From contig PCTW01000055.1 of assembly GCA_002786715.1 (NCBI GenBank), forward strand, positions 1-64,000: DNA of 64,000 bases, read 5' to 3'. This document shows positions 1-64,000 of the stretch, one piece after another (positions within the stretch are counted from its first letter, which is position 1; every line of letters begins with the position of its first letter). The stretch is from Bdellovibrio sp. CG22_combo_CG10-13_8_21_14_all_39_27. GTDB taxonomy: Bacteria; Bdellovibrionota; Bacteriovoracia; Bacteriovoracales; Bacteriovoracaceae. The notes under the pieces are model-generated. The model was not told where the DNA came from, searched no databases, and saw only the letters and a program-made list of their open reading frames with translations. A program made the translations under genes and the position numbers.

Positions 1-3000
1 AACTATAATTACCATCAACTGCAAACGAAGCCGTTGTCCAAGTGAAAGTTCCTGCGGTACACGTAGGAGAACCAGTTCCTGATCCTGTGACAGAAATGGC
101 GTATGCTGAATCGCAAATACCTGTATAAGTGATGGTATTCGTATTAGTGATTTGATTTTCATCAGCAAGGTTAAGTTGAATATTTGGACCAGTCGTATCG
201 CGAGTCCAATTGAGAGTGATGACAGATGTATTGGTCGCAGGGTCAGTTTGAGTGAGGGTATATGTTCGCAATCCATCAGTTGAAACGACTGGAGTTGTCC
301 AAGTCCAACTTCCTGACGAACATGAAATCGCATCACTGGTGGCACCTGAGATAATAATGGGATTGGTTCCTTCACATGAACCATCGTAAATCTGAGAGCT
401 CTTATTGTTAGTCAAGTTGGTTGATTGGTTTACGGTAAAGACCGGAGCAGTGTTATCACGAGTCCACTGAAGAGGGAGGGCCGTCGATGTGTTTCCGGCA
501 GCATCAGTTTGGACTAGTGAGAAATTATAAGTTCCATCTATGGTCTTGGTTGGAGTGGTCCAATTCCATGCGCCAGAGACACAAGCAAAAGAACCGGTGA
601 AATCACCTGTCACACTAATGGTGTAATTGCCTTCACAAGTTCCGGTCCAAGAAACTGTATTGGTATTGGTTAAAATAGGTGATGCTGGTGAGGTTCGAGT
701 AATAATTGGAGGTAAATTATCGTTGATATAAGTTCTATTAACTGTGGTTGTGTTTCCAGCGGCATCAGTTTGCGAAACGACGATGTTCTTTGGGCCATCA
801 CCGGTAGTTAAGTTCACTGTCTGTGAGTATGTTCCCCCAGAACAGGCAATGCCAAAAGCCGCTGGAATATCGCCGGAGAAATTGATGGTGACTCCGGTTT
901 CACAGGCCCCAGTCATTATCACTGAGTTCTTTGCATAAGAATTATTTGCAGGTGAAGTTACAGTTAATGCCGGCGGTGTAATGTCGTAAGTGACTGTGAT
1001 CGTCGAAAAAGTTGTTGAGACGTTTCCGACTGCATCCTGTCCCCAAATTTTTAATGTATGAACACCTTCAGTCGCTGGAATTGTGAACGTAATGGCCCCT
1101 GCTGTTGTCGAACATGATTGCCAAGCTGGATCAGTGCGGGTCGGCTGAGTCGATTCATTAACAAGTAATAGTGGATTATCAGCACAGCTTGCCGCCGTCA
1201 TGAGAATGCTTGTTGAGTTTGTAGGGTTATTGCTAAAGAGGGTAATGGCAGGAGGTGTCGGCGCTGTTGAGTCAATATTAAATCCCGACGTGGTCAAACT
1301 GGTGGTGTTACCAGCATTATCAGTCGACGTCATTTTAAGTTTTGATCCGGTAGTGTTTACTGTCGGAATCGTCCAAGTATAGGGCGATGCCGTTGGGTTA
1401 CTTAAGAGCGTGGTTGAGAATGTAATTCCGTCAGCTGCGTATTGTACGGTATAGCTAGCGACACCATTTAAATCTGTGCTGCTGAAACTTACTGATTGGG
1501 TATTACCACCACGAATCGTCAATGGAAGATTAGGCAGAGTTAAGGCCGGTGGAGTAATGTCGTAAATGACCGCAATGGTTGTTGCGACTGTTGAGACGTT
1601 GCCAACACTATCTTTCGACCAGATTTTAAAATTATGCGTTCCTTCTGTTGCTGGAGAGAGCGTATGTGTGATGGCCGAAGCAGTGGTGCTACAAGCTTGC
1701 CAAGCGGCATCTCCCATCGCAGGCTGGGTTGATTCGTTAACAAGAACAAAAGGTGTATCGGCACAACTACTCGCTGTAAAAGTAATGGTAGTCGAATTGG
1801 TTAAAGAGGCTGATGAAAGCGTGATGGCCGGAGCCGCTGGTGGTGTTGAGTCAACAGTGAAGGCGGTGGAGTCAGTGGTTCTGACATTACCAGCGACATC
1901 CGTTGCAACGATGCGAATTTTTGCAGTCGTTGTATTGCTAGATGGAACTGTCCAAGAATAGCTTGTCGCTCCAACTGCAGGTGTTGTAATGAGCGAAAAT
2001 GTCGTTCCATTAGCCGCATAATAGAGTGAATGAGAGGCGACTCCATTGGCATCACTTGAAGCAAAATTGATCGTATAAGCTTGACCACCTCGCAACGGCG
2101 TTGCCGGAGTTGTGATGCTGGCCGCAGGTAAAATGGAATCAATGGTAAAGAGACCAGTCGTTGCAGTGTTGGTGTTTCCGGCCGTATCAGTCGCCGAGAT
2201 TCGGACTCTGGCGGTACTCGAATTGATTGAAGGAATAGTCCAACTTTGTGGTGATACTGGAGTAGCACTGATATTTGTCCAAGTGGTTCCATCAATAGAA
2301 TAATCTAAACTTCTGCTCGCAATTCCATTGGTATCTGTTGCTGTGAAAGTGACAGATTGAGAACTACCACCCGCAACGTAGGCCGCTAGATTATTTATAG
2401 AAAGGGCTGGAACAGTGGAGTCGATAATAAAGCCAGCTGAAGTGGTCGTGGTCGAATTGCCTGCGGTATCAACAACAGTATATCGATACTTTGAAGCGGT
2501 AGTATTTGCTGTTGGCACAGTCCAAGTAAATGGAGAAGTGGGATTCGACGCAATGACAGTCGAGAATGTCGCACCGTCAGCAGCATACTCTAAAGTTCGA
2601 GAAGCAATCACATTGGCGTCTGAATGCGAAAAAACAATATTATGACTTGATCCACCTTTTAAGATACTTGGTGGATTGGTGAGGTTGGCCACTGGTGCAA
2701 TGGAGTCGACGATAAAGGCCGAACTAGTCGCAGTATTTGTATTCCCCGAAAGATCGGTGGCCATAATTTTTAATTTGGCAGTGGCAACGTTATCTAACGG
2801 TACAGTCCAAGCATAACTTGTGGCCCCAACAAGAGGAGAAGTGATGGCGCTAAAAGTTACGCCGTCAGCAGCATAATAGAGAGTATGGGAAGCGACACCA
2901 ATAGCATCACTTGAACTAAAGAGAATAGTGTAAGTACTTCCCCCTTTGAGATCACTTGGAGGAGTGGTGATGGCAACTCCGGGAGGAGTGGAATCGACAG

Positions 3001-5125
3001 TGAACAATGTTGTGGTGGCTGAGTTGGTATTTCCAGCTGAATCGACAGCAGAAATGCGCACTCTCATGGTGGTGGTATCAACACTGGGAACTGTCCAAGA
3101 TTGTGGCGAGGTTGGTGCGGCACTGATATTGGTCCAGGTCACACCATCAGTTGAATAATCTAAACTCTTGCTAGCGATACCATTACTATCTGTGACGGTG
3201 AATGAAACATTTTGAGATGAGGCTCCTGCGACATTGGCCGCAAGATCGGTAATTGTGAGTGTTGGTGGAGTGGAGTCGATAATAAAAGCGGTTGAAGTGA
3301 TAGTCGTCGAGTTACCGGCGGTATCCACAACCGTATAGCGAATCTTTGAATTGAGAGTGTCAACAGTTGGAACCGTCCAAGCATGTGTTGAAGTTGGACT
3401 TGTCGCGATGACGGTTGAAAAAGTTGTACCATCGGCCGCATATTCGAGAGTACGTGATGCAATTGTATTAGTATCGGAGTGAGTGAAAGCAATATTATAA
3501 GTGCTACCACCCTTTAAAATGCTAGGCGGATTAGTTAATGTTACAGAAGGAGCAGTTGAGTCAATAATAAAGGCTGCGGTGTCAGACGTTGTACTTCGGC
3601 CAGCATTATCAGTGGCCACAATTCTAAGCTTGGCCGTCGAAGTATCATCATTTGGAACAATCCATGAAAGTGTCGTCGCACCTACGGCAGGAGTTGCGAT
3701 AAGAGAAAAAGTGGTGCCATTAGAAGCATAGTAGATAGAATGAGTATTAATCCCATTGGCGTCACTCGAACTAAAGTTAATGGTATAAGTTTGCCCACCT
3801 TTGAGTTGAAGGGGTGGAGTGGTAATGGCCGCAGCAGGGTTAATTGAATCGATAGTGAAGTTTGTGGTCTGAACTGAGGCCGAGTTTCCTGCGTTGTCTG
3901 TAGCAGACAAACGAACTCTAACTGTACTTGAGTCTAAGGTCGGCAGAGTCCAGCTATAAGGAGATGTTTGATTAGATGCAATGGATGTATAAGTCACACC
4001 ATCAGTTGAGTACTCAAGAATGGAAGAAGCAATGCCACTGATATCTGACATGCTAAAAGTAAGTGGTTGAGAGCTACCACCAGAGAGAGGTGATGACATA
4101 TTTGAAATACTCAATGTTGGATTTGAAACATCATAAATGACGTTCACTGTAACAGGCGTCGCCGTAATATTTCCAACGGCATCCATCGCCCAAACTTTAA
4201 GACCATGGACAACTTCTGTTGCAGCTATTGTATAGGTAATGGCGCCGGCACCAGTGCTACAGGCTTGCCATGAAGGATCTGTTCGAAGCGGTTGTGTGGA
4301 TTCATTAACAAAAATAAAGGGGCGATCAGTACAATCAGCAACAGTGAGAGTTACGGCAGTAGAGTTCGTCGGTGTAGCGCTGTTAAGGGAAATTCCAGGA
4401 AGCGCCGGTGGAGTAGAGTCAACGGAAAAGACTCCGGTATCATAGTTCGTCGTGTTTCCTGCAATATCTGTAATCGCTAATCTTACGACTGCTGTTGTTG
4501 TATCTATATTGGGAAATGAATAGGTTGCACTAGTATCAAAGGGCAAGAGACTCATGGAAGGTGCAAAGCTTGCTCCTGAATCATTACTGATTAATAGTTC
4601 CTGCATTAAAACAGAATTGTTATCAGCTGAAGTTATTGAAAGAGCAGCAGTATCGCCACCTCGATATGTTCCCGAAAGAGTTGTCAGTGATCCTGTTGGG
4701 AAAGTAAGATCGAGATTAACGGTAATCGAGAGCACTTGACCAAATTGTCCTGAGTCATTTTTTGCATGGAGGTAAATGGTGTGAAGTCCTTCTACTGCGG
4801 GGATGGAAATAGTACTTAAAACGGGAGTACTGGTACAAGTGAGATTGAAAGCAGAATCACCTGGAGTGGTAGATGAAAGTGATAAGGCCATTTTTGAAAC
4901 TGATTGACAGGCCGATGAACTCGTATTGATTTTTATCGGAACAGAAGTCGTGTTGATGAAAGGAGTGGTGGTGGCATTCAATTGGAAAGCTGGAGTATTA
5001 ACGTCAAACTTGAAACCATCAATTTCAAATGAGCCGTCAAGATAACCTTGATTTGGTTTACACGAAAATAAACCAATCACAACCAAGCTTAAGAGAATGT
5101 ATTTAACAGTTTGAATTTTTATCAC
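1..5125 (-). CDS. Giant Ig-like repeat lipoprotein, C-terminus beyond window edge
   Basis: The minus strand is open without a stop from a GTG at 5125 to position 1, giving 1,708 codons in the window; the C-terminus lies outside. The N-terminus MIKIQTVKYILLSLVVIG is followed by LFSC, a lipobox with Cys22, so a lipoprotein signal peptide is clear. A TTG at 5131 is an alternative start; neither has a strong ribosome site. After about 220 less regular residues come tandem Ig-like modules of about 85-97 residues. Typical marks are RGG/KGG, DANGVAS, YYAADG, WTVP, ATDxAGN and IDSTPP. The last 960 bases encode a second type with TGxCE and QTDAAGN. Ig-like repeat proteins on bacterial surfaces are usually adhesins or surface scaffolds; adhesion here is inference. 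The nested repeat could cause assembly errors, so exact copy number should be treated with care. Confidence 0.9.
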   Translation of the reverse strand, partial: MIKIQTVKYILLSLVVIGLFSCKPNQGYLDGSFEIDGFKFDVNTPAFQLNATTTPFINTTSVPIKINTSSSACQSVSKMALSLSSTTPGDSAFNLTCTSTPVLSTISIPAVEGLHTIYLHAKNDSGQFGQVLSITVNLDLTFPTGSLTTLSGTYRGGDTAALSITSADNNSVLMQELLISNDSGASFAPSMSLLPFDTSATYSFPNIDTTTAVVRLAITDIAGNTTNYDTGVFSVDSTPPALPGISLNSATPTNSTAVTLTVADCTDRPFIFVNESTQPLRTDPSWQACSTGAGAITYTIAATEVVHGLKVWAMDAVGNITATPVTVNVIYDVSNPTLSISNMSSPLSGGSSQPLTFSMSDISGIASSILEYSTDGVTYTSIASNQTSPYSWTLPTLDSSTVRVRLSATDNAGNSASVQTTNFTIDSINPAAAITTPPLQLKGGQTYTINFSSSDANGINTHSIYYASNGTTFSLIATPAVGATTLSWIVPNDDTSTAKLRIVATDNAGRSTTSDTAAFIIDSTAPSVTLTNPPSILKGGSTYNIAFTHSDTNTIASRTLEYAADGTTFSTVIATSPTSTHAWTVPTVDTLNSKIRYTVVDTAGNSTTITSTAFIIDSTPPTLTITDLAANVAGASSQNVSFTVTDSNGIASKSLDYSTDGVTWTNISAAPTSPQSWTVPSVDTTTMRVRISAVDSAGNTNSATTTLFTVDSTPPGVAITTPPSDLKGGSTYTILFSSSDAIGVASHTLYYAADGVTFSAITSPLVGATSYAWTVPLDNVATAKLKIMATDLSGNTNTATSSAFIVDSIAPVANLTNPPSILKGGSSHNIVFSHSDANVIASRTLEYAADGATFSTVIASNPTSPFTWTVPTANTTASKYRYTVVDTAGNSTTTTSAGFIIDSTVPALSINNLAAYVAGGSSQSVTFTATDTNGIASRSLDYSIDGTTWTNISATPVSPQSWTIPSINSSTARVRISATDTAGNTNTATTGLFTIDSILPAASITTPATPLRGGQAYTINFASSDANGVASHSLYYAANGTTFSLITTPAVGATSYSWTVPSSNTTTAKIRIVATDVAGNVRTTDSTAFTVDSTPPAAPAITLSSASLTNSTTITFTASSCADTPFVLVNESTQPAMGDAAWQACSTTASAITHTLSPATEGTHNFKIWSKDSVGNVSTVATTIAVIYDITPPALTLPNLPLTIRGGNTQSVSFSSTDLNGVASYTVQYAADGITFSTTLLSNPTASPYTWTIPTVNTTGSKLKMTSTDNAGNTTSLTTSGFNIDSTAPTPPAITLFSNNPTNSTSILMTAASCADNPLLLVNESTQPTRTDPAWQSCSTTAGAITFTIPATEGVHTLKIWGQDAVGNVSTTFSTITVTYDITPPALTVTSPANNSYAKNSVIMTGACETGVTINFSGDIPAAFGIACSGGTYSQTVNLTTGDGPKNIVVSQTDAAGNTTTVNRTYINDNLPPIITRTSPASPILTNTNTVSWTGTCEGNYTISVTGDFTGSFACVSGAWNWTTPTKTIDGTYNFSLVQTDAAGNTSTALPLQWTRDNTAPVFTVNQSTNLTNNKSSQIYDGSCEGTNPIIISGATSDAISCSSGSWTWTTPVVSTDGLRTYTLTQTDPATNTSVITLNWTRDTTGPNIQLNLADENQITNTNTITYTGICDSAYAISVTGSGTGSPTCTAGTFTWTTASFAVDGNYS
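1847..4129 (-). repeat. Nested A-B-C Ig-module repeats, period about 857 bp
   Basis: Module boundaries at the IDST(P/A)P codons fall near 4129, 3845, 3557, 3273, 2987, 2703, 2415, 2135 and 1847, about 285 bases apart. Translated modules fall into three types repeating in order A1-B1-C1-A2-B2-C2-A3-B3. Type A has AGGSSQ and SLDYSTDG, type B has ITTP and LYYAADG, and type C has NPPSILKGG and RTLEYAADG. Same-type copies are clearly more alike than neighbours, so the three-module block was duplicated as a unit. A fourth type containing VNESTQP occurs before (about 4420-4129) and after (about 1847-1557 and 1265-975) this block. Confidence 0.85.
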
Positions 5126-5279
5126 TTTCAATAATTATCGGCTAGTTATTCAAAAGTACTTACTGTCTCAAGTTATCAGTAACTTAGCTGATATTTTGAA
5201 CTCGTGGTGCCCAAATAAATGCCAATGTTTCTTTGCAATTAGATGGAAGAAATTCATTAATTTGTTATCCTGTAAGTAA

Positions 5280-6197
5280 ATGAGAATAAGTAACTGTTTT
5301 TACGTATTTTTAATAATCTCAAAAGCGCTCTTTGCTCAAGACATGGTTGAGCTGTATAAAGCTCAGTTTAAAACCGAGGATCAGGTTCTCGATTATTTAG
5401 TTCGCGAGTACATTCCAACCATTTCTTTAGAGCGTCCCCACGATCGCGAGCTTTTAAAACAACAATTAAAAGCATGGAATCCACATATCAAAGATTGGAC
5501 CGATATTAGAGTTCAAGACAAGATCAATGTTTATAAGAAAAAATATTTTTATGATATTCACTTTGGATATCACGCCTACGACAATACAGAAAAATTGATT
5601 GGGAATGGCGCCATCAACACTAAAAACTTTGGTCCAACGGCTTCACTGAGAATTACTCACACAAAAGATATCAATAGTTATACTTTTTTTGAGTACAAAC
5701 TTTTAAAGAAAAATGATTTTCTACTTCTTGATAATAATAAGATTTATGCCTTTCCTGCCAATCATAATTTTGAAGTGGGGTATAATCGCGGACCACGCAG
5801 AAGTAGTTGGAGCTTTGGAGTTGGAGCAGCATACGAAGAAGTTTCTTATCTGAGTTTTAACAATGAAAGATTTAAAGTGAAATCTATTATTCTTGATAAT
5901 CTTCAAGTGAGCACGGTGAGATCAGCTTGGGGAACTATCGATGTCAGTTATCGAATTCCATTTATACGCTATGGAACTTATCTCACTCTGCAATTTGGGC
6001 GTTCCTTTTGGTCTGAAAAGGCCCTTGATGATGGAAGTCTCAAAGAGAGAATGTCTGGTCAGAGAGTGGAAGGAATTCTAAAGTTCTATTTTTGGAAAAA
6101 TATGTGGATCAAAGCTTATTATATGGCAATACAGACTCAGGGGAACACCAAGATTGATCATACCCAAACTGGTGCTCATGTCGGATTTACTTTTTAA
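5280..6197 (+). CDS. Exported protein with LysM-like segment and beta-barrel-like body
   Basis: A 305-residue protein. Residues 1-20 form a signal peptide ending near LFAQD. Residues about 65-90 (LKAWNPHIKDWTDIRVQDKI) resemble a LysM motif: an Asn-Pro turn, DW, then a Val-x-Asp-Lys-Ile strand. The rest alternates polar and aromatic residues as in outer-membrane barrels, and the chain ends in VGFTF, with the C-terminal Phe typical of BAM substrates. I infer an outer-membrane protein, possibly peptidoglycan-contacting. No family is recognised with certainty. No clear ribosome site precedes the ATG. Its stop overlaps the end of the convergent methyltransferase gene by four bases. Confidence 0.7.
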   Translation: MRISNCFYVFLIISKALFAQDMVELYKAQFKTEDQVLDYLVREYIPTISLERPHDRELLKQQLKAWNPHIKDWTDIRVQDKINVYKKKYFYDIHFGYHAYDNTEKLIGNGAINTKNFGPTASLRITHTKDINSYTFFEYKLLKKNDFLLLDNNKIYAFPANHNFEVGYNRGPRRSSWSFGVGAAYEEVSYLSFNNERFKVKSIILDNLQVSTVRSAWGTIDVSYRIPFIRYGTYLTLQFGRSFWSEKALDDGSLKERMSGQRVEGILKFYFWKNMWIKAYYMAIQTQGNTKIDHTQTGAHVGFTF

Positions 6198-7402
6198 CCA
6201 ATGATGGCCAAATTGCGAGGCGATATTTGTTCATCAAATATTCGCGCCACCTCACATTCAACGCCACTCTCTTCCAACCACAGCGCTCGATCTAAAATCA
6301 AGTAAGTTTCGAGAATACGCCCAAGTTGCCAACGAATGAGATTGGCCAGAATCATTTCCCATACCATTTTCTGATTTTCAATATGATTAAAAAATCCCTC
6401 TAGTTCAGTGACCGTAAAATGGTGCTCAATTTTATGTTCGGTGAGTTTTAACATTGCGTAGTCAGAGAAAAAACCACGATAAAGGCGAACGGGAACTTCT
6501 CCGACGGCCTTAATTTCAATACCCATAGAAAGTAATAAAAGATGAAAAGTATAACGAAATTTTTTGACCTGAATCTTTGTCTCAAAATCATTGATATCTT
6601 GCTGGTAGTGAGCTCGAGTTGAAAGATAAAGGGCAATCGAGGTCCAAGGAAGATTTAATTCTTGGGCATAGCTCGAGAGATTTGTATGCCCATGAACTGG
6701 CATCTTATAATAGCAACAACCGACATTGATAAAATGGTGTTGAGGATTTTTTTTGATAAGTTCTAGATGCTTAATACTCAAGGCTCCACAGTTGTGAAGG
6801 GCAAGTGAGAATTGATGAGGTCGAAAAAGATCATTGAGATCATCTTTGAGCACATCTTTTTTAATAAACTGAACATTGGGCTCAAAGGACATGGGGTGCT
6901 TTTTTAGTCGATCATTGCCTTTTTGCAAAAGCTGTTCATCAAAATCAACGACAGTGCATTGGTGTTGATGATGGCCACTTAATAAGCGAGACATATGACC
7001 CATACCTGCGCATAAATCGATTATTTGAATAGGTGATTGTGTTAACGTTTGAACAACTGAAATCATTTTGGTGAGTTCGTGTTTCTTTTTGGCAGTAACT
7101 TTGCTCCAGGTCCAATCATCATAGGTGAATTCAGGTCTTTTAATTTCGGGAAAGCTTGTTAACTGAGAAAGCTTTTGCCACCAATTTTGCAGATCATTGG
7201 GTAAGCGATGAGGCTCAGATTTTCTTGAATCGAAGTGAAAAAGGTCGGTAGGGGATAATTGCTGGAGTGCTTCAATCCATGCTTTAGGGTAAGAATTGAG
7301 GGTTTCCGGATAAGCATCCAAGATTTCACGAGTGAAAATACCTTCGTAAGGGGCCAAAAACTGGCGAATCTCATTTAAGCGTTGTTTTTTATCTATCCGC
7401 AT
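6194..7402 (-). CDS. METTL25/RRNAD1-like SAM-dependent methyltransferase
   Basis: A 402-residue cytoplasmic protein. The SAM-binding motif I is IDLCAGMGHMSRLL (residues about 123-136), followed by VVDFDEQLL (motif II) and later ALHNCGALS and VGCCYYKM. The last two are hallmarks of the Methyltransf_32 group that includes eukaryotic METTL25 and RRNAD1. The substrate is not known from sequence. The gene is divergent from murD with only 29 bases between starts, so promoters must overlap the coding starts. No clear ribosome site is visible before ATG 7402. The assignment to family is fairly firm; the substrate is open. Confidence 0.75.
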   Translation of the reverse strand: MRIDKKQRLNEIRQFLAPYEGIFTREILDAYPETLNSYPKAWIEALQQLSPTDLFHFDSRKSEPHRLPNDLQNWWQKLSQLTSFPEIKRPEFTYDDWTWSKVTAKKKHELTKMISVVQTLTQSPIQIIDLCAGMGHMSRLLSGHHQHQCTVVDFDEQLLQKGNDRLKKHPMSFEPNVQFIKKDVLKDDLNDLFRPHQFSLALHNCGALSIKHLELIKKNPQHHFINVGCCYYKMPVHGHTNLSSYAQELNLPWTSIALYLSTRAHYQQDINDFETKIQVKKFRYTFHLLLLSMGIEIKAVGEVPVRLYRGFFSDYAMLKLTEHKIEHHFTVTELEGFFNHIENQKMVWEMILANLIRWQLGRILETYLILDRALWLEESGVECEVARIFDEQISPRNLAIIG

Positions 7403-7431
7403 CGTGGTAATTTAGAAACAAAGGAAGATTT

Positions 7432-8760
7432 ATGCAACTCAAAGATAAAAAATGTACGGTTTTTGGTCTCGGCGTATCAGGTTCGAGTGCTACTCGCTTT
7501 TTAGTAAAAGCTGGGGCCAATGTTTCAGTCATTAACCAAGGGCCACCTGAAAGTTGGAAAGAATTCCAACAATTCCGTGATCTCAACTTACTTGATCAGT
7601 CTGATGCGAAGGCCCAGGAAGTGATGGAGCGATCAGATATTGTTGTTCTCTCTCCTGGAATACCACGTTCTCATCCTCTTCTTTTAAAAGCTCATTCTGA
7701 AGGAGTACCAGTCATTTCTGAAATTGAATTGGCCTATCGTTTTGTCTCATTTGAAAAAATGTTAGCGATTACTGGATCTAATGGAAAAACCACGACTGTC
7801 ACTTTGCTCGCTCAGGCGCTTGAAGCTTTAAATAAAAAAGTATTCTTAGGTGGAAATATTGGAACGCCACTTTGTGATCTAGCAATTAGTGAAGAAAAAG
7901 TAGATTTTATCGTTCTAGAGCTCTCGAGTTTTCAGTTAGAATCAATGATTGATTTCAAAGCTGACGTTTCAGCGATTTTAAACCTCACCATGAATCACGG
8001 GGAACGTTATCAAAATTTAGAAGACTATGCCTTTGCAAAATTTCATATCACTGATCGTCAAAATGAGAGCGATACTTTTATTTTCGATCAAAGCTCCGAA
8101 CTTTTAGAGAAATGGATAACAAGAATTCCTTGTCAGTTATGTCCTCTCGAATTACACGATCCCATTGTTCTTAAAAAAGAACTTGAGACTCATTACGATT
8201 TATCAAAATTAAAATTGGCCGGAACTCATAACTTAGCAAATCTGAGAGTGGTGGATCAATTTTTGGAAGTCTTGAAACTGCCCAAAGCGGGATTGCAACA
8301 GGTTATCGATACATTTCCAGGAGTTCATCATCGCGTAGAGTTTGTTGAGCATAGTGGAGAATTCGTTTGTTATAATGACGCTAAAAGTACGAACTGGGAT
8401 GCCACAATGGCGGCACTCAAAGCAATGGAAGGGAAACCACAACCTTTATGGCTGGTCTTAGGTGGGCAACCGCGCGGACAAGGGGAAGTTCCTTCAAAAG
8501 AAATACTTCATTATTTGCGTGATCATGTTGAAATGGTTTTAGTGATTGGTGCTGCTCAATCTTTTCTTCAGAAAGAATTAGGCAATCATGTCAAAGTTTT
8601 TCTAGCGGAGAATCTTCAAGGTATGGCAAAGCAAATTAAAGAGAAAAAATTCACGGGTACATTACTTTTTTCCCCAGCATTTCCTTCGTTTGATCAATTT
8701 TCAAATTATGTTGATAGAGGTGAGAAGTTTAAGCAGACGATTATTGGAATTGAATCGTAG
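7432..8760 (+). CDS. murD: UDP-N-acetylmuramoylalanine--D-glutamate ligase
   Basis: MurD adds D-glutamate to UDP-MurNAc-L-alanine in cytoplasmic peptidoglycan precursor synthesis. The 442 residues match the usual length. An N-terminal Rossmann domain starts FGLGVSGSSA; the ATP P-loop is GSNGKTT at residues 115-121; LELSSFQLE, LNLTMNHGERY, HHRVE and NDAKSTN follow in the expected order. The start is set by AAAGGAAGATTT directly before the ATG. It stands alone, away from the usual mra/mur cluster. Its end overlaps a small minus-strand ORF by 20 bases. Confidence 0.95.
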   Translation: MQLKDKKCTVFGLGVSGSSATRFLVKAGANVSVINQGPPESWKEFQQFRDLNLLDQSDAKAQEVMERSDIVVLSPGIPRSHPLLLKAHSEGVPVISEIELAYRFVSFEKMLAITGSNGKTTTVTLLAQALEALNKKVFLGGNIGTPLCDLAISEEKVDFIVLELSSFQLESMIDFKADVSAILNLTMNHGERYQNLEDYAFAKFHITDRQNESDTFIFDQSSELLEKWITRIPCQLCPLELHDPIVLKKELETHYDLSKLKLAGTHNLANLRVVDQFLEVLKLPKAGLQQVIDTFPGVHHRVEFVEHSGEFVCYNDAKSTNWDATMAALKAMEGKPQPLWLVLGGQPRGQGEVPSKEILHYLRDHVEMVLVIGAAQSFLQKELGNHVKVFLAENLQGMAKQIKEKKFTGTLLFSPAFPSFDQFSNYVDRGEKFKQTIIGIES

Positions 8761-8896
8761 CTACTTTTATTTCAGCAGCATGATTATTGTTTTTCTTATC
8801 GGCCTTTTCTCTTATGGGATCAGCAATCGCAATTTTGATGAAAAATAACATCATAATGACACCAACCACATGAGCTAAACCGAATTTGGACTTCAT
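8741..8896 (-). CDS. 51-residue single-span membrane or secreted peptide
   Basis: ATG at 8896 is preceded by AGGAAGGAT at ideal distance, a strong ribosome site. The 51-residue product has a hydrophobic stretch at residues about 5-25 ending in IAIADP, which could be a signal peptide with cleavage after ADA-like residues or a membrane anchor. A Lys/Asn-rich tail of about 25 residues follows. The ORF overlaps the end of murD tail to tail by 20 bases. No family is recognised. The ribosome site plus hydrophobic pattern support a real gene. Confidence 0.6.
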   Translation of the reverse strand: MKSKFGLAHVVGVIMMLFFIKIAIADPIREKADKKNNNHAAEIKVATIQFQ

Positions 8897-8914
8897 ATCC
8901 TTCCTTTCTAAATA

Positions 8915-9067
8915 ATGAAAAATTTAAGGTTCCTTTTCCTTATCGGCACTTATCTAAATTACTTTAGCTTTTCAATCGGTTGGCAACTCTTTGTGGCACT
9001 TTTGATGATTTTTTATTTAGACTTGTCATTTGAGCATTCTGAAAAGCTCATAAATTTGAATGGTTAG
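8915..9067 (+). CDS. Possible 50-residue hydrophobic micro-protein
   Basis: An ATG at 8915 opens a 50-codon frame on the plus strand, 18 bases from the divergent small ORF. The product is strongly hydrophobic (FLFLIGTYLNYFSFSIGW, then ALLMIFYLDL), consistent with one or two membrane spans. No ribosome site is visible, and the space before it is too short for an independent promoter unless it overlaps the neighbour's start. It may be chance. The rest of 9068-9167 holds nothing I can assign. Confidence 0.3.
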   Translation: MKNLRFLFLIGTYLNYFSFSIGWQLFVALLMIFYLDLSFEHSEKLINLNG

Positions 9068-9167
9068 AAGAATATTTGAATGAACCACTCACTCCAAAAG
9101 TATTGGGCCTTAAAATTAAAAATGTAATTTATTAGACCGATGAGTAACAGAGTTTTGAGGTTCATGA

Positions 9168-12100
9168 ATGCAAGTGAGTTACTTAAAAAATCTTATTAAA
9201 TTTTTTGGAATAGCGCTTTGCTTAGTGCTGGTTAGTTGTTCTGGTAAAAAAGGAAAGACCAACTCCAGCTTTAAACTCACTCTCGGAGGAATCACAAGTT
9301 CTTCTTTTACTGGTGGCCTCATGCTTTATGGAAAAATGGTCGTTGGTGGGAGTTCTCGTTTCGGAAAAAAGGTTGATGCCACTGGAACTGTTCAGCTCGA
9401 ACTCAAAAATGGAACTTGGGAATTTTTTGCTATTGCTTGGGATGGATCTGGAGATATGGCACTGACTCCAGCAACTGGTGTTTTAAGATGCGGAATCACC
9501 ACAGGTGTATTTTCTGGGGGAGACGCTATCGTAAATCTCAATCTTAGCAATGCTAATTGTGCTGATTCAATCTTTCATAAAGATTTAACAAAAATAGATA
9601 CAACTTCATTTGCACCAAACATTGCTTTTCCTCAAACGTCAGTCATGACATGCGACAGAGATTGGGTTGGAGCTCCTGCTGCTTATAATTCTCCAAATTG
9701 TGACGGAAATGGTTTTGGTGCAGTTGATTCGTACCAAGTTATTCTTCCTGAATATATCGATGATGGTGCAGGAATCAATATCCTAAACTTAGGACTTCAA
9801 AGTGATTGCCAAGCCACCAATCCGACCAATGCTTTGGCAACAGTATCGGCGAATGGAGCGACTAATAATTTTAATGCTCGCATTCCTCTCGGTCGTCCGG
9901 GGGCCCCGTTCGTCACCATGGTGAAAGGCTTTTTAGGTTCTATTGATTGTGGAATCACTAAACCAGCACGTGGATTTTTAGACCGCATTTTTCCCAGTGG
10001 AATGGGTGAAGCGGGACTAGGCCTTCACGATACAGGCACAACTCAATTTAGACTTTTTGATCAAATCTCGGATGCTGAAGTCTGTGGAGTCACAGGGGGA
10101 GCCGCGGTAGCAGGAGATATTTTCTCTGCCGGAGACGGTGTGGGACATCCATACGCTATTTGCTCTCGAGAACAACTTGAGGCCTTTGCATTTAATTATA
10201 ATGCTACCTTACCTGATGATACAGTTCCATTAAGAAGCTCTCACTTTAAAATGTATAGAGATATTGATTTTGGTGGAAGTTCATTCCCAGGAATTGGAGA
10301 TGGAGCAACGGGGTATATAGGAAAATTTAGAGGGCGAAAATATCGAGTCAGCAACATAAAAAACTGGACTTTGGCCAATTCCAATCGCCATGGTTTTTTT
10401 CGCTATTTAGGTCCTTCTTCGCTCGTAGATGATCTGACTCTAAGTAATTTCATTTTTGAATGCGATGATTCTGACTTCAATGGTGATTGCAATGAAATGG
10501 GTCTTTTGGCCGGAAGAGTTGACGGTGGAACGGTAAGTGCTACAAGTATTATCAACGTTAGGGCCCAGGGCTACCTCAATGGAGGTCAATCGATTGGCGG
10601 ATTAATCGGAAGTGTTATCAATGGTACGAGCGGTACAAATATAAGTGATGTGCATTTTATGGGTGATGTTGAAGGTCAACCCAATGGATCAGCATTCGCA
10701 AATGTTGGTGGGCTTGTAGGAGAGATGACTGGAAATGTGACGCTAACTAGAGCATCTACTGAGTGCACAGTTTATGGACAAGGAACTCAGGTCGGTGGTC
10801 TCGTCGGGATTGCCTCTGGTGGTACCAATACGATTAGTCTTTCAACTGCGAGATGTCGAGTGAGTGGCGATCGAATAGTAGGTGGACTCGTGGGAAATTT
10901 AGCTGGAACTGGTGACTCTCTTCTGGATTCCTATTCATTTGGAAATTTGCAGGCCCATTGTACTGGTGGTTGTGACGTTGGATCTTTAAAAGCAAGCCTA
11001 GGGGGAGTTGTTGGTGAAAGTTCAGGATCAATCACGCGCACCTTTTCCGCCTATACAACCCTTATGATGAACAGTAGCGGCAGTGGTGATGCTCTGGCCT
11101 TTATGGGCGGGCTTGTTGGTACCAAAGTGGCAGGGACTTGCAATGCAAGCTTCTTTTCTAAAGTTAATAATTCTGGGAATCCGTTCGGAATAATTCCAAC
11201 AATTGGTGGCGGATGCGGAACCTTTCTCAATTCAGCAGCTCTCTATCAATGGGCAAATTATTCAAGTGCTGCTTGGGGGATAACGAGTAACCCAGCATTG
11301 GCCGGAGCGAACAACTGGGTTCTTCCCACAACGGCAGAAGGTTTTGATGTTCCAAGATTAGGCTGGGAATACGCTAATGAAGCGAACGTTCCTTATCTGG
11401 TTCGACCATGTGAAAATAATTTTACTCTGCAAGGATCCGGTTCTCTGGCCGATCCTTATCAAATTTGTACCATGTCTCAATTCTTGGGAATGACTCCAGG
11501 ATTAGACTATGTCCTAAAAAAAGATATCGAATATTTAGGAGCTCCTTTAACCTCGGCAACACATTTTATATCAAACATTTATAAACTTGATGGAAGAGAT
11601 CATGAAATTAGTGGTCTCGCGATTGAGCTCTCTGGTGTTTCTTCCGCAATGGGATTATTTAATACCCTTCAAGCAGGATCTTATATTAAAAATGTCTCTT
11701 TTACCGGACTCACTTATAAGATGTTAGCGAGTGCCTCTGTTGGTGCATTGACTTCAGCTGGTGCACTTGCTGCATATAATTCTGGATTAATTGATGGCGT
11801 CGACTTGGATAAAAGTGAAATCAGATTTCAATTAAATAATGCGAGCAACGTTGATGGCGCAATCGCCTATCTCGGTGGCATTGTCGGAACGAATAATGTG
11901 GGAGGCACTCTTCAGTATATAGACGGAGGAGCTCACGTTTCTCTTCAAGATTCTACCATCTACGATACGACTTCTGCCAATGACGGCGAAGCTATTTATG
12001 CGGGCGGAGCTGCCGGTCGTAATGATGGAGATATTCTTTATTCTCATTTTCCATCCGGCATTGGACACAATGCTAGTGCGACAGGGTTCAATGCTCATTT

Positions 12101-12974
12101 GAATCATCATAAATATGGTGGTGTGGTAGGATACAATACTGGGAATTTGGAACAAGTGGCTTCTGAAGGACGCATCGAAATTCGAAATTGGGATGACACA
12201 GCTGCGGGCGGACATTTTGCTGGTTTAGCTGTCTATAATAATGGGACTATTGATAATTGTTCTTCAATGGCAACTTTCACTCAAATGAATGGAGGCTCAA
12301 CTTCTGAGTTCTCGGGACTGGTCGCTTACAATGATTCTGGAGCTGTAATAAGTAATAGTTATTATTCACCGTCACCATATAATAATAATGAATTTGCCCC
12401 ACCTTATTTCGTAGGGACGGGAACAGTAAGTGTTGGTAGTGGCACAAATACGGTTACAGGAACGAGTACTTTATTTACCTCAGAATTGGCGATTGGAGAT
12501 TACGTCAATATTGCAGGTGAAACACATCAGGTTGCTTCAATTATCAGCAACACAAGTCTAACTCTTTCGACGAATCATGTCGCCGGTGCTGTTAGTGTGA
12601 ACTACAGTTCGACTAATGCCTTTCTTCGACCAACGGCCATCGCAGGATTGGCCTACTCAAACTTAGGGACAGTGTCAGATAGCTATTGTTTTGCTGGTTT
12701 TAACGTCGGAAACCCAAATGAGGGTATGACCAATTGTCTTGATCTAAGCTCAACTCCGAATATGGTTTATTCATTGAGTGCAGGTGGTTTTACGCTTGAT
12801 TATGATGATTCTTCATCGTTGCCACAAAGCATCTCAACTTCAAACTGGGATGTCGATGATGACTTTCTCTATGGAATAAGTATTTGGACTATTGAATCAT
12901 CTGATCAACCTCCACGTCTGCGTGCAGCCGATTTCCATAAAGACGATATATTGTATCCCGGTCAGACTTTCTAA
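9168..12974 (+). CDS. Large GLUG-repeat lipoprotein
   Basis: A 1,268-residue exported protein. The signal sequence ends in LVLVSC, so Cys24 is the lipidated residue. The middle contains repeated glycine-rich GLUG-like motifs: VGGLVGEM, VGGLVGIAS, VGGLVGNLAG, FMGGLVGTK and later LGGIVGTNN and YGGVVGYN, each followed by a short beta-helix-like stretch. Such repeats build right-handed beta-solenoids in surface proteins. Towards the C-terminus GTGTVSVGSGTNTVTGTST resembles beta-strand-rich segments of phage tail proteins. Function is unknown; surface adhesion or prey binding would be inference. GAGG lies upstream of the ATG at rather wide spacing. Confidence 0.8.
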   Translation: MQVSYLKNLIKFFGIALCLVLVSCSGKKGKTNSSFKLTLGGITSSSFTGGLMLYGKMVVGGSSRFGKKVDATGTVQLELKNGTWEFFAIAWDGSGDMALTPATGVLRCGITTGVFSGGDAIVNLNLSNANCADSIFHKDLTKIDTTSFAPNIAFPQTSVMTCDRDWVGAPAAYNSPNCDGNGFGAVDSYQVILPEYIDDGAGINILNLGLQSDCQATNPTNALATVSANGATNNFNARIPLGRPGAPFVTMVKGFLGSIDCGITKPARGFLDRIFPSGMGEAGLGLHDTGTTQFRLFDQISDAEVCGVTGGAAVAGDIFSAGDGVGHPYAICSREQLEAFAFNYNATLPDDTVPLRSSHFKMYRDIDFGGSSFPGIGDGATGYIGKFRGRKYRVSNIKNWTLANSNRHGFFRYLGPSSLVDDLTLSNFIFECDDSDFNGDCNEMGLLAGRVDGGTVSATSIINVRAQGYLNGGQSIGGLIGSVINGTSGTNISDVHFMGDVEGQPNGSAFANVGGLVGEMTGNVTLTRASTECTVYGQGTQVGGLVGIASGGTNTISLSTARCRVSGDRIVGGLVGNLAGTGDSLLDSYSFGNLQAHCTGGCDVGSLKASLGGVVGESSGSITRTFSAYTTLMMNSSGSGDALAFMGGLVGTKVAGTCNASFFSKVNNSGNPFGIIPTIGGGCGTFLNSAALYQWANYSSAAWGITSNPALAGANNWVLPTTAEGFDVPRLGWEYANEANVPYLVRPCENNFTLQGSGSLADPYQICTMSQFLGMTPGLDYVLKKDIEYLGAPLTSATHFISNIYKLDGRDHEISGLAIELSGVSSAMGLFNTLQAGSYIKNVSFTGLTYKMLASASVGALTSAGALAAYNSGLIDGVDLDKSEIRFQLNNASNVDGAIAYLGGIVGTNNVGGTLQYIDGGAHVSLQDSTIYDTTSANDGEAIYAGGAAGRNDGDILYSHFPSGIGHNASATGFNAHLNHHKYGGVVGYNTGNLEQVASEGRIEIRNWDDTAAGGHFAGLAVYNNGTIDNCSSMATFTQMNGGSTSEFSGLVAYNDSGAVISNSYYSPSPYNNNEFAPPYFVGTGTVSVGSGTNTVTGTSTLFTSELAIGDYVNIAGETHQVASIISNTSLTLSTNHVAGAVSVNYSSTNAFLRPTAIAGLAYSNLGTVSDSYCFAGFNVGNPNEGMTNCLDLSSTPNMVYSLSAGGFTLDYDDSSSLPQSISTSNWDVDDDFLYGISIWTIESSDQPPRLRAADFHKDDILYPGQTF

Positions 12975-13026
12975 TTGATCTCTTTTCTGTATATAATCAC
13001 ACGAAATTTCTATAAAAGGCTTTTGT

Positions 13027-14733
13027 ATGAGTATAGCTTTAAAATCTTTAAAAACGGTTCTTGCTGAGAGAGGTATTCCTCTTTATTTGTCGAGTTTTGA
13101 TTATTATCTTAATGAGTACGTTCCTCAAAATGATAATTTAAGATTACAAGTAAGTGGGTTCACTGGATCTGTTGCTGAAATGATTGTGTTTCCTGATCGT
13201 AAGGCTTGGCTTTTTGTTGATGGACGCTATCATGAACAAGCGGATTTGGAAGTCGATCACGAATTCATTGAAGTGGTGAAAGTCGCTTATGGAACGGCAT
13301 TGTCAAAGGCCCTTTTTGAAAAGGCCCAAACCGAAAAAATTACTGATATTCTCTTTATTCCAGAGCGAACAAGCATTCAATTCATGAATCAGTTGGCCGA
13401 TATATTTCAAATTCACCCAATGAAATCTTCTGAGATTGAAAAGCTACTTTCATGGAAACCAGAAGCTGAGTCGCGTGATCTCTATACTCTCACAAACGGC
13501 GAAATGGGTGAGAACACAGTAGAGAGACTCGATCGTCTTTTTGATGAAGTATCAGGTTTTTGGACCTGCGCCCTCGACTCAATAGCTTGGCTATCAGGTC
13601 TTCGAGGGTTTCAACTTCCTTTCCAAGCGACTTTTAGAAGCTATGCCTTTGCCACAAAAAAGAAACTTTTTATTTTTACTAGCGATAAAAATGCCAAAGA
13701 CATTAAAGCTCTTAATCGTCCCGAATTATCAGTCCATGCAATGGATGAAATAGAAGCTGTTCTCGTTAAGTCCAAAGGGGAAATTCAAAAAGTAGGGTTT
13801 GATCCAAGTCGGACCAATGCTCATTGTTATGCTCTCATAAGAAAAGTCTTTGATGTGGAGTTTAACTCGTTGCCAGGTTTTTTAATTAAAGAAATGTCCA
13901 AAAAGAATCAAAAAGAGATTGAACATTTTAGAGCGGCCTTTGAACGTAGTGATCGTGCTATCACGAAATCACTTCGTTGGTTAAAAGAAACGGTTGGGGA
14001 TGTTAGTGAATTGCAATGGAATAGTAAAACCAGTGAATTCTATCAAAGTGAAGGAATGCTTGAACATTCATTTAAAACAATTTCAGGTTTTGGAGAAAAT
14101 GGCTCTATCATTCACTACTCAACACCCTCATCAAAACGTTTGTTAAAAGCTGGAGATGTCTGTTTACTGGATTCAGGAGCTTTTTATCGCGACGGCTATG
14201 CAACTGATTGTACTCGTACCGTTTTAGGTCGGGGAGACGAAGCAACGACAGAGCAGAAAAAGCAATACACCATGGTCTTAAAATCACTTTTGGCAGCGAT
14301 GTTTGCCCAATTTAAAGAAGGAACCATTGGTAAGGAAATTGATGCCATCGCCAGGGCCCCCATGATTGCAGAAGGACTTAATTATGCTCATGGCACTGGA
14401 CATGGAGTTGGTATCAATGTGCACGAAGGTGGTTACTCAATTACTCCTTTTTCAGAAGTTCCTTTACTGCCTAATAGAGTAGGTTCACTTGAACCAGGAA
14501 TCTATTTACCAGGCATTGGTGGAGTTCGTTTAGAGAATGTCGTGGTGGTTGAAAAACTCAATGATGAAGGTCTTTGTGGCTTCACTAGTCTTTGCTATAT
14601 TGGCTTTGATGCCGATCTCGTCGACATGGATCTTTTAAATGATGTTGAGAAAACTCAATTGAAGAGTTACGAAGAAAAATGTGCTCAAAAAGGTCGTAGC
14701 TTTGGAGTGTTAGAACGATTTTTTTCTGCCTAA
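13027..14733 (+). CDS. Xaa-Pro aminopeptidase, M24B family
   Basis: The 568-residue protein has two creatinase-type N-terminal domains and a pita-bread M24 catalytic domain. Metal ligands are visible: Asp in LLDSGAFYRDG, Asp in ATDCTRT, His in HGTGHGVG, Glu in LEPGIYLPG and Glu in VRLENV. The NVHEG motif that follows is typical of long, cytosolic-type Xaa-Pro aminopeptidases. It removes N-terminal residues preceding proline. AAAAGG lies just before the start. The end overlaps the convergent metalloprotease by 24 bases. Confidence 0.92.
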   Translation: MSIALKSLKTVLAERGIPLYLSSFDYYLNEYVPQNDNLRLQVSGFTGSVAEMIVFPDRKAWLFVDGRYHEQADLEVDHEFIEVVKVAYGTALSKALFEKAQTEKITDILFIPERTSIQFMNQLADIFQIHPMKSSEIEKLLSWKPEAESRDLYTLTNGEMGENTVERLDRLFDEVSGFWTCALDSIAWLSGLRGFQLPFQATFRSYAFATKKKLFIFTSDKNAKDIKALNRPELSVHAMDEIEAVLVKSKGEIQKVGFDPSRTNAHCYALIRKVFDVEFNSLPGFLIKEMSKKNQKEIEHFRAAFERSDRAITKSLRWLKETVGDVSELQWNSKTSEFYQSEGMLEHSFKTISGFGENGSIIHYSTPSSKRLLKAGDVCLLDSGAFYRDGYATDCTRTVLGRGDEATTEQKKQYTMVLKSLLAAMFAQFKEGTIGKEIDAIARAPMIAEGLNYAHGTGHGVGINVHEGGYSITPFSEVPLLPNRVGSLEPGIYLPGIGGVRLENVVVVEKLNDEGLCGFTSLCYIGFDADLVDMDLLNDVEKTQLKSYEEKCAQKGRSFGVLERFFSA

Positions 14734-15492
14734 GTATTTTTTCGTCAAGTCGCCAACCAACAGCATGAAAAGAAAACCGGTAAAGAGAATAAACAGATTC
14801 TCTCCTTGATTTTCAGTCGCGATAGAACCGCAGCCACTAAAAGGTTGCTCTGTTGGATAAAGGTAAGTAAGGCCATCAATATCATCCCAACCAAGCTTAA
14901 ATCTTGTGGCGACACTTTGGTAATACATTAAAGAGTCGTCAACGGGAGAGTGTCCTAGTCCAATGGCATGTCCTATTTCATGAGAGACGATCGCCACTTT
15001 CTCATCATAGGATCGTGATTCAAAAGTATTAGAACCATTGTCATTGATAAGAATGAGTGCGCCGACAATATTGCGACCAGAAATATTATTAGGAACGGTG
15101 ACTCCAAGGACACTGGCAGTATTAGAAAAGTTGGTCGCATTATTATTGCAAGCGATCAGAATATTGGATTCAACAGCGAGTGCTGGATTAGGAGTACAGT
15201 TGGTACCAGTTTGGCAAATCAAGTCAGTTCGAAAGGCACTGGCTGCATTAACTAATGTTCCGCGCTTAAGTTTGAGGCGTGATGTTGGAACCGAATTCCA
15301 AAATTTCTCTACAGCAGCTTCAGCATAACCGAGCATTTCTTCTGCAGTAACACTTAAGCTGGCGCAGCCATTGCTGTCAACATTGATAGAAACTTCATTA
15401 TTCTCAAAGGCAGCAGAAGCATTATTATTTAAAGTAAAGGCCTGTGCTTTTGAGAGGAAGAGCATGATGGTGAAGAAGAATAATATTTTCAT
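14710..15492 (-). CDS. Exported matrixin-like zinc metalloprotease with C-terminal anchor
   Basis: Start is the ATG at 15492, preceded by GGAATTCAAA; an in-frame TTG at 15504 is less likely. The product (260 residues) begins with a signal peptide ending in SKAQA. The catalytic motif HEIGHAIGLGH with a following SLMYY Met-turn identifies a metzincin, matrixin-type protease. The last 30 residues form a membrane span (LFILFTGFLFMLLVGDL) and a basic tail KKYLGRKKSF, so the enzyme is probably periplasmic but held in the inner membrane. The arrangement resembles sorting-signal tails, which is inference. The start codon overlaps the stop of the upstream barrel gene (ATGA), suggesting translational coupling. 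Confidence 0.85.
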   Translation of the reverse strand: MKILFFFTIMLFLSKAQAFTLNNNASAAFENNEVSINVDSNGCASLSVTAEEMLGYAEAAVEKFWNSVPTSRLKLKRGTLVNAASAFRTDLICQTGTNCTPNPALAVESNILIACNNNATNFSNTASVLGVTVPNNISGRNIVGALILINDNGSNTFESRSYDEKVAIVSHEIGHAIGLGHSPVDDSLMYYQSVATRFKLGWDDIDGLTYLYPTEQPFSGCGSIATENQGENLFILFTGFLFMLLVGDLTKKYLGRKKSF

Positions 15493-16082
15493 TTTGAATT
15501 CCAAAGGTTGTCATAAAAATGATAACTAAAACTTAAAGTGTAGCTGAGTGCTCGATTGCGGGAATTAAAAGGATTGGTTACATGAAGTTGTGGTCTGGCC
15601 GACCACTCTTTCGTTATAAAATAATCGAGTCCTAAAAGGTAAACCACATTGCGAGAGGTGCTTTCTCCATCTGGGAGAAAAAAATTATCTGTTCCTGTTC
15701 CATTGGGAAGGGCAACGGTTCCACCACTGCTGGATATATAAGTCATCAGAAGACCAAGACCTGTGTGAAAAAGAAAATCGCCGTGATTAAATCCAATCTC
15801 TCCAGAGAGCCACCAAATAAATTTATCAGTGTGGGTATCTCGGGTATGACCTGGTTTAACCAAAGATATTCTCGGAATGAGTGAGAATTTTTTATTGAGC
15901 GCATATTCTGAATCAGCGACTAAAAATATCTGGTAATCAAATTTGTTGGTGTCCCCGCCACGATTCGTTTGAACTTTTCCCAAGTACTGGTCGTAAAGAC
16001 CTAGCCCAAGGGATACGTCTTTGAACTCAGCAGATGCGCCAAGCGAAATGAAGAGAAAAAACACGCTTATTGCGTAATGCAT
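15489..16082 (-). CDS. Small outer-membrane beta-barrel-like protein
   Basis: The ATG at 16082 follows AAGGAAATTT and opens directly into a signal peptide ending SLGASA. A longer TTG start at 16118 would bury this signal. The mature part (about 180 residues) shows alternating aromatic strands such as LGLGLYDQYLG, LLMTYISS and YTLSFSYHFY, fitting an eight-stranded barrel. No family is recognised. It ends in the start codon of the metalloprotease gene, so the two are likely made together. Confidence 0.7.
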   Translation of the reverse strand: MHYAISVFFLFISLGASAEFKDVSLGLGLYDQYLGKVQTNRGGDTNKFDYQIFLVADSEYALNKKFSLIPRISLVKPGHTRDTHTDKFIWWLSGEIGFNHGDFLFHTGLGLLMTYISSSGGTVALPNGTGTDNFFLPDGESTSRNVVYLLGLDYFITKEWSARPQLHVTNPFNSRNRALSYTLSFSYHFYDNLWNSK

Positions 16083-16225
16083 AAATTTCCTTGTCTTTAA
16101 GCTCGGCCATTGTCTCAAAAAGCTCGTCGCCTTGGCAACACTTCCTCTTTGAACTCGCGGCGAAGTTGGATTAAACTTTGGATCAAAGTTCTAAGCCTTC
16201 GAATATCACTTACAAAGGATTCTCT

Positions 16226-18505
<2,280 letters not shown>

Positions 18506-20692
18506 TTAGGGAGCGTTCATTTGAAAAAAGGCCTGATCTTTATCTTCAAGCGCCTTTTGTAGTCTATTCATCGAATAATTGAAATCAGAAAGTTGCCTAT
18601 TCTCACCACGGGCCTTAATGGCGGCTTTGATCGCCAAGTCGATTTCTTTAAAGGTTTTAATCAGAGTTCTATCCATTTTGGATTCCTTTGACTCATTGGA
18701 CTTCTTAATCATGCTAAAGAAATACTTATAAGTTTCTTTAGCAAGTGCCTTCGGAAGTGGCTTTGATTTGTCGAGCATAGTCGTCAGCATATCGAGGATG
18801 AGAAATCCATTCCACTCATCAACGTCATCAAAGCTAGGAACCATACTTGGTTTAACTGGCGATGAGTCCTCATAGAGTGTTATAATTTTACTCGCTAAAA
18901 CTTCAGAATTCTTATTGAATTCGATTTCAACAATGGGGATGACGAGACCGATAAGGGGAAGGTAATAATTGGTTTTGATGACCTGTTCCCGAGATTCGAT
19001 TTTAAGAATTTTTTCTCGATTGCGATAAATAATTTGTGAAGATGCTGGGCGACCCAATTTTTCAAAAAGCTTTTCTCTGATTGGTAGATAAGGTTTGAAA
19101 AAGGGACCGTGATTCAAAATAAATTGATGAACTGAAAGAAGAGATAATGAAAGTGTATCAACGATGATCGAATTGATCTCATCTTCGAAACCTTCTTCCG
19201 CCTTTTCTTGCTTCAAAAACAGATTTAGTTTTGGAGAACTCTTTGCAAAATAGAAATCATTCTCAGGAATTTTCTTAAATTCAGGATTTAAGTCGATGCC
19301 TTTCGAAATTTTCATTTTGACAGTTCTTTTGCCGTCATTATCCATGAAAGTCATTTGCGGGTAACCTGCAGCAATGCTTGGAATTACGTATAGACCCGGT
19401 TTCAATTCAAATTTAGTTTTTATCGAAAAGCTTTTATTAATAATTGTTCTTACAAACTCATCTTCAGAATTGAGCTCTGGTTTTACAATGTTCTTGGTTT
19501 CAGTCACGGTTCTTTTGACAATTAAATCTTCAGCAATGGGAAGGAGAGGGAAGAGAATAACACTTAAAATAATTGCAGGGTAAAAAATAAAGAGACTAAT
19601 AAACTTAAACGCTGGACCTCGGTAATGGAGGTGAGAAAAGGTCAGAACTTCTTTGAAAGTTCTTTTATTGATAAGCAGGGGGAGATCAAAAATAAGAAAA
19701 GGCCAAGTGATAAAACCGAGTACACATCTGATCACGGCCTTGATTCTTGCGACAAAGATATTAGACGAGAATTCTTTAACTCCGGCCAAGAAGAGAGGAA
19801 GTGAAGTCCCCAAAAGGAAATGAAAAGCCAGCTCTAAGGCCATATAGGCTAAAGCTATTTTTAAATAAAGAGGCTCAAAAATCACAACCAACACAGTCGC
19901 AGGAATTTTAGGCATGATTTCCGGAGGAATAAGCGAAAGCAAAAGTTCTTTCTTAGACAAGATAAAGTCTAAGACTGGTTGAATTTCTTTATCAATGGGA
20001 TAGAGAGGTAAAACGTAAAAGAAAATACCAAAGAGAATAAATGCATTTATTAAAATCGAAAGGATTCTAAAAGCAAACCCTGGAATGGGTGGATAATTAT
20101 TTTTGCTTTTCTTAAATTTGCTTTGGGATTGAGGAGTCGATCGACTTTTGCGATCAAGAATGCGGCGAATGCGGACAAAAGTTGAGGTCTTCTCTTCTTC
20201 GAACTCAGCCTCTTCCTCTTCTTCATATTCTTCAGCTTCACCTTCTTCTTCTTCTTGATCTACTTCCTCAGCAACTTCGTTGTCTGAATCTTCCAAAGCA
20301 GCAACAGGAATCGCTTCTTCTGTTCCTTCATCTTCGATGAGCTCTTCTTGCTCTTCTTGAACTTCAAACTCCTCTTCTTCAACTTTTTCAGTGGTAACGA
20401 GCAGAGTTGTTTTACCGATAGTGATTTTGTCACCTTTATCAAGAATATAGGTTTTTCCTTGGCCAAGAGCATGGCGTCCAACTTTAGTATTCCCAGCACC
20501 TCCTAAATTGGTGACGGTTAACACTTCATCCTCTATTTTAAATTTAAGGTGTAGAGGGGAGACACCCTCAGCTTCAATGACAATATCTGAGCGATCACTT
20601 GAACCAAGAGTTATATTCTCGAGTATATCGATTCTTTGCTTATCTTCTTTTGGGACTTTGATTTCAAGTCCATATTTAATGACTTTGGCCAA
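18506..20692 (-). CDS. FHA-domain multi-span membrane protein
   Basis: A 728-residue protein. Residues 1-105 form an FHA phosphothreonine-binding fold (LGSSDRSDIVI, SPLHLKF, NLGGAGNTKVG). Residues about 105-170 are a run of Glu/Asp. Several hydrophobic spans follow between about 205 and 400, and the last 320 residues are soluble. The start is a TTG: an in-frame stop lies a short way upstream, and the FHA domain begins immediately. The FHA head suggests phospho-dependent recruitment at the inner membrane. The remainder is not recognised. It is followed by tgt. Confidence 0.8.
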   Translation of the reverse strand: MAKVIKYGLEIKVPKEDKQRIDILENITLGSSDRSDIVIEAEGVSPLHLKFKIEDEVLTVTNLGGAGNTKVGRHALGQGKTYILDKGDKITIGKTTLLVTTEKVEEEEFEVQEEQEELIEDEGTEEAIPVAALEDSDNEVAEEVDQEEEEGEAEEYEEEEEAEFEEEKTSTFVRIRRILDRKSRSTPQSQSKFKKSKNNYPPIPGFAFRILSILINAFILFGIFFYVLPLYPIDKEIQPVLDFILSKKELLLSLIPPEIMPKIPATVLVVIFEPLYLKIALAYMALELAFHFLLGTSLPLFLAGVKEFSSNIFVARIKAVIRCVLGFITWPFLIFDLPLLINKRTFKEVLTFSHLHYRGPAFKFISLFIFYPAIILSVILFPLLPIAEDLIVKRTVTETKNIVKPELNSEDEFVRTIINKSFSIKTKFELKPGLYVIPSIAAGYPQMTFMDNDGKRTVKMKISKGIDLNPEFKKIPENDFYFAKSSPKLNLFLKQEKAEEGFEDEINSIIVDTLSLSLLSVHQFILNHGPFFKPYLPIREKLFEKLGRPASSQIIYRNREKILKIESREQVIKTNYYLPLIGLVIPIVEIEFNKNSEVLASKIITLYEDSSPVKPSMVPSFDDVDEWNGFLILDMLTTMLDKSKPLPKALAKETYKYFFSMIKKSNESKESKMDRTLIKTFKEIDLAIKAAIKARGENRQLSDFNYSMNRLQKALEDKDQAFFQMNAP

Positions 20693-20892
20693 TTTTCTAC
20701 GCCCTATGTTTATCCTGAGGAATTGCCTTTATTTTCGCCCTAGATCGTCGAAATTACAAGTATTGGTTTATTCCGATCAACGATGTCGGGAATGGGTAGG
20801 AAAATAATAATCATGATTTACAAATTTGTCTTATGGCCTAGACTAGAACCAATTCAAATTTTATTGTCTTAACCATAGATCAAGGAAGAACT

Positions 20893-22176
20893 ATGAAAAA
20901 TCGATTTTTATTCGCCTTTAAAATATTGGTCCTTTTGGCCAGTGTTACTTTTTTAGCTGAGGCTCAATCAGCTGAATACGATGTGGTCAAACGCTTCAAA
21001 ATACTTGAAGATAAGTTCGCCACTCATGACATGCTTACTCCATTTGGGCATGACTTTATTTTTGACATCAATCTTCTCGTAAATAAGAATTTAACTACTG
21101 TTATTTCAGATGCTAAAGATGTTTCAAAGGTTGAGGGTGATGCTGCGAAAATTACGGCAGGTCAGGCTTTTCTGCGCAAGTATGATAAAACTGAACAAAA
21201 CTTAAGAGTTCGCTTAACTCTTGGTGCTCCACTTCCTACATTTCATGCTTGGGGAGTTAAGATTGTTCCAGATTTAAGAATAGCAGCTTCACTGCAAGCG
21301 TTGCTAGGTATTCGATCTGAAACTTATACTTTTGCCCAAATTCTAAATTTTGTTGGTTCTGATGTTCCAGCTGTACTTCGTAATGCCATTCTTTCTTGTT
21401 CTGAACCAGCTGCTGGTGAAGATATTGTTAAGCACTTGGTTGATGCTAGTTGTATAACTGATCCAACTCAGGTTGCATTGGCACAAACTTATTATAATCA
21501 ATATTTCCGTCCTGCAGATTCATCAGTTCCTTTGATTAGTACTTATGCCAAAGGCGAAGGACGTGCTGGGTTTTACTTCAACTATGAAAAGGGTGAACAC
21601 TTTTTTGGAAATTTTAATCTTTATGGATTAGGACGAGCTGATATTAAGTCGATTGTTTCTGCTGAAGCTTTAGCAAAAGATGGTGATGTTATAGATCTTG
21701 GTAAAGAAATGAACACAACAGTAAACTTAGCTGCCGATTATAAATTTGGTTATAAAAATGGAAATTTATTAGGCTTTGCTTCGATTGAAGAATTAAAAAT
21801 TGCAAGAATGACTGATAATGAAAGTAAAGGCGTGACCCTAAATTACGGGGAAGATCCTCTTATTAGATTACATGGAGAGTATCTCTATAAATTTGTGGGA
21901 TTCGATTTGAAGCCATTTGCAGGGACTCATTTGCGTTCAGGTTATGGAGCAGGTGATGGATTCTATGCTGGTGGAGACGTTGGTTACTATGTTTGGAATG
22001 ATCGTATTGGTTTACGATTCAGAGGCATGTTGGATAAGGAGCATCTAACCATTTCTCCCGCTGCAAAATTGTGGTTTATGCATATCGAATATATGCTCAA
22101 GACGCCTCTCAAGTCTGAAGTTGACGGAGTGAAGCCATCTACTCTACATTCACTCAATTTCCGCCTCTTTTTCTAA
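20893..22176 (+). CDS. Exported barrel-like protein of unknown function
   Basis: A 427-residue protein. The signal peptide ends near AEAQSAEY, and AAGGAAGAACT precedes the ATG. The chain ends SLNFRLFF, with the aromatic C-terminus typical of outer-membrane proteins, and its second half has strand patterns such as AGFYFNYEKG and GDVGYYVWNDRIGLRFRG. One cysteine pair (SCSEP and SCITD) may form a disulfide. No family is recognised. Its transcript probably ends at the hairpin at 22218. Confidence 0.65.
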   Translation: MKNRFLFAFKILVLLASVTFLAEAQSAEYDVVKRFKILEDKFATHDMLTPFGHDFIFDINLLVNKNLTTVISDAKDVSKVEGDAAKITAGQAFLRKYDKTEQNLRVRLTLGAPLPTFHAWGVKIVPDLRIAASLQALLGIRSETYTFAQILNFVGSDVPAVLRNAILSCSEPAAGEDIVKHLVDASCITDPTQVALAQTYYNQYFRPADSSVPLISTYAKGEGRAGFYFNYEKGEHFFGNFNLYGLGRADIKSIVSAEALAKDGDVIDLGKEMNTTVNLAADYKFGYKNGNLLGFASIEELKIARMTDNESKGVTLNYGEDPLIRLHGEYLYKFVGFDLKPFAGTHLRSGYGAGDGFYAGGDVGYYVWNDRIGLRFRGMLDKEHLTISPAAKLWFMHIEYMLKTPLKSEVDGVKPSTLHSLNFRLFF

Positions 22177-22185
22177 TCGAGATTG

Positions 22186-22214
22186 TTGAAGCAAGTTTAC
22201 TTGCAAGGCATAAT
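22186..22214 (+). promoter_or_regulatory. Candidate helicase promoter with palindromic operator in the spacer
   Basis: TTGAAG (22186-22191) and CATAAT (22209-22214) are 17 bases apart, matching a sigma-70 layout with five of six consensus bases in the -10. The palindrome GCAAGT-TT-ACTTGC (22191-22204) fills the spacer, a classic repressor position. The start site would fall near 22221, inside the terminator hairpin that follows. Prediction only. Confidence 0.5.
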
Positions 22215-22217
22215 AAA

Positions 22218-22243
22218 GGGAGACAAAGTCTCCCTTTTTTTTT
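22218..22243 (+). terminator. Intrinsic terminator abutting the helicase ribosome site
   Basis: GGGAGAC-AAA-GTCTCCC followed by nine T residues. It would end transcription of the exported protein gene at 20893. The helicase ribosome site GGAG begins at 22244, directly after the T-run, so the hairpin is also inside or at the edge of the helicase leader. Confidence 0.8.
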
Positions 22244-22252
22244 GGAGTTTCC

Positions 22253-23527
22253 ATGAGCATCGATATCACAACTGATTTAATGCCTGAATTGCAAGAATTC
22301 ATGAAAGAGAAGGGCTTTAAAACATTCACTGATGTTCAGCTTAAGGCCTACAAGGCCATGGGTGAAACTCATGATTTGAGAATCCTCGCTCCAACGGGCT
22401 CGGGAAAAACCTTGTCTTATGTGCTGCCAATGGTTCAATACATAAAAAATATCGAATGGGATTCACTGCCGCCAGGCTCACCCGTGGCTATAGTTTTGGC
22501 CCCTACTCGCGAATTAGCGACTCAGATAACTAAGGTCTTTAAAGAAGTTGCGCATCATGCCAAAATTCGTGTCCGTCAGCTCGAAGGCGGGGCCAAAGGG
22601 CCACAGAATAAGCGGCTTAAAATTCAACCATTCGACGTTTTAATTGCCAATCCTGGACGTTTGCTTGAATGGGTTCAACGCGGAGACATTAAGCTAGAGC
22701 AGCTTCAATTTTTGATTGCTGATGAGGCTGACCAATTGATTGCCCCAAGTTTTTTACGTGAATTTGAAAAAATTGGAAAAATTTTAGAAAAGCATCAGGC
22801 CAAGATCGCTCTTTACTCAGCTACTGAACCGACCGTTTTAGATGAGCTTATTGCCAAAGTATTTCCCAATCGCCAATTTGAGTCAGTGATCGTTGGTGGC
22901 GCCAATATGCTCCAGAAAGGCATTGATACTTTTAATATTTACGTAGGCACGCGCCAGAAAGTTGATGTGACAGAGCTCTTTATTAAAAAAGAGGCGAGCG
23001 GAAGTGGAATCATCTTTCTTAATCGAAAAGAAGATGCCGTTACCCTCATGGATAAACTTAAAGAAATTTTTCCTGCCAAAAAGTTTACGCTCCTGCATGG
23101 AGACATGACTCAAGGGGAACGAAAAAAGAATTTTGAAAAATATAGAACTACTGGTGGAATTCTCATCGCGACAGATATTGCAGCAAGAGGAATTGATCTT
23201 CAGCAATTAGATTGGGTTTTGAATTACGATCTTCCTTTTGAGGCCGTCTATTACGTTCACCGTTGCGGACGCGTAGGAAGAATGGGTAAGGATGGAAGAA
23301 TTTACAACTTAGTATCTGGAAAGGATGGATTGATTATTAATCGTATCAACAAAGCAATCGGTGAGCAGACGGCCCTCAAGATTAAAGCATTAGAAGTTCC
23401 AGAAATTAAGGCCCAACAAAAGGCCCATATTGCTAAAAAGAAGAGTAAAGCCTCTGCTATTCCTGAAAAGAAGAAAACACGTCCTCAGGTTAAGCAAAAG
23501 AGAACTCCTCGCTATAAAAGAAAATAA
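22253..23527 (+). CDS. DEAD-box RNA helicase
   Basis: A 424-residue ATP-dependent RNA helicase. Motifs in order: APTGSGKT (I), PTRELA (Ia), NPGRLLEW (Ib), IADEADQL (II), YSATEP (III), FLNRKED (IV), ATDIAARGIDL (V) and HRCGRVGRMG (VI). The C-terminus is a Lys/Arg-rich tail of about 40 residues, suited to RNA binding. GGAG lies six bases before the ATG. The usual roles are ribosome assembly and mRNA turnover in the cold; which one applies here cannot be read from sequence. The promoter region is unusual (see 22186-22243). Confidence 0.93.
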   Translation: MSIDITTDLMPELQEFMKEKGFKTFTDVQLKAYKAMGETHDLRILAPTGSGKTLSYVLPMVQYIKNIEWDSLPPGSPVAIVLAPTRELATQITKVFKEVAHHAKIRVRQLEGGAKGPQNKRLKIQPFDVLIANPGRLLEWVQRGDIKLEQLQFLIADEADQLIAPSFLREFEKIGKILEKHQAKIALYSATEPTVLDELIAKVFPNRQFESVIVGGANMLQKGIDTFNIYVGTRQKVDVTELFIKKEASGSGIIFLNRKEDAVTLMDKLKEIFPAKKFTLLHGDMTQGERKKNFEKYRTTGGILIATDIAARGIDLQQLDWVLNYDLPFEAVYYVHRCGRVGRMGKDGRIYNLVSGKDGLIINRINKAIGEQTALKIKALEVPEIKAQQKAHIAKKKSKASAIPEKKKTRPQVKQKRTPRYKRK

Positions 23528-23543
23528 TGATATAATCCTAAGT

Positions 23544-23960
23544 ATGAAGAATCTTTTATTCATATTGTGTATGTTTGTTTTTGTTTCTTGCTCTTGTAGT
23601 AAAGAAGAACCAAAATTTACTCAAACTGATATTATCGATCTCGGTCGAAAAATCGAACCACAATTAGAAGAAGTTCAATTCGATCTCAACAACACCTCCG
23701 ATCCTAGGAGAGTCGTTTGCAACAAGTACGGACCTGGTTGTGTTCCTGGAACTGGAAAGCGACTTAAAATTCGCATGGTAGAACTTATTGTTATTGAATT
23801 TGAAAATGAAGAAGCGGCCAAGCTTGAAGCTGCTCGAACCAATCAGTGGTATTCACGCAATTGGCTTTTTGATGATGTGACTAACGAACCAGTGCTTATT
23901 GATTTTGTAAAGAAAGCGTACGGTGCCCAACAGGGTCAATCGCAAGAATTAAATCCATAA
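23544..23960 (+). CDS. Small lipoprotein of unknown function
   Basis: The ATG at 23544 opens into MKNLLFILCMFVF then VSC, a lipobox with Cys16; a longer frame inside the helicase is out of context. The mature protein is about 123 residues with one further cysteine pair (VVCNKYGPGC). TATAAT (23531-23536) sits eight bases before the ATG and no ribosome site is visible, so the mRNA may be leaderless. The end overlaps the convergent haemoglobin gene by 25 bases. Confidence 0.75.
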   Translation: MKNLLFILCMFVFVSCSCSKEEPKFTQTDIIDLGRKIEPQLEEVQFDLNNTSDPRRVVCNKYGPGCVPGTGKRLKIRMVELIVIEFENEEAAKLEAARTNQWYSRNWLFDDVTNEPVLIDFVKKAYGAQQGQSQELNP

Positions 23961-24355
23961 TGCTTTTTAAATTTTAATTCAAAATGATTTAATTTCTCTC
24001 GAAATAATTGAATAAATTCTGGATTCTGATTTTCATGCTGATTCAAAACTTTTTTAAAAAGAACTAGCCATCGATCAAGTTCTCCGCTGCGAATATGTAG
24101 AGCATCATGAATTGGAAAAATTTTAAATTCTCCAAACTCAAAAGAAGTTTTTCCTAGCAACTGCAACTGCCAAAAAGCAATAATGCGAGGGATATGATGA
24201 GAGAAGGCTTCGTAAGGTGGGCGCAAAGCATGTTCACCCTGAATTGTAGCGATTTTTCTGAAGTGGTAACCGATAAGAATATCGACCGTCGCTTGCTTAT
24301 AAAAAGAAGTGACGATCGACTCTATTAAAGATTCTTTTAGACTATGGTCTGCCAA
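23936..24355 (-). CDS. Group III truncated haemoglobin
   Basis: The 139 residues fit the 2-on-2 globin fold. FY at 18-19 (B helix), FWQLQLLG at 61-68, and IHDALHI then ELDRWLVLF at 82-100 match the group III pattern, with His83 the probable proximal haem ligand. Such globins bind O2 or handle NO and peroxides in the cytoplasm. The likely start is TTG at 24355, which lies inside the end of dksA (14-base overlap), so translation is probably coupled. The assignment is from motifs only. Confidence 0.75.
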   Translation of the reverse strand: MADHSLKESLIESIVTSFYKQATVDILIGYHFRKIATIQGEHALRPPYEAFSHHIPRIIAFWQLQLLGKTSFEFGEFKIFPIHDALHIRSGELDRWLVLFKKVLNQHENQNPEFIQLFREKLNHFELKFKKHYGFNSCD

Positions 24356-24791
24356 GTTCTGATAGTGTCTTGCCTAAAGACTTTGAGCGACGATCGAAGA
24401 AGTTACTCTTCTCAACGCTCTCAGATTCTTCTTTGCAAGTAATACACTGATTGGCCACAGGACGAGCGAGTAAGCGCTCGAAGCCAATTTCAGAATCGCA
24501 TTCTTCGCACTTTCCAAACTCAGGATCATCGAGCTTGAGAAGGGTAGAATTGATTTTTTTCAAAAGAAATGTTTCGCGAGTGGCGAAGCGGATTTCTTGA
24601 GAGGCTTGCATATTTGCAGAAGCTTCATCAACTGGATCACTGAGCTCTTCTATATCGAGGTGATAACGAGCGCGATCAGTTGTTTCTTTGTTGAGAATTC
24701 TTTCTTTCTCAGCAAGTAACTTCTCTCTCAAAGTTCCTAGTTGTTTCAGGGTCAGGTAGCCGGCGTGTCTCTTCTTGGTTTTTTTCTCCAT
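24342..24791 (-). CDS. dksA: DksA-family transcription factor
   Basis: DksA binds the RNA polymerase secondary channel and works with ppGpp. The 149 residues match E. coli DksA in length and layout: a coiled coil with acidic tip DPVDEAS, then a four-cysteine zinc finger (CEEC, then CITC) in the sequence FGKCEECDSEIGFERL. AAGGAGCGAGACTC before the ATG sets the start. It is followed in overlap by a truncated haemoglobin gene. The 213 bases upstream (24792-25004) contain no gene I can support. Confidence 0.88.
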   Translation of the reverse strand: MEKKTKKRHAGYLTLKQLGTLREKLLAEKERILNKETTDRARYHLDIEELSDPVDEASANMQASQEIRFATRETFLLKKINSTLLKLDDPEFGKCEECDSEIGFERLLARPVANQCITCKEESESVEKSNFFDRRSKSLGKTLSELGRP

Positions 24792-25004
24792 GAGTCTCGC
24801 TCCTTTTTCAGGTTGTGTGTGTTAAACCGTTGTTCCTCTCCTATCATTTCTTGCCCGCCGTTGCCCTTTTCTGTCATCCTAACAAAGAAGTTCAACGAGA
24901 TGTGTACGCAGACGCAAAACGATATCTGAAAGTACTGATTACTCTATGCGTTCGTAAAGTAAGATTCTTCTTACAAATATAAACATTTGGTTGTGAGTGG
25001 TGCA

Positions 25005-25343
25005 TTAACTACTGAAAGAAGCTTCGCAGTAAGGACAAAAATGCCAAAATTGCGCGTCAATTTCTCGATTGCAGCCTTTGCACTGAATCAATTGCTCGAG
25101 ATCCTCAAAGCCTTCACTACTGACGTAGAAGATATCTTTTTTCATCGCTTTTAAGGTCACTGAATGGGCCTTATAGCCACCGGGAATAAGGGGGTCAGGA
25201 ACAAACAAGCCTGGTGCTACTTTGTCGTCTGGGCGCAGCCGCACGCTGTATTCTTCGACCTTGTCAAAATCAACTAAGGGCTTTCCCGCAGCGTTCTGTA
25301 ATTTTTTTAATTCTTCCTGAATTTGGTCATGTGATTTGTTCAC
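25005..25343 (-). CDS. Small C4 zinc-ribbon protein
   Basis: A 112-residue soluble protein. The C-terminus has two CxxC pairs (CKGC and CPYC) spaced like a zinc ribbon. The first 80 residues hold a short helix and a beta-rich stretch (VKAPGLFVPDPLIPGG-like). The start is GTG at 25343, whose GTGA overlaps the stop of the upstream gene; AGGAATTAAAAA precedes it. Function unknown. Confidence 0.7.
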   Translation of the reverse strand: MNKSHDQIQEELKKLQNAAGKPLVDFDKVEEYSVRLRPDDKVAPGLFVPDPLIPGGYKAHSVTLKAMKKDIFYVSSEGFEDLEQLIQCKGCNREIDAQFWHFCPYCEASFSS

Positions 25344-25909
25344 TTTTTAATTCCTAATTGCTGCCAGTTTTTTTGAAGCAGCTCTAAAATTTCAAAGTAA
25401 TGACGTTGGTGGCGATTAAACAAGCTTAAAATAGTCGGTTTAATCGATTCAATGTCAGACTTTAATTCTAAACTCAAAGGGCCAATCATCACAACTGTTC
25501 TCAAAACCCATTCTAATACTTCCCATTGTTGATTCTTTTTGTCGGTCATATATAGTTTTAAAATGAGAATGAGTTCTTGAGGAATAGGATCACCGTCTCG
25601 CTGTTGGCGTTCGAGAATGTGCTTGTGAGCAATTCCCATCCAGGCAATGCGAGAGTCAGCCGATGTTAATCTTGGAGCGATCTTTAGCAGATGAAACTCA
25701 AATCGCTTATCGGGTCTAGGACAATGATCGAGTAAGCAAAAGAGAGGCATTAAATCTCGATCGGCAATCAATTCGTTCTCTAACAATTCCGCAAGACAAT
25801 AATTCATTTCTTCAAAGAGTTCTTCATCATTCTGAAGAAGAGCGCGACCATTATTTTTTAATGAGTCGAGTATAAGATTGTAATGAGATTTTAGTTTTTC
25901 GTTTAGCAT
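25340..25909 (-). CDS. Helical protein of unknown function
   Basis: A 189-residue protein, almost entirely predicted helical with Leu-rich amphipathic repeats (NYCLAELLENELIADRDLM, LPLFCLLDHCP), somewhat like HEAT-repeat arrangements. No signal peptide or catalytic motif. It is translationally coupled to the zinc-ribbon gene by a GTGA overlap, so the two products may act together. Confidence 0.6.
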   Translation of the reverse strand: MLNEKLKSHYNLILDSLKNNGRALLQNDEELFEEMNYCLAELLENELIADRDLMPLFCLLDHCPRPDKRFEFHLLKIAPRLTSADSRIAWMGIAHKHILERQQRDGDPIPQELILILKLYMTDKKNQQWEVLEWVLRTVVMIGPLSLELKSDIESIKPTILSLFNRHQRHYFEILELLQKNWQQLGIKK

Positions 25910-25953
25910 CAGCTTAGTCTGCCAAACTCAGACCACAATGATAAGTAAAATGA

Positions 25954-27333
25954 TTAACCAACCATTTTTTGATTCTTAGGAAAGCATTTGTCTAGGCCTT
26001 GAATCACAATGCTGAATGGATGCGATTTATAATCTTGTCGCATTTCTTCAATGACACTTGCTATGACTTCTTGATCCATGCCTTGGATATAGAGGCGATT
26101 AGAAAGTTCATGGGCCACTTTAAACACAGCGGCCAGAGGAGTGAAATGTTTATAATCAATTCCCCGAGGATAGCCTAGTCCAGAATAGTCTTCGTGATGC
26201 TGGAGAATAATCTTGTCTACGTCGTTGGGAATGCCTTCAATTTTAGACATCAATTTAACTGAAGCCATGGTGTGCTCTTTTACTTTTTGCTCGACTGAAT
26301 ATTCAATGTCTTTTGAAGAATATTTTTCAAGATCATGGAGTTTAGCGATGTCAGAGTCTTCCAATGAAATATCATGAAAGAAGGCAGCTAGAGTGAGCTT
26401 GGTCGATGCCGAAGGACTTTTCCAAGGTGTTTCTCTAAGAATTGAACATGATAAATAACTTAAGAAAAAACTATGAGACGAAAGATAGTCTCCTTTTTTC
26501 AAATATTTTGAGAGCTGTTCAAAGGCCACTTGGTTTTTTTCAATGAGCTCAATGGTGCTCGAAATAGCCATGCTGGCCATCTCTACCGCTTGCTCATTAA
26601 GTCCAATTTTATTGATTGATTCATAGACTGTTTCTTGCAGCTGAATAGGAAATATAATTGATGAAGGTGGAGCGGTGATAAGTGCTTTTGATCTCTCCAT
26701 TGGAGAGGCACACGTCTGAGTATTTGGACTAATTTTCTTCATCAACTGTGCGGTAATTAACTTAAAGTCATTTGCTTTCACAAAAAGATGACGGACATTT
26801 CGCACCACATATCTTTCAATTAGGTCGGGCTCAATGGGTTGATAGCGATCGATGATTTTTACATATTTATTATCTGTTAATCGGACAAAAACATCACAAA
26901 AAAGTTCTTCTGTATTCTTAAAAAAATCGATATTCACTTTACAATAGGTCTGTGCCTGAAGTTTTCGCTGTCCCATCGCAAAAAGTTTTTGCATTTGATC
27001 AAAGAGTACATCAATTGATTCTTCTTCATGAATTAAACGAGACAAGGCGCTGGTTTTAAATTTCGCAACAACAAAGGCTTCTTCGCTTTTCTTGCAAGTG
27101 ACGATCAAGGGGTAGCGTACTTCTTTTGAGTCGTAATCCTTGAGGACGTTTAAAAAATCTTTACTGCGAGATCCTAGAATAAAACAATGAGGTTCCCCAT
27201 TTTCTTTTATGTAATCTAAGGCCTTTTGGCCGTCTGCAAGTACAACAATAGCAAAGTCATACTGACCTTGCAGAAGGAATTGATAATATTCGGAGAGTTC
27301 TTGACTCGCTTGAACGACTATTGTGTATGACAT
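25954..27333 (-). CDS. HD-GYP-like protein with degenerate receiver-like N-terminus
   Basis: A 459-residue cytoplasmic protein. Residues about 1-115 fold like a response-regulator receiver (VVLADGQKALDYI) but I see no clear phospho-acceptor Asp. The C-terminal half is HD-GYP-like: His287, HD at 320-321, HHE at 379-381 and GYP at 387-389. The usual HDxGK is HDISL, and the final VaD motif reads VAHEL, so the metal site is altered. HD-GYP enzymes hydrolyse cyclic di-GMP; activity here is uncertain, and a binding or scaffold role is equally possible. Confidence 0.8.
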   Translation of the reverse strand: MSYTIVVQASQELSEYYQFLLQGQYDFAIVVLADGQKALDYIKENGEPHCFILGSRSKDFLNVLKDYDSKEVRYPLIVTCKKSEEAFVVAKFKTSALSRLIHEEESIDVLFDQMQKLFAMGQRKLQAQTYCKVNIDFFKNTEELFCDVFVRLTDNKYVKIIDRYQPIEPDLIERYVVRNVRHLFVKANDFKLITAQLMKKISPNTQTCASPMERSKALITAPPSSIIFPIQLQETVYESINKIGLNEQAVEMASMAISSTIELIEKNQVAFEQLSKYLKKGDYLSSHSFFLSYLSCSILRETPWKSPSASTKLTLAAFFHDISLEDSDIAKLHDLEKYSSKDIEYSVEQKVKEHTMASVKLMSKIEGIPNDVDKIILQHHEDYSGLGYPRGIDYKHFTPLAAVFKVAHELSNRLYIQGMDQEVIASVIEEMRQDYKSHPFSIVIQGLDKCFPKNQKMVG

Positions 27334-27415
27334 TTTTACTACCCACAGGTTTAGTAACTTTTCGGCTTATGCTAGTATATAATAAGTAAAATTTTATTAA
27401 ATTTAGGCATATATT

Positions 27416-27808
27416 ATGGTCAAGATAAGAGATTTAACCGAACCCCAATTAGAGCAACAGATACGCAAGTATCAAAAGTTATTGGATGAGCTAATCAAAG
27501 AACGAAATCGACGAGCTGTTGGTACAAATCCTAATATGCCAGTTGATACAAACGCAGAACTTGCAACTTCTGAAATCAATGACCCTTTTCAATTGAATTT
27601 TGATGATAAAGAAATTGCCAAGCTCCAAGAAGATGCTAGTGAAAATGAAAAGAAGAAGGACATGGCCGAAGAAGAAGTGCGAGTGACTCAACTGCTGCAG
27701 TTAAATAAAGGCCAGTTGGCTGAACTTCAAAAAAATGCAGAAAAACTTCGTGCTCAAGAGCTGAAAAAAAAGGCTTCAGTAGTGAAGAAAGCTCCTGTCA
27801 AAAAGTAA
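27416..27808 (+). CDS. Coiled-coil protein with Lys-rich tail
   Basis: A 130-residue protein: a helix at 5-35 (LEQQIRKYQKLLDELIKERN), a loop, then a long Glu/Lys coiled coil ending in KKKASVVKKAPVKK. No known family. A TATAAT (27378-27383) lies 33 bases upstream; only a weak TAGG stands as ribosome site. It converges on the FHA gene with no gap. Confidence 0.6.
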   Translation: MVKIRDLTEPQLEQQIRKYQKLLDELIKERNRRAVGTNPNMPVDTNAELATSEINDPFQLNFDDKEIAKLQEDASENEKKKDMAEEEVRVTQLLQLNKGQLAELQKNAEKLRAQELKKKASVVKKAPVKK

Positions 27809-28297
27809 TTAAGCTTTCTTGCGATGATATTCCGATAATTTTTTTACTTTTTTTACCACTGAAACTTCAGTTTTTTCGTTCATACTGTGGTAACGCTGAT
27901 CTGTTCTCGATTTCTCATGATGTTGGCTAGGTTTTAAAATGGGCAGAGTTAAATCTTTTTTTGAACTTCGGCTAACTTTAGTAAAGGCCATTTTTTCAAT
28001 AGTAGAAAGAGCATTTTCAACAACAGTGATATAACTTGTTCCAATTTGGATAACGTCGTTTATGGCAATCGCTAAGCTCGAGACGGCTTCACCGTTAACA
28101 TGAGTGCCATTCTTTGAATTGAGATCCTTAATAAAAACTTTTTTTGATTTCATTGAGAATTCGCAGTGAAGTGAACTGCATTTTTCATCGCTTAAGACGA
28201 TGTCACATTTATCACCACGACCCAAAGTAATGGGTTGGTCTTTGAGTTCAAACTCAATTTGATTCCCTTCATTTGAAACAGTAAAAAGAATAGTCAT
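27809..28297 (-). CDS. FHA-domain protein
   Basis: A 162-residue soluble protein. Residues about 5-95 carry the full FHA signature: TLGRGDKCDIVL, SSLHCEF and DLNSKNGTHVNG, so phosphothreonine binding is likely. The C-terminal 65 residues are basic and disordered. It lies close to an HD-GYP-like gene, and a second FHA protein is encoded at 18506. The partner kinase is not in the window. Confidence 0.88.
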   Translation of the reverse strand: MTILFTVSNEGNQIEFELKDQPITLGRGDKCDIVLSDEKCSSLHCEFSMKSKKVFIKDLNSKNGTHVNGEAVSSLAIAINDVIQIGTSYITVVENALSTIEKMAFTKVSRSSKKDLTLPILKPSQHHEKSRTDQRYHSMNEKTEVSVVKKVKKLSEYHRKKA

Positions 28298-28345
28298 CTT
28301 ATTTAATCCTAATTGCTAATATGTACTTGAACACCTATCGACTTT

Positions 28346-29395
28346 TTATTGAGTAAATTTAAGAGGAAAATAAAAATATTTGAGCTTTCCTTCTGTTGGA
28401 TGAATTTGCTCAACTATACACGAGTTTTTTTCATCGATCTCAGCTTGATAGGCTTCCGCATAAGTCAGAACAGGGGTGAGACAATAGTCGTTCTGTTGAA
28501 AATTCTCAACCCAATAGTTTAGGGGGTGTTGTAGGAAAAAGTTGGCCAATTGAGATTTAAGTAAGGGCCAATCCTTTGGACTTTTAATCAGATCAATCCA
28601 TTCATCTTTCTTCATATCTTCGCAAAAGGCATTCCAAAATTTCTGTTCGAGAGCACCGAGCGCTAAAAATTGATGATTGCTGGTTTCATAGAGAGCGTAC
28701 CCAGGGTGTGCGCCAGAGAGCATGTCCATGCCGCGAGGAGGCTGATGATCATGATTGAGATGTGATAGTAAAATGGGATTCATGGCCATGAGATTATCGT
28801 AGATTGAACAATCTACGAAACAGCCAATTCCTTTTCGCGCAGAATGGAAGAGCCCTGCTAGTATTCCACAAAGAGCTGGAAGTGAGCCTCCTGCGATATC
28901 GGCGATTTGAAAATTACTGAGTGCCGGAAATTCCTTTGGTCCTGTTTGATCAAGCACTCCGGTTAAGGCCAGATAGTTTATATCGTGAGCTGCTTTGGAT
29001 GACTTGGAACCCATTTGACCAAAACCTGTGAGCGAACAGTAAACCAATTTTGGGTTCATTTGTTTAATTGAGTCAAAATCAAGGTTCCATTTTTTCATTT
29101 GTCCCGGTCTGAAACTTTCGACCAAGACATCAGCTTTCTTAATCAATTCAATTATTCTTTCGCGATCGGTGGGATCATTTGCATCAGCAATAAGCACTTC
29201 TTTATTATGATTGAGAAGAGCGTAGGGAAGAGATACTTTATTCTTGATGACGCCCATAAACTTGGCATAATCTCCCTGTCTTGGATCTTCAATCTTAATT
29301 ATTTTTGCACCCATATCGGCCATCCACAAAGTGGCGAGTGGTCCAGGTAATAGTCTTGTAAAATCGACGACAGTAATACCTTCGAGTATTTTCAT
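28346..29395 (-). CDS. CaiB/BaiF-type CoA transferase or racemase
   Basis: A 349-residue class III CoA-transferase-family enzyme. N-terminal VVDFTRLLPGPLATLWMADMGA and IKIEDPRQGDYAK, then AHDINYLALTG and ADIAGGS, are family marks; the Asp in HDINY is the expected catalytic residue. Alpha-methylacyl-CoA racemase is the closest role suggested by neighbours. The start codon overlaps the stop of the preceding gene (ATGA), and GGATCAAA precedes it. Part of a beta-oxidation operon. Confidence 0.85.
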   Translation of the reverse strand: MKILEGITVVDFTRLLPGPLATLWMADMGAKIIKIEDPRQGDYAKFMGVIKNKVSLPYALLNHNKEVLIADANDPTDRERIIELIKKADVLVESFRPGQMKKWNLDFDSIKQMNPKLVYCSLTGFGQMGSKSSKAAHDINYLALTGVLDQTGPKEFPALSNFQIADIAGGSLPALCGILAGLFHSARKGIGCFVDCSIYDNLMAMNPILLSHLNHDHQPPRGMDMLSGAHPGYALYETSNHQFLALGALEQKFWNAFCEDMKKDEWIDLIKSPKDWPLLKSQLANFFLQHPLNYWVENFQQNDYCLTPVLTYAEAYQAEIDEKNSCIVEQIHPTEGKLKYFYFPLKFTQ

Positions 29396-31494
29396 TTTGA
29401 TCCAAAGTTCTTCAGGGATGCTGGAGTTTTAAATCTTTTTCCGTAAAGTTTTTCAAGGCTTTGACAGTCTTTAACAAATTGCTCGACGCCTCTTTGATGA
29501 ATATAGCTTAAAGTTCCACCTGTATACGGTGGGAATCCCCAACCTAAAATTGAACCCACATCTGCATCTCTTTCTTCTCTAATGATTTTTTCTTCTAAGC
29601 ATTTGTAAGTCTCTAATGCTTGAATCGTGAGCAATCGCAACGATAGAGCTTCTCTTGAAAATCCATGTTCTTTTGTTGGAAATTTTTCTGAAAGAATTGG
29701 TGACAGTCGCTTCTTTTGGTTTTCAGGGTAATCATAAAAACCTGCCCCTGTTTTCCGACCTAAGCGCTTTAAGTTTTGAGTAAAGTCTGTGACGACTTTA
29801 TAGGTGGCCTGATCGATACTATCGGCTCCGAGATCTGCCTCCGTTTGTTTTAAAATGTGATAAATCAAATCGAGACTGACTTCATCAGAGACAGAGAGCG
29901 GACCAACTGGCATCCCTGCCATTTTTCCAGCACTTTCTATCAACTGAGGCTCGATCCCTTCGGTTAACATATTGATGCCTTCGATGACATAAGTTGTGAA
30001 AACTCGCGAAGTATAAAAGCCTCTACCATCATTGACGACAATGGGAGTCTTTTTGATTTTTCGAACGTAGTCCATGCATAGAGCAAGCGCATGATCTCCG
30101 GTTTTTTCACCCATAATGATTTCAACCAAGGGCATTTTATCAACTGGAGAGAAGAAATGGAGACCAATGAATTGTTGAGGTCTTTGGCTAGCCTCTGCCA
30201 ATCCTGTGATCGGTAGAGTCGAAGTATTTGAAGCGTAAATCGCCGTTTTAGGCATAACATCTTCACTTTCTTTAGTGACTCGAGCTTTGAGATTTCGATC
30301 TTCAATTACGGCTTCAATTACGAGGTCACAACCTTTCATCATTTGAGGATCGGCAGTGGGAGTAATTCTTGATAGAATAATTTCTGCTTCTTGCGATGAA
30401 AGTTTTCCTTTTTCGACTAAGTTCGATACCAGCTTTACTGAATATTCTTTACCCGCTTGTGCTGCTTCGAGCGAGATATCTTTTAGAACAACTTCGATTC
30501 CATTCATGGCCGAAGAATAAGCAATACCTCTTCCCATCATTCCGGCACCGAGAATCCCAACCTTATTTACTTTCTGTTCTGGAATATTTTGAGGGCGTGA
30601 AACTCCTTTATTACATTCGTTCATTGAGTAAAAAAGAGTATTGATCATACTCTTTGTAACTTCACTTGTGACAAGCTCGGCAAAGGCGCGGGCTTCGATT
30701 TCCATCCCCTGTTCTAGAGTTACTTGCAGTCCTTCGTAAACAACAGATAGGATTTTCATTGGTGCCGGATAATTATGCCAAGTTGTTTCCGTTACTTTTG
30801 CCATCGCCCCTGGAAACATGCGGTAGCCAACAGGTGTTTGAACATCTCCCCCAGGAAGACGATATCCCTTTTTGTCCCATGGAGCACTGGCTTCTGGGTT
30901 TTGCAGAATATATTCAGTCGCCAGTTTTAAAAGCTCTTCTTTAGAATTGGCCAATTGATGGATAAGCCCGGCTTCAAGCGCCTTACTTGGATTAAGGCTT
31001 CGTCCTTCTAAAAGAAGGGGGAGAGATTTTTCAATGCCAATCAGTCTCGGAAGCCTTTGGGTTCCTCCTCCACCTGGTAGCAAACCTAATTTTACTTCGG
31101 GCAATCCCAATTGAATTTTTGGGTGATTAAGGGCAATTCTTTGGTGACAGGCAAGAGTGATTTCGAATCCTCCACCTAAGGCCGTACCATTGATCGCTGC
31201 AACAACTGGTCTTTTACTTTTTTCTATTTGACGAAGAAGGTTTTGAAGATCGAGAGCAAGATTAAAACATTCCAAGGGGTCAGTTATATGACGAATCATT
31301 TCTAAATCAGCGCCGGCCATAAATTCTGGTCTATCAGAGGTTATGATTAAGCCTTTGAGTTTACTATTCTGTTCAAACTGTGACCATTGAAGCTTGAGGG
31401 CTTCTAAAAATTCTTTAGTGATGACGTTCATTGGTCTTGAATCGACATTTATTTTCAAGACAGCAATATTATTCTGTTCGTTATAATTTATCAT
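29392..31494 (-). CDS. fadJ: Bifunctional enoyl-CoA hydratase/3-hydroxyacyl-CoA dehydrogenase
   Basis: A 700-residue two-step beta-oxidation enzyme. Residues about 1-190 are crotonase (MAGADLEMI oxyanion hole; GLPEVKLGLLPGGGGTQRLPR carries the catalytic Glu). Residues about 310-600 are the NAD-dependent dehydrogenase (GILGAGMMGRGIAY; GLHFFSP; RGFYTSRVF). The length fits FadJ/FadB. GAGGAT sits before the ATG. It lies between a thiolase (12 bases upstream) and a CoA transferase (overlapping). Confidence 0.92.
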   Translation of the reverse strand: MINYNEQNNIAVLKINVDSRPMNVITKEFLEALKLQWSQFEQNSKLKGLIITSDRPEFMAGADLEMIRHITDPLECFNLALDLQNLLRQIEKSKRPVVAAINGTALGGGFEITLACHQRIALNHPKIQLGLPEVKLGLLPGGGGTQRLPRLIGIEKSLPLLLEGRSLNPSKALEAGLIHQLANSKEELLKLATEYILQNPEASAPWDKKGYRLPGGDVQTPVGYRMFPGAMAKVTETTWHNYPAPMKILSVVYEGLQVTLEQGMEIEARAFAELVTSEVTKSMINTLFYSMNECNKGVSRPQNIPEQKVNKVGILGAGMMGRGIAYSSAMNGIEVVLKDISLEAAQAGKEYSVKLVSNLVEKGKLSSQEAEIILSRITPTADPQMMKGCDLVIEAVIEDRNLKARVTKESEDVMPKTAIYASNTSTLPITGLAEASQRPQQFIGLHFFSPVDKMPLVEIIMGEKTGDHALALCMDYVRKIKKTPIVVNDGRGFYTSRVFTTYVIEGINMLTEGIEPQLIESAGKMAGMPVGPLSVSDEVSLDLIYHILKQTEADLGADSIDQATYKVVTDFTQNLKRLGRKTGAGFYDYPENQKKRLSPILSEKFPTKEHGFSREALSLRLLTIQALETYKCLEEKIIREERDADVGSILGWGFPPYTGGTLSYIHQRGVEQFVKDCQSLEKLYGKRFKTPASLKNFGSK

Positions 31495-31506
31495 ATAATC
31501 CTCTTT

Positions 31507-32715
31507 TTAAATTCGTTCAATTATTGTTGCGATTCCCATTCCGCCACCAATGCAAAGAGTGATACATCCGAATCTTTTTTTGGTACGTTCAAGCTCGTCA
31601 ATCAGAGTACTCATTAACATCGCTCCTGTTGCTCCAAGAGGATGTCCCAAAGCAATGGCGCCACCATTGACATTTATTTTTGAATCGGGAATTTCAAGTT
31701 CATCTCGAAAATTCATCACTACGGCGGCAAAGGCTTCATTTACTTCATAGAGATCTATATCAGATGCTTTCATATTTGCCCGGGCCAACGCTTTTAAAGT
31801 TGCAGGGGCTGGACCTGTTAGCATAATTGTTGGCTCACTACCAACAGCAGCCATTGAAATGATGCGAGCGCGTGGTTTCAGTTTTAGCTCAATTCCCATT
31901 TCTTCACTGCCAATTAAAACGGCGGCTGCACCATCAACTATGCCTGAAGAATTTCCTGCATGATGGACGTGTTGAATACTTTCAACACGCGGATATTTTT
32001 TGTAGGCGACTGAATCGAGTCCCCATTTTTCTCCGAGTTCTAAAAAGGCCGGTTTGAGTTGAGAGATTTTTTCAAAAGTTGTATCAGGGCGCATATGCTC
32101 ATCGCGATCGAGAAGAATTCTTCCGAGTGAATCTTTAATCGGAATGATTGATTTTTGAAACCTTTTCTCTTCCCAAGCAATGGCAGCCTTCTTTTGGCTT
32201 TCGATGGCAAAGCGATCCACATCTTCTCGTGTGTAACCGCGGAGAGTTGCAATCAGATCAGCGCCAATACCTTGAGGAACGAAGCCCACTTTGAATGAGA
32301 GTTCAGGATCTATCATTAAGGCGCCACCATCACTGCCCATAGCGATCCGTGACATGCATTCCACGCCGCCAGCAACTTGGAGATCAAATTGTCCTGACAT
32401 AATATTAGTGGCGGCTTGATTAATAGCTTCGAGCCCTGAACCACAAAAGCGATTGAGCGTTACTCCGGCAACTGATTGATGATAATCAGCATGGAGGGCA
32501 GCAGCCTTGGCCACATCTCCGCCTTGTTCTCCGATAGGTGTGACACAGCCTAGAATGACATCATCAACTAATTGAGTATTGAGATTGTTACGATCGCGAA
32601 TGGCCTTCAAACACTCTGCCGCTAAAGTGATGGGACGAGAACTATGAAGGGAACCATCGGCCTTACCTCGACCTCTTGGTGTACGAACTGCATCAAAAAT
32701 GTAAGCTTGTTTCAT
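31507..32715 (-). CDS. Acetyl-CoA C-acyltransferase (thiolase)
   Basis: A 402-residue thiolase, the last step of beta-oxidation. The acyl-accepting Cys is in NRFCGSGLEAIN; the other catalytic elements are NVNGGAIALGHPLGATGA and LCIGGGMGIA. AAGGAAGATGCG precedes the ATG. It heads the operon thiolase-FadJ-CaiB. A TATAAT on the minus strand (32754-32749) is the probable -10. Confidence 0.93.
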   Translation of the reverse strand: MKQAYIFDAVRTPRGRGKADGSLHSSRPITLAAECLKAIRDRNNLNTQLVDDVILGCVTPIGEQGGDVAKAAALHADYHQSVAGVTLNRFCGSGLEAINQAATNIMSGQFDLQVAGGVECMSRIAMGSDGGALMIDPELSFKVGFVPQGIGADLIATLRGYTREDVDRFAIESQKKAAIAWEEKRFQKSIIPIKDSLGRILLDRDEHMRPDTTFEKISQLKPAFLELGEKWGLDSVAYKKYPRVESIQHVHHAGNSSGIVDGAAAVLIGSEEMGIELKLKPRARIISMAAVGSEPTIMLTGPAPATLKALARANMKASDIDLYEVNEAFAAVVMNFRDELEIPDSKINVNGGAIALGHPLGATGAMLMSTLIDELERTKKRFGCITLCIGGGMGIATIIERI

Positions 32716-32725
32716 CGCATCTTCC

Positions 32726-32756
32726 TTGATTATGAAAATTGTGGCCTTATTATACT
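32726..32756. promoter_or_regulatory. Overlapping divergent -10 elements between thiolase and acyl-CoA dehydrogenase
   Basis: The 88-base gap has TATAAT on the minus strand at 32754-32749 for the thiolase operon and TATACT at 32751-32756 on the plus strand, with TTGATT at 32726-32731 as a distant -35. The two -10 boxes overlap, so the two directions should compete for polymerase. No regulator-like palindrome is evident. Confidence 0.4.
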
Positions 32757-32803
32757 ATTAATAAATGTTCTTAAGATATAAACAGTGCAGCCTGGAGCAA
32801 TAG

Positions 32804-33940
32804 ATGAGCGAAGAACTCAAGAGTTTCCGCGATACTTTTAAAAGATGGATCGAGAAAGAAATTATTCCTTTTCACGAAGAGTGGGAGAAAGCAGGAATGG
32901 TTCCGCGTGAACTTTATAAAAAAGCGGGGGAGCAGGGTTTTTTATGTCCCTTAGTCAAAGAAGAGTATGGCGGTCTGGGACTCGACTATCATTTTTCGGC
33001 CGTCATCACTGAAGAACTCTCATTTGCCATGGTGAGTGGAGTCGCCTTTTGGTTGCACTCCGACATTATCGTTCCCTATATAGAGCACTACGGAAATGAA
33101 ACTCAAAAGCAAAAGTATCTTCCTGGATGCGTTTCTGGGGATTATGTTACGGCGGTTGCAATGACAGAGCCGGGAACAGGTTCAGACCTACAAGGGATTT
33201 CTACTAAAGCAGTGCTCGAGGGAGATCATTGGGTTTTGAATGGTGCTAAAACTTTTATTTCAAATGGTCATGTGGCGAATCTATACGTCGTTGTTGCTGA
33301 AACTCCCGCCAAAGATCCTAATCAAAAATTCAAATCACTTTCGCTTTTCTTAGTAGAAGAGAATGATGTGGGATTTGAACGTGGTCGCAAGCTGCAAAAA
33401 ATTGGATTGAAAGCGCAAGACACGGCCGAGCTGGCCTTTGTTAATTGTCGCATTCCCAAAGATCGCCTGTTAGGCGAAGAAGGGAAGGGTTTTATTTACC
33501 TCTCAAATGAACTTGCTCAAGAGCGCTTAGGTGTCGCGATTATGAGTCAAGCCATGGCCGAAAAATGCGTTGAAATCACCGCTGACTATGTAAAAGGTCG
33601 CAAAGCTTTTAAAAAACGCATTGCCGATTTCCAAAATACTCGATTTAAACTTGCCGAATGTGCCACCGAAGTTAAAGTGGGACGGGCCTTTGTCGATCGC
33701 TTGATTGAAATTCATGCCAAAGAAAAGTGTTCCACGGTTGAAGCTAGTATGGCCAAAACCTGGTGTTCTGAAATGTTCTGCCGAGTGGCCGATGAATGCC
33801 TTCAACTACATGGTGGCTATGGTTATATGTGGGAATACACCATTGCTCGCGCCTATGCCGATGCCAGAGTGCAGAGGATATATGCGGGAACCAATGAGAT
33901 CATGAAAGAGATTATTGCCAGGGATTTGTTAGACAAATAA
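32804..33940 (+). CDS. Long-chain-type acyl-CoA dehydrogenase
   Basis: A 378-residue FAD enzyme for the first oxidation of beta-oxidation. FAD/substrate motifs: TAVAMTEPGTGSDLQG, FISNG, DTAELAFVNCRIP, LHGGYGYM and IYAGTNEIMKE. The usual catalytic Glu position reads IYAGT (Ala), as in long-chain and isovaleryl enzymes, where the base sits in the ELAQERLG helix instead, which is present here. GGAGCAATAG precedes the ATG. It ends in a strong terminator. Confidence 0.92.
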   Translation: MSEELKSFRDTFKRWIEKEIIPFHEEWEKAGMVPRELYKKAGEQGFLCPLVKEEYGGLGLDYHFSAVITEELSFAMVSGVAFWLHSDIIVPYIEHYGNETQKQKYLPGCVSGDYVTAVAMTEPGTGSDLQGISTKAVLEGDHWVLNGAKTFISNGHVANLYVVVAETPAKDPNQKFKSLSLFLVEENDVGFERGRKLQKIGLKAQDTAELAFVNCRIPKDRLLGEEGKGFIYLSNELAQERLGVAIMSQAMAEKCVEITADYVKGRKAFKKRIADFQNTRFKLAECATEVKVGRAFVDRLIEIHAKEKCSTVEASMAKTWCSEMFCRVADECLQLHGGYGYMWEYTIARAYADARVQRIYAGTNEIMKEIIARDLLDK

Positions 33941-33973
33941 AAAAGGGACCTTTCGGTCCCTTTTCTTTTTTTA
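33941..33973. terminator. Bidirectional intrinsic terminator
   Basis: A ten-pair stem with AAAAGGGACC, loop TTTC and GGTCCCTTTT, followed by T-rich sequence; the A-run on the left makes it work in both directions. It serves the acyl-CoA dehydrogenase and the convergent Cys-rich lipoprotein gene. Confidence 0.9.
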
Positions 33974-33975
33974 AA

Positions 33976-35487
33976 TTAGCGAGCGTATTTTTGGCAAGCT
34001 GTACTGAAATTGAGATCAGAGATATTTTCGCAACGTCCTCTAAATTTAATAGACCAAACATTGAGACTTCCAAAGAGCTCAGTGAGATCATCACAACGAT
34101 CTCCCCTTTGAACAGATGTAATGAGTTTTGTACAGTTGTCATCAGTAAAGAGTTCGATGGCATCGCGATCAACAACGGGTCTTCGCGTCGCTTGAGCCCC
34201 TCGGCGGTATTTGTCACAAGTTTGTTGTGAAAAGCTAACGTCTGGAATATTGAGGCATCTATCATCAACAGAAACGGACCAAACTTTAGCATTTCCTAAA
34301 ACAGTCATCCATGCTCCACAATCCGTCTCATGATCGAGATTGAGGACTTCTCTTGAACAGTTATCATCAGAGAAAAGTCTTACTAAAGGATTTACAGGAG
34401 GCTGAGGTTCATTTGCGAGAGTTCTCAAAGCTTCACAGCTTCCAACGAATCTTCTATCCGTAACATTGATACATGTATCATTGACTGAAACTGACCAAAG
34501 ATTGTTGCCTGAATAGATGGTTTCAAGCTTCTGACAATTATCTCTTGGATCAATGGCGGTAATGAGTCTTGAACAATTATCATCAGAGTAAGCTGAAATG
34601 ATATTCAATGGACCTCTATGAGGTCTATCTGGACCTGGACGGTTTGGTCCTGGAAAGTTCGGTCCTGGAAAATTTGGACCAGGAATAGGATCAGGTCTGC
34701 GCTGAGTTGGTTGTTCAGAAACTGTGGCCTTAAGACCTACGCTATCATGAGTATTTCCTTCTGCACGAATGCGAATGTCGTATTTTGCACTTGAAGGAAG
34801 CATGATTTCAACGGGGCTGCCTGGAAAGAGGGAGCGACTGGGAACAATAACTGGAACTCCATCAACTGTGAGGTCGTGAACAGTTACTGAATAATTCATG
34901 GCCTCCAAGCTTAGATAACGAGCATCGATATCGCGAGGAATAGTCATTGTATAATAACCTCCACCACGTCTGCGATCTACGTTGCTAAAGATTTGAGTAA
35001 AAGCCCCGTCGTTATTGCCTCCATTTCTTTCATCTTCATTAACAAGAACAGTGATTTCTTGCACCTCGACATCTATTGGATTGTAACGAAGTTGAAGCTG
35101 GCGGATGTCATCGTTGATTATCTGATTGATATCTGTATACAAGTGCTGATGACCACGTCTTAGCATAATATTATGAGTATTGAGAGTTCTTCCGTTTAAA
35201 ATGACATCAATCTGGGCCCTTCTCTCCATGCCACCATTGGGCTGAACTTCAATGAGCAGTCCCTTGAGATTGTCTCCATCGTAGTCGCGCATGAGGCCAA
35301 ACTCTCTTAGAACACCAATTTCACCACGGCGATCATTGATTTTCTTAGTGAGATAAACTCCATCTTCTGCGCCATCGACACTGCGTCGATTCCAATGACT
35401 GGCCACATCTCTCGTGGGATTTCCCGAGTGAGAGCAAGCGGCAATCAGGGTCATTAACATGACCCCTTTAAAACACTTCTTAAACAT
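33976..35487 (-). CDS. Lipoprotein with three Cys-rich C-terminal repeats
   Basis: A 503-residue exported protein with lipobox LIAAC (Cys18). After about 230 residues of beta-rich sequence (NGRTLNTHNIML, YLSLEAMNYSV) comes a Pro-rich linker of repeated FPGPN. Three homologous modules of about 65 residues follow, beginning at DDNCSRLITAI, DDNCSREVLNL and DDNCTKLITSV. Each has four cysteines, a WSVSV/WSIKF strand and a final NxxD-x-C pattern, implying two disulfides per module. No domain family is recognised. GAGGAG lies before the ATG inside an inverted repeat (see 35487-35527). Confidence 0.8.
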   Translation of the reverse strand: MFKKCFKGVMLMTLIAACSHSGNPTRDVASHWNRRSVDGAEDGVYLTKKINDRRGEIGVLREFGLMRDYDGDNLKGLLIEVQPNGGMERRAQIDVILNGRTLNTHNIMLRRGHQHLYTDINQIINDDIRQLQLRYNPIDVEVQEITVLVNEDERNGGNNDGAFTQIFSNVDRRRGGGYYTMTIPRDIDARYLSLEAMNYSVTVHDLTVDGVPVIVPSRSLFPGSPVEIMLPSSAKYDIRIRAEGNTHDSVGLKATVSEQPTQRRPDPIPGPNFPGPNFPGPNRPGPDRPHRGPLNIISAYSDDNCSRLITAIDPRDNCQKLETIYSGNNLWSVSVNDTCINVTDRRFVGSCEALRTLANEPQPPVNPLVRLFSDDNCSREVLNLDHETDCGAWMTVLGNAKVWSVSVDDRCLNIPDVSFSQQTCDKYRRGAQATRRPVVDRDAIELFTDDNCTKLITSVQRGDRCDDLTELFGSLNVWSIKFRGRCENISDLNFSTACQKYAR

Positions 35488-35527
35488 AATAGACTCCTCA
35501 ATAAATATAATTATCGTGAGTCTATTA
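35487..35527 (-). promoter_or_regulatory. Inverted repeat overlapping ribosome site and start codon
   Basis: TAATAGACTC (35487-35496) and GAGTCTATTA (35518-35527) are perfect ten-base arms separated by 21 bases. Read on the coding strand, the 3' arm covers half of the GAGGAG ribosome site and the A of the ATG. In RNA it would form a start-blocking stem; in DNA it could be an operator. The loop is AT-rich. Confidence 0.6.
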
Positions 35528-35567
35528 AATCATGATTGGGAATTTGCTTCTAGAAAGAAGAGATTGC

Positions 35568-36599
35568 TTATTTTGTATTAAGTTGACCACAAGCAGCCAG
35601 TATATCGTCACCTTTGGTTCCTCTGATCATGGAGGGAACTTTATAAGATTCGGTAATCTTTTTAAAGGCTTCAACTCTTTCGAATGACGGACGTTTGAAT
35701 TCGGAACCAGGAAAGGGATTAAATGGAATTAAGTTGAGTAAGGCCCTACGACTTTTGAGTAATTCACCAGTGGCATGGGCATCTTCCTCAAAGTCGTTAT
35801 AGTGATCGATAAGCAGATACTCATAAGTTACAAATTGCTTTTTACGCATTGGGATTTGATCGAGAACTTCGACTATTTCATGTAAGGGATAGCGTTGATT
35901 GATAGGGATCAGTTTGTTGCGTTTTTCTTCAAACGGTGAGTGAAGAGACAAGGCGATATTGACCTGAGGCATTTCATCTTTCCATCTTAAAAGCCCTGGT
36001 AAATAACCTGCTGTTGAAACGGTGATTCTTCGCGAGCCGAGGCACATTCCTTCTTCTGTTAAGAAAATCTCGCAAGCTTTTTTTACAGCATCAAAATTAT
36101 GGAGAGGTTCACCTTGGCCCATAAAAACAATATTAGGTATTTTTAACTCCGATGGTCTGTGAGTTCGAAGCCAATCCCACGCACCTAAATATTGGCCAAT
36201 GATTTCAGAAGTGGTGAGATGGCGAGTTAAACCTTGAGTCCCGGTAAAACAAAAAGAACATTTCATGGCACAACCAACTTGTGTTGAAAGGCACACTGAA
36301 TATTTTCCTATGAATGGAATGAGAACTGTTTCAACTCGTTTGCCATCATGAAGTTCAAATAAAAATTTAACAGTGCGATCCTCAGATTCTTTTGCCACTA
36401 CAATTTTTGGAAGAGTGAAGTCATAGTTTTCGCGTAAAAAGGATTGAGTCTTTAAAGCGAGATCGGTTTTGCATGGTTCAAATTGTTTCAGTTTGTAATG
36501 CCAATTATAAAGAAGCGAAGCTCCTGATGGGTGAAGATTATGCTCTAAGAATTGAGCATTAATCTCATTAAAATTTTGATCAAAAAAAGAGGCTTTCAT
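35568..36599 (-). CDS. rlmN: 23S rRNA/tRNA adenine-C2 methyltransferase
   Basis: RlmN methylates A2503 of 23S rRNA and A37 of some tRNAs. The radical-SAM cluster is CAMKCSFC; MGQGEPLHNFDAV, STAGYLPGL, NIALSLHSP and the final AACGQL with the methyl-carrying Cys all fit. I prefer ATG 36599 (343 residues) over an in-frame TTG at 36617; neither has a clear ribosome site. Confidence 0.93.
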   Translation of the reverse strand: MKASFFDQNFNEINAQFLEHNLHPSGASLLYNWHYKLKQFEPCKTDLALKTQSFLRENYDFTLPKIVVAKESEDRTVKFLFELHDGKRVETVLIPFIGKYSVCLSTQVGCAMKCSFCFTGTQGLTRHLTTSEIIGQYLGAWDWLRTHRPSELKIPNIVFMGQGEPLHNFDAVKKACEIFLTEEGMCLGSRRITVSTAGYLPGLLRWKDEMPQVNIALSLHSPFEEKRNKLIPINQRYPLHEIVEVLDQIPMRKKQFVTYEYLLIDHYNDFEEDAHATGELLKSRRALLNLIPFNPFPGSEFKRPSFERVEAFKKITESYKVPSMIRGTKGDDILAACGQLNTK

Positions 36600-36704
36600 A
36601 TGGCTTTGATATAGCAAATCATGAGGCCTACGCCTATGGGGAATTAGGGAAGTTGGAAAGTTTAAATCCTCGAAATTAAAAGAACTACATGCTAGACTTC
36701 GAAG

Positions 36705-37559
36705 ATGAAGTCCTGGTATCCCATCACTGCTTTACTGATTGGTTCCTCCCTCTTGGGATGGGCAGCCCTTTTTGCCAAGTGGGCCCTGATTGAAGCAGGT
36801 CCAGAGATCATTGGCTTTTATCGCATGCTTTTTGCTCTTCCTCTGCTTTTTCTTTTAAATAAAGCTCGCTTTCCGAAAATCAATAATGTTTTTTTAATGG
36901 CGATCTTGGCGGGAAGTTTTTTTGCTGGGGATCTTACTCTTTGGCACACAGGCGTTGGATTAACCAGTGCAAGTAACGCCACTTTTATGGTGGGCCTTTC
37001 TCCTTTGTGGGTTTCGCTCTGGAGTTGGAACAAGCACGGTAAGCCTCCACAGCTTTTTATCTTGGGATTATTTTTGGCCATTTGTGGAGCAGCTGTTTTG
37101 GCCTTCTTTCGCTCATTCTCATTTCAGCTTGGAGCTGGAGAGCTCATTTCATTAGGAGCTTCTTTTTTCTACGCCGCTTGCACCATTGCTCTTTCAAAAA
37201 GTCGAGCAAGTCTAACAGCAATAGAAGCATTAATAGGCATGAGCCTTGGAGCTTGTGTCACTTTATTTTTTATCGGAGTTATAAGACAACAAAATTTTAC
37301 ACATTTCTCTAGTCATACATGGGCTTATTTTTTAGGACTCACGCTCATTGTCCAAATTGGAGGTTGGGCGAGTATATCTTGGTCGCTCAAGCATTTTGAA
37401 GCAAGAGTCGCCTCAATGGCCCTCATGCTTCAGCAAGTGGCCACACTCTTTTTAGGAGTGGTCGTTCTCAATGAATTACCTTTAGTTTCAGACTGGTGGG
37501 GAAGTGCGCTTATTCTCTCTGGACTTTTTATAGGGCTCTTTTTGTCTAAAAAATCCTGA
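36705..37559 (+). CDS. EamA/DMT-superfamily transporter
   Basis: A 284-residue inner-membrane protein with about ten hydrophobic spans in two EamA halves (WAALFAKWALIEAGPE near the start; ARVASMALMLQQVATLF near the end). Such carriers export metabolites, often amino acids, but the substrate is not readable. No strong ribosome site is seen. Confidence 0.85.
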   Translation: MKSWYPITALLIGSSLLGWAALFAKWALIEAGPEIIGFYRMLFALPLLFLLNKARFPKINNVFLMAILAGSFFAGDLTLWHTGVGLTSASNATFMVGLSPLWVSLWSWNKHGKPPQLFILGLFLAICGAAVLAFFRSFSFQLGAGELISLGASFFYAACTIALSKSRASLTAIEALIGMSLGACVTLFFIGVIRQQNFTHFSSHTWAYFLGLTLIVQIGGWASISWSLKHFEARVASMALMLQQVATLFLGVVVLNELPLVSDWWGSALILSGLFIGLFLSKKS

Positions 37560-37672
37560 TCGTCATCATGAATTATTTCCTGATTTACAACATTCTTAGT
37601 TGCCTGACTTATCTCATAGGAAAAATTTAGTTTTTCTCTAAAATAGAAAAAAATCACACAGGAGAGATATCC

Positions 37673-37906
37673 ATGAGCAATGCTATTAAGGTTTATGCAA
37701 CATCAATTGTTCCTCCAGGAGGAAGAATTGAACCTATTCGTAGTCATAAAACAATTGCTTCATCGACGCAAATTGAAGTTCTTCATATTGCAGTGTTTGT
37801 TGGTGTTCTCTTTTTTATTTTTGGTGGATTGTGGAAAGCGGCTAAGGCCACAAAGAAAAGTACTGTTTATGCTGGTGAATTGGCACCAGAGAGATCTAGA
37901 GCGTAA
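37673..37906 (+). CDS. 77-residue single-span membrane protein
   Basis: AGGAGAGATATCC sits just before the ATG. The product has a short N-terminus, one membrane span (LHIAVFVGVLFFIFGGLW, about residues 36-54) and a basic C-terminus. No family is recognised. TAAAAT about 40 bases upstream may be a -10. It overlaps the end of the next minus-strand gene by 11 bases. Confidence 0.65.
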   Translation: MSNAIKVYATSIVPPGGRIEPIRSHKTIASSTQIEVLHIAVFVGVLFFIFGGLWKAAKATKKSTVYAGELAPERSRA

Positions 37907-39224
37907 GCAATTTCCTAAGTATAATCGGAGCGGGATTGGAGCAAGATCTTATGTTTTTGTCCCAGACTCGCTCTACATATAATGCGAGATGATGAATGGC
38001 TTCTCTGTCCATCGTTTCTCCCACTTGATTTTCAAGAATCGCTTGGGTTGAGACAAATTTCTCAATCATTCTTCTTGCCTGAAAATAGCTCATACTCATA
38101 TTTTCAATATAAGAAGGAAGTAAAATATCTTTCCAAATAATTGAGACCTCTTTCGGATTGGCCTGTGAAGGAACGTTCTTTAAGCCTGATAGGATATCTT
38201 CTCTTGAACTGGCCTTCATCATCGACTGTGTCCATTCTTTGAGGCCTGGAGTGGTTGGTCGTTGCCTAATTTGAGTGAAGGCTTCTCCAAATTTTTGCTT
38301 AAGCGAGAGTAGAAGTTTTTCATCCCCTGAGGCATAGAGATGGCGTAACATCATTGCCGTTTTTTGATCATTATTAAGCTCAGGAAGATCGCGAATGGTT
38401 CGTAGGACTTCGTCATTTTCAAAACGAGTTAGTAAAAATAAGTTGAGTGAGGAATAAGTAAGGGAGTCCTTTGAGAGACCCATCCATTGAATAATATTCC
38501 TCCACCATAGAGTACGTGGAATAACGGCAGCTTCAACTATTCCATCGACTTCTTTCAAAGGAAGTAAGATGGAATCAGGATTTTTGAGATGAAGATTTTT
38601 AAGCGCAATTTTCTTTTGTTCTGAATAGGCTTCAAATGCTTCCTTACTACCCAAAACTTTTATTAATTCTTTCTTCTCTTTGATTTTGCGAAAAAATCCT
38701 GGGAAAAAGGCATAAGTGGTTCCATAAGGAATGGCCGCACTAATGGGGAGAAGAGCTGGATTCACGTGAAAAAGGATAAAGTACATGGTGTACTCAGTAC
38801 ACATCCCAAGAATGAGAGCGATCGAAATTCCCATACCTTTCTTTTTAAAAAAGACATCAGCACCGATAGTACTTTGCTTAATAATTTTTTTGACTGCACT
38901 CCATTTGAGTTGACCTTTCAGCTTTCGAACCGCCTTTTCGGGCAGAGGCTGAGTGAGATAATGTTTGGCATAGAGATCAAAGAGTTCGAATGTCGGTTTA
39001 TCAAGGGGAGCTGGTAGATTATCTCCGGCGTATTGGAGAATCTTTTCACCTGTCGGATCGATGAGATTAATCTCTTCAGAAATTCTGAGAACGGCCTTGG
39101 CAAATTTGAGTTCAAAATCAAGTTCACTTGATGCTTGTTGAACGAGCACGTCGGGATCTTGACCCCAACCCAGTGTCGGCCCAAATAAGAGACTAAATAA
39201 GATGGGAATGATTCGCCAACTCAT
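37896..39224 (-). CDS. Exported or membrane protein of unknown function
   Basis: A 442-residue protein with signal peptide ending near GWGQD and one or two hydrophobic spans at about 134-180 (GISIALILGMCTEYTMYFIL). The remainder is helical and charged. No family recognised. It starts 66 bases from a divergent lipoprotein gene. Confidence 0.65.
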   Translation of the reverse strand: MSWRIIPILFSLLFGPTLGWGQDPDVLVQQASSELDFELKFAKAVLRISEEINLIDPTGEKILQYAGDNLPAPLDKPTFELFDLYAKHYLTQPLPEKAVRKLKGQLKWSAVKKIIKQSTIGADVFFKKKGMGISIALILGMCTEYTMYFILFHVNPALLPISAAIPYGTTYAFFPGFFRKIKEKKELIKVLGSKEAFEAYSEQKKIALKNLHLKNPDSILLPLKEVDGIVEAAVIPRTLWWRNIIQWMGLSKDSLTYSSLNLFLLTRFENDEVLRTIRDLPELNNDQKTAMMLRHLYASGDEKLLLSLKQKFGEAFTQIRQRPTTPGLKEWTQSMMKASSREDILSGLKNVPSQANPKEVSIIWKDILLPSYIENMSMSYFQARRMIEKFVSTQAILENQVGETMDREAIHHLALYVERVWDKNIRSCSNPAPIILRKLLTL

Positions 39225-39290
39225 AGAGTTCTTTTCGGAAAAAATGGCTTAAAATAAAGGTTTTCTAGGAAATATTCCGATGAGAGGAGG

Positions 39291-39650
39291 GTGAAATCGA
39301 TATTAGCAACTTTTTCTTTTCTTCTCTTTTATTCCTGTTCTCAGCAGGTCACCAATCGAGCGCCTGCAAGCACAACTGCTTCAAGCTGCGCCGAAATTGT
39401 TGAAGGATTGATCTTTCCTGATTGGCGACAGCTTTGGGACGAGAAACAAGCGATGGGATTAGATCCTGAAGCTTCTCTCGAATGGGTGCGAGACACTAAG
39501 GAACTAGCTGAAATTGTTAGCTTTGCTAAAGTCGAAGATCAGGTCCCTCTGGAGCGATCCTACGCCATGATTCATCTTCAGCATCCCGATTGGGGTCACC
39601 AGCAGATAGCGGCCCATTACAAAATATGGAAAAAAAGCTGCGGTTTGTAG
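39291..39650 (+). CDS. Small lipoprotein of unknown function
   Basis: A 119-residue protein from GTG 39291 with lipobox FYSC (Cys16) and a helical body of about 85 residues containing HLQHPDWGHQQIAAHY. A strong AGGAGG lies immediately before the GTG, too close to be ideal. It is part of a five-codon reading frame ATG-AGA-GGA-GGG-TGA (39280-39294) whose stop overlaps the GTG. Function unknown. Confidence 0.65.
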   Translation: MKSILATFSFLLFYSCSQQVTNRAPASTTASSCAEIVEGLIFPDWRQLWDEKQAMGLDPEASLEWVRDTKELAEIVSFAKVEDQVPLERSYAMIHLQHPDWGHQQIAAHYKIWKKSCGL

Positions 39651-39703
39651 CTTTTGCAGGGTCTTTTGTGATCCCGTATTGAATTGTGCTATGTTGACGA
39701 CAG

Positions 39704-40402
39704 ATGAAGTTATTAATCAATTCTATCTATTTAGCGACTGAAGGTGAGGGAATCCATATTGGAACACCTCAAGTCTTTGTGCGCTTTCAGGGCTGCGCTG
39801 TTGGTTGTCTCAACTGTGATTCAAAAGATACGTGGGACTTTACTCAAGAGATGGCGATGAATAGTGAGAGCGTGGTTGAAAGAGTTGTTGAGCTCTCTGG
39901 AAAAATTAAAAGAGTGTCAATCACTGGTGGCGATCCTCTTCATCCGAAACATGAAGCAGGTGTGCAGGCCTTAGTGAAGTCACTGAAGTCGAGAGGCTAT
40001 TATATCAATATTGAAGCTGCCGGAACTCGCGTGGTCGATGAGCTTTTTGATTTGCTCGATTTTATTTCATTTGATTACAAAACACTTTCAACAGGTGTTA
40101 GCACCCGTCTGCAATTAATTGAAAAAATGGCCAAGCAATATGCGGGACGTTTTCAAGTCAAGGCTGTGATCGAAACTCGCGTTGATTTTGATCAAACATT
40201 GAAGGCCTATCAAGACTTACATGCTAAGAATGATCTTCTGCCTTTCTCATGGGTACTAACTCCATCTTATAATTTAAATGAAGCTTTTCCGCTTGAACGT
40301 TTTAAAAATGTGATTGAGTGGAATCAAGAAGCTGGCGCACCATTCAGAGTTATAGGTCAGCAACATAAGTGGATTTTTGGTCCGGATCAAAAACAGGTTT
40401 AG
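39704..40402 (+). CDS. queE: 7-carboxy-7-deazaguanine synthase
   Basis: QueE is a radical-SAM enzyme in queuosine synthesis. The 232 residues contain EGIHIGTPQVFVRFQGC with the cluster CAVGCLNC (CX3CX2C), SITGGDPL, DFISFDYKT and KAVIET motifs. Length is normal. The ribosome site is weak. Tgt at 17333 performs the later tRNA exchange. The gene overlaps the next minus-strand gene by four bases. Confidence 0.92.
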   Translation: MKLLINSIYLATEGEGIHIGTPQVFVRFQGCAVGCLNCDSKDTWDFTQEMAMNSESVVERVVELSGKIKRVSITGGDPLHPKHEAGVQALVKSLKSRGYYINIEAAGTRVVDELFDLLDFISFDYKTLSTGVSTRLQLIEKMAKQYAGRFQVKAVIETRVDFDQTLKAYQDLHAKNDLLPFSWVLTPSYNLNEAFPLERFKNVIEWNQEAGAPFRVIGQQHKWIFGPDQKQV

Positions 40403-40815
40403 AAGTCTTTTTCTTTATTGATCACCTGATCAATGATGTTGTCACCATCTACAATATGAATAGTTCCATCTGACGACCGATTTTTGAGATCGAGCATTTC
40501 TTGTCCATAGCGATTAAGAGTTTCGAGAGTCAAAAGCGTGAAGTCTTCCTTTGCACTCATATCATTATCCGCATCAGTGAAAGTATTGGTCACAACCACG
40601 AGGCGAGTCTCTGGTGGTAATTTCTTCTTTGCTATTTTGATTAATGATTTAACTTTAGAAAAAGCTGGAGCAACCATCACGGCATACTTCTTCTTATTGC
40701 GACGAGAGTTGGTGGTAAATTGCCACAAGCTGCTCTTACTTTGAATTATTGTTACGTCGTGTTCAAAAGATTTGAAAACGAGAGTACATTGAGTGATAAA
40801 GTCTTTCAAAGTCAT
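40399..40815 (-). CDS. Soluble protein of unknown function
   Basis: A 138-residue alpha/beta protein (alternating VVVTNTFTD-like strands and basic helices). AGGATT precedes the ATG. No signal, catalytic motif or family recognised. The end overlaps queE by four bases, convergent. Confidence 0.55.
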   Translation of the reverse strand: MTLKDFITQCTLVFKSFEHDVTIIQSKSSLWQFTTNSRRNKKKYAVMVAPAFSKVKSLIKIAKKKLPPETRLVVVTNTFTDADNDMSAKEDFTLLTLETLNRYGQEMLDLKNRSSDGTIHIVDGDNIIDQVINKEKDF

Positions 40816-40883
40816 AATCCTGTTTCTTTTTTCATAGGTATTATCTCATCGGTTGATGTAGTTCTCAAGTAAAGTTATTTCGC

Positions 40884-41348
40884 TCAGATATCTTCATGGT
40901 CATGGTCAACTTGCATATCAGCCGAAAACTGCTTGAACTTTTCCATCGGATAAAGGTTAAATGTCCCCATTCCTTTAGCAATCAATCTCTCTCCACATTT
41001 GATAAATCCTGAAGTCACAACCAAACGTTTACCAATATAGTCGATTTGCGCACTTCCAGTGAGTACATCTCCTAATTTAGCAGGATTGAGATAGTTGATT
41101 TTAAATTCGACTGTAGAACATAGTTTTTCTTGAGTAACAGCGTAGGACAATGCCGTCACTCCGAGGACATTATCCATCATTCCCGCAATCGCTCCACCGT
41201 GGGAAATCTGAGGGGAGCTTAAATGTCGCGAATCTATTGTCATTGTGTACTCGACCTCACCGGCTGATTTTACAATGAAATTCATCCCTAATGTTTGATC
41301 AAATTGACTTGTTTTACGGAAAAGTTTTTCGAGATCTTTTGCATCCAT
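40884..41348 (-). CDS. PaaI-type hotdog thioesterase
   Basis: A 154-residue acyl-CoA thioesterase-like protein with SHGGAIAGMMDNVLG, the family's active-site segment (Gly-rich turn plus Asp), and FKINYLNPAKLGD. AGGAAATTAGT lies before the ATG. It is the last gene of the sdhCAB-SprT-PaaI run on this strand. Substrate unknown. Confidence 0.8.
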   Translation of the reverse strand: MDAKDLEKLFRKTSQFDQTLGMNFIVKSAGEVEYTMTIDSRHLSSPQISHGGAIAGMMDNVLGVTALSYAVTQEKLCSTVEFKINYLNPAKLGDVLTGSAQIDYIGKRLVVTSGFIKCGERLIAKGMGTFNLYPMEKFKQFSADMQVDHDHEDI

Positions 41349-41357
41349 ACTAATTTC

Positions 41358-42446
41358 CTAACTTAAAAGTTTTTGGCCTGGGCGAAGATTCAATCCTTTT
41401 GAAATAGAAATATTCTTTCCTGCCTGATGACCAAGGGAGTGAGCAAGAGAGTCGTGACCACGCTGACTTCCGACTTGAGAAAGGCTAGGGTAGACTTGGC
41501 GAAGTTGCTCTTGTGATTTGAGATTAAGAACAATCAGTTCCTTCTGAGTTACAACTTTTGATCTTTCAATTTTGATTTTTTCTAAAAAGCCTTTTGAGAG
41601 TCCAGTCATATAACTATTTTTTGCTTTTAAACCTTTGAGTTTTGGATTCTTTCTTCGCTCTTGGGTCCATAGTTTTTCAAACTCACTATCTAAAAAATGC
41701 AGAATATAGTCGGCCATATCCACATTTTCTCTTTCTCCAATGATTTCAAGATAAACTTTGTCAGGACCGCGACTTAAAATCGCTTTGACGTAAAATTCAT
41801 CCATGATGTTGGCCAGAGCTTGAAGTTTCGCATTGAATTTGGGAGCTTCAAGGCTGCGCTTTAGATAAACCATTTCTTCATCTTCAAGGTGAGGACGATC
41901 AAGATGGGAGAGATTGTGTTCAAGCATTAATTGATTGGCCTTTGAGGTGGCCAATTCTGATTCGTGCTGATTAGTACTATTGGAGAGTTGTAAAAGCTTT
42001 TTAATTTTTTCAATCACTTTCACTTGGTCACTGGATTCATACTTTTCATTTTCGAGTTTAAGATTCATTTTGGCCGAAAAAACTTCCTCCCCCCAGCCGT
42101 AAGATCGGCACAGGTCACGATATTCAACTCCATGATCATCGACGGTTCTACCAAATTGGATAAAACATAAATAATGGGCCAATTCATGCTTGAGAATATT
42201 ATCGATAACTTGATCACGAGCTTCAAAAATGAGTCTTCGATTCATTCCAATTTGAAAGAGGTGAGTGGAGAAGAAACCAAATTGTTTTGGGTCCTCAAAT
42301 GTTACGATACTCAAAGGATAAGAGTACTCACCAATTTTAAAACGTTCGCGCAAAGTTTGAATGCCACATTCAGCTTGTAAAAGAAAAAAGGCCCGTTTTT
42401 TAAGACGGGCCTGGAAAGTGGCTAGAGTTTTCGAGTAAACAAGCAT
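41358..42446 (-). CDS. SprT-like metallopeptidase with DUF2786
   Basis: A 362-residue soluble protein. The N-terminal zincin motif is KHELAHYLCF (residues about 86-95), with a downstream Asp/His pair DDHGVEYRDLCRSYGW, the SprT-like pattern. Residues about 142-180 match DUF2786 (IKKLLQLSNSTNQHESELA). The protein begins 2 bases after the sdhB stop, so the operon link is tight but functionally unexplained. SprT-like enzymes act on DNA-linked proteins; activity here is inference. Confidence 0.8.
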   Translation of the reverse strand: MLVYSKTLATFQARLKKRAFFLLQAECGIQTLRERFKIGEYSYPLSIVTFEDPKQFGFFSTHLFQIGMNRRLIFEARDQVIDNILKHELAHYLCFIQFGRTVDDHGVEYRDLCRSYGWGEEVFSAKMNLKLENEKYESSDQVKVIEKIKKLLQLSNSTNQHESELATSKANQLMLEHNLSHLDRPHLEDEEMVYLKRSLEAPKFNAKLQALANIMDEFYVKAILSRGPDKVYLEIIGERENVDMADYILHFLDSEFEKLWTQERRKNPKLKGLKAKNSYMTGLSKGFLEKIKIERSKVVTQKELIVLNLKSQEQLRQVYPSLSQVGSQRGHDSLAHSLGHQAGKNISISKGLNLRPGQKLLS

Positions 42447-42448
42447 GC

Positions 42449-43216
42449 TTAGTGGTTTCTACCTGTGACTGCAGATTTTAGATACTCACGGTTCATGCGG
42501 GCAATATTGCTGATTGAAATTTCTTTCGGACAGCTTGCTTCGCATTCAGCTTCGTTAGTACAATTTCCAAAACCAAGTTCATCCATTTTACTGACCATCT
42601 TAATCGCGCGGTCTTTTGCTTCGACTTTTCCTTGAGGGAGGAGAGCGAATTGAGAAATTTTAGCACCTACAAAAAGCATGGCAGAAGCATTTTTACAGCT
42701 GGCAACACAGGCTCCACAACCAATACATTGGGCGGCATCCATCGCAAGTTCAGCAGTTTCTTGTCCAATCAAAATGGCATTTGCATCTTGCGCATTACCT
42801 GTGTTGATTGAAACAAATCCACCAGCAGATTGAATTTTATCAAAAGCTGTTCTATCAACCATGAGATCTTTAAGCACAGGGAATGCTTTGGCACGCCAAG
42901 GCTCGACCACGATTGTATCTTCGTCTTTGAATTTTCTCATGTGGAGCTGACATGTTGTCGTCGCTTTCTCTGGACCATGAGCATTACCGTTGATCATCAT
43001 TGAGCACATGCCACAAATCCCTTCGCGGCAATCGTGATCAAAGGCCACTGGCTCATCGTTTTTGGCAATTAATTGTTCGTTTAATTGATCGATCATTTCT
43101 AAGAAAGATGAATCTGTTGAGACACCTTCGAGACGATAATCAACCATTGAACCTGGAGCCTCTTTATTTACTTGGCGCCAAATTTTCAAATTAATATTTA
43201 TTTTTTTAGCTGACAT
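42449..43216 (-). CDS. sdhB: Succinate dehydrogenase/fumarate reductase iron-sulfur subunit
   Basis: A 255-residue subunit. The N-terminal plant-type cluster is CREGICGMC and later C; the ferredoxin-like clusters are [11 protein letters not shown] and [13 protein letters not shown]. It passes electrons from FAD to the membrane cytochrome. The gene lies 12 bases after sdhA. The type (with a b558 anchor) is that of epsilon/deltaproteobacteria and Bacteroidota. Confidence 0.93.
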
Positions 43217-43228
43217 GAAAACTCCTTA

Positions 43229-45157
43229 TTACTTGTAAGATCTCTGAGTGAGGGCAACGTATTCGAAATTCAATTCCTCGATGTTACGAATTGGGGTACT
43301 GTCTGGTCCAGTGTACTCCCAACAAGCAGCATGACAGAAATTTTCATCGTCACGTTTCGCTTCATTCTCTTCAGTTTGACTCTCTTCTCTAAAGTGTCCT
43401 CCACAGCTTTCGCGTCTCTCAAGAGCATCGCGGGCCATGAGCTCACCAAGCTCTAAGAAGTCAGCCACTCTATTGGCCTTTTCAAGTTCGACGTTAATAC
43501 CAACATCTGTTCCTGTGACCTTAACATCTTTCCAAAATTCTTTGCGAAGGGCCGCTATCTCAGTAATGGCCTTTTTGAGACCTGCTTCGTTTCTTCCCAT
43601 ACCGACGTTTTCCCACATGAGGTTACCGAGGTCGCGGTGGAATGAATCAACAGATTTTTTACCATTAACATTTTGAAGCTTCTTAAAGTGATCTTGAGCG
43701 TGCTTCAAGGCTTTATCAAACTCAGGATGATCAACTTTTACTTTGTCAGTCATCAACTTCTCAGTCACAAAATAATTGCCAAGAGTGTATGGAATAACAA
43801 AGTATCCATCAGCTAAGCCTTGCATAAGAGCAGAAGCTCCTAGACGGTTGGCTCCGTGGTCAGAGAAGTTTGCTTCACCTAAAGCGAAAAGACCTGGAAC
43901 AGTTGTCATAAGATTGTAATCAACCCAAATTCCACCCATCGTGTAGTGAACCGCTGGATAAATTCTCATCGGGACTTCGTAAGGGTTGTCATCGGTAATT
44001 CGCTCGTACATATCAAAGAGGTTGCCGTACTTGGCACGAATAACGTCTTCGCCGTCTCTTTGAATGGCGTCGCGGAAATCAAGGTAAACAGCGATTCCTG
44101 TTTCTCCCACTCCACGTTTTTCATCGACCATCATTTTGGCGTTACGAGAGGCCACGTCACGAGGAACCAAGTTGCCAAATGAAGGGTAGCGGCGTTCAAG
44201 ATAATAATCGCGCTCTTCATTAGGAATCTCACTTGGCTTGCGAGTGTCGCCCACTTTTTTCGGAACCCAAACGCGCCCGTCGTTTCTGAGAGACTCAGAC
44301 ATTAATGTTAATTTTGATTGGCCTTCACCGTGAACAGGAATACAAGTCGGGTGAATTTGAGTAAAACATGGGTTGCCAAACATGGCGCCCTTTTTATAGG
44401 CCTTCCAAGCGGCAGAGCCATTTGAGGTCATGGCATTGGTAGAGAGGAAATAAACGTTTCCATAACCACCAGTACACAGAAGAACAGCGTCAGCGGCCCA
44501 CTTTTGGAATTCACCAGTAATAATATTACGAGTGATAATACCGCGAGCTTTTCCTTCTACTGTCACGAGCTCAACCATTTCTTGACGAGTGTGAATGTTG
44601 ACTTTACCAGCTCCATTTTCTTTCATCAAAGCGGAATAAGCACCTAATAAAAGTTGCTGACCTGTTTGTCCTCGAGCATAAAATGTTCTTGAAACTTGAG
44701 CTCCACCGAATGAGCGGTTTGATAAAGTTCCGCCGTATTCGCGAGCAAAGGGAACACCTTGACCAACACATTGGTCAATAATGTTGTTTGAAACTTGGGC
44801 CAAGCGATAAACGTTGGCTTCACGTGCGCGGTAATCTCCGCCTTTTACAGTATCGTAAAAAAGACGCCAGATTGAGTCGCCGTCTCCTGGGTAGTTCTTA
44901 GCAGCATTGACACCACCTTGAGCAGCGATCGAGTGAGCGCGTCTTGGTGAATCTTGAATACAGAAAACATCTACTTTATAACCAAGCTCTGCCAACGTTG
45001 CCGCAGCAGAAGATCCGGCCAAACCAGTACCAACTACAATAACTGAAAATTTTCTTTTATTAGCAGGGTTGACCAACTTCATATTGAAGCGATGGTTGTC
45101 CCATTTTTCTTTAACGTGACCTGCGGGCACTTTCCCGTCTAGTTTCTTGACTGACAT
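43229..45157 (-). CDS. sdhA: Succinate dehydrogenase/fumarate reductase flavoprotein
   Basis: A 642-residue flavoprotein. Rossmann [18 protein letters not shown]-linking region [17 protein letters not shown], substrate-binding region with [24 protein letters not shown] and SCGGHFREE are visible. It oxidises succinate to fumarate. It starts one base from the sdhC stop. No twin-Arg or secretory signal, so the active site faces the cytoplasm. Confidence 0.94.
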
Positions 45158-45158
45158 A

Positions 45159-45830
45159 TTAGCGTCCTCCTTGAAGGTAGCAGTAGATAGGCAAAGCAGA
45201 GAATCCGATAGTAATCAAAAGAGCATAGACCTTTGATAAATTCTTCAAGCATGCATTGTATTTAGGGTGATTAAAACCGATGGATTGAAAGGCTGACCAA
45301 AAACCGTGAGAAACGTGAAGTCCTAAGGCCAACATACAGAAGACGTACCATACGACAGCAAGGGGTTGGTGAAAGTATTCTATCAATAAGCGATAGAGAT
45401 CTCTCATTTCTACTCCGTCATAAGTTATTTTATAAACCGGACCAAATTTAAAATGAAGTATATGGAAAATGAGAAAAACTAAAATCAACAATCCAGTATA
45501 GGGCATAGTTGAAGAGGCAATTGTTGAACCTCTACCAGTAGGTTTTTTTACTGCATATGCAACAGGTCTTGCCGCTTTATTTTCGAGAGTCAATTTCATC
45601 GCCATAAAAATATGGGTTAAGAAAATGCCCAAGAGGATAGCTTCAGCGACATAGATCAACGGATTGGTGACCAGGGTGTGAGCGTAAGTGTTGAAGGCCC
45701 GATCTCCAAAATAGATCAGACAATTTCCGATCAAGTGAGAGACGAGGAATCCGCAAAGCAGAAGTCCGGTGACCCCCATAATTTGCTTCTTCATAATGGA
45801 AGAATTAAGGTAATGGTAAAATCTCGACAT
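45159..45830 (-). CDS. sdhC: Succinate dehydrogenase cytochrome b558 subunit
   Basis: A 223-residue membrane anchor with five hydrophobic spans and several in-span His ([31 protein letters not shown]), matching the b558-type SdhC with two haems. TGGAGAAAAATTCC is before the ATG. It heads the sdhCAB operon. The 172-base gap to the divergent LysR regulator must hold its promoter; the elements are not clear. Confidence 0.9.
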
Positions 45831-46002
45831 GGAATTTTTCTCCAGTGTAGGTGAATAAAAAAGATACTTGTATTTGAATTCCAGAATAGTTTAGGGCAAA
45901 AGTTTCGAGAGGTTAAGGGAATTTCTCAGAAACAAAATAAGCTTTTTTTTAACTTAGTTCTGTAAGGTTTAGACAAAGTGAGTCATAGAGGAGACTAGTA
46001 CT

Positions 46003-46881
46003 GTGAAATTGCCTGAAGCGCGAGACCTCGAGCTCTTTTTAGAGGTAAGTAAAACTGAAAATTTGTCACGTGCCGCTGAACGAGCGGGCATGACTCAACC
46101 GGCCCTGTCTTTGGCCATGAAAAGATTAGAAGACGTGGTTGGTAATCAGCTTTTGTTGCGTTCTAAAAGTGGCGTCAAGCTTACTAAAGCAGGAATCATG
46201 CTAGCGCAAGAAGCGCGAACTTTACTGGAAGATTGGGAGCGCATTACTTCAAAAGTCGCTCACGATGAAGAATCTTTAAAAGGTCGTTATGTTCTAGGTA
46301 TGCATCCATCGGTTGCTCTTTATACACTTCCACATTTTATTCCCAAGCTATTAAAGGATAATAGTGGACTGGAAATCAAATTAGTTCACGATCTCTCTCG
46401 AAAAATTTCGGAAGAAGTCATAAGCTTCAGAGTCGATATTGGATTGGTGGTTAATCCAATTATGCATCCTGACTTAGTGGTTAAGGAATTGATCAAGGAT
46501 GAAGTTGGATATTGGCGTTCTAAGAAATTAACGGCGACGAATGATATCAATTCAGATCAATGCGTTCTGATTTGCGATCCTGATCTTTTGCAGTCTCAAG
46601 AGTTGATGGGAAAATTGTCAAAGAAAGGCCAAGTCTTTAAACGGATTATGACCTCATCTAGCTTAGAGGTGATAAAATCATTAACTCTCTCTGGTGCTGG
46701 AGTGGGAATCATTCCGGGAAGAGTGGTAGGCGCGCAAGACAAGAATTTAGAAATGCTTAAGCAACTCCCCACTTTTTCTGATCGCATCTGCGTCATTTAT
46801 CGCAGTGACCTTCAGCGTGCTCACGGCTCTAGAAGATTATTAGATGCTCTAGTCCATGGAATTCACGAAGCGAACTTTTAA
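46003..46881 (+). CDS. LysR-family transcription regulator
   Basis: A 292-residue regulator. Residues 5-65 form the winged helix (ELFLEVSKTENLSRAAERAG, then QPALSLAMKRLE); the rest is a periplasmic-binding-protein-like effector domain. The start is GTG 46003 after GAGGAG. It is divergent from sdhC, so control of sdhCAB is a natural but unproved idea. Confidence 0.9.
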   Translation: MKLPEARDLELFLEVSKTENLSRAAERAGMTQPALSLAMKRLEDVVGNQLLLRSKSGVKLTKAGIMLAQEARTLLEDWERITSKVAHDEESLKGRYVLGMHPSVALYTLPHFIPKLLKDNSGLEIKLVHDLSRKISEEVISFRVDIGLVVNPIMHPDLVVKELIKDEVGYWRSKKLTATNDINSDQCVLICDPDLLQSQELMGKLSKKGQVFKRIMTSSSLEVIKSLTLSGAGVGIIPGRVVGAQDKNLEMLKQLPTFSDRICVIYRSDLQRAHGSRRLLDALVHGIHEANF

Positions 46882-46953
46882 TTTCAGAATTTCAAATTGA
46901 CATATAGCGCCTATAATCATAGGTTTGCCTCAATTCAATTTATGGGGGATCCA

Positions 46954-47535
46954 ATGACTTTAGCGCGAATGAGCTCTTTGTTTTTAGGTTTATTTTTAAG
47001 CTTAAACTTATTAGCGGCGAATCCACATGCACGTCTCAATACGGCGCGATGGAATGCATTGAATTCAACTCAAATCGGAAGATATTATACTGCTCAGTAT
47101 GAAGGTGTTTACCTTCTGTTTGATTCATCTTTAAAAAGTGAAACTGAATTAAAAATGGTCGAAGGAAAGAAAACGATTGTTCTTCACTTTGATCTCGCTT
47201 CAAGTGACTTTGATTACCTCTCTTGGGTTTTGTTTCAAGGTTTTGTCCGTTACACTTTAGAAAAAGAAGGAGCTGATCTTTCAACTGATGAAAGTGAACT
47301 TACTGTTTGGAATGAATCGATGATTTATCTCAAGCAGCGTGAAGACAATGATGGTGTCGTCGTTACTTCTGAAATGGACTACGCTTATCATCCGCAATTT
47401 AATTATGCTCGCAAGAGACAACTCTCAATTTCAAGATTTTATCGTCTTTGGCAAGAAGATTACGCTTTGTTTGAGTCAGAAGTTCTTCGTCGCAAGCGCA
47501 ACTTAAATCCAAATATTCGTCCCAAACTTAATTAA
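46954..47535 (+). CDS. Exported protein of unknown function
   Basis: Start ATG 46954 follows GGGGGATCCA, and an upstream GTG-type frame from 46897 has no such site. The signal peptide MTLARMSSLFLGLFLSLN ends at LLAA; the mature protein has about 170 residues, beta/alpha, with many Tyr and Trp. It converges on a small lipoprotein gene with three bases between. No family recognised. Confidence 0.7.
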   Translation: MTLARMSSLFLGLFLSLNLLAANPHARLNTARWNALNSTQIGRYYTAQYEGVYLLFDSSLKSETELKMVEGKKTIVLHFDLASSDFDYLSWVLFQGFVRYTLEKEGADLSTDESELTVWNESMIYLKQREDNDGVVVTSEMDYAYHPQFNYARKRQLSISRFYRLWQEDYALFESEVLRRKRNLNPNIRPKLN

Positions 47536-47538
47536 TTT

Positions 47539-47823
47539 TTACTGAACTTTACAAGCACCATCGTAAAGCAGGCGTGCTCCAGATTGGAACAAGAGGCATT
47601 CGTTGTCGTAGTTCAATGGATTTGGCATGACTTGAGCACACATCATACCCTCAGCACAAATGGGCATAGGGGGCTGGCCACAAACAACTCCTGAATTAGC
47701 ACGACAGGACAAGGGAGAACTCGAAGACTGAGAAGTCATTCGCGACTTTGAAGCTTTGAGCGGATCTTGGCCGCAAGAAAAAATAAAAAGCGCAATTAAT
47801 AGGAGAGTGAGTTTTTTCATCAT
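47539..47823 (-). CDS. Small lipoprotein with Kazal-like cysteine pattern
   Basis: A 94-residue lipoprotein, lipobox FIFSC (Cys17). The mature part has six further Cys in the order expected for a Kazal-type fold: C..VVCGQPP..ICAEG..CAQVM...DNECLLF..GAC. The NEC and final DGACK positions match Kazal inhibitors, whose loop blocks serine proteases. This assignment is by cysteine spacing only. Weak ribosome site. Confidence 0.55.
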   Translation of the reverse strand: MMKKLTLLLIALFIFSCGQDPLKASKSRMTSQSSSSPLSCRANSGVVCGQPPMPICAEGMMCAQVMPNPLNYDNECLLFQSGARLLYDGACKVQ

Positions 47824-47906
47824 TAACGTCTTATCGGCACATCAACTCATTCTGCTTAAGTGGTTTCTGGATGCACCCCTTGTTTTCAATAACTTGGGGT
47901 CAGATT

Positions 47907-47918
47907 GGAACTGGTTCC
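47907..47918. promoter_or_regulatory. Dyad upstream of the sigma-54 site
   Basis: GGAAC-TG-GTTCC, centred near 47912, is about 85 bases before the predicted start. Bacterial enhancer-binding proteins usually bind such dyads 80-150 bases upstream of a sigma-54 promoter. Short and could be chance. Confidence 0.3.
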
Positions 47919-47970
47919 TCTTTGCTCGTGCGCGCCATGCGTCTTCTGATTGTAATCACTTAACAGCTCT

Positions 47971-47988
47971 TTGGCATGAGAAATGCTT
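47971..47988 (+). promoter_or_regulatory. Sigma-54 promoter candidate for the lipoprotein at 48031
   Basis: TTGGCATGAGAAATGCTT keeps the invariant GG and GC separated by ten bases and matches 15 of 17 positions of the usual -24/-12 pattern. The start site would be near 47998, giving a 33-base leader with GAGAGGAGAGATT as ribosome site. Confidence 0.65.
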
Positions 47989-48030
47989 ATAGCCGTTTTA
48001 ACAACGTCATCATTCGAGAGAGGAGAGATT

Positions 48031-48675
48031 ATGAAACGTTTAATTGTCCTGCTGGTAGCAGCACTGTCACTGAATTCATGTTTAACTTTAGATGGAAATT
48101 TAACTGTTCGAGAAACTCTTACGGTTAAAAAGAAGTCAGGTCTTTTTGGTTTGGGTTCTAAAAAAACTCAAGTCGGTCCCGGAGCGTATCGGGCCAAATT
48201 TGATATCGTCTCTAAAGATAGTTTTGTTTTGCAATTGGTCCGCGACGGAGAAAAAGATATCCGTATTCCTTTAAAGAGCGATCGCAATCTTAATGTTCCA
48301 AACGGCAATGGCCCTATCTTTATTTCAAATAGAGAACTCAATCAGGAGTATGATCTTGCTGGAGACGTCAGAACTGATGTTGATGAGTATGGTTATGCCC
48401 GTGGACGTGAATCATGTACCTATACGACTGTAGAGAGACACTGCAGACCTGTCTGTACGAGAAGTGAAAATGGTTCTCAACATTGCGAAAAAGTATGTAG
48501 AGAAGAGACCATTACTCATAATGGCTACCAAGAAGTTCAGTACCACTACCGTAAAACTTTTAGAGCACTCGAGTTGGATTTCTTAAAAGGCGGATCAAAC
48601 GCGAGAGTGGCCCACTTCAGTGGAACAGATACTCAAAACGAGAAAATCTACGATTATAAAAGTTCTTGTTATTAA
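48031..48675 (+). CDS. Cys-rich lipoprotein behind a sigma-54 site
   Basis: The ATG at 48031 follows GAGAGGAGAG; an earlier frame from 47983 lacks this. The lipobox ends in LNSC (Cys17). The 214-residue protein has a beta-rich centre and a C-terminal cluster of cysteines (CTYTTVERHCRPVC, then HCEKVC), with a last Cys near the end. No family recognised. It ends before a strong hairpin. Confidence 0.75.
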   Translation: MKRLIVLLVAALSLNSCLTLDGNLTVRETLTVKKKSGLFGLGSKKTQVGPGAYRAKFDIVSKDSFVLQLVRDGEKDIRIPLKSDRNLNVPNGNGPIFISNRELNQEYDLAGDVRTDVDEYGYARGRESCTYTTVERHCRPVCTRSENGSQHCEKVCREETITHNGYQEVQYHYRKTFRALELDFLKGGSNARVAHFSGTDTQNEKIYDYKSSCY

Positions 48676-48683
48676 TAGGTTTT

Positions 48684-48716
48684 GGTCAGGAGTCGCAGCA
48701 TGACTCCTGACCTTTA
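48684..48716 (+). terminator. Terminator-like hairpin
   Basis: GGTCAGGAGTC and GACTCCTGACC form an 11-pair stem with loop GCAGCAT, followed by TTTAT. The T-run is short, so termination may be incomplete. Confidence 0.6.
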
Positions 48717-48756
48717 TCAGCTAAAGTAATCCACAGAAAAGACCGATATAAACCGT

Positions 48757-49230
48757 ATGACTCTTTTGTCTAAGGTCTCAATATTTATTATTCTCATATT
48801 TCCTTTAATAGTTTTGGGAGAAGTAAATTCTTCAGTACCGACACTTGGCAATTCTGCTATTCATTTTAATCAAGAGAAATGGAAGCTGATAAGTTCTGAA
48901 CATCTTTTCGATCGAGAAGTGCCCGTTCTGTACTTCAATAAAAACGAAAAAATAAAAGTCTATTTAAACTCTAGTATCGCCTCGACTTTAAAAGCGGAGA
49001 AGCACTTTTATGACAAATCTAAAGAGCTCTGTGGAAAAGGGAAGCTCGTTAAATTAAAAAATGAAGTGAGCTGTCGAATCCAACTCGATGGTAAGGAAAT
49101 GTATTCTCGTTACTCCTTATTAAATAAAAATGGAAAGAAATATATTCTCGCGAGAGAGCTTGTTGCAGTTTATGAAAAGCTCTCAAAAGATGAGCGTAAG
49201 GATCTTGATAGACTATATGAAGAACTTTAA
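48757..49230 (+). CDS. Exported protein of unknown function
   Basis: A 157-residue protein with signal peptide ending near LIVLGEVN and a single disulfide candidate (ELCGKG and VSCRIQ). The second half is charged and helical. It overlaps the start of the next gene by 14 bases, so the pair is probably coupled. No ribosome site is visible. No family recognised. Confidence 0.6.
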   Translation: MTLLSKVSIFIILIFPLIVLGEVNSSVPTLGNSAIHFNQEKWKLISSEHLFDREVPVLYFNKNEKIKVYLNSSIASTLKAEKHFYDKSKELCGKGKLVKLKNEVSCRIQLDGKEMYSRYSLLNKNGKKYILARELVAVYEKLSKDERKDLDRLYEEL

Positions 49231-51208
49231 TAAAATAAGCGTTAGTCTTTACGTCTTGCTCTTCAGCTTGAACGCTCAAGCTTACGAATGTTCGCTTGAT
49301 AAAGAAAACAAAGATGATGCTTATCAATCTTTCTTAAATTCATCACAAAGCATTTTAGCAGACCTTAAAAACGAGAATAATAAGTGTGCCCCTGAAGCTC
49401 AAGAAGTTGATCGGTTTGCCAATTCTATCAATTCCTACAAAGAGAGTATGGGACTCAATAATTGGACCATCTATTCTGATCTCAATTCTAATGATGTGGA
49501 TTACAAAATTACTTGTCATAATTATCAACAAGTCTTTTCAGCTCAGCATGATCTCTATGTGAAAAATAGAAGTTTAAATAGAGATACAGATGGACAAGAA
49601 GTGTTTGCCAGTAGGTGCGATGCCGAAGCTGATTATCAAACCTGTGCTAGTATTGAGTATCAAGAAAAAATAGAAGAGAAGAAGGTGCAATGCCAATCTA
49701 TTGTTTCTGAAGATCAATGGCGAGCTCGTAAAAATTCTCAAGTTAACTTTTTGAATCAAATGAATAATTTCATGAAGGATTCTTTAAACAAATTAAAAGA
49801 TCCTGTTTGCCAAAAATCTCACTCTAAAGAGTACATCGGAAATATGTTTAAAAATCTTTTAATGTTTACGGGAGAGGTTTTAACCATTGGCGCTGGTCCT
49901 ACTGGTGGGTTAGCTTATGCCGGAGCTACTGGCTTGATGGATAGCGTGATTTCGTTCTTAGGTGACAATACTGATTTTATGGATATGATTCAAAATGAGG
50001 AATCAACAAGAAGCCAGGCTTGTTTTTTTAAGAATCTTCAAAGAAGAGTTTTTGGCTGTTCTAATTATCAACAAGTAAAGCAACGGGAGCAATCTCTAAA
50101 TGACTTCAACTCGGCCGTCAGTTGCGCCAGGGAAACGAAACCTATTTTTGATAATGCTCAGGACTTTTCTAAGCTGCTAGGTTATATCAGTAAGATTGAA
50201 GATAAAGATGGAGAAGATCTATATTTCAGCTTACTCAATTCCTTTGACAAAAATAATTTAGGAGCTTCAACTCTTAAAGGAATTCAATCTTTACAGTCTT
50301 TGCCAAAAGATTCAGAAGTTTTAAATTCATTTTTTAAAGTTAACTCAGGTCCACGTGGGGATCGAATTAAAGCGAGAAAGGAATTAGAACTCTTTCAAAA
50401 TAAATTAAAAGATCTCAAACCGATTTTAAAGGCCCTTCAACCAGAAAATGCTGGAGAGTCGCCAGATAAATTAGTCAAAGAATTGAAAGAATATGATAAA
50501 AAATATGGAAGTCAATTCTTTGATGACCTCAGGCTCATCCACCAATTAAAGGCCAAGGCTGAAGGTAAAAGTTACTCTTCATTAGAAGCCTATGAAGCAA
50601 GCCAATCGATGATCGATCAATTTCAGAGGATGTCCTCTTCTATCGAATCTGGCAATTATCGAAGCATGGAATTAGTGTTCAATAGTTTTATGAAGTATTT
50701 TCCTGCCAATGTGATTACGCAAACGGAGAATTTATCTAAGAGCATGACAAATATTAAAGATTCAGTGGCAAGTTCTTCAAAAGATCGCATTGAGAAGTTT
50801 CAACGAGTCATTGAGCCATTATTAGAATTTTGTCATCAATTACCTGAAGTGGCCTATTTGAATTATTCTGCTAAAGAAGGAGTTTTTTCAAGTCACAATT
50901 TATCTGAACATCCAAATACAAGTTTCTTGGCGGCCTGCGCGCCATTTTATTGCGCCGACGGTTCAGGTTTAAAAGTTTATCAATCGGGATTTTCAGAATA
51001 TTATTTAAAAAGCTCGAATTCCAAGTTGAAAATTGCTGATCCTGCTTATCAAAAATCGGAATGTTCATCCGATGATTCTCAATGCAGAATCGAGCAATTC
51101 AAAAAGTATAGTTGCAATAAGGACGAAGCTTTATCTCCCGTTAAAAAGAGATTCAAAGAGGAGTACCTTAAGAAGGGAACTCTCTGTGGGCAAGCCATTA
51201 AAAATTAG
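49217..51208 (+). CDS. Large exported helical protein
   Basis: The ATG at 49217 opens into a signal peptide ending LNAQAYEC; an earlier in-frame start at 49130 would bury it in the previous gene. The 663-residue product is mostly charged helix with scattered cysteines, and one Gly-rich hydrophobic stretch (about residues 213-240, IGAGPTGGLAYAGATG) that could insert in a membrane. No known domain. The end overlaps the sulfide:quinone reductase gene by four bases. Confidence 0.65.
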   Translation: MKNFNKISVSLYVLLFSLNAQAYECSLDKENKDDAYQSFLNSSQSILADLKNENNKCAPEAQEVDRFANSINSYKESMGLNNWTIYSDLNSNDVDYKITCHNYQQVFSAQHDLYVKNRSLNRDTDGQEVFASRCDAEADYQTCASIEYQEKIEEKKVQCQSIVSEDQWRARKNSQVNFLNQMNNFMKDSLNKLKDPVCQKSHSKEYIGNMFKNLLMFTGEVLTIGAGPTGGLAYAGATGLMDSVISFLGDNTDFMDMIQNEESTRSQACFFKNLQRRVFGCSNYQQVKQREQSLNDFNSAVSCARETKPIFDNAQDFSKLLGYISKIEDKDGEDLYFSLLNSFDKNNLGASTLKGIQSLQSLPKDSEVLNSFFKVNSGPRGDRIKARKELELFQNKLKDLKPILKALQPENAGESPDKLVKELKEYDKKYGSQFFDDLRLIHQLKAKAEGKSYSSLEAYEASQSMIDQFQRMSSSIESGNYRSMELVFNSFMKYFPANVITQTENLSKSMTNIKDSVASSSKDRIEKFQRVIEPLLEFCHQLPEVAYLNYSAKEGVFSSHNLSEHPNTSFLAACAPFYCADGSGLKVYQSGFSEYYLKSSNSKLKIADPAYQKSECSSDDSQCRIEQFKKYSCNKDEALSPVKKRFKEEYLKKGTLCGQAIKN

Positions 51209-52416
51209 GCTCGCCCTTTCATCATAAAATCCCAATAGAGAACAGGTAACATTTTTGTTTTAAGCAACCACATGGAGTAGCGCTCTTTAGTCATGTCTAT
51301 CACGGGAAATGAGGGGAGAAGGATATCATTGTAACCAAACTCGGCGAGGATCACTTTTCCATATTCAGTAACAAGAGGACAAGATGAATAGCCATCGTAT
51401 TTTTTATTATTTTCAAGTGATCGTCCATTGAGGTGATCGATCAGGTTACGAACAAGGACTGGCGCTTGTTTTCTAACCGCTGCACCTGTTTTTGCGGTTG
51501 GGTATGCGGCGACATCTCCTATGGCAAAGACATTTGAAAATTCGGGAGATTGCATAGTATGAATATCAGCATTGAGCCAACCTTTGCTCGGACCTTCTTT
51601 GTGTGCAAGAGGTGAGTCTTGAACAAATTGAGGGGCTGACATTGGTGGCGTCACATGAAGCATGCTGTATTCGTAGGTGACTTGTTGTTGTTTGCCTTCA
51701 GAGTCGCTCACGCAATAAGTGGCCAGTTTATTCTTGGTATCGACCTCCACTAGATTATGATTAAAGCGGGTATGAATACCTTTTCGGACCACCACTTTGT
51801 TTAAAGCTTGTGCAAAAGAGGGGACACCAAAAATTCTTTGTCCAGCGCTTGTGAAAAAGATTTGAGCATCTTTACGACGGTTTGTTCTTTGAAGGTGAGC
51901 ATCAAATAGATACATGATTTTTTGAGGAGCACCTCCGCACTTGATAGGAGTATTGGGAAAAGTAAAAAGGGCCTGCCCTGATTTAAAGTTATGAAAGTTT
52001 TCCCATACTTTATCGACTGTTTGATAAGAGTAGATTGAGCAAACTCCTTCGTAAGGAAGGGTTGGATCTTCGAGACCTTTGATTTTTTCAAAATGGAGCT
52101 CTAATCCTGGACACACCACAAGGGCATCATAATGGAGTGCTCCTGATTTTTCTGTCTCCACTTGGTTTTGAAAGGGATCAATCTTAATCACCTTCTCAGC
52201 TAACCATTCAACGCCATTAGGAATGAGGTCTTTCATGTTGCGTTCAGTTGCTTCTTTGCGAGAAAGGCCAGCGCCAACCAATGTCCAAAAGGGTTGATAG
52301 TAATGCTTTTGAGCAGGATCTATGATGGTAATGCTTAATTTTTCGCCTGAATGTTTAAGTCTTGCGGCAACATCAATTCCTGCTGTTCCTGCACCAATAA
52401 TTAAAATCTTTTTCAT
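51205..52416 (-). CDS. sqr: Sulfide:quinone oxidoreductase, eukaryotic-type II
   Basis: A 403-residue FAD enzyme that oxidises sulfide to persulfide and passes electrons to quinone. It has GAGTAGIDVAARL (FAD), and the two redox cysteines in IKCGGAPQK (Cys160) and SSCPLVTEY (Cys346), as in human SQOR. NVFAIGDVAAYP binds FAD. AAGGACTTTAGC precedes the ATG, which overlaps the tauE stop (ATGA). It is encoded with an exporter and controlled by an FNR-like box. Confidence 0.9.
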   Translation of the reverse strand: MKKILIIGAGTAGIDVAARLKHSGEKLSITIIDPAQKHYYQPFWTLVGAGLSRKEATERNMKDLIPNGVEWLAEKVIKIDPFQNQVETEKSGALHYDALVVCPGLELHFEKIKGLEDPTLPYEGVCSIYSYQTVDKVWENFHNFKSGQALFTFPNTPIKCGGAPQKIMYLFDAHLQRTNRRKDAQIFFTSAGQRIFGVPSFAQALNKVVVRKGIHTRFNHNLVEVDTKNKLATYCVSDSEGKQQQVTYEYSMLHVTPPMSAPQFVQDSPLAHKEGPSKGWLNADIHTMQSPEFSNVFAIGDVAAYPTAKTGAAVRKQAPVLVRNLIDHLNGRSLENNKKYDGYSSCPLVTEYGKVILAEFGYNDILLPSFPVIDMTKERYSMWLLKTKMLPVLYWDFMMKGRA

Positions 52417-53210
52417 GCTAAAGTCCTTCCTATTTGAGTTGGTAAATAAGCAATTCCCATTTTCGCTCTTTCTTTATAGAGAATAAAGAGTCCCATGATG
52501 ATGAGAAAAACACCAAAGGCTTTTTTCAATTTATCCGCAGGTACAAACTTTACTAACCACGAACCGATAATAATGCCGATAGCGGTAAAGAGAATAAACA
52601 TTCCGATAAAATTCCAATCTAAGTGAACTTGATTCATGTAACCGAGATATCCCGAAAAGGAATTTGCGGCAATAATAACGAGCGAAGTTCCGACGGCCTG
52701 TTTCATAGGAACTCGTGCCATCAAATGGAGTGCGGGAACAATGAGAAAGCCGCCACCGACGCCAACCAATCCTGTCACAATACCAACAACCAAACCTAAT
52801 CCAGCTATTTTCAAGATAGGGAGATGAACTGTTTCCTCCATCTGTCCTTCGATGACTTTTTTCTTTTTCAACATGTAGTAGCTGGCCAGGAGCATGATGA
52901 TGGCAAAGAGAATAAGCTGAGTGGTACCCGATAAATATTTGGCAAAAAATCGAGCAGTAACAAAAGCACCAAACATGGCCACTGAACCAAAAATGGTTCC
53001 TGTTTTGATATTCAGATTTCCTGCCCGAAAGTGGCTAATACTTCCGATGAGACTCGTTGCTCCAACGACGACAAGTGAAGAAGCTACTGCGAGTTTGGCC
53101 TCCATGCCTATCACGTAAACTAAAATGGGCACTGTTAGAATGGAACCACCACCGCCCATGAGGCCAAGGCTTAGGCCAACTAATGTTGCGAGTAAGTATG
53201 CTGTGATCAT
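52413..53210 (-). CDS. TauE/SafE-family sulfite exporter
   Basis: A 265-residue protein with about eight spans and family marks VGLSLGLMGGGGSILTVPIL and LVGVGGGFLIVPAL (internal repeat). It likely removes sulfite or thiosulfate-type anions produced by persulfide oxidation. The start is ATG 53210 with AAAGGAGTGACA before it; an in-frame GTG at 53216 is unlikely. It heads the tauE-sqr operon. Confidence 0.85.
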   Translation of the reverse strand: MITAYLLATLVGLSLGLMGGGGSILTVPILVYVIGMEAKLAVASSLVVVGATSLIGSISHFRAGNLNIKTGTIFGSVAMFGAFVTARFFAKYLSGTTQLILFAIIMLLASYYMLKKKKVIEGQMEETVHLPILKIAGLGLVVGIVTGLVGVGGGFLIVPALHLMARVPMKQAVGTSLVIIAANSFSGYLGYMNQVHLDWNFIGMFILFTAIGIIIGSWLVKFVPADKLKKAFGVFLIIMGLFILYKERAKMGIAYLPTQIGRTLA

Positions 53211-53260
53211 TGTCACTCCTTTATCTGGAGTTATTGTGCCTGCGGATTCTATTTTGGAAT

Positions 53261-53274
53261 ATGATAGAGATCAA
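53261..53274 (-). promoter_or_regulatory. FNR-like box of tauE-sqr
   Basis: Read on the minus strand, TTGATCTCTATCAT matches the FNR pattern TTGAT-N4-ATCAA at nine of ten fixed positions. A CACAAT -10 (minus strand) lies exactly where a box centred at -41.5 requires it, giving a start near 53226 and a 16-base leader. Confidence 0.6.
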
Positions 53275-53281
53275 ACTCTGA

Positions 53282-53929
53282 TTAATCCGCAGAGTTTTCT
53301 TGGGCCATGGCCAGCATTGCATTTTCATCTAATATAAGGATATCGCGTCCCACTTTTTCAATAACTTTGCTGCGCTCAAGATCTCCAAGGACTCTCGAAA
53401 CAGTTTCAGTTTTGGCACCACAATATTCGCCAATTTCCCTTCGAGTCCAATGGTGAGCAGGATAGCGATTTTTCAAAAAAATGAGAGACTCTATAATGCG
53501 ACCTGAAACTCTCTTACTCATCGAGTCTTTAATTCTCAGCTCGGCCCTTCTTAGGTCTTTTGCCAGAAGATGGAGAAAGTGTCGCATGAGTTCGGGATCT
53601 TCAAAAACAACTTTCTTAGCTTCATCAATATCTAAAAAAAGTATTTTAGAGTTTTTTAAAGTTACAGCTGAGGCATGATAGGTGTCGTCTGCAAGCAATG
53701 ATCTGTGACCCATAAAAGTACAGGGTGAAAATATTCTCAGCAGTGTCTCAACACCAGCTTCTGAAAGGGTAATAAGACTGACCAAACCTTCTTGAATAAA
53801 ATAGAGTCCACGGGCCTTCTCACCTTCATTGTAGATAGTGGTTCCTTGGTTAAAGGATAATATTTTCCCTTCAATTCCTTTTGATTTGAGATATTGGGGA
53901 AAATCAAAGCGTTCGTAAAATTCAATCAT
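53282..53929 (-). CDS. Crp/Fnr-family regulator without iron-sulfur cluster
   Basis: A 215-residue protein: cyclic-nucleotide-like beta-roll (residues 10-110), dimer helix, and winged helix with recognition residues TETVSR (174-179), the Glu-Ser-Arg pattern of FNR-type readers of TTGAT. The N-terminal Cys cluster of FNR is absent; only Cys70 and Cys170 remain. It sits between two FNR-like boxes, and presumably controls the sulfur genes on both sides. Signal unknown; a thiol or persulfide via the two cysteines is speculation. No ribosome site visible. Confidence 0.88.
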   Translation of the reverse strand: MIEFYERFDFPQYLKSKGIEGKILSFNQGTTIYNEGEKARGLYFIQEGLVSLITLSEAGVETLLRIFSPCTFMGHRSLLADDTYHASAVTLKNSKILFLDIDEAKKVVFEDPELMRHFLHLLAKDLRRAELRIKDSMSKRVSGRIIESLIFLKNRYPAHHWTRREIGEYCGAKTETVSRVLGDLERSKVIEKVGRDILILDENAMLAMAQENSAD

Positions 53930-53984
53930 TGCGATACATTATGGCCTAAACTGATAAATATTAGCAATATAAGAGATATTAAAA

Positions 53985-53998
53985 TTGATTAAGATCAT
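53985..53998. promoter_or_regulatory. FNR-like box between regulator and persulfide dioxygenase
   Basis: TTGATTAAGATCAT matches nine of ten fixed positions. It lies 56 bases from the regulator ATG and 64 bases before the dioxygenase ATG. On the regulator side TAATAT lies at about the distance expected for a class II promoter (self-control); on the dioxygenase side the -10 is unclear. A six-base inverted repeat GGTTAC/GTAACC (54003-54026) is adjacent. Confidence 0.6.
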
Positions 53999-54061
53999 AA
54001 TAGGTTACGCTTGTTTTGGAGTAACCTCGTTGAGTAGATAGGAATATAGGGAGACTTTTAT

Positions 54062-54916
54062 ATGAAAATTCAGCACTTTTTTGATAACGATACTTTTACT
54101 TTGACTTATATTGTTTGGGATGAGCAATCAAGAGATGCCGTCATTATTGATCCTGTTTTGGATTATAATCCTAATTCAGGAAAATTTTCTTACAAAAGTG
54201 CCGATCTTCATCTCGAATTTATTAAAAAAAATGAACTCAATGTGCATTATATCCTTGAAACTCATGCTCATGCAGATCACTTGAGTAGTTCTGTGTACCT
54301 AAAAAAGAATCTTCCAAAGGCCAAGGTGGCGATTGGTGCACCGATTAAATTAGTTCAGGAAGTTTTCAAGGGTGTCTTTAACATGAAAGAGTTAAAGACC
54401 GACGGCTCTCAATTTGATCAACTTTTAAATGAAAATGAAGTGGTTCAAGCGGGTAGTCTCTCCTTTAAAGTTTTATATACTCCGGGGCATACTCCGGCAT
54501 GCGCTAGTTATCTTTTTGGAGATAACGTATTCACTGGTGATGCTTTGTTTATGCCAGATTACGGAACAGGTCGCTGTGACTTTCCAAAAGGGTGTGCCGA
54601 AGACCTTTATCATTCTGTAACCCAGAAGCTATATACTCTGCCAGATTCAACAAAATATTTTACTGGTCACGATTATTTGCCAAATGATAGAGAGCTCAAA
54701 TTTCAATCGACAATTGGGGAATCAAAGAAAAGTAATATCCGTCTGACAGGATCTACGAGCAAAGAGGACTTTGTAAAATTTCGTCGCGAACGTGACGCCA
54801 CTTTGGAAGCTCCTCGTTTGCTTCTCCCAAGTATCCAAGTCAATATCGCAGCTGGACATCTACCTGAAGCTGAAGACAATGGCATGAGATATCTCAAGCT
54901 GCCAATTAGAGAATAA
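54062..54916 (+). CDS. ETHE1/Blh-like persulfide dioxygenase (MBL fold)
   Basis: A 284-residue metallo-beta-lactamase-fold enzyme. THAHADH at 67-73, GHTP, TGDALFMPDYGTGRCDFP and GHDY give the metal and substrate site of the ETHE1/Blh group, which oxidises glutathione persulfide to sulfite. No rhodanese domain is fused. Known Blh genes lie with TauE exporters and regulators of the BigR type; here a Crp/Fnr protein replaces BigR. AGGGAGACTTTTAT is before the ATG. Confidence 0.85.
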   Translation: MKIQHFFDNDTFTLTYIVWDEQSRDAVIIDPVLDYNPNSGKFSYKSADLHLEFIKKNELNVHYILETHAHADHLSSSVYLKKNLPKAKVAIGAPIKLVQEVFKGVFNMKELKTDGSQFDQLLNENEVVQAGSLSFKVLYTPGHTPACASYLFGDNVFTGDALFMPDYGTGRCDFPKGCAEDLYHSVTQKLYTLPDSTKYFTGHDYLPNDRELKFQSTIGESKKSNIRLTGSTSKEDFVKFRRERDATLEAPRLLLPSIQVNIAAGHLPEAEDNGMRYLKLPIRE

Positions 54917-54926
54917 AAGAGGTTTT

Positions 54927-55460
54927 ATGATTTGGTTTTTAGTATCAGTGCTTTTTGCACAAGGGCCAACTCTAACTGAGGAGCAAGCTTATTCAAAAAA
55001 AGCAGAAAGCTATTTAAATCCTTTTAAGAAAGAATTAATGATGGTTTTAAAAAAGACAGTGGAGACCAAGGGGACAATTGCTGCCGTCAATACTTGTCAC
55101 CTTCAAGCTCCTAAAATCCTGGAAAAGCACTTAGAGCATTTAAAAAAGAATCAAATCGAAATAGGTAGGACAAGTGATAAATTGCGGAATCACGAAAATG
55201 CTCCTAGACCTTGGGTAGTGAAATATTTATCTGAATTTAAGGAAGGTCAAAGAAAAGGACCTGTTGTCGTAGAGATCAATGAAAATCGAATTGGCTATTT
55301 AGCACCAATTGGAATTCAACCGCTCTGTTTAAAATGTCATGGTGAGAAAATTGATCGAAAAGTTCAAAAAATCATTGCTGAGAATTACCCTAAAGACCAA
55401 GCCATCAATTATAAAATTGGTGACTTTCGTGGTCTTTTTTGGGTTGAAATGAATCGTTAA
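54927..55460 (+). CDS. Tll0287-like (DUF3365) periplasmic c-type haem protein
   Basis: A 177-residue exported protein, signal peptide of about 12 residues ending LFAQG. The haem motif CLKCH is at 134-138, and AAVNTCHL (Cys57) is typical of the family, as is YLAPIGIQPLC. It is 10 bases after the dioxygenase gene with AGAGG as ribosome site. An electron-transfer or sensor role is inferred. Confidence 0.82.
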   Translation: MIWFLVSVLFAQGPTLTEEQAYSKKAESYLNPFKKELMMVLKKTVETKGTIAAVNTCHLQAPKILEKHLEHLKKNQIEIGRTSDKLRNHENAPRPWVVKYLSEFKEGQRKGPVVVEINENRIGYLAPIGIQPLCLKCHGEKIDRKVQKIIAENYPKDQAINYKIGDFRGLFWVEMNR

Positions 55461-56017
55461 TTACAGCTTGAGAATTGGGCAGTTAATTCAATATTAACAT
55501 CTGACCACGTTTTGCCTTCGTGAAGTGCGAGACAAGCTTTGTTAATCGCCGACAATTGCTTAGAAGCAGAGAAATCGAGAATATCAATAACTCCATTGGC
55601 CTTCAGTTCGTTGCCCAGAATCGTGTAGTTCATTGGAACATCGCGATCAACACCATTCATATTCACTTTAAGTGTGATGTTTTTGTCATCAATTTTAGTC
55701 ACACGAGCAAGGATTTCTTTGCCTTTCATCGTACTGAAAAAGAATTTAGCAATTTTGGCATCACGCGCTTGATTGCTAGTATCAACAGATTGATGATCAA
55801 TTTTTAGACCAAGTCCATAAGTGATATCTTTGATAGATGTACTTCTAGTCTTTCCATCAAAGGTAAATTTAGAAAAGGCTCCACCGACACCAACTTTCGA
55901 AGGTGTTTTAAATGCTGTCCATTTAACTGTGAGGTCTTTCTCACTTACTTGAAAACATTCTGCATAAAGGGATTGCGATAAGAGCAGAGCACTTAGCGCT
56001 AACAAAGTTTTTTTCAT
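55457..56017 (-). CDS. YceI-family periplasmic lipid-binding protein
   Basis: Start ATG 56017 after GGAGTTTGCT; the TTG at 56029 is an unlikely longer start. The 186-residue protein has a signal peptide ending SLYAEC, then YceI-type strands VKWTAFKTPSKVGVGGAF, FFSTMKGKEI and MNYTILGNELKANGVIDI. YceI proteins bind isoprenoid lipids. The end overlaps the haem protein by four bases. Confidence 0.82.
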   Translation of the reverse strand: MKKTLLALSALLLSQSLYAECFQVSEKDLTVKWTAFKTPSKVGVGGAFSKFTFDGKTRSTSIKDITYGLGLKIDHQSVDTSNQARDAKIAKFFFSTMKGKEILARVTKIDDKNITLKVNMNGVDRDVPMNYTILGNELKANGVIDILDFSASKQLSAINKACLALHEGKTWSDVNIELTAQFSSCN

Positions 56018-56079
56018 AGCAAACTCCAAGAAAGGTTGTTAAAGATAAAGGCACCCTAGAATACAAGAGAAGAATATAA

Positions 56080-56319
56080 GTGAACACTAAAGAATTTCCC
56101 CATGAATTTTTTGTTGAGATTACTCAACAAGAATTTTATTTGGGTCGCATAACAGTTAACAAAATGCCCAAGGGGCACACTTGTGAAATTTCGATCGTGC
56201 AGCGCGAATCAAAAAAAATTATTAAACACGTTGACACTCTTTATGAGATCGAAGAGTATGCTGAGGCCGTGGACAGAGCGGTTCAAAAGCTTTCTCATTT
56301 TCTTAAAAATCAACTTTAA
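56080..56319 (+). CDS. 79-residue soluble protein
   Basis: Start GTG 56080 with a weak AGAAGAATA upstream. The product (beta strand then helix, EIEEYAEAVDRAVQKL) looks like a small compact alpha/beta domain. No family recognised. It stands alone between the YceI gene and the sigma-54 site. Confidence 0.55.
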   Translation: MNTKEFPHEFFVEITQQEFYLGRITVNKMPKGHTCEISIVQRESKKIIKHVDTLYEIEEYAEAVDRAVQKLSHFLKNQL

Positions 56320-56323
56320 GTCA

Positions 56324-56370
56324 GTCATCTTTTTGACTAGGTGATTCGTCGCGTTCGTCATTTTTATGAC
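56324..56370. promoter_or_regulatory. Dyads upstream of the sigma-54 RNA promoter
   Basis: GTCA-N6-TGAC (56324-56337) and GTCAT-TTTT-ATGAC (56357-56370), plus a third CGTCAT at 56372, share GTCA half sites. Their centres are about 132 and 99 bases before the predicted start, the usual range for enhancer-binding proteins. The activator is unknown. Confidence 0.5.
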
Positions 56371-56434
56371 TCGTCATACTTTTTCTAATTCTAATATTTC
56401 AACAAGTTAAGCTGTTTTCTCCGTGATCAAAAGT

Positions 56435-56451
56435 TGGCACGAACCTTGCTC
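56435..56451 (+). promoter_or_regulatory. Perfect sigma-54 promoter
   Basis: TTGGCACGAACCTTGCT matches the -24/-12 consensus at every fixed position, with GG and GC ten bases apart. The start would be near 56462. Confidence 0.85.
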
Positions 56452-56461
56452 TATGTATTAG

Positions 56462-56552
56462 TGTGTGTGTAGGAGCAAGAAGAAAGGATTTTTTCAAACT
56501 CCGTCAAATGTCTCTCGATAAAAAAAGGCCCACTGTTTCAGTGGGCTTTTTT
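56462..56552 (+). ncRNA. Candidate sigma-54-dependent small RNA, about 90 nt
   Basis: The stretch from the predicted start to the terminator is 91 bases. No ORF with a start at a plausible ribosome-site distance lies in it; the only ATG frame (56509) reads through the terminator. The 5' half has an open purine-rich segment (AGGAGCAAGAAGAAAGGA, 56472-56489) that could pair with ribosome sites' complements or bind a CsrA-like protein. The 3' half is an intrinsic terminator. The layout of promoter, short non-coding body and terminator is that of a small RNA. No homology was tested. Confidence 0.6.
56521..56552. terminator. Bidirectional intrinsic terminator
   Basis: GCCCACTG-TTT-CAGTGGGC (56528-56546) with six A before and six T after. 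It ends the small RNA on the plus strand and the ureohydrolase gene on the minus strand. Confidence 0.9.
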
Positions 56553-56563
56553 GTGTCTTTTTT

Positions 56564-57463
56564 TCAAGCTTTATTTAAATGGTTCAGTAAATTCCAAATG
56601 AGTTGGGCCAGATAACGTGCGCCCTTTTGAGAAAGATCGTCAAAGAGAGGATTATATTCGTAGATTCCTATAACTCCTCTTCCTCTCGTCGTGGTGGCAT
56701 AAGTTTCGAATACTCTTGCGACTTCTTCTGGAGAAAGGCCAAGTGGATTCACTGCACTTACTCCACTCATAATACTAGAAGAGAGCGCATCGGCATCAAG
56801 TGAAAGAATAGCTTGTCCATTCCAGGATGCGATTTCATGGCGAATAAGCGCGTGTGCTCTCTCATTATCTCTGGAAATGGTGTGGTCATCCACAATGTGC
56901 ATAACTTTTTCGAGTCCCTGAAAATTGGCCGGAGCATTAGCGTAATGATGAGTGCCCCATTGAATGCATTTCCAATCGGACTTTTGTTGGGAGAATTGGC
57001 GAAAAGGCGTTCCCGAATGGACTTCAGAATCATTCCTTGTGTCGAGATGAGGGTCAACATTGATCACGAGAAGGGGATCGCTTTTCAGCGCCATCAGCAG
57101 TGGATAAATGTGATCATGACCTCCACCTAAGTGGATAATCAGTTTTGGATTCCATTTTTTTATCTGCTCTTGAATATCATTTGCATATTGAGTTTGCTTA
57201 TCTTTCAAGTTTTCTTGCGAGGCTTCTAGTTTAATTTTCTTTAAGCGCAATTGATTTTGGGGAGCGATCATCTTATTCATCACATTCAATACCGCTTCCG
57301 GAGCCCAACGTGCGCCTGCGCGACCTCCATTGATCGTGACTCCAAGGTCATCCTCAGTGGTTAAAAAGAGGACATCAATATCTCTTTTTTCGTCTGATAA
57401 ATGCCATTGAGAGATGAGTTGATCTTGAGATCTTTGTTCGAGATGAGCAAAATTTTGCGCCAT
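56564..57463 (-). CDS. Arginase/formimidoglutamase-family ureohydrolase
   Basis: A 299-residue Mn enzyme; start ATG 57463 with AGGAGAAACCTC before it, not the longer frame from 57490. Metal ligands: HLGGGHDH, VDPHLDTR and SLDADAL. The family splits amidino groups from arginine, agmatine or formimidoglutamate. The VNVDPHLDTRNDSEVHSG and SLDADALSSSIMSG texts favour formimidoglutamase (HutG-like), but no hut neighbours are present. Confidence 0.8.
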   Translation of the reverse strand: MAQNFAHLEQRSQDQLISQWHLSDEKRDIDVLFLTTEDDLGVTINGGRAGARWAPEAVLNVMNKMIAPQNQLRLKKIKLEASQENLKDKQTQYANDIQEQIKKWNPKLIIHLGGGHDHIYPLLMALKSDPLLVINVDPHLDTRNDSEVHSGTPFRQFSQQKSDWKCIQWGTHHYANAPANFQGLEKVMHIVDDHTISRDNERAHALIRHEIASWNGQAILSLDADALSSSIMSGVSAVNPLGLSPEEVARVFETYATTTRGRGVIGIYEYNPLFDDLSQKGARYLAQLIWNLLNHLNKA

Positions 57464-57513
57464 GAGGTTTCTCCTGCTTGTATCGGTCACTCAGGCAGTA
57501 TACCCTATTCAGT

Positions 57514-59112
57514 ATGAATCAAAAATGCTGGTTTATTTTTAATCAAGATCACCATCTGGGCCCTTTTGACGCAGATGAGATCAGAAGTCGATTTCACCGT
57601 GGTGAATTGACCATGGAAAGCCAGTTATGGACTGAAGGTATGGTCGGTTGGACGGCCTATCGCGATATTGAAGCCTTTCATAAAACAGGTGAGAAAAAAG
57701 CGGAGCAACCTCCAGAGCCTCAGTGGAAGAAAAGCCTACAAGAGGCCAATCGCCAGCTTGATCAAATCGAACCTGAACGGGTTCAAAAGAAATTGGCCAG
57801 TCTGCCTCGCCAAGAAGAAATACAAGTAGAAGAAGAGCTAGGGCCCGAACTCAAAGTCGTTGAAGAGTTTTTAGCACTTGAAGAAGAAGAGGAGCTCCCG
57901 CCGCCTTTGCCTCCCTTACCAATCGAAGAAGAAGAGGCAGTTGAAATTCATGAAGATGAAGTTCCTGATTTTTTAGAGGTTGTTCCAACCCAAGAAGAAA
58001 TGGTCGAAGATCATACTGGAGAGTTTGAAATTCAAGCTCTCAATGAAGAAGCTCCTGAGGAAACAGAAACAGATGAGACAGCTCCTCATCCTGTGAGATG
58101 GTGGAGTGGAATGATTTTAATGGTAATTGCCTTGGTGGCGCTCATTTGGTTTATTTGGCCAAAAAAATTGGTGGCCCCTTTTAATGATCTCTCAGATGCC
58201 CAGAGGAGTGTGCTCACGCATTTTGCTAAAAATGCCCCTGATAAAAATTGGCTCTTCAAACTTATGGTCGATAAAGAGAAAGGAAAACTTTTTGTCGCCG
58301 CCAATAAATCGGATCGTGCCAAACTCACCGTTCACATGCGAGGAACTCCCGATAAATTGTTGAGTTTAGAAAATAGTGAAATGATGGCGACGCTCGATTT
58401 GAATGATTATTTTGGTTCATCTTCTGAGCTCACATTGAATGTTGGAACCAGTATTGCTTATGGAGAATATCAAGTTGATATTTCGGGGCGAACTTCGGGC
58501 TGGAAGCCTCGATTGATGTCACTTCTCAATACTTGGCCAGTTTTTAAAGATATGACATTCGTAAAATTTTATAATCCTGAAGTCATTTATAGTGGCAAAT
58601 TGATGATCTTTAATGGCAGCCAAAAGCAGCTTGAAGAAAAATTGACCGAATTTAGTAAGGCGATAGAAAATAAAAAAGTCATGCCGTTGAAGGACCAACT
58701 GCAAAGCCTTCAATCGATGTATGCTTTTCATCAAGCGATAAAAGAATTATTTATCGACTATCTCGATCGCATTACAAAGGGTAAATCTATCGTTGGGTTT
58801 GAAAGAAAATATAATCTAGAAATTGGAATTCCTTTAAGTGCTCTCATTTTAGAAAATAATAAGCGTTCGGTCGAAGCGATGAATGTCGATAAAGAGCAGA
58901 GTAAGCAATATGATGTACTTATGAGACAAGGCAAAGAGTTAGGTTCTATCGCAGCTGATATCGTTACAAGAATCAAGAAGATGGGAAAACTTCGCTCCAA
59001 CGACAAAGTCAAATTACATGATTATTTTATCAATCGTTTCGATCGCCTCGAACTTGAAATGAAAGAGTTGATTTCTCAAAAACAAAATGCCATTCAATCT
59101 TATAAGCGATAA
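57514..59112 (+). CDS. GYF_2-domain membrane protein
   Basis: The 532-residue protein begins with a GYF_2/DUF4339 domain (WFIFNQDHHLGPFDADEI, ELTMESQLW, MVGWTAYRD). An acidic Glu-rich segment at about 85-200 precedes a membrane span at about 200-225 (MILMVIALVALIWFIW). The rest (300 residues) is likely periplasmic, ending in helices. TATACC (57499-57504) lies ten bases before the ATG and there is no ribosome site, so a leaderless mRNA is possible. Function unknown; the GYF-like part probably binds partners inside the cell. Confidence 0.75.
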   Translation: MNQKCWFIFNQDHHLGPFDADEIRSRFHRGELTMESQLWTEGMVGWTAYRDIEAFHKTGEKKAEQPPEPQWKKSLQEANRQLDQIEPERVQKKLASLPRQEEIQVEEELGPELKVVEEFLALEEEEELPPPLPPLPIEEEEAVEIHEDEVPDFLEVVPTQEEMVEDHTGEFEIQALNEEAPEETETDETAPHPVRWWSGMILMVIALVALIWFIWPKKLVAPFNDLSDAQRSVLTHFAKNAPDKNWLFKLMVDKEKGKLFVAANKSDRAKLTVHMRGTPDKLLSLENSEMMATLDLNDYFGSSSELTLNVGTSIAYGEYQVDISGRTSGWKPRLMSLLNTWPVFKDMTFVKFYNPEVIYSGKLMIFNGSQKQLEEKLTEFSKAIENKKVMPLKDQLQSLQSMYAFHQAIKELFIDYLDRITKGKSIVGFERKYNLEIGIPLSALILENNKRSVEAMNVDKEQSKQYDVLMRQGKELGSIAADIVTRIKKMGKLRSNDKVKLHDYFINRFDRLELEMKELISQKQNAIQSYKR

Positions 59113-59984
59113 CCTGCACTTTCTTTTTTAGAAAAAGCTTGCCCTACCTTATACTGACCTTTCTCATCTCGAACAATACTTGCTCCCCAATACAGAGGAT
59201 CGTGCTCAAAAATAATAGTGAGGTTGTGATCATGAATAAAAGGAAGAAATTCTTTTTTATCTTCTGTCGTCACGCCAGGGGCGATGTCATATCCCATCAC
59301 CCATGGAATGGAGACGTGATTGGAAGTGGGGATAAGATCTGCGAGATAAATATACTTGGAAGTATAAGGATGAATCAGATGCGGAGTGTGTCCCATCGAA
59401 GATTTGAATCTGAGTATTTCTCCATTCTCGAGCTCGAGAATATCTCCTGTTCGGCCTTCAAGCCATTGGATTTGGTTTGCATTTTGGTAGTGTTTAATAA
59501 TTGGTAAAAAATCTTCGACGTGAAAAGATCCAGTGTCTCTGTCGGTTGGATTTAATGAATATTCGTAATGTTGTTTATGAAGATGGAGAGTGGCGGATTC
59601 AAAAACGGGAACCATTTGGCCTTCTGCATTTTTGTGACCAATGCCACCGACGTGATCAAAATGAAGATGACTTAAGACCAAATCGGTCACATCACTTGGT
59701 TTTAAGTCAAGTTCTGCTAAAACTTTGATTAAGGGAGAGTTTTGATTTCGAACATCAAAGCGCTGATCAAATTTGTCGCCGTGATAATCGCCGATGCCAG
59801 TATCAATGACAATGACTCGGGTATTCGTTTGTATCAACCACAGACGCAATGCTAAATCGATGCGATTAAGCTCATCACTTGGAGCTACTTTATTCCATAA
59901 TGGCTTAGGAATAATACCAAACATCGCACCACCATCGAGCTTGAAATATCCGGGTTCGAGTATGGCGTTTGAGATTTCATTCAT
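59100..59984 (-). CDS. MBL-fold lactonase-like hydrolase
   Basis: A 294-residue metallo-beta-lactamase-fold enzyme, start ATG 59984 with AGGAAACTGATC. The metal site SHLHFDHVGG, GHTPHL and a late EHDP are seen. The overall layout (N-terminal FKLDGG, IVIDTGIG) is that of AHL-lactonase-like and related hydrolases. Substrate unknown. Confidence 0.75.
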   Translation of the reverse strand: MNEISNAILEPGYFKLDGGAMFGIIPKPLWNKVAPSDELNRIDLALRLWLIQTNTRVIVIDTGIGDYHGDKFDQRFDVRNQNSPLIKVLAELDLKPSDVTDLVLSHLHFDHVGGIGHKNAEGQMVPVFESATLHLHKQHYEYSLNPTDRDTGSFHVEDFLPIIKHYQNANQIQWLEGRTGDILELENGEILRFKSSMGHTPHLIHPYTSKYIYLADLIPTSNHVSIPWVMGYDIAPGVTTEDKKEFLPFIHDHNLTIIFEHDPLYWGASIVRDEKGQYKVGQAFSKKESAGYRL

Positions 59985-60183
59985 GATCAGTTTCCTGTAT
60001 TGCAAATAGGGGTTATTTAAATGGAATCAATGCCGTGCCACAAGTCGCAAAGCACATAAAAAAAAGTTAAAAAAATCAAGCCTTTGTATCGCAATGCTCC
60101 TAGAGGAAAGGTGGCATCGCGCCTATCATATGATCCAATTTCAAAAGATAGCGATACTGCACTCAAATCGGGAGAATCGGATT

Positions 60184-61356
60184 ATGAACGTCCATGAGTA
60201 TCAGGCGAAAAGTCTGTTAAAAGATTTTGGCATTACTGTTCTAAAAGGTAAAACGGCCAAAACAGTTAACGAAGCTGTAGAAGCAGCAAAAAGTCTTGGT
60301 GGAAAAATTTGGGTTGTTAAAGCTCAAATCCATGCAGGAGGAAGAGGTAAAGCTGGTGGTGTAAAACTTGCTAAAACTCTTGATGAAGTGAAGGCCCATG
60401 CCGAAAGCATTCTTCACAAGACTCTTGTCACTCATCAAACAGGTCCTGAAGGAAAAGAAGTTCTCACTCTTTTAATTGAAGAGGGATGTGACATTGATCA
60501 CGAATATTATGCTGGTCTCGTCCTCGACAGAGGTACTGGTCGCATTACTTTCATGGCGTCATCAGAAGGTGGCGTTGAAATTGAAAAAGTTGCTGCAGAG
60601 ACCCCAGAAAAGATTATTAAGGTTTCTGTCGATCCAGCAGTTGGTTACACTGCCTATATTGGGAGAAAGCTTGCTTACGGAATCGGAATTAAAGATAAAG
60701 AATTGGTAAAGAAAGCTTCAAAGTTTTTTGAAGGTCTCTATAACCTTTATGTTGAAAAAGATTGTTCAATCGCAGAGATCAACCCAATGGTAACGACTAA
60801 GGGTGGAGATCTTCTAGCGCTAGATGCGAAATTAAATTTTGACGACAACGCTCTCTTTCGCCACCCAGATGTAGAAGAGTTGAGAGATCCAACTGAAGAG
60901 TCAGCTCTTGAATTAGAAGCTCATGAGTACGGGCTTTCCTATATTTCACTCGACGGAAACATTGGGTGTCTTGTGAATGGTGCTGGTCTCGCTATGGGAA
61001 CGATGGACATCATTAAACTCAATGGGGGCGAGCCTGCGAACTTCCTCGATGTAGGTGGTGGTGCGACTAAAGAAACAGTTCAAAAAGCTTTCGGAATTAT
61101 TCTTTCTGATAAAAAAGTTAAAGGCATTCTCGTTAATATCTTCGGTGGGATCATGAAATGTGACATCATCGCAGAAGGCGTGATTGGTGCAGCTAAAGAA
61201 TTAGGAGTTAAGGTTCCGTTGGTGGTTCGTCTCGAAGGAACTAACGTGGCCTTGGGGAAGAAAATTTTAAATGAATCAGGATTAAAAATAATTGCTGCTG
61301 ATGATCTTGGCGATGCCGCTAAGAAAATTGTTGCAGCTGTTAAAGGGGAGGCTTAG
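60184..61356 (+). CDS. sucC: Succinyl-CoA synthetase beta subunit
   Basis: A 390-residue subunit, with start [12 protein letters not shown] at ATG 60184 after CGGGAG; a longer frame from 60094 is not used. ATP-grasp features [31 protein letters not shown] and [11 protein letters not shown] are present. With SucD it makes ATP or GTP from succinyl-CoA in the TCA cycle. The 60006-60183 gap has no clear promoter. Confidence 0.95.
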
Positions 61357-61358
61357 TC

Positions 61359-62237
61359 ATGGCCATCTTAGTAGGAAGAGATACAAGACTTATTACAGTA
61401 GGATTTACTGGTAAGCAGGGAACATTCCATTCACTTCAATCTCGCGATTACGGAACGAACTTTGTTGGAGGAGTAACTCCAGGTAAAGGCGGAACTATTC
61501 ACGAAGGGTTTCCAGTATTCAATACAGTTCAAGAAGCTGTGGTCAAAACCGAAGCCAATGCGGCAATGATTTTTGTACCTCCAGCTTTCGCTGCAGATTC
61601 AATTTTAGAATGTATTGATATGGGCATGCCGTTGGTGATTGCGATCACTGAAGGGATTCCTATCGTCGATATGGTTCGAGTCAAAGCTGCTCTTCGTGGT
61701 TCTAAGACTCGCTTGATTGGACCAAACTGTCCTGGAATTATTACTCCAGGTGAATGTAAAATTGGAATTATGCCAGGTCATATTCATATGCCAGGCAAAG
61801 TGGGAGTGATCTCTCGTTCTGGAACTTTGACTTATGAAGCTGTATATCAGTTAACTCAAAGAGAAATTGGTCAAAGTACTTGTGTTGGTATTGGTGGAGA
61901 TCCAGTGAACGGATCAAACTTTATCGATATTCTTGAACTCTTCGAACGCGATCCAGATACAGAAGCTGTGATCATGATTGGTGAAATTGGTGGGTCAGCT
62001 GAAACTGATGCTGCTCGTTGGATTCAGAAAAACATGACAAAGCCAGTCGTAAGCTTTATCGCAGGGGCCAGCGCTCCAAAAGGTAAAAGAATGGGCCACG
62101 CTGGAGCCATTATCTCAGGTGGAGATGATACAGCAGAAGGCAAATTCAAGGTTCTTGAAGAATGTGGAATTACTATTACACGTTCTCCTGCAGAACTTGG
62201 TCAAACATTAGAAAAAGTTTTAAAACAAAGAAGTTGA
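61359..62237 (+). CDS. sucD: Succinyl-CoA synthetase alpha subunit
   Basis: A 292-residue subunit. The CoA-binding [20 protein letters not shown] and the phospho-histidine in KRMGHAGAI are visible. It starts two bases after sucC with GGGGAGG as ribosome site, so the pair is coupled. Confidence 0.95.
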
Positions 62238-62293
62238 GGGGACGTCTGACTTTTGCTAAAAGTCAGACAGAATCTAATTGGAGGATTTTTAAG

Positions 62294-62716
62294 ATGGAAA
62301 AGACATTTAGTATTATTAAGCCAAACGCAGTTGAAGATAATAATATCGGAAACATCATTTCTCGTTTTGAGAAAGAAGGTTTGAGAATTGCTGCTTGCAA
62401 GCTCACAAAACTTTCAAAGGAAAAAGCTGAAGGCTTTTACATTGAGCATAAGGATCGTCCTTTCTTTGGTTCACTTGTTTCTTTCATGACTTCAGGTCCA
62501 GTTGTTCTTATGGTTCTTGAAGGTGAAAATGCTGTTGAGAAAAATCGTACAATAATGGGAGCTACTAACCCAGCTAACGCTGACGAAAACACTCTTCGTA
62601 AGTTGTATGCAAAATCAATTGAAGCAAACGCTGTTCACGGTTCAGATTCAAAAGCATCTGCAGAGCGTGAAATTAATTACTTCTTTGATAAGAACGAAGT
62701 TACAGCTCGCTATTAA
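62294..62716 (+). CDS. ndk: Nucleoside diphosphate kinase
   Basis: A 140-residue enzyme; start [14 protein letters not shown] at ATG 62294 after GGAGGATTTTTAAG. The catalytic His is in the segment NAVHGSDS, a family invariant. The gene follows sucD by 56 bases and shares its terminator, so nucleotide phosphates from SucCD can be passed on. Confidence 0.95.
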
Positions 62717-62731
62717 TTACAAAACTTAATT

Positions 62732-62772
62732 GCACCAGTAGTTTTATCTAAAACTACTGGTGCTTTTTTTTT
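62732..62772 (+). terminator. Strong intrinsic terminator of sucCD-ndk
   Basis: GCACCAGTAGTTTTA and its exact complement flank a two-base turn (a 15-pair stem), followed by nine T. Confidence 0.92.
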
Positions 62773-62797
62773 ACCCGCCCTTTATACTTACCTCCAT

Positions 62798-63847
62798 ATG
62801 AATTCAGAATTACTTTTGGCCCAACAAGAAATTATCAATGAAATACTTAAGATCCCTTTAACGGGGAAGGCCAAAAAAGATATTTTTGATGAAATTCTTT
62901 TGATATTGACTAAAACTCCTTGGTTAAAGTTTTCAAACAAAGGCGCGTTTTTTCTTTGTGACTTTGAGACCAATAATTTTAAACTTCTGAGCTCATTAAA
63001 CCTTACTACTGATGAAAACCTATTAGAAACAATCCCCGTAGAAATCCAATTGTGCTTAACGACTTCTGAAGGGAATTACCAAGTTCCGATTAAGAATGAA
63101 AATAATGAAATAATGGCATTAATGATTCTCTATGTTGAGCACGGACATAAGAAAGATGTTCATGAAGTTTTTTTTCTTGAAGAGATTGCAGCAGTCGTTT
63201 CTCATTTAATCATTCAAAAACGACAAGAGAGAATATTTAATGAGTTAGCTGAAAAAGAAGCACTTCATGCTATGGTGACCACCTACAATCACGAGATCAA
63301 TAATCCTTTAACGATTGCGATGGGTGCACTTAATAAATTGAAAGATCATCCCGATCAAATGGCCGTTGAAAAATTATCTCAATCATTAAAACGCATTCAA
63401 GAAGTGATGATTCAAATTCGGAACCTTCCGCTTTCGAAAACAACTAAAGACAACTATGCCAATTTATCGGAAATATTTGTTCTTTCTCGGGATACTCATT
63501 TCCCCATTCACATCCTCAATTCCCTTGATAAAACGGCAATTATTTCAGCGACAGATCTAGACGGGAACATCACTTATTTTAATGATCTCTTTGTTAAAAT
63601 CTCAGGTTATAACCACGATGAATTGATTGGAAAGAATCATCGCATGTTAAAATCGGAGAGACATCCATCCGCCTTTTTTCAAGGGATGTGGTCGACAATA
63701 AAAGCTGGGAAAATTTGGCATGGGGAAATTTGTAACAAGAAAAAAAATGGTGAAGAATATTGGGTCGATTCGAGAATTATTCCCTATCACGATGGTTATA
63801 TTTCAATTCGTTTTGACACTACTCACCTTAAGCAAAACGTCTTCTAG
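62798..63847 (+). CDS. GAF-like/HisKA/PAS protein without ATPase domain
   Basis: A 349-residue cytoplasmic signalling protein. Residues about 10-140 look like a GAF domain. Residues 150-210 form a HisKA dimer with the H-box HEINNPLT (His165). No HATPase follows; instead a PAS domain (about 232-345: GNITYFNDLFVKISGYNHDELIG, IWHGEICNKKKNGEEYWV) ends the protein. It cannot phosphorylate itself and may receive phosphate from another kinase. TATACT (62783-62788) is nine bases before the ATG with no ribosome site. Confidence 0.78.
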   Translation: MNSELLLAQQEIINEILKIPLTGKAKKDIFDEILLILTKTPWLKFSNKGAFFLCDFETNNFKLLSSLNLTTDENLLETIPVEIQLCLTTSEGNYQVPIKNENNEIMALMILYVEHGHKKDVHEVFFLEEIAAVVSHLIIQKRQERIFNELAEKEALHAMVTTYNHEINNPLTIAMGALNKLKDHPDQMAVEKLSQSLKRIQEVMIQIRNLPLSKTTKDNYANLSEIFVLSRDTHFPIHILNSLDKTAIISATDLDGNITYFNDLFVKISGYNHDELIGKNHRMLKSERHPSAFFQGMWSTIKAGKIWHGEICNKKKNGEEYWVDSRIIPYHDGYISIRFDTTHLKQNVF

Positions 63848-64000
63848 CTTTTCGACAATCTTTTGGAAATGACCTAAATTATATTGAAGCTTTAGATCCT
63901 TCATCATTTTGGGATAAAGAGTTTTATCAAAATCAAGTTTGTACATTTCACTTACCAAAGCATGACACACGATAAAGAGACAGGACATAGGTTGTAGCTG
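63803..64000 (-). CDS. C-terminal part of an unknown protein, start beyond the edge
   Basis: The minus strand is open from the right edge to a stop at 63803 (66 codons). The C-terminus is charged and helical (KMMKDLKLQYNLGHFQKIVEKL). It overlaps the end of the HisKA/PAS gene by 45 bases, which is rather much. It may be a real 3' end or chance. Confidence 0.4.
   Translation of the reverse strand, partial: QLQPMSCLFIVCHALVSEMYKLDFDKTLYPKMMKDLKLQYNLGHFQKIVEKLEDVLLKVSSVKTN

Follow-up and report, generated by a model that had tools for sequence, protein, structure and literature searches.

Sigma-54 promoters served by an enhancer-binding protein that is dedicated to a small RNA (sRNA) have been described for GlmY, with QseF/GlrR, and for Qrr, with LuxO (PMC7073468, PMC10162802). 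In Myxococcus xanthus, a life-cycle transition is gated by the sRNA Pxr, which depends on PxrR, a response regulator of the sigma-54 type (PMC10217877). GcvB directs a GU-rich single-stranded seed against the AC-rich leaders of many mRNAs of one pathway, silencing the ACA motifs that enhance translation from a position upstream of the SD (PMC3879156), and EcpR1 of Sinorhizobium meliloti is an Hfq-independent trans-acting sRNA that represses dnaA and gcrA (PMC4414408). Attack-phase sRNAs without homologs elsewhere have been reported from Bdellovibrio (PMC3627812), and our literature search found no described sRNA for the Bacteriovorax class.

The locus described here, in a genome of 4.08 Mb from the class that has Bacteriovorax and its relatives as named members, resembles each of these systems in part. 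The preliminary description of this DNA had named GlmY and Qrr as the closest comparison, which holds for the control logic, a sigma-54 promoter with a probably dedicated enhancer-binding protein, but not for the remainder: GlmY is a protein decoy and Qrr acts in quorum sensing, and neither is homologous to the sRNA found here. With GcvB it shares the type of seed and of leader, whereas the structure and sequence of GcvB are different and its regulon is amino-acid transport; moreover, GcvB is Hfq-dependent in enterics, and a search of six genomes from the Bacteriovorax class found no Hfq. Pxr is alike in being under a sigma-54-type regulator, but no relation in sequence or structure was detected, the targets differ, and its activator gene is adjacent, whereas none lies within the flanks we examined. 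EcpR1 is alike in its Hfq independence and in that its predicted targets are cell-cycle genes, but it is an unrelated RNA of another phylum, and the sRNA here would target genes for dNTP synthesis, partition and repair. Searching Rfam 15, including GlmY/GlmZ, Qrr, GcvB and Csr/Rsm, gave no match at the gathering score and, at a permissive threshold, weak matches only, mostly driven by the terminator; as far as Rfam can tell, there is no sequence relation to GlmY, Qrr, Pxr or EcpR1. Judged from sequence, this is a new sRNA family that combines known principles, and its predicted regulon is unusual.

Within the window, that is, the whole stretch of 64,000 nt that was analysed, TGGCACGAACCTTGCT at 56435-56450 on the forward strand is the sole zero-mismatch match to a sigma-54 -24/-12 promoter, which bears out the perfect site claimed in the preliminary description. 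Its spacing is correct and it is placed for a start at the 5' end of the RNA; the predicted +1 is 56461, 12 nt past the C of the -12 GC and the first base of GUGUGUGUGUAGGAG. With the start taken from this promoter geometry, the predicted sRNA gene is about 92 nt long (56461-56552, forward strand) and ends in an intrinsic terminator at 56522-56552. The terminator had been called bidirectional, and it was indeed detected on both strands, the minus-strand form being suited to the convergent arginase-family gene (PF00491; 56564-57490, minus strand). This gene is a conserved downstream neighbour, found at 58 of the 83 loci compared, among which the neighbours of the sRNA gene vary. Relatives keep the promoter as well, with GG-N10-GC upstream of 81 of 83 copies, and a terminator is found in all aligned copies. 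The loss of the -24/-12 site in relatives, which the preliminary description had named as a ground for refutation, is thus not what is seen. An ORF of 79 aa without a Pfam match (56080-56319, forward strand) lies directly upstream of the enhancers, and its relatives, one cluster of eight among them, occupy the same place at other loci. Further upstream in the window, at 51205-54916, is an apparent sulfide-oxidation cluster, judged from translations, with an SQR-like protein, a TauE-like permease, a Crp-type regulator and a persulfide-dioxygenase-like metallohydrolase.

Two GTCA-N6-TGAC dyads, GTCATCTTTTTGAC at 56324-56337 and, 33 bp after it, GTCATTTTTATGAC at 56357-56370, precede the promoter, and both their spacing and their register are conserved. 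The preliminary description had proposed these dyads as enhancers, and the comparison with relatives agrees: upstream of 24 copies of the sRNA there are 25 perfect N6 sites against 0.02 expected, no GTCA/TGAC pairs at spacings N3-N5, N7-N9 or N11, and six N10 readings, which are GTCAGTCA extensions of N6 sites. Perfect sites occur at 59 of 83 copies, and at least two sites (one mismatch allowed) at 52. The distances of 90 perfect sites to the promoter cluster at a period of 10.9 bp, a clustering reached in 0 of 2000 simulations, which puts the dyads on one face of the helix, as an activator bound there would require. A broad GTCA-N6-TGAC regulon was considered and rejected, the own genome having 41 single sites against 31 in the reversed control, with no clear excess; the paired dyad, in turn, is present there at the sRNA locus only. 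Across 129 whole genomes of the class, the double dyad occurs in 40, almost always once per genome and at the sRNA gene, compared with 0 for the reversed pattern. Given that it is nearly exclusive to this gene, the activator looks devoted to the sRNA.

An activator gene next to the sRNA was looked for, and no GAFTGA-bearing ORF was found in the flanks of the 83 loci. Nine genomes were compared, and all nine share two full activators with a Fis-type HTH, an NtrC-type response regulator (L169) and an activator with an unassigned N-terminus (L170). A choice by presence and absence failed: both occur alike in sRNA members and in two non-members, and therefore neither is singled out and both remain candidates. 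The sigma-54 activator family also has a conserved GAF-domain member (L176, L179, L193, L201, L208), in most of whose orthologs GAFTGA was not found; L179 has kept it.

A DNA search of 39 genomes found homologous sequence, matching from promoter to terminator, in 19, the own genome among them, which together with the 25 dyad sites against 0.02 expected argues that the arrangement is not due to chance. A covariance model of the RNA core was built without promoter and terminator; since it contained neither the promoter nor the dyads, these serve as independent tests of its matches. In this covariation search over relatives, a kind of check that the preliminary description had suggested, the model finds one copy in the own genome and has matches in 96 of the 129 class genomes, spread over 33 of 48 genera (61 of 73 when good genomes alone are counted), almost always as a single copy, and a search of about 240 genomes from the rest of the phylum gave no match. 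The cultured relative Bacteriovorax sp. BSW11_IV is among the carriers (L023), with its copy at about 5842-5932 of contig NZ_AUNE01000003.1. One genus, g50 (L154-L157), has a diverged version with double GTCA-N6-TGAC dyads and a sigma-54 promoter; its RNA of 91-95 nt has two GGA motifs and no GU repeat.

In the consensus structure, GUGUGUGUGU at the 5' end is unpaired and is followed by a hairpin, a AAAUGUCUCUC linker that is likewise unpaired, and the terminator. In the own genome, the fold and the alignment place the near-invariant 5' segment, hereafter the GU seed, at 56461-56470, the hairpin with its GGAG/CUCC base and GAAGAAA/UUUUUUC upper stem at 56472-56502, and the linker, AAAUGUCUCUCG, at 56506-56517, all on the forward strand. 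Compensatory changes are seen in 8 of the 11 hairpin pairs and 95% of cells are paired, values equalled in 0 of 500 shuffles, although the alignment was fitted to the model and hence leans towards it; sliding the partner strand destroys the signal. While the stem covaries, its apical GGA loop (56486-56488) is nearly invariant. One claim of the preliminary description has to be given up here: the purine-rich segment AGGAGCAAGAAG, described as exposed, lies inside the stem according to both the fold and the covarying consensus, where CUCC is the partner of its GGAG and the U run that of its GAAG. What is conserved and exposed is instead the GU repeat at the 5' end, together with the AAAUGUCUCUC linker. 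Its general reading, a sigma-54-dependent sRNA with enhancer dyads, gains comparative support from the promoter, the dyad register, the compensatory pairs and the terminators; the GU-repeat seed, the predicted set of targets and the confinement to one class are additions to it.

The complement of the GU seed, ACACACACA, has only about 12 sites per genome, so few that every site could be inspected. In the own genome, leaders carrying such a site include those of tdk, thyA, nrdJ, scpB, one DksA-like and one orphan gene; others lie at the recJ start and early in the lexA frame. Inside the lexA frame (L245), near codon 16, CTCCTACACACACAC is a perfect 15-nt complement to nt 1-15 of the sRNA. Five further sRNA-bearing genera were inspected independently, with representative gene names checked, and the same genes recur: ACACACACA marks thyA, tdk and the DksA-like gene in three genera each, the orphan family in four, and smc, parB and recJ in two each; at nrdB, it lies within 80 nt in two genera and further upstream in a third. 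Of the orphan family, of about 115 aa (YRVWYLE..., GKSNWRAF; L260, L234, L275, L307), two members were scanned, and neither matched Pfam. By a hand tally over the six sRNA genomes, 33 of 61 sites are in sense and start-proximal (within about 80 nt of the start or in the first 20 codons), as opposed to 1-2 in antisense, and three genomes without the GU-type RNA have 9 sites and no such pattern. A conserved, predicted unpaired seed is thus accompanied by a conserved complement in the leaders of its putative targets, as is expected of a base-pairing sRNA.

The thyA leader allows this complementarity to be compared between genomes with and without the sRNA. We located thyA across the class and read 70 leaders, with two genomes of uncertain sRNA status set aside. 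Of the 49 genomes with the sRNA, 26 have an AC repeat of at least 7 nt in the 90 nt preceding the start, against 0 of the 19 that lack the sRNA (Fisher p=1.5e-5); the 23 member leaders that do not have it count against the reading proposed below. Because the genomes are related, the count by genus is safer, and here the repeat is found in 13 of 20 genera with the sRNA and 0 of 14 without (p=1.6e-4). None of the thyA leaders read has a GT repeat in sense, and the AC repeat was seen in 0 of 505 leaders of other genes in sRNA genomes. The linker, for its part, is complementary to GGGAGACAUU-like ribosome-binding regions, as thyA leaders such as GGGAGACAUAAAUG illustrate. Against the 45 nt before thyA it reaches a mean of -7.9 kcal/mol in members and -6.1 in non-members, and on member leaders the real linker beats 60 of 60 shuffled ones (shuffled mean -4.7).

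Taken together, we consider it probable that the gene encodes an Hfq-independent, enhancer-controlled, trans-acting base-pairing sRNA that represses a regulon of replication, dNTP and chromosome genes. In the mechanism that we propose, two dimers of a sigma-54 enhancer-binding protein would bind the GTCA-N6-TGAC dyads and activate the -24/-12 promoter, yielding an RNA that exposes the 5' GUGUGUGUGU seed and the 3' AAAUGUCUCUC linker, one on each side of the conserved hairpin. The GU seed would pair with AC repeats some 15-60 nt upstream of start codons, the stretch GUGUGUGU being the part predicted to pair with the thyA, tdk and nrdB leaders, and the linker could pair with the ribosome-binding region of the target mRNAs. 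Since the order of the two sites is identical in sRNA and mRNA, one continuous duplex with both is impossible; the seeds may rather take turns, engage by way of two molecules or form kissing contacts. As the GU seed would sit on ACA motifs and the linker on the SD, the most likely effect is repression, with translation presumably lowered by masking of an ACA-type enhancer and of the SD itself. The predicted targets serve dNTP synthesis (thyA, tdk, nrdB or nrdJ) and chromosome partition and condensation (parB, smc, scpB), and further include the repair genes recJ and lexA, the DksA-like protein and the orphan family. They would be turned down jointly while the activator is on, plausibly in a non-replicating attack or starved state.

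Several other readings of these data have to be weighed. The conserved stretch would be no independent sRNA if it were a leader, an untranslated tail or a small peptide gene, and the terminator does also serve the convergent arginase-family gene. We consider this scarcely credible, as the stretch has its own promoter and enhancers, its terminator precedes any co-directional gene, and its neighbours are not constant. For a peptide, the frame GTG TGT GTG TAG ends immediately and conservation tracks RNA pairing; no conserved frame was found, in agreement with the preliminary description, which saw no convincing ORF between promoter and terminator. AC-rich leaders can enhance translation alone (PMC3879156), so that the AC repeats could be a DNA or translation element with which the GU repeat coincides by accident. 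This is very unlikely, given that the repeats are strongly strand-biased, are tied to the presence of the sRNA at thyA and are absent from the other leaders; in g50, whose RNA has no GU repeat, the leader AC sites are missing too. Pairing might also act in the opposite direction, opening or stabilising the leaders of replication genes at the onset of growth. Sites as far as about 60-80 nt ahead of the start codon would suit activation as well. We nevertheless regard activation as unlikely, because the linker complements the SD region itself and because ACA motifs enhance translation from upstream of the SD, so that hiding them leads to repression (PMC3879156).

The reading that comes nearest to competing concerns CsrA. 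With PF17209, Hfq was found in none of six well-assembled genomes of the class (G000, G002, G007, G010, G014, G125), in which the controls were found, and CsrA is present in 119 of 129 class genomes; the GGA loop, nearly invariant on its covarying stem, may therefore be a contact for CsrA, which rather than Hfq could be the protein partner. The RNA might then titrate CsrA or use it as a pairing chaperone, the latter having a precedent in B. subtilis, where CsrA promotes SR1-ahrC pairing (PMC8501984). As an account of the whole RNA this is possible but doubtful: a single clear hairpin GGA per RNA would make a poor sponge, genomes without the sRNA have CsrA just as often, the lowest-energy fold of the g50 RNA does not present its two GGA motifs in two loops, and the GU seed and the target leaders would be left unexplained. 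A CsrB/RsmY-type sponge was demoted as the main function, there being one conserved GGA loop per RNA and no clear fold in g50.

With base-pairing repression as the preferred reading, the complement of GUGUGUGUGU before the starts of genes that build DNA and handle the chromosome suggests that the sRNA is probably a dedicated control switch of DNA replication in this group of mostly predatory bacteria. Predators of this sort switch between an attack form, which does not replicate, and a growth form, which does, and from this life cycle and the predicted regulon we infer that DNA synthesis would be held off in the non-replicating state. More tentatively, with the balance slightly against so full a claim, the sRNA may be a class-wide Hfq-independent riboregulator that, through a devoted activator, takes dNTP synthesis, partition and repair down together and sets the replication-off state of Bacteriovorax-type predators. 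It would bear on how predators hold off and release replication: the complement of one conserved RNA marks the mRNAs of thyA, tdk, ribonucleotide reductase, parB, smc and recJ across many genera. We know of no earlier sRNA with a whole DNA-replication supply regulon, and if the proposal is true this would be the first, connecting DNA synthesis in a concrete way to a sigma-54 signal, in a lineage in which the search for Hfq found none.
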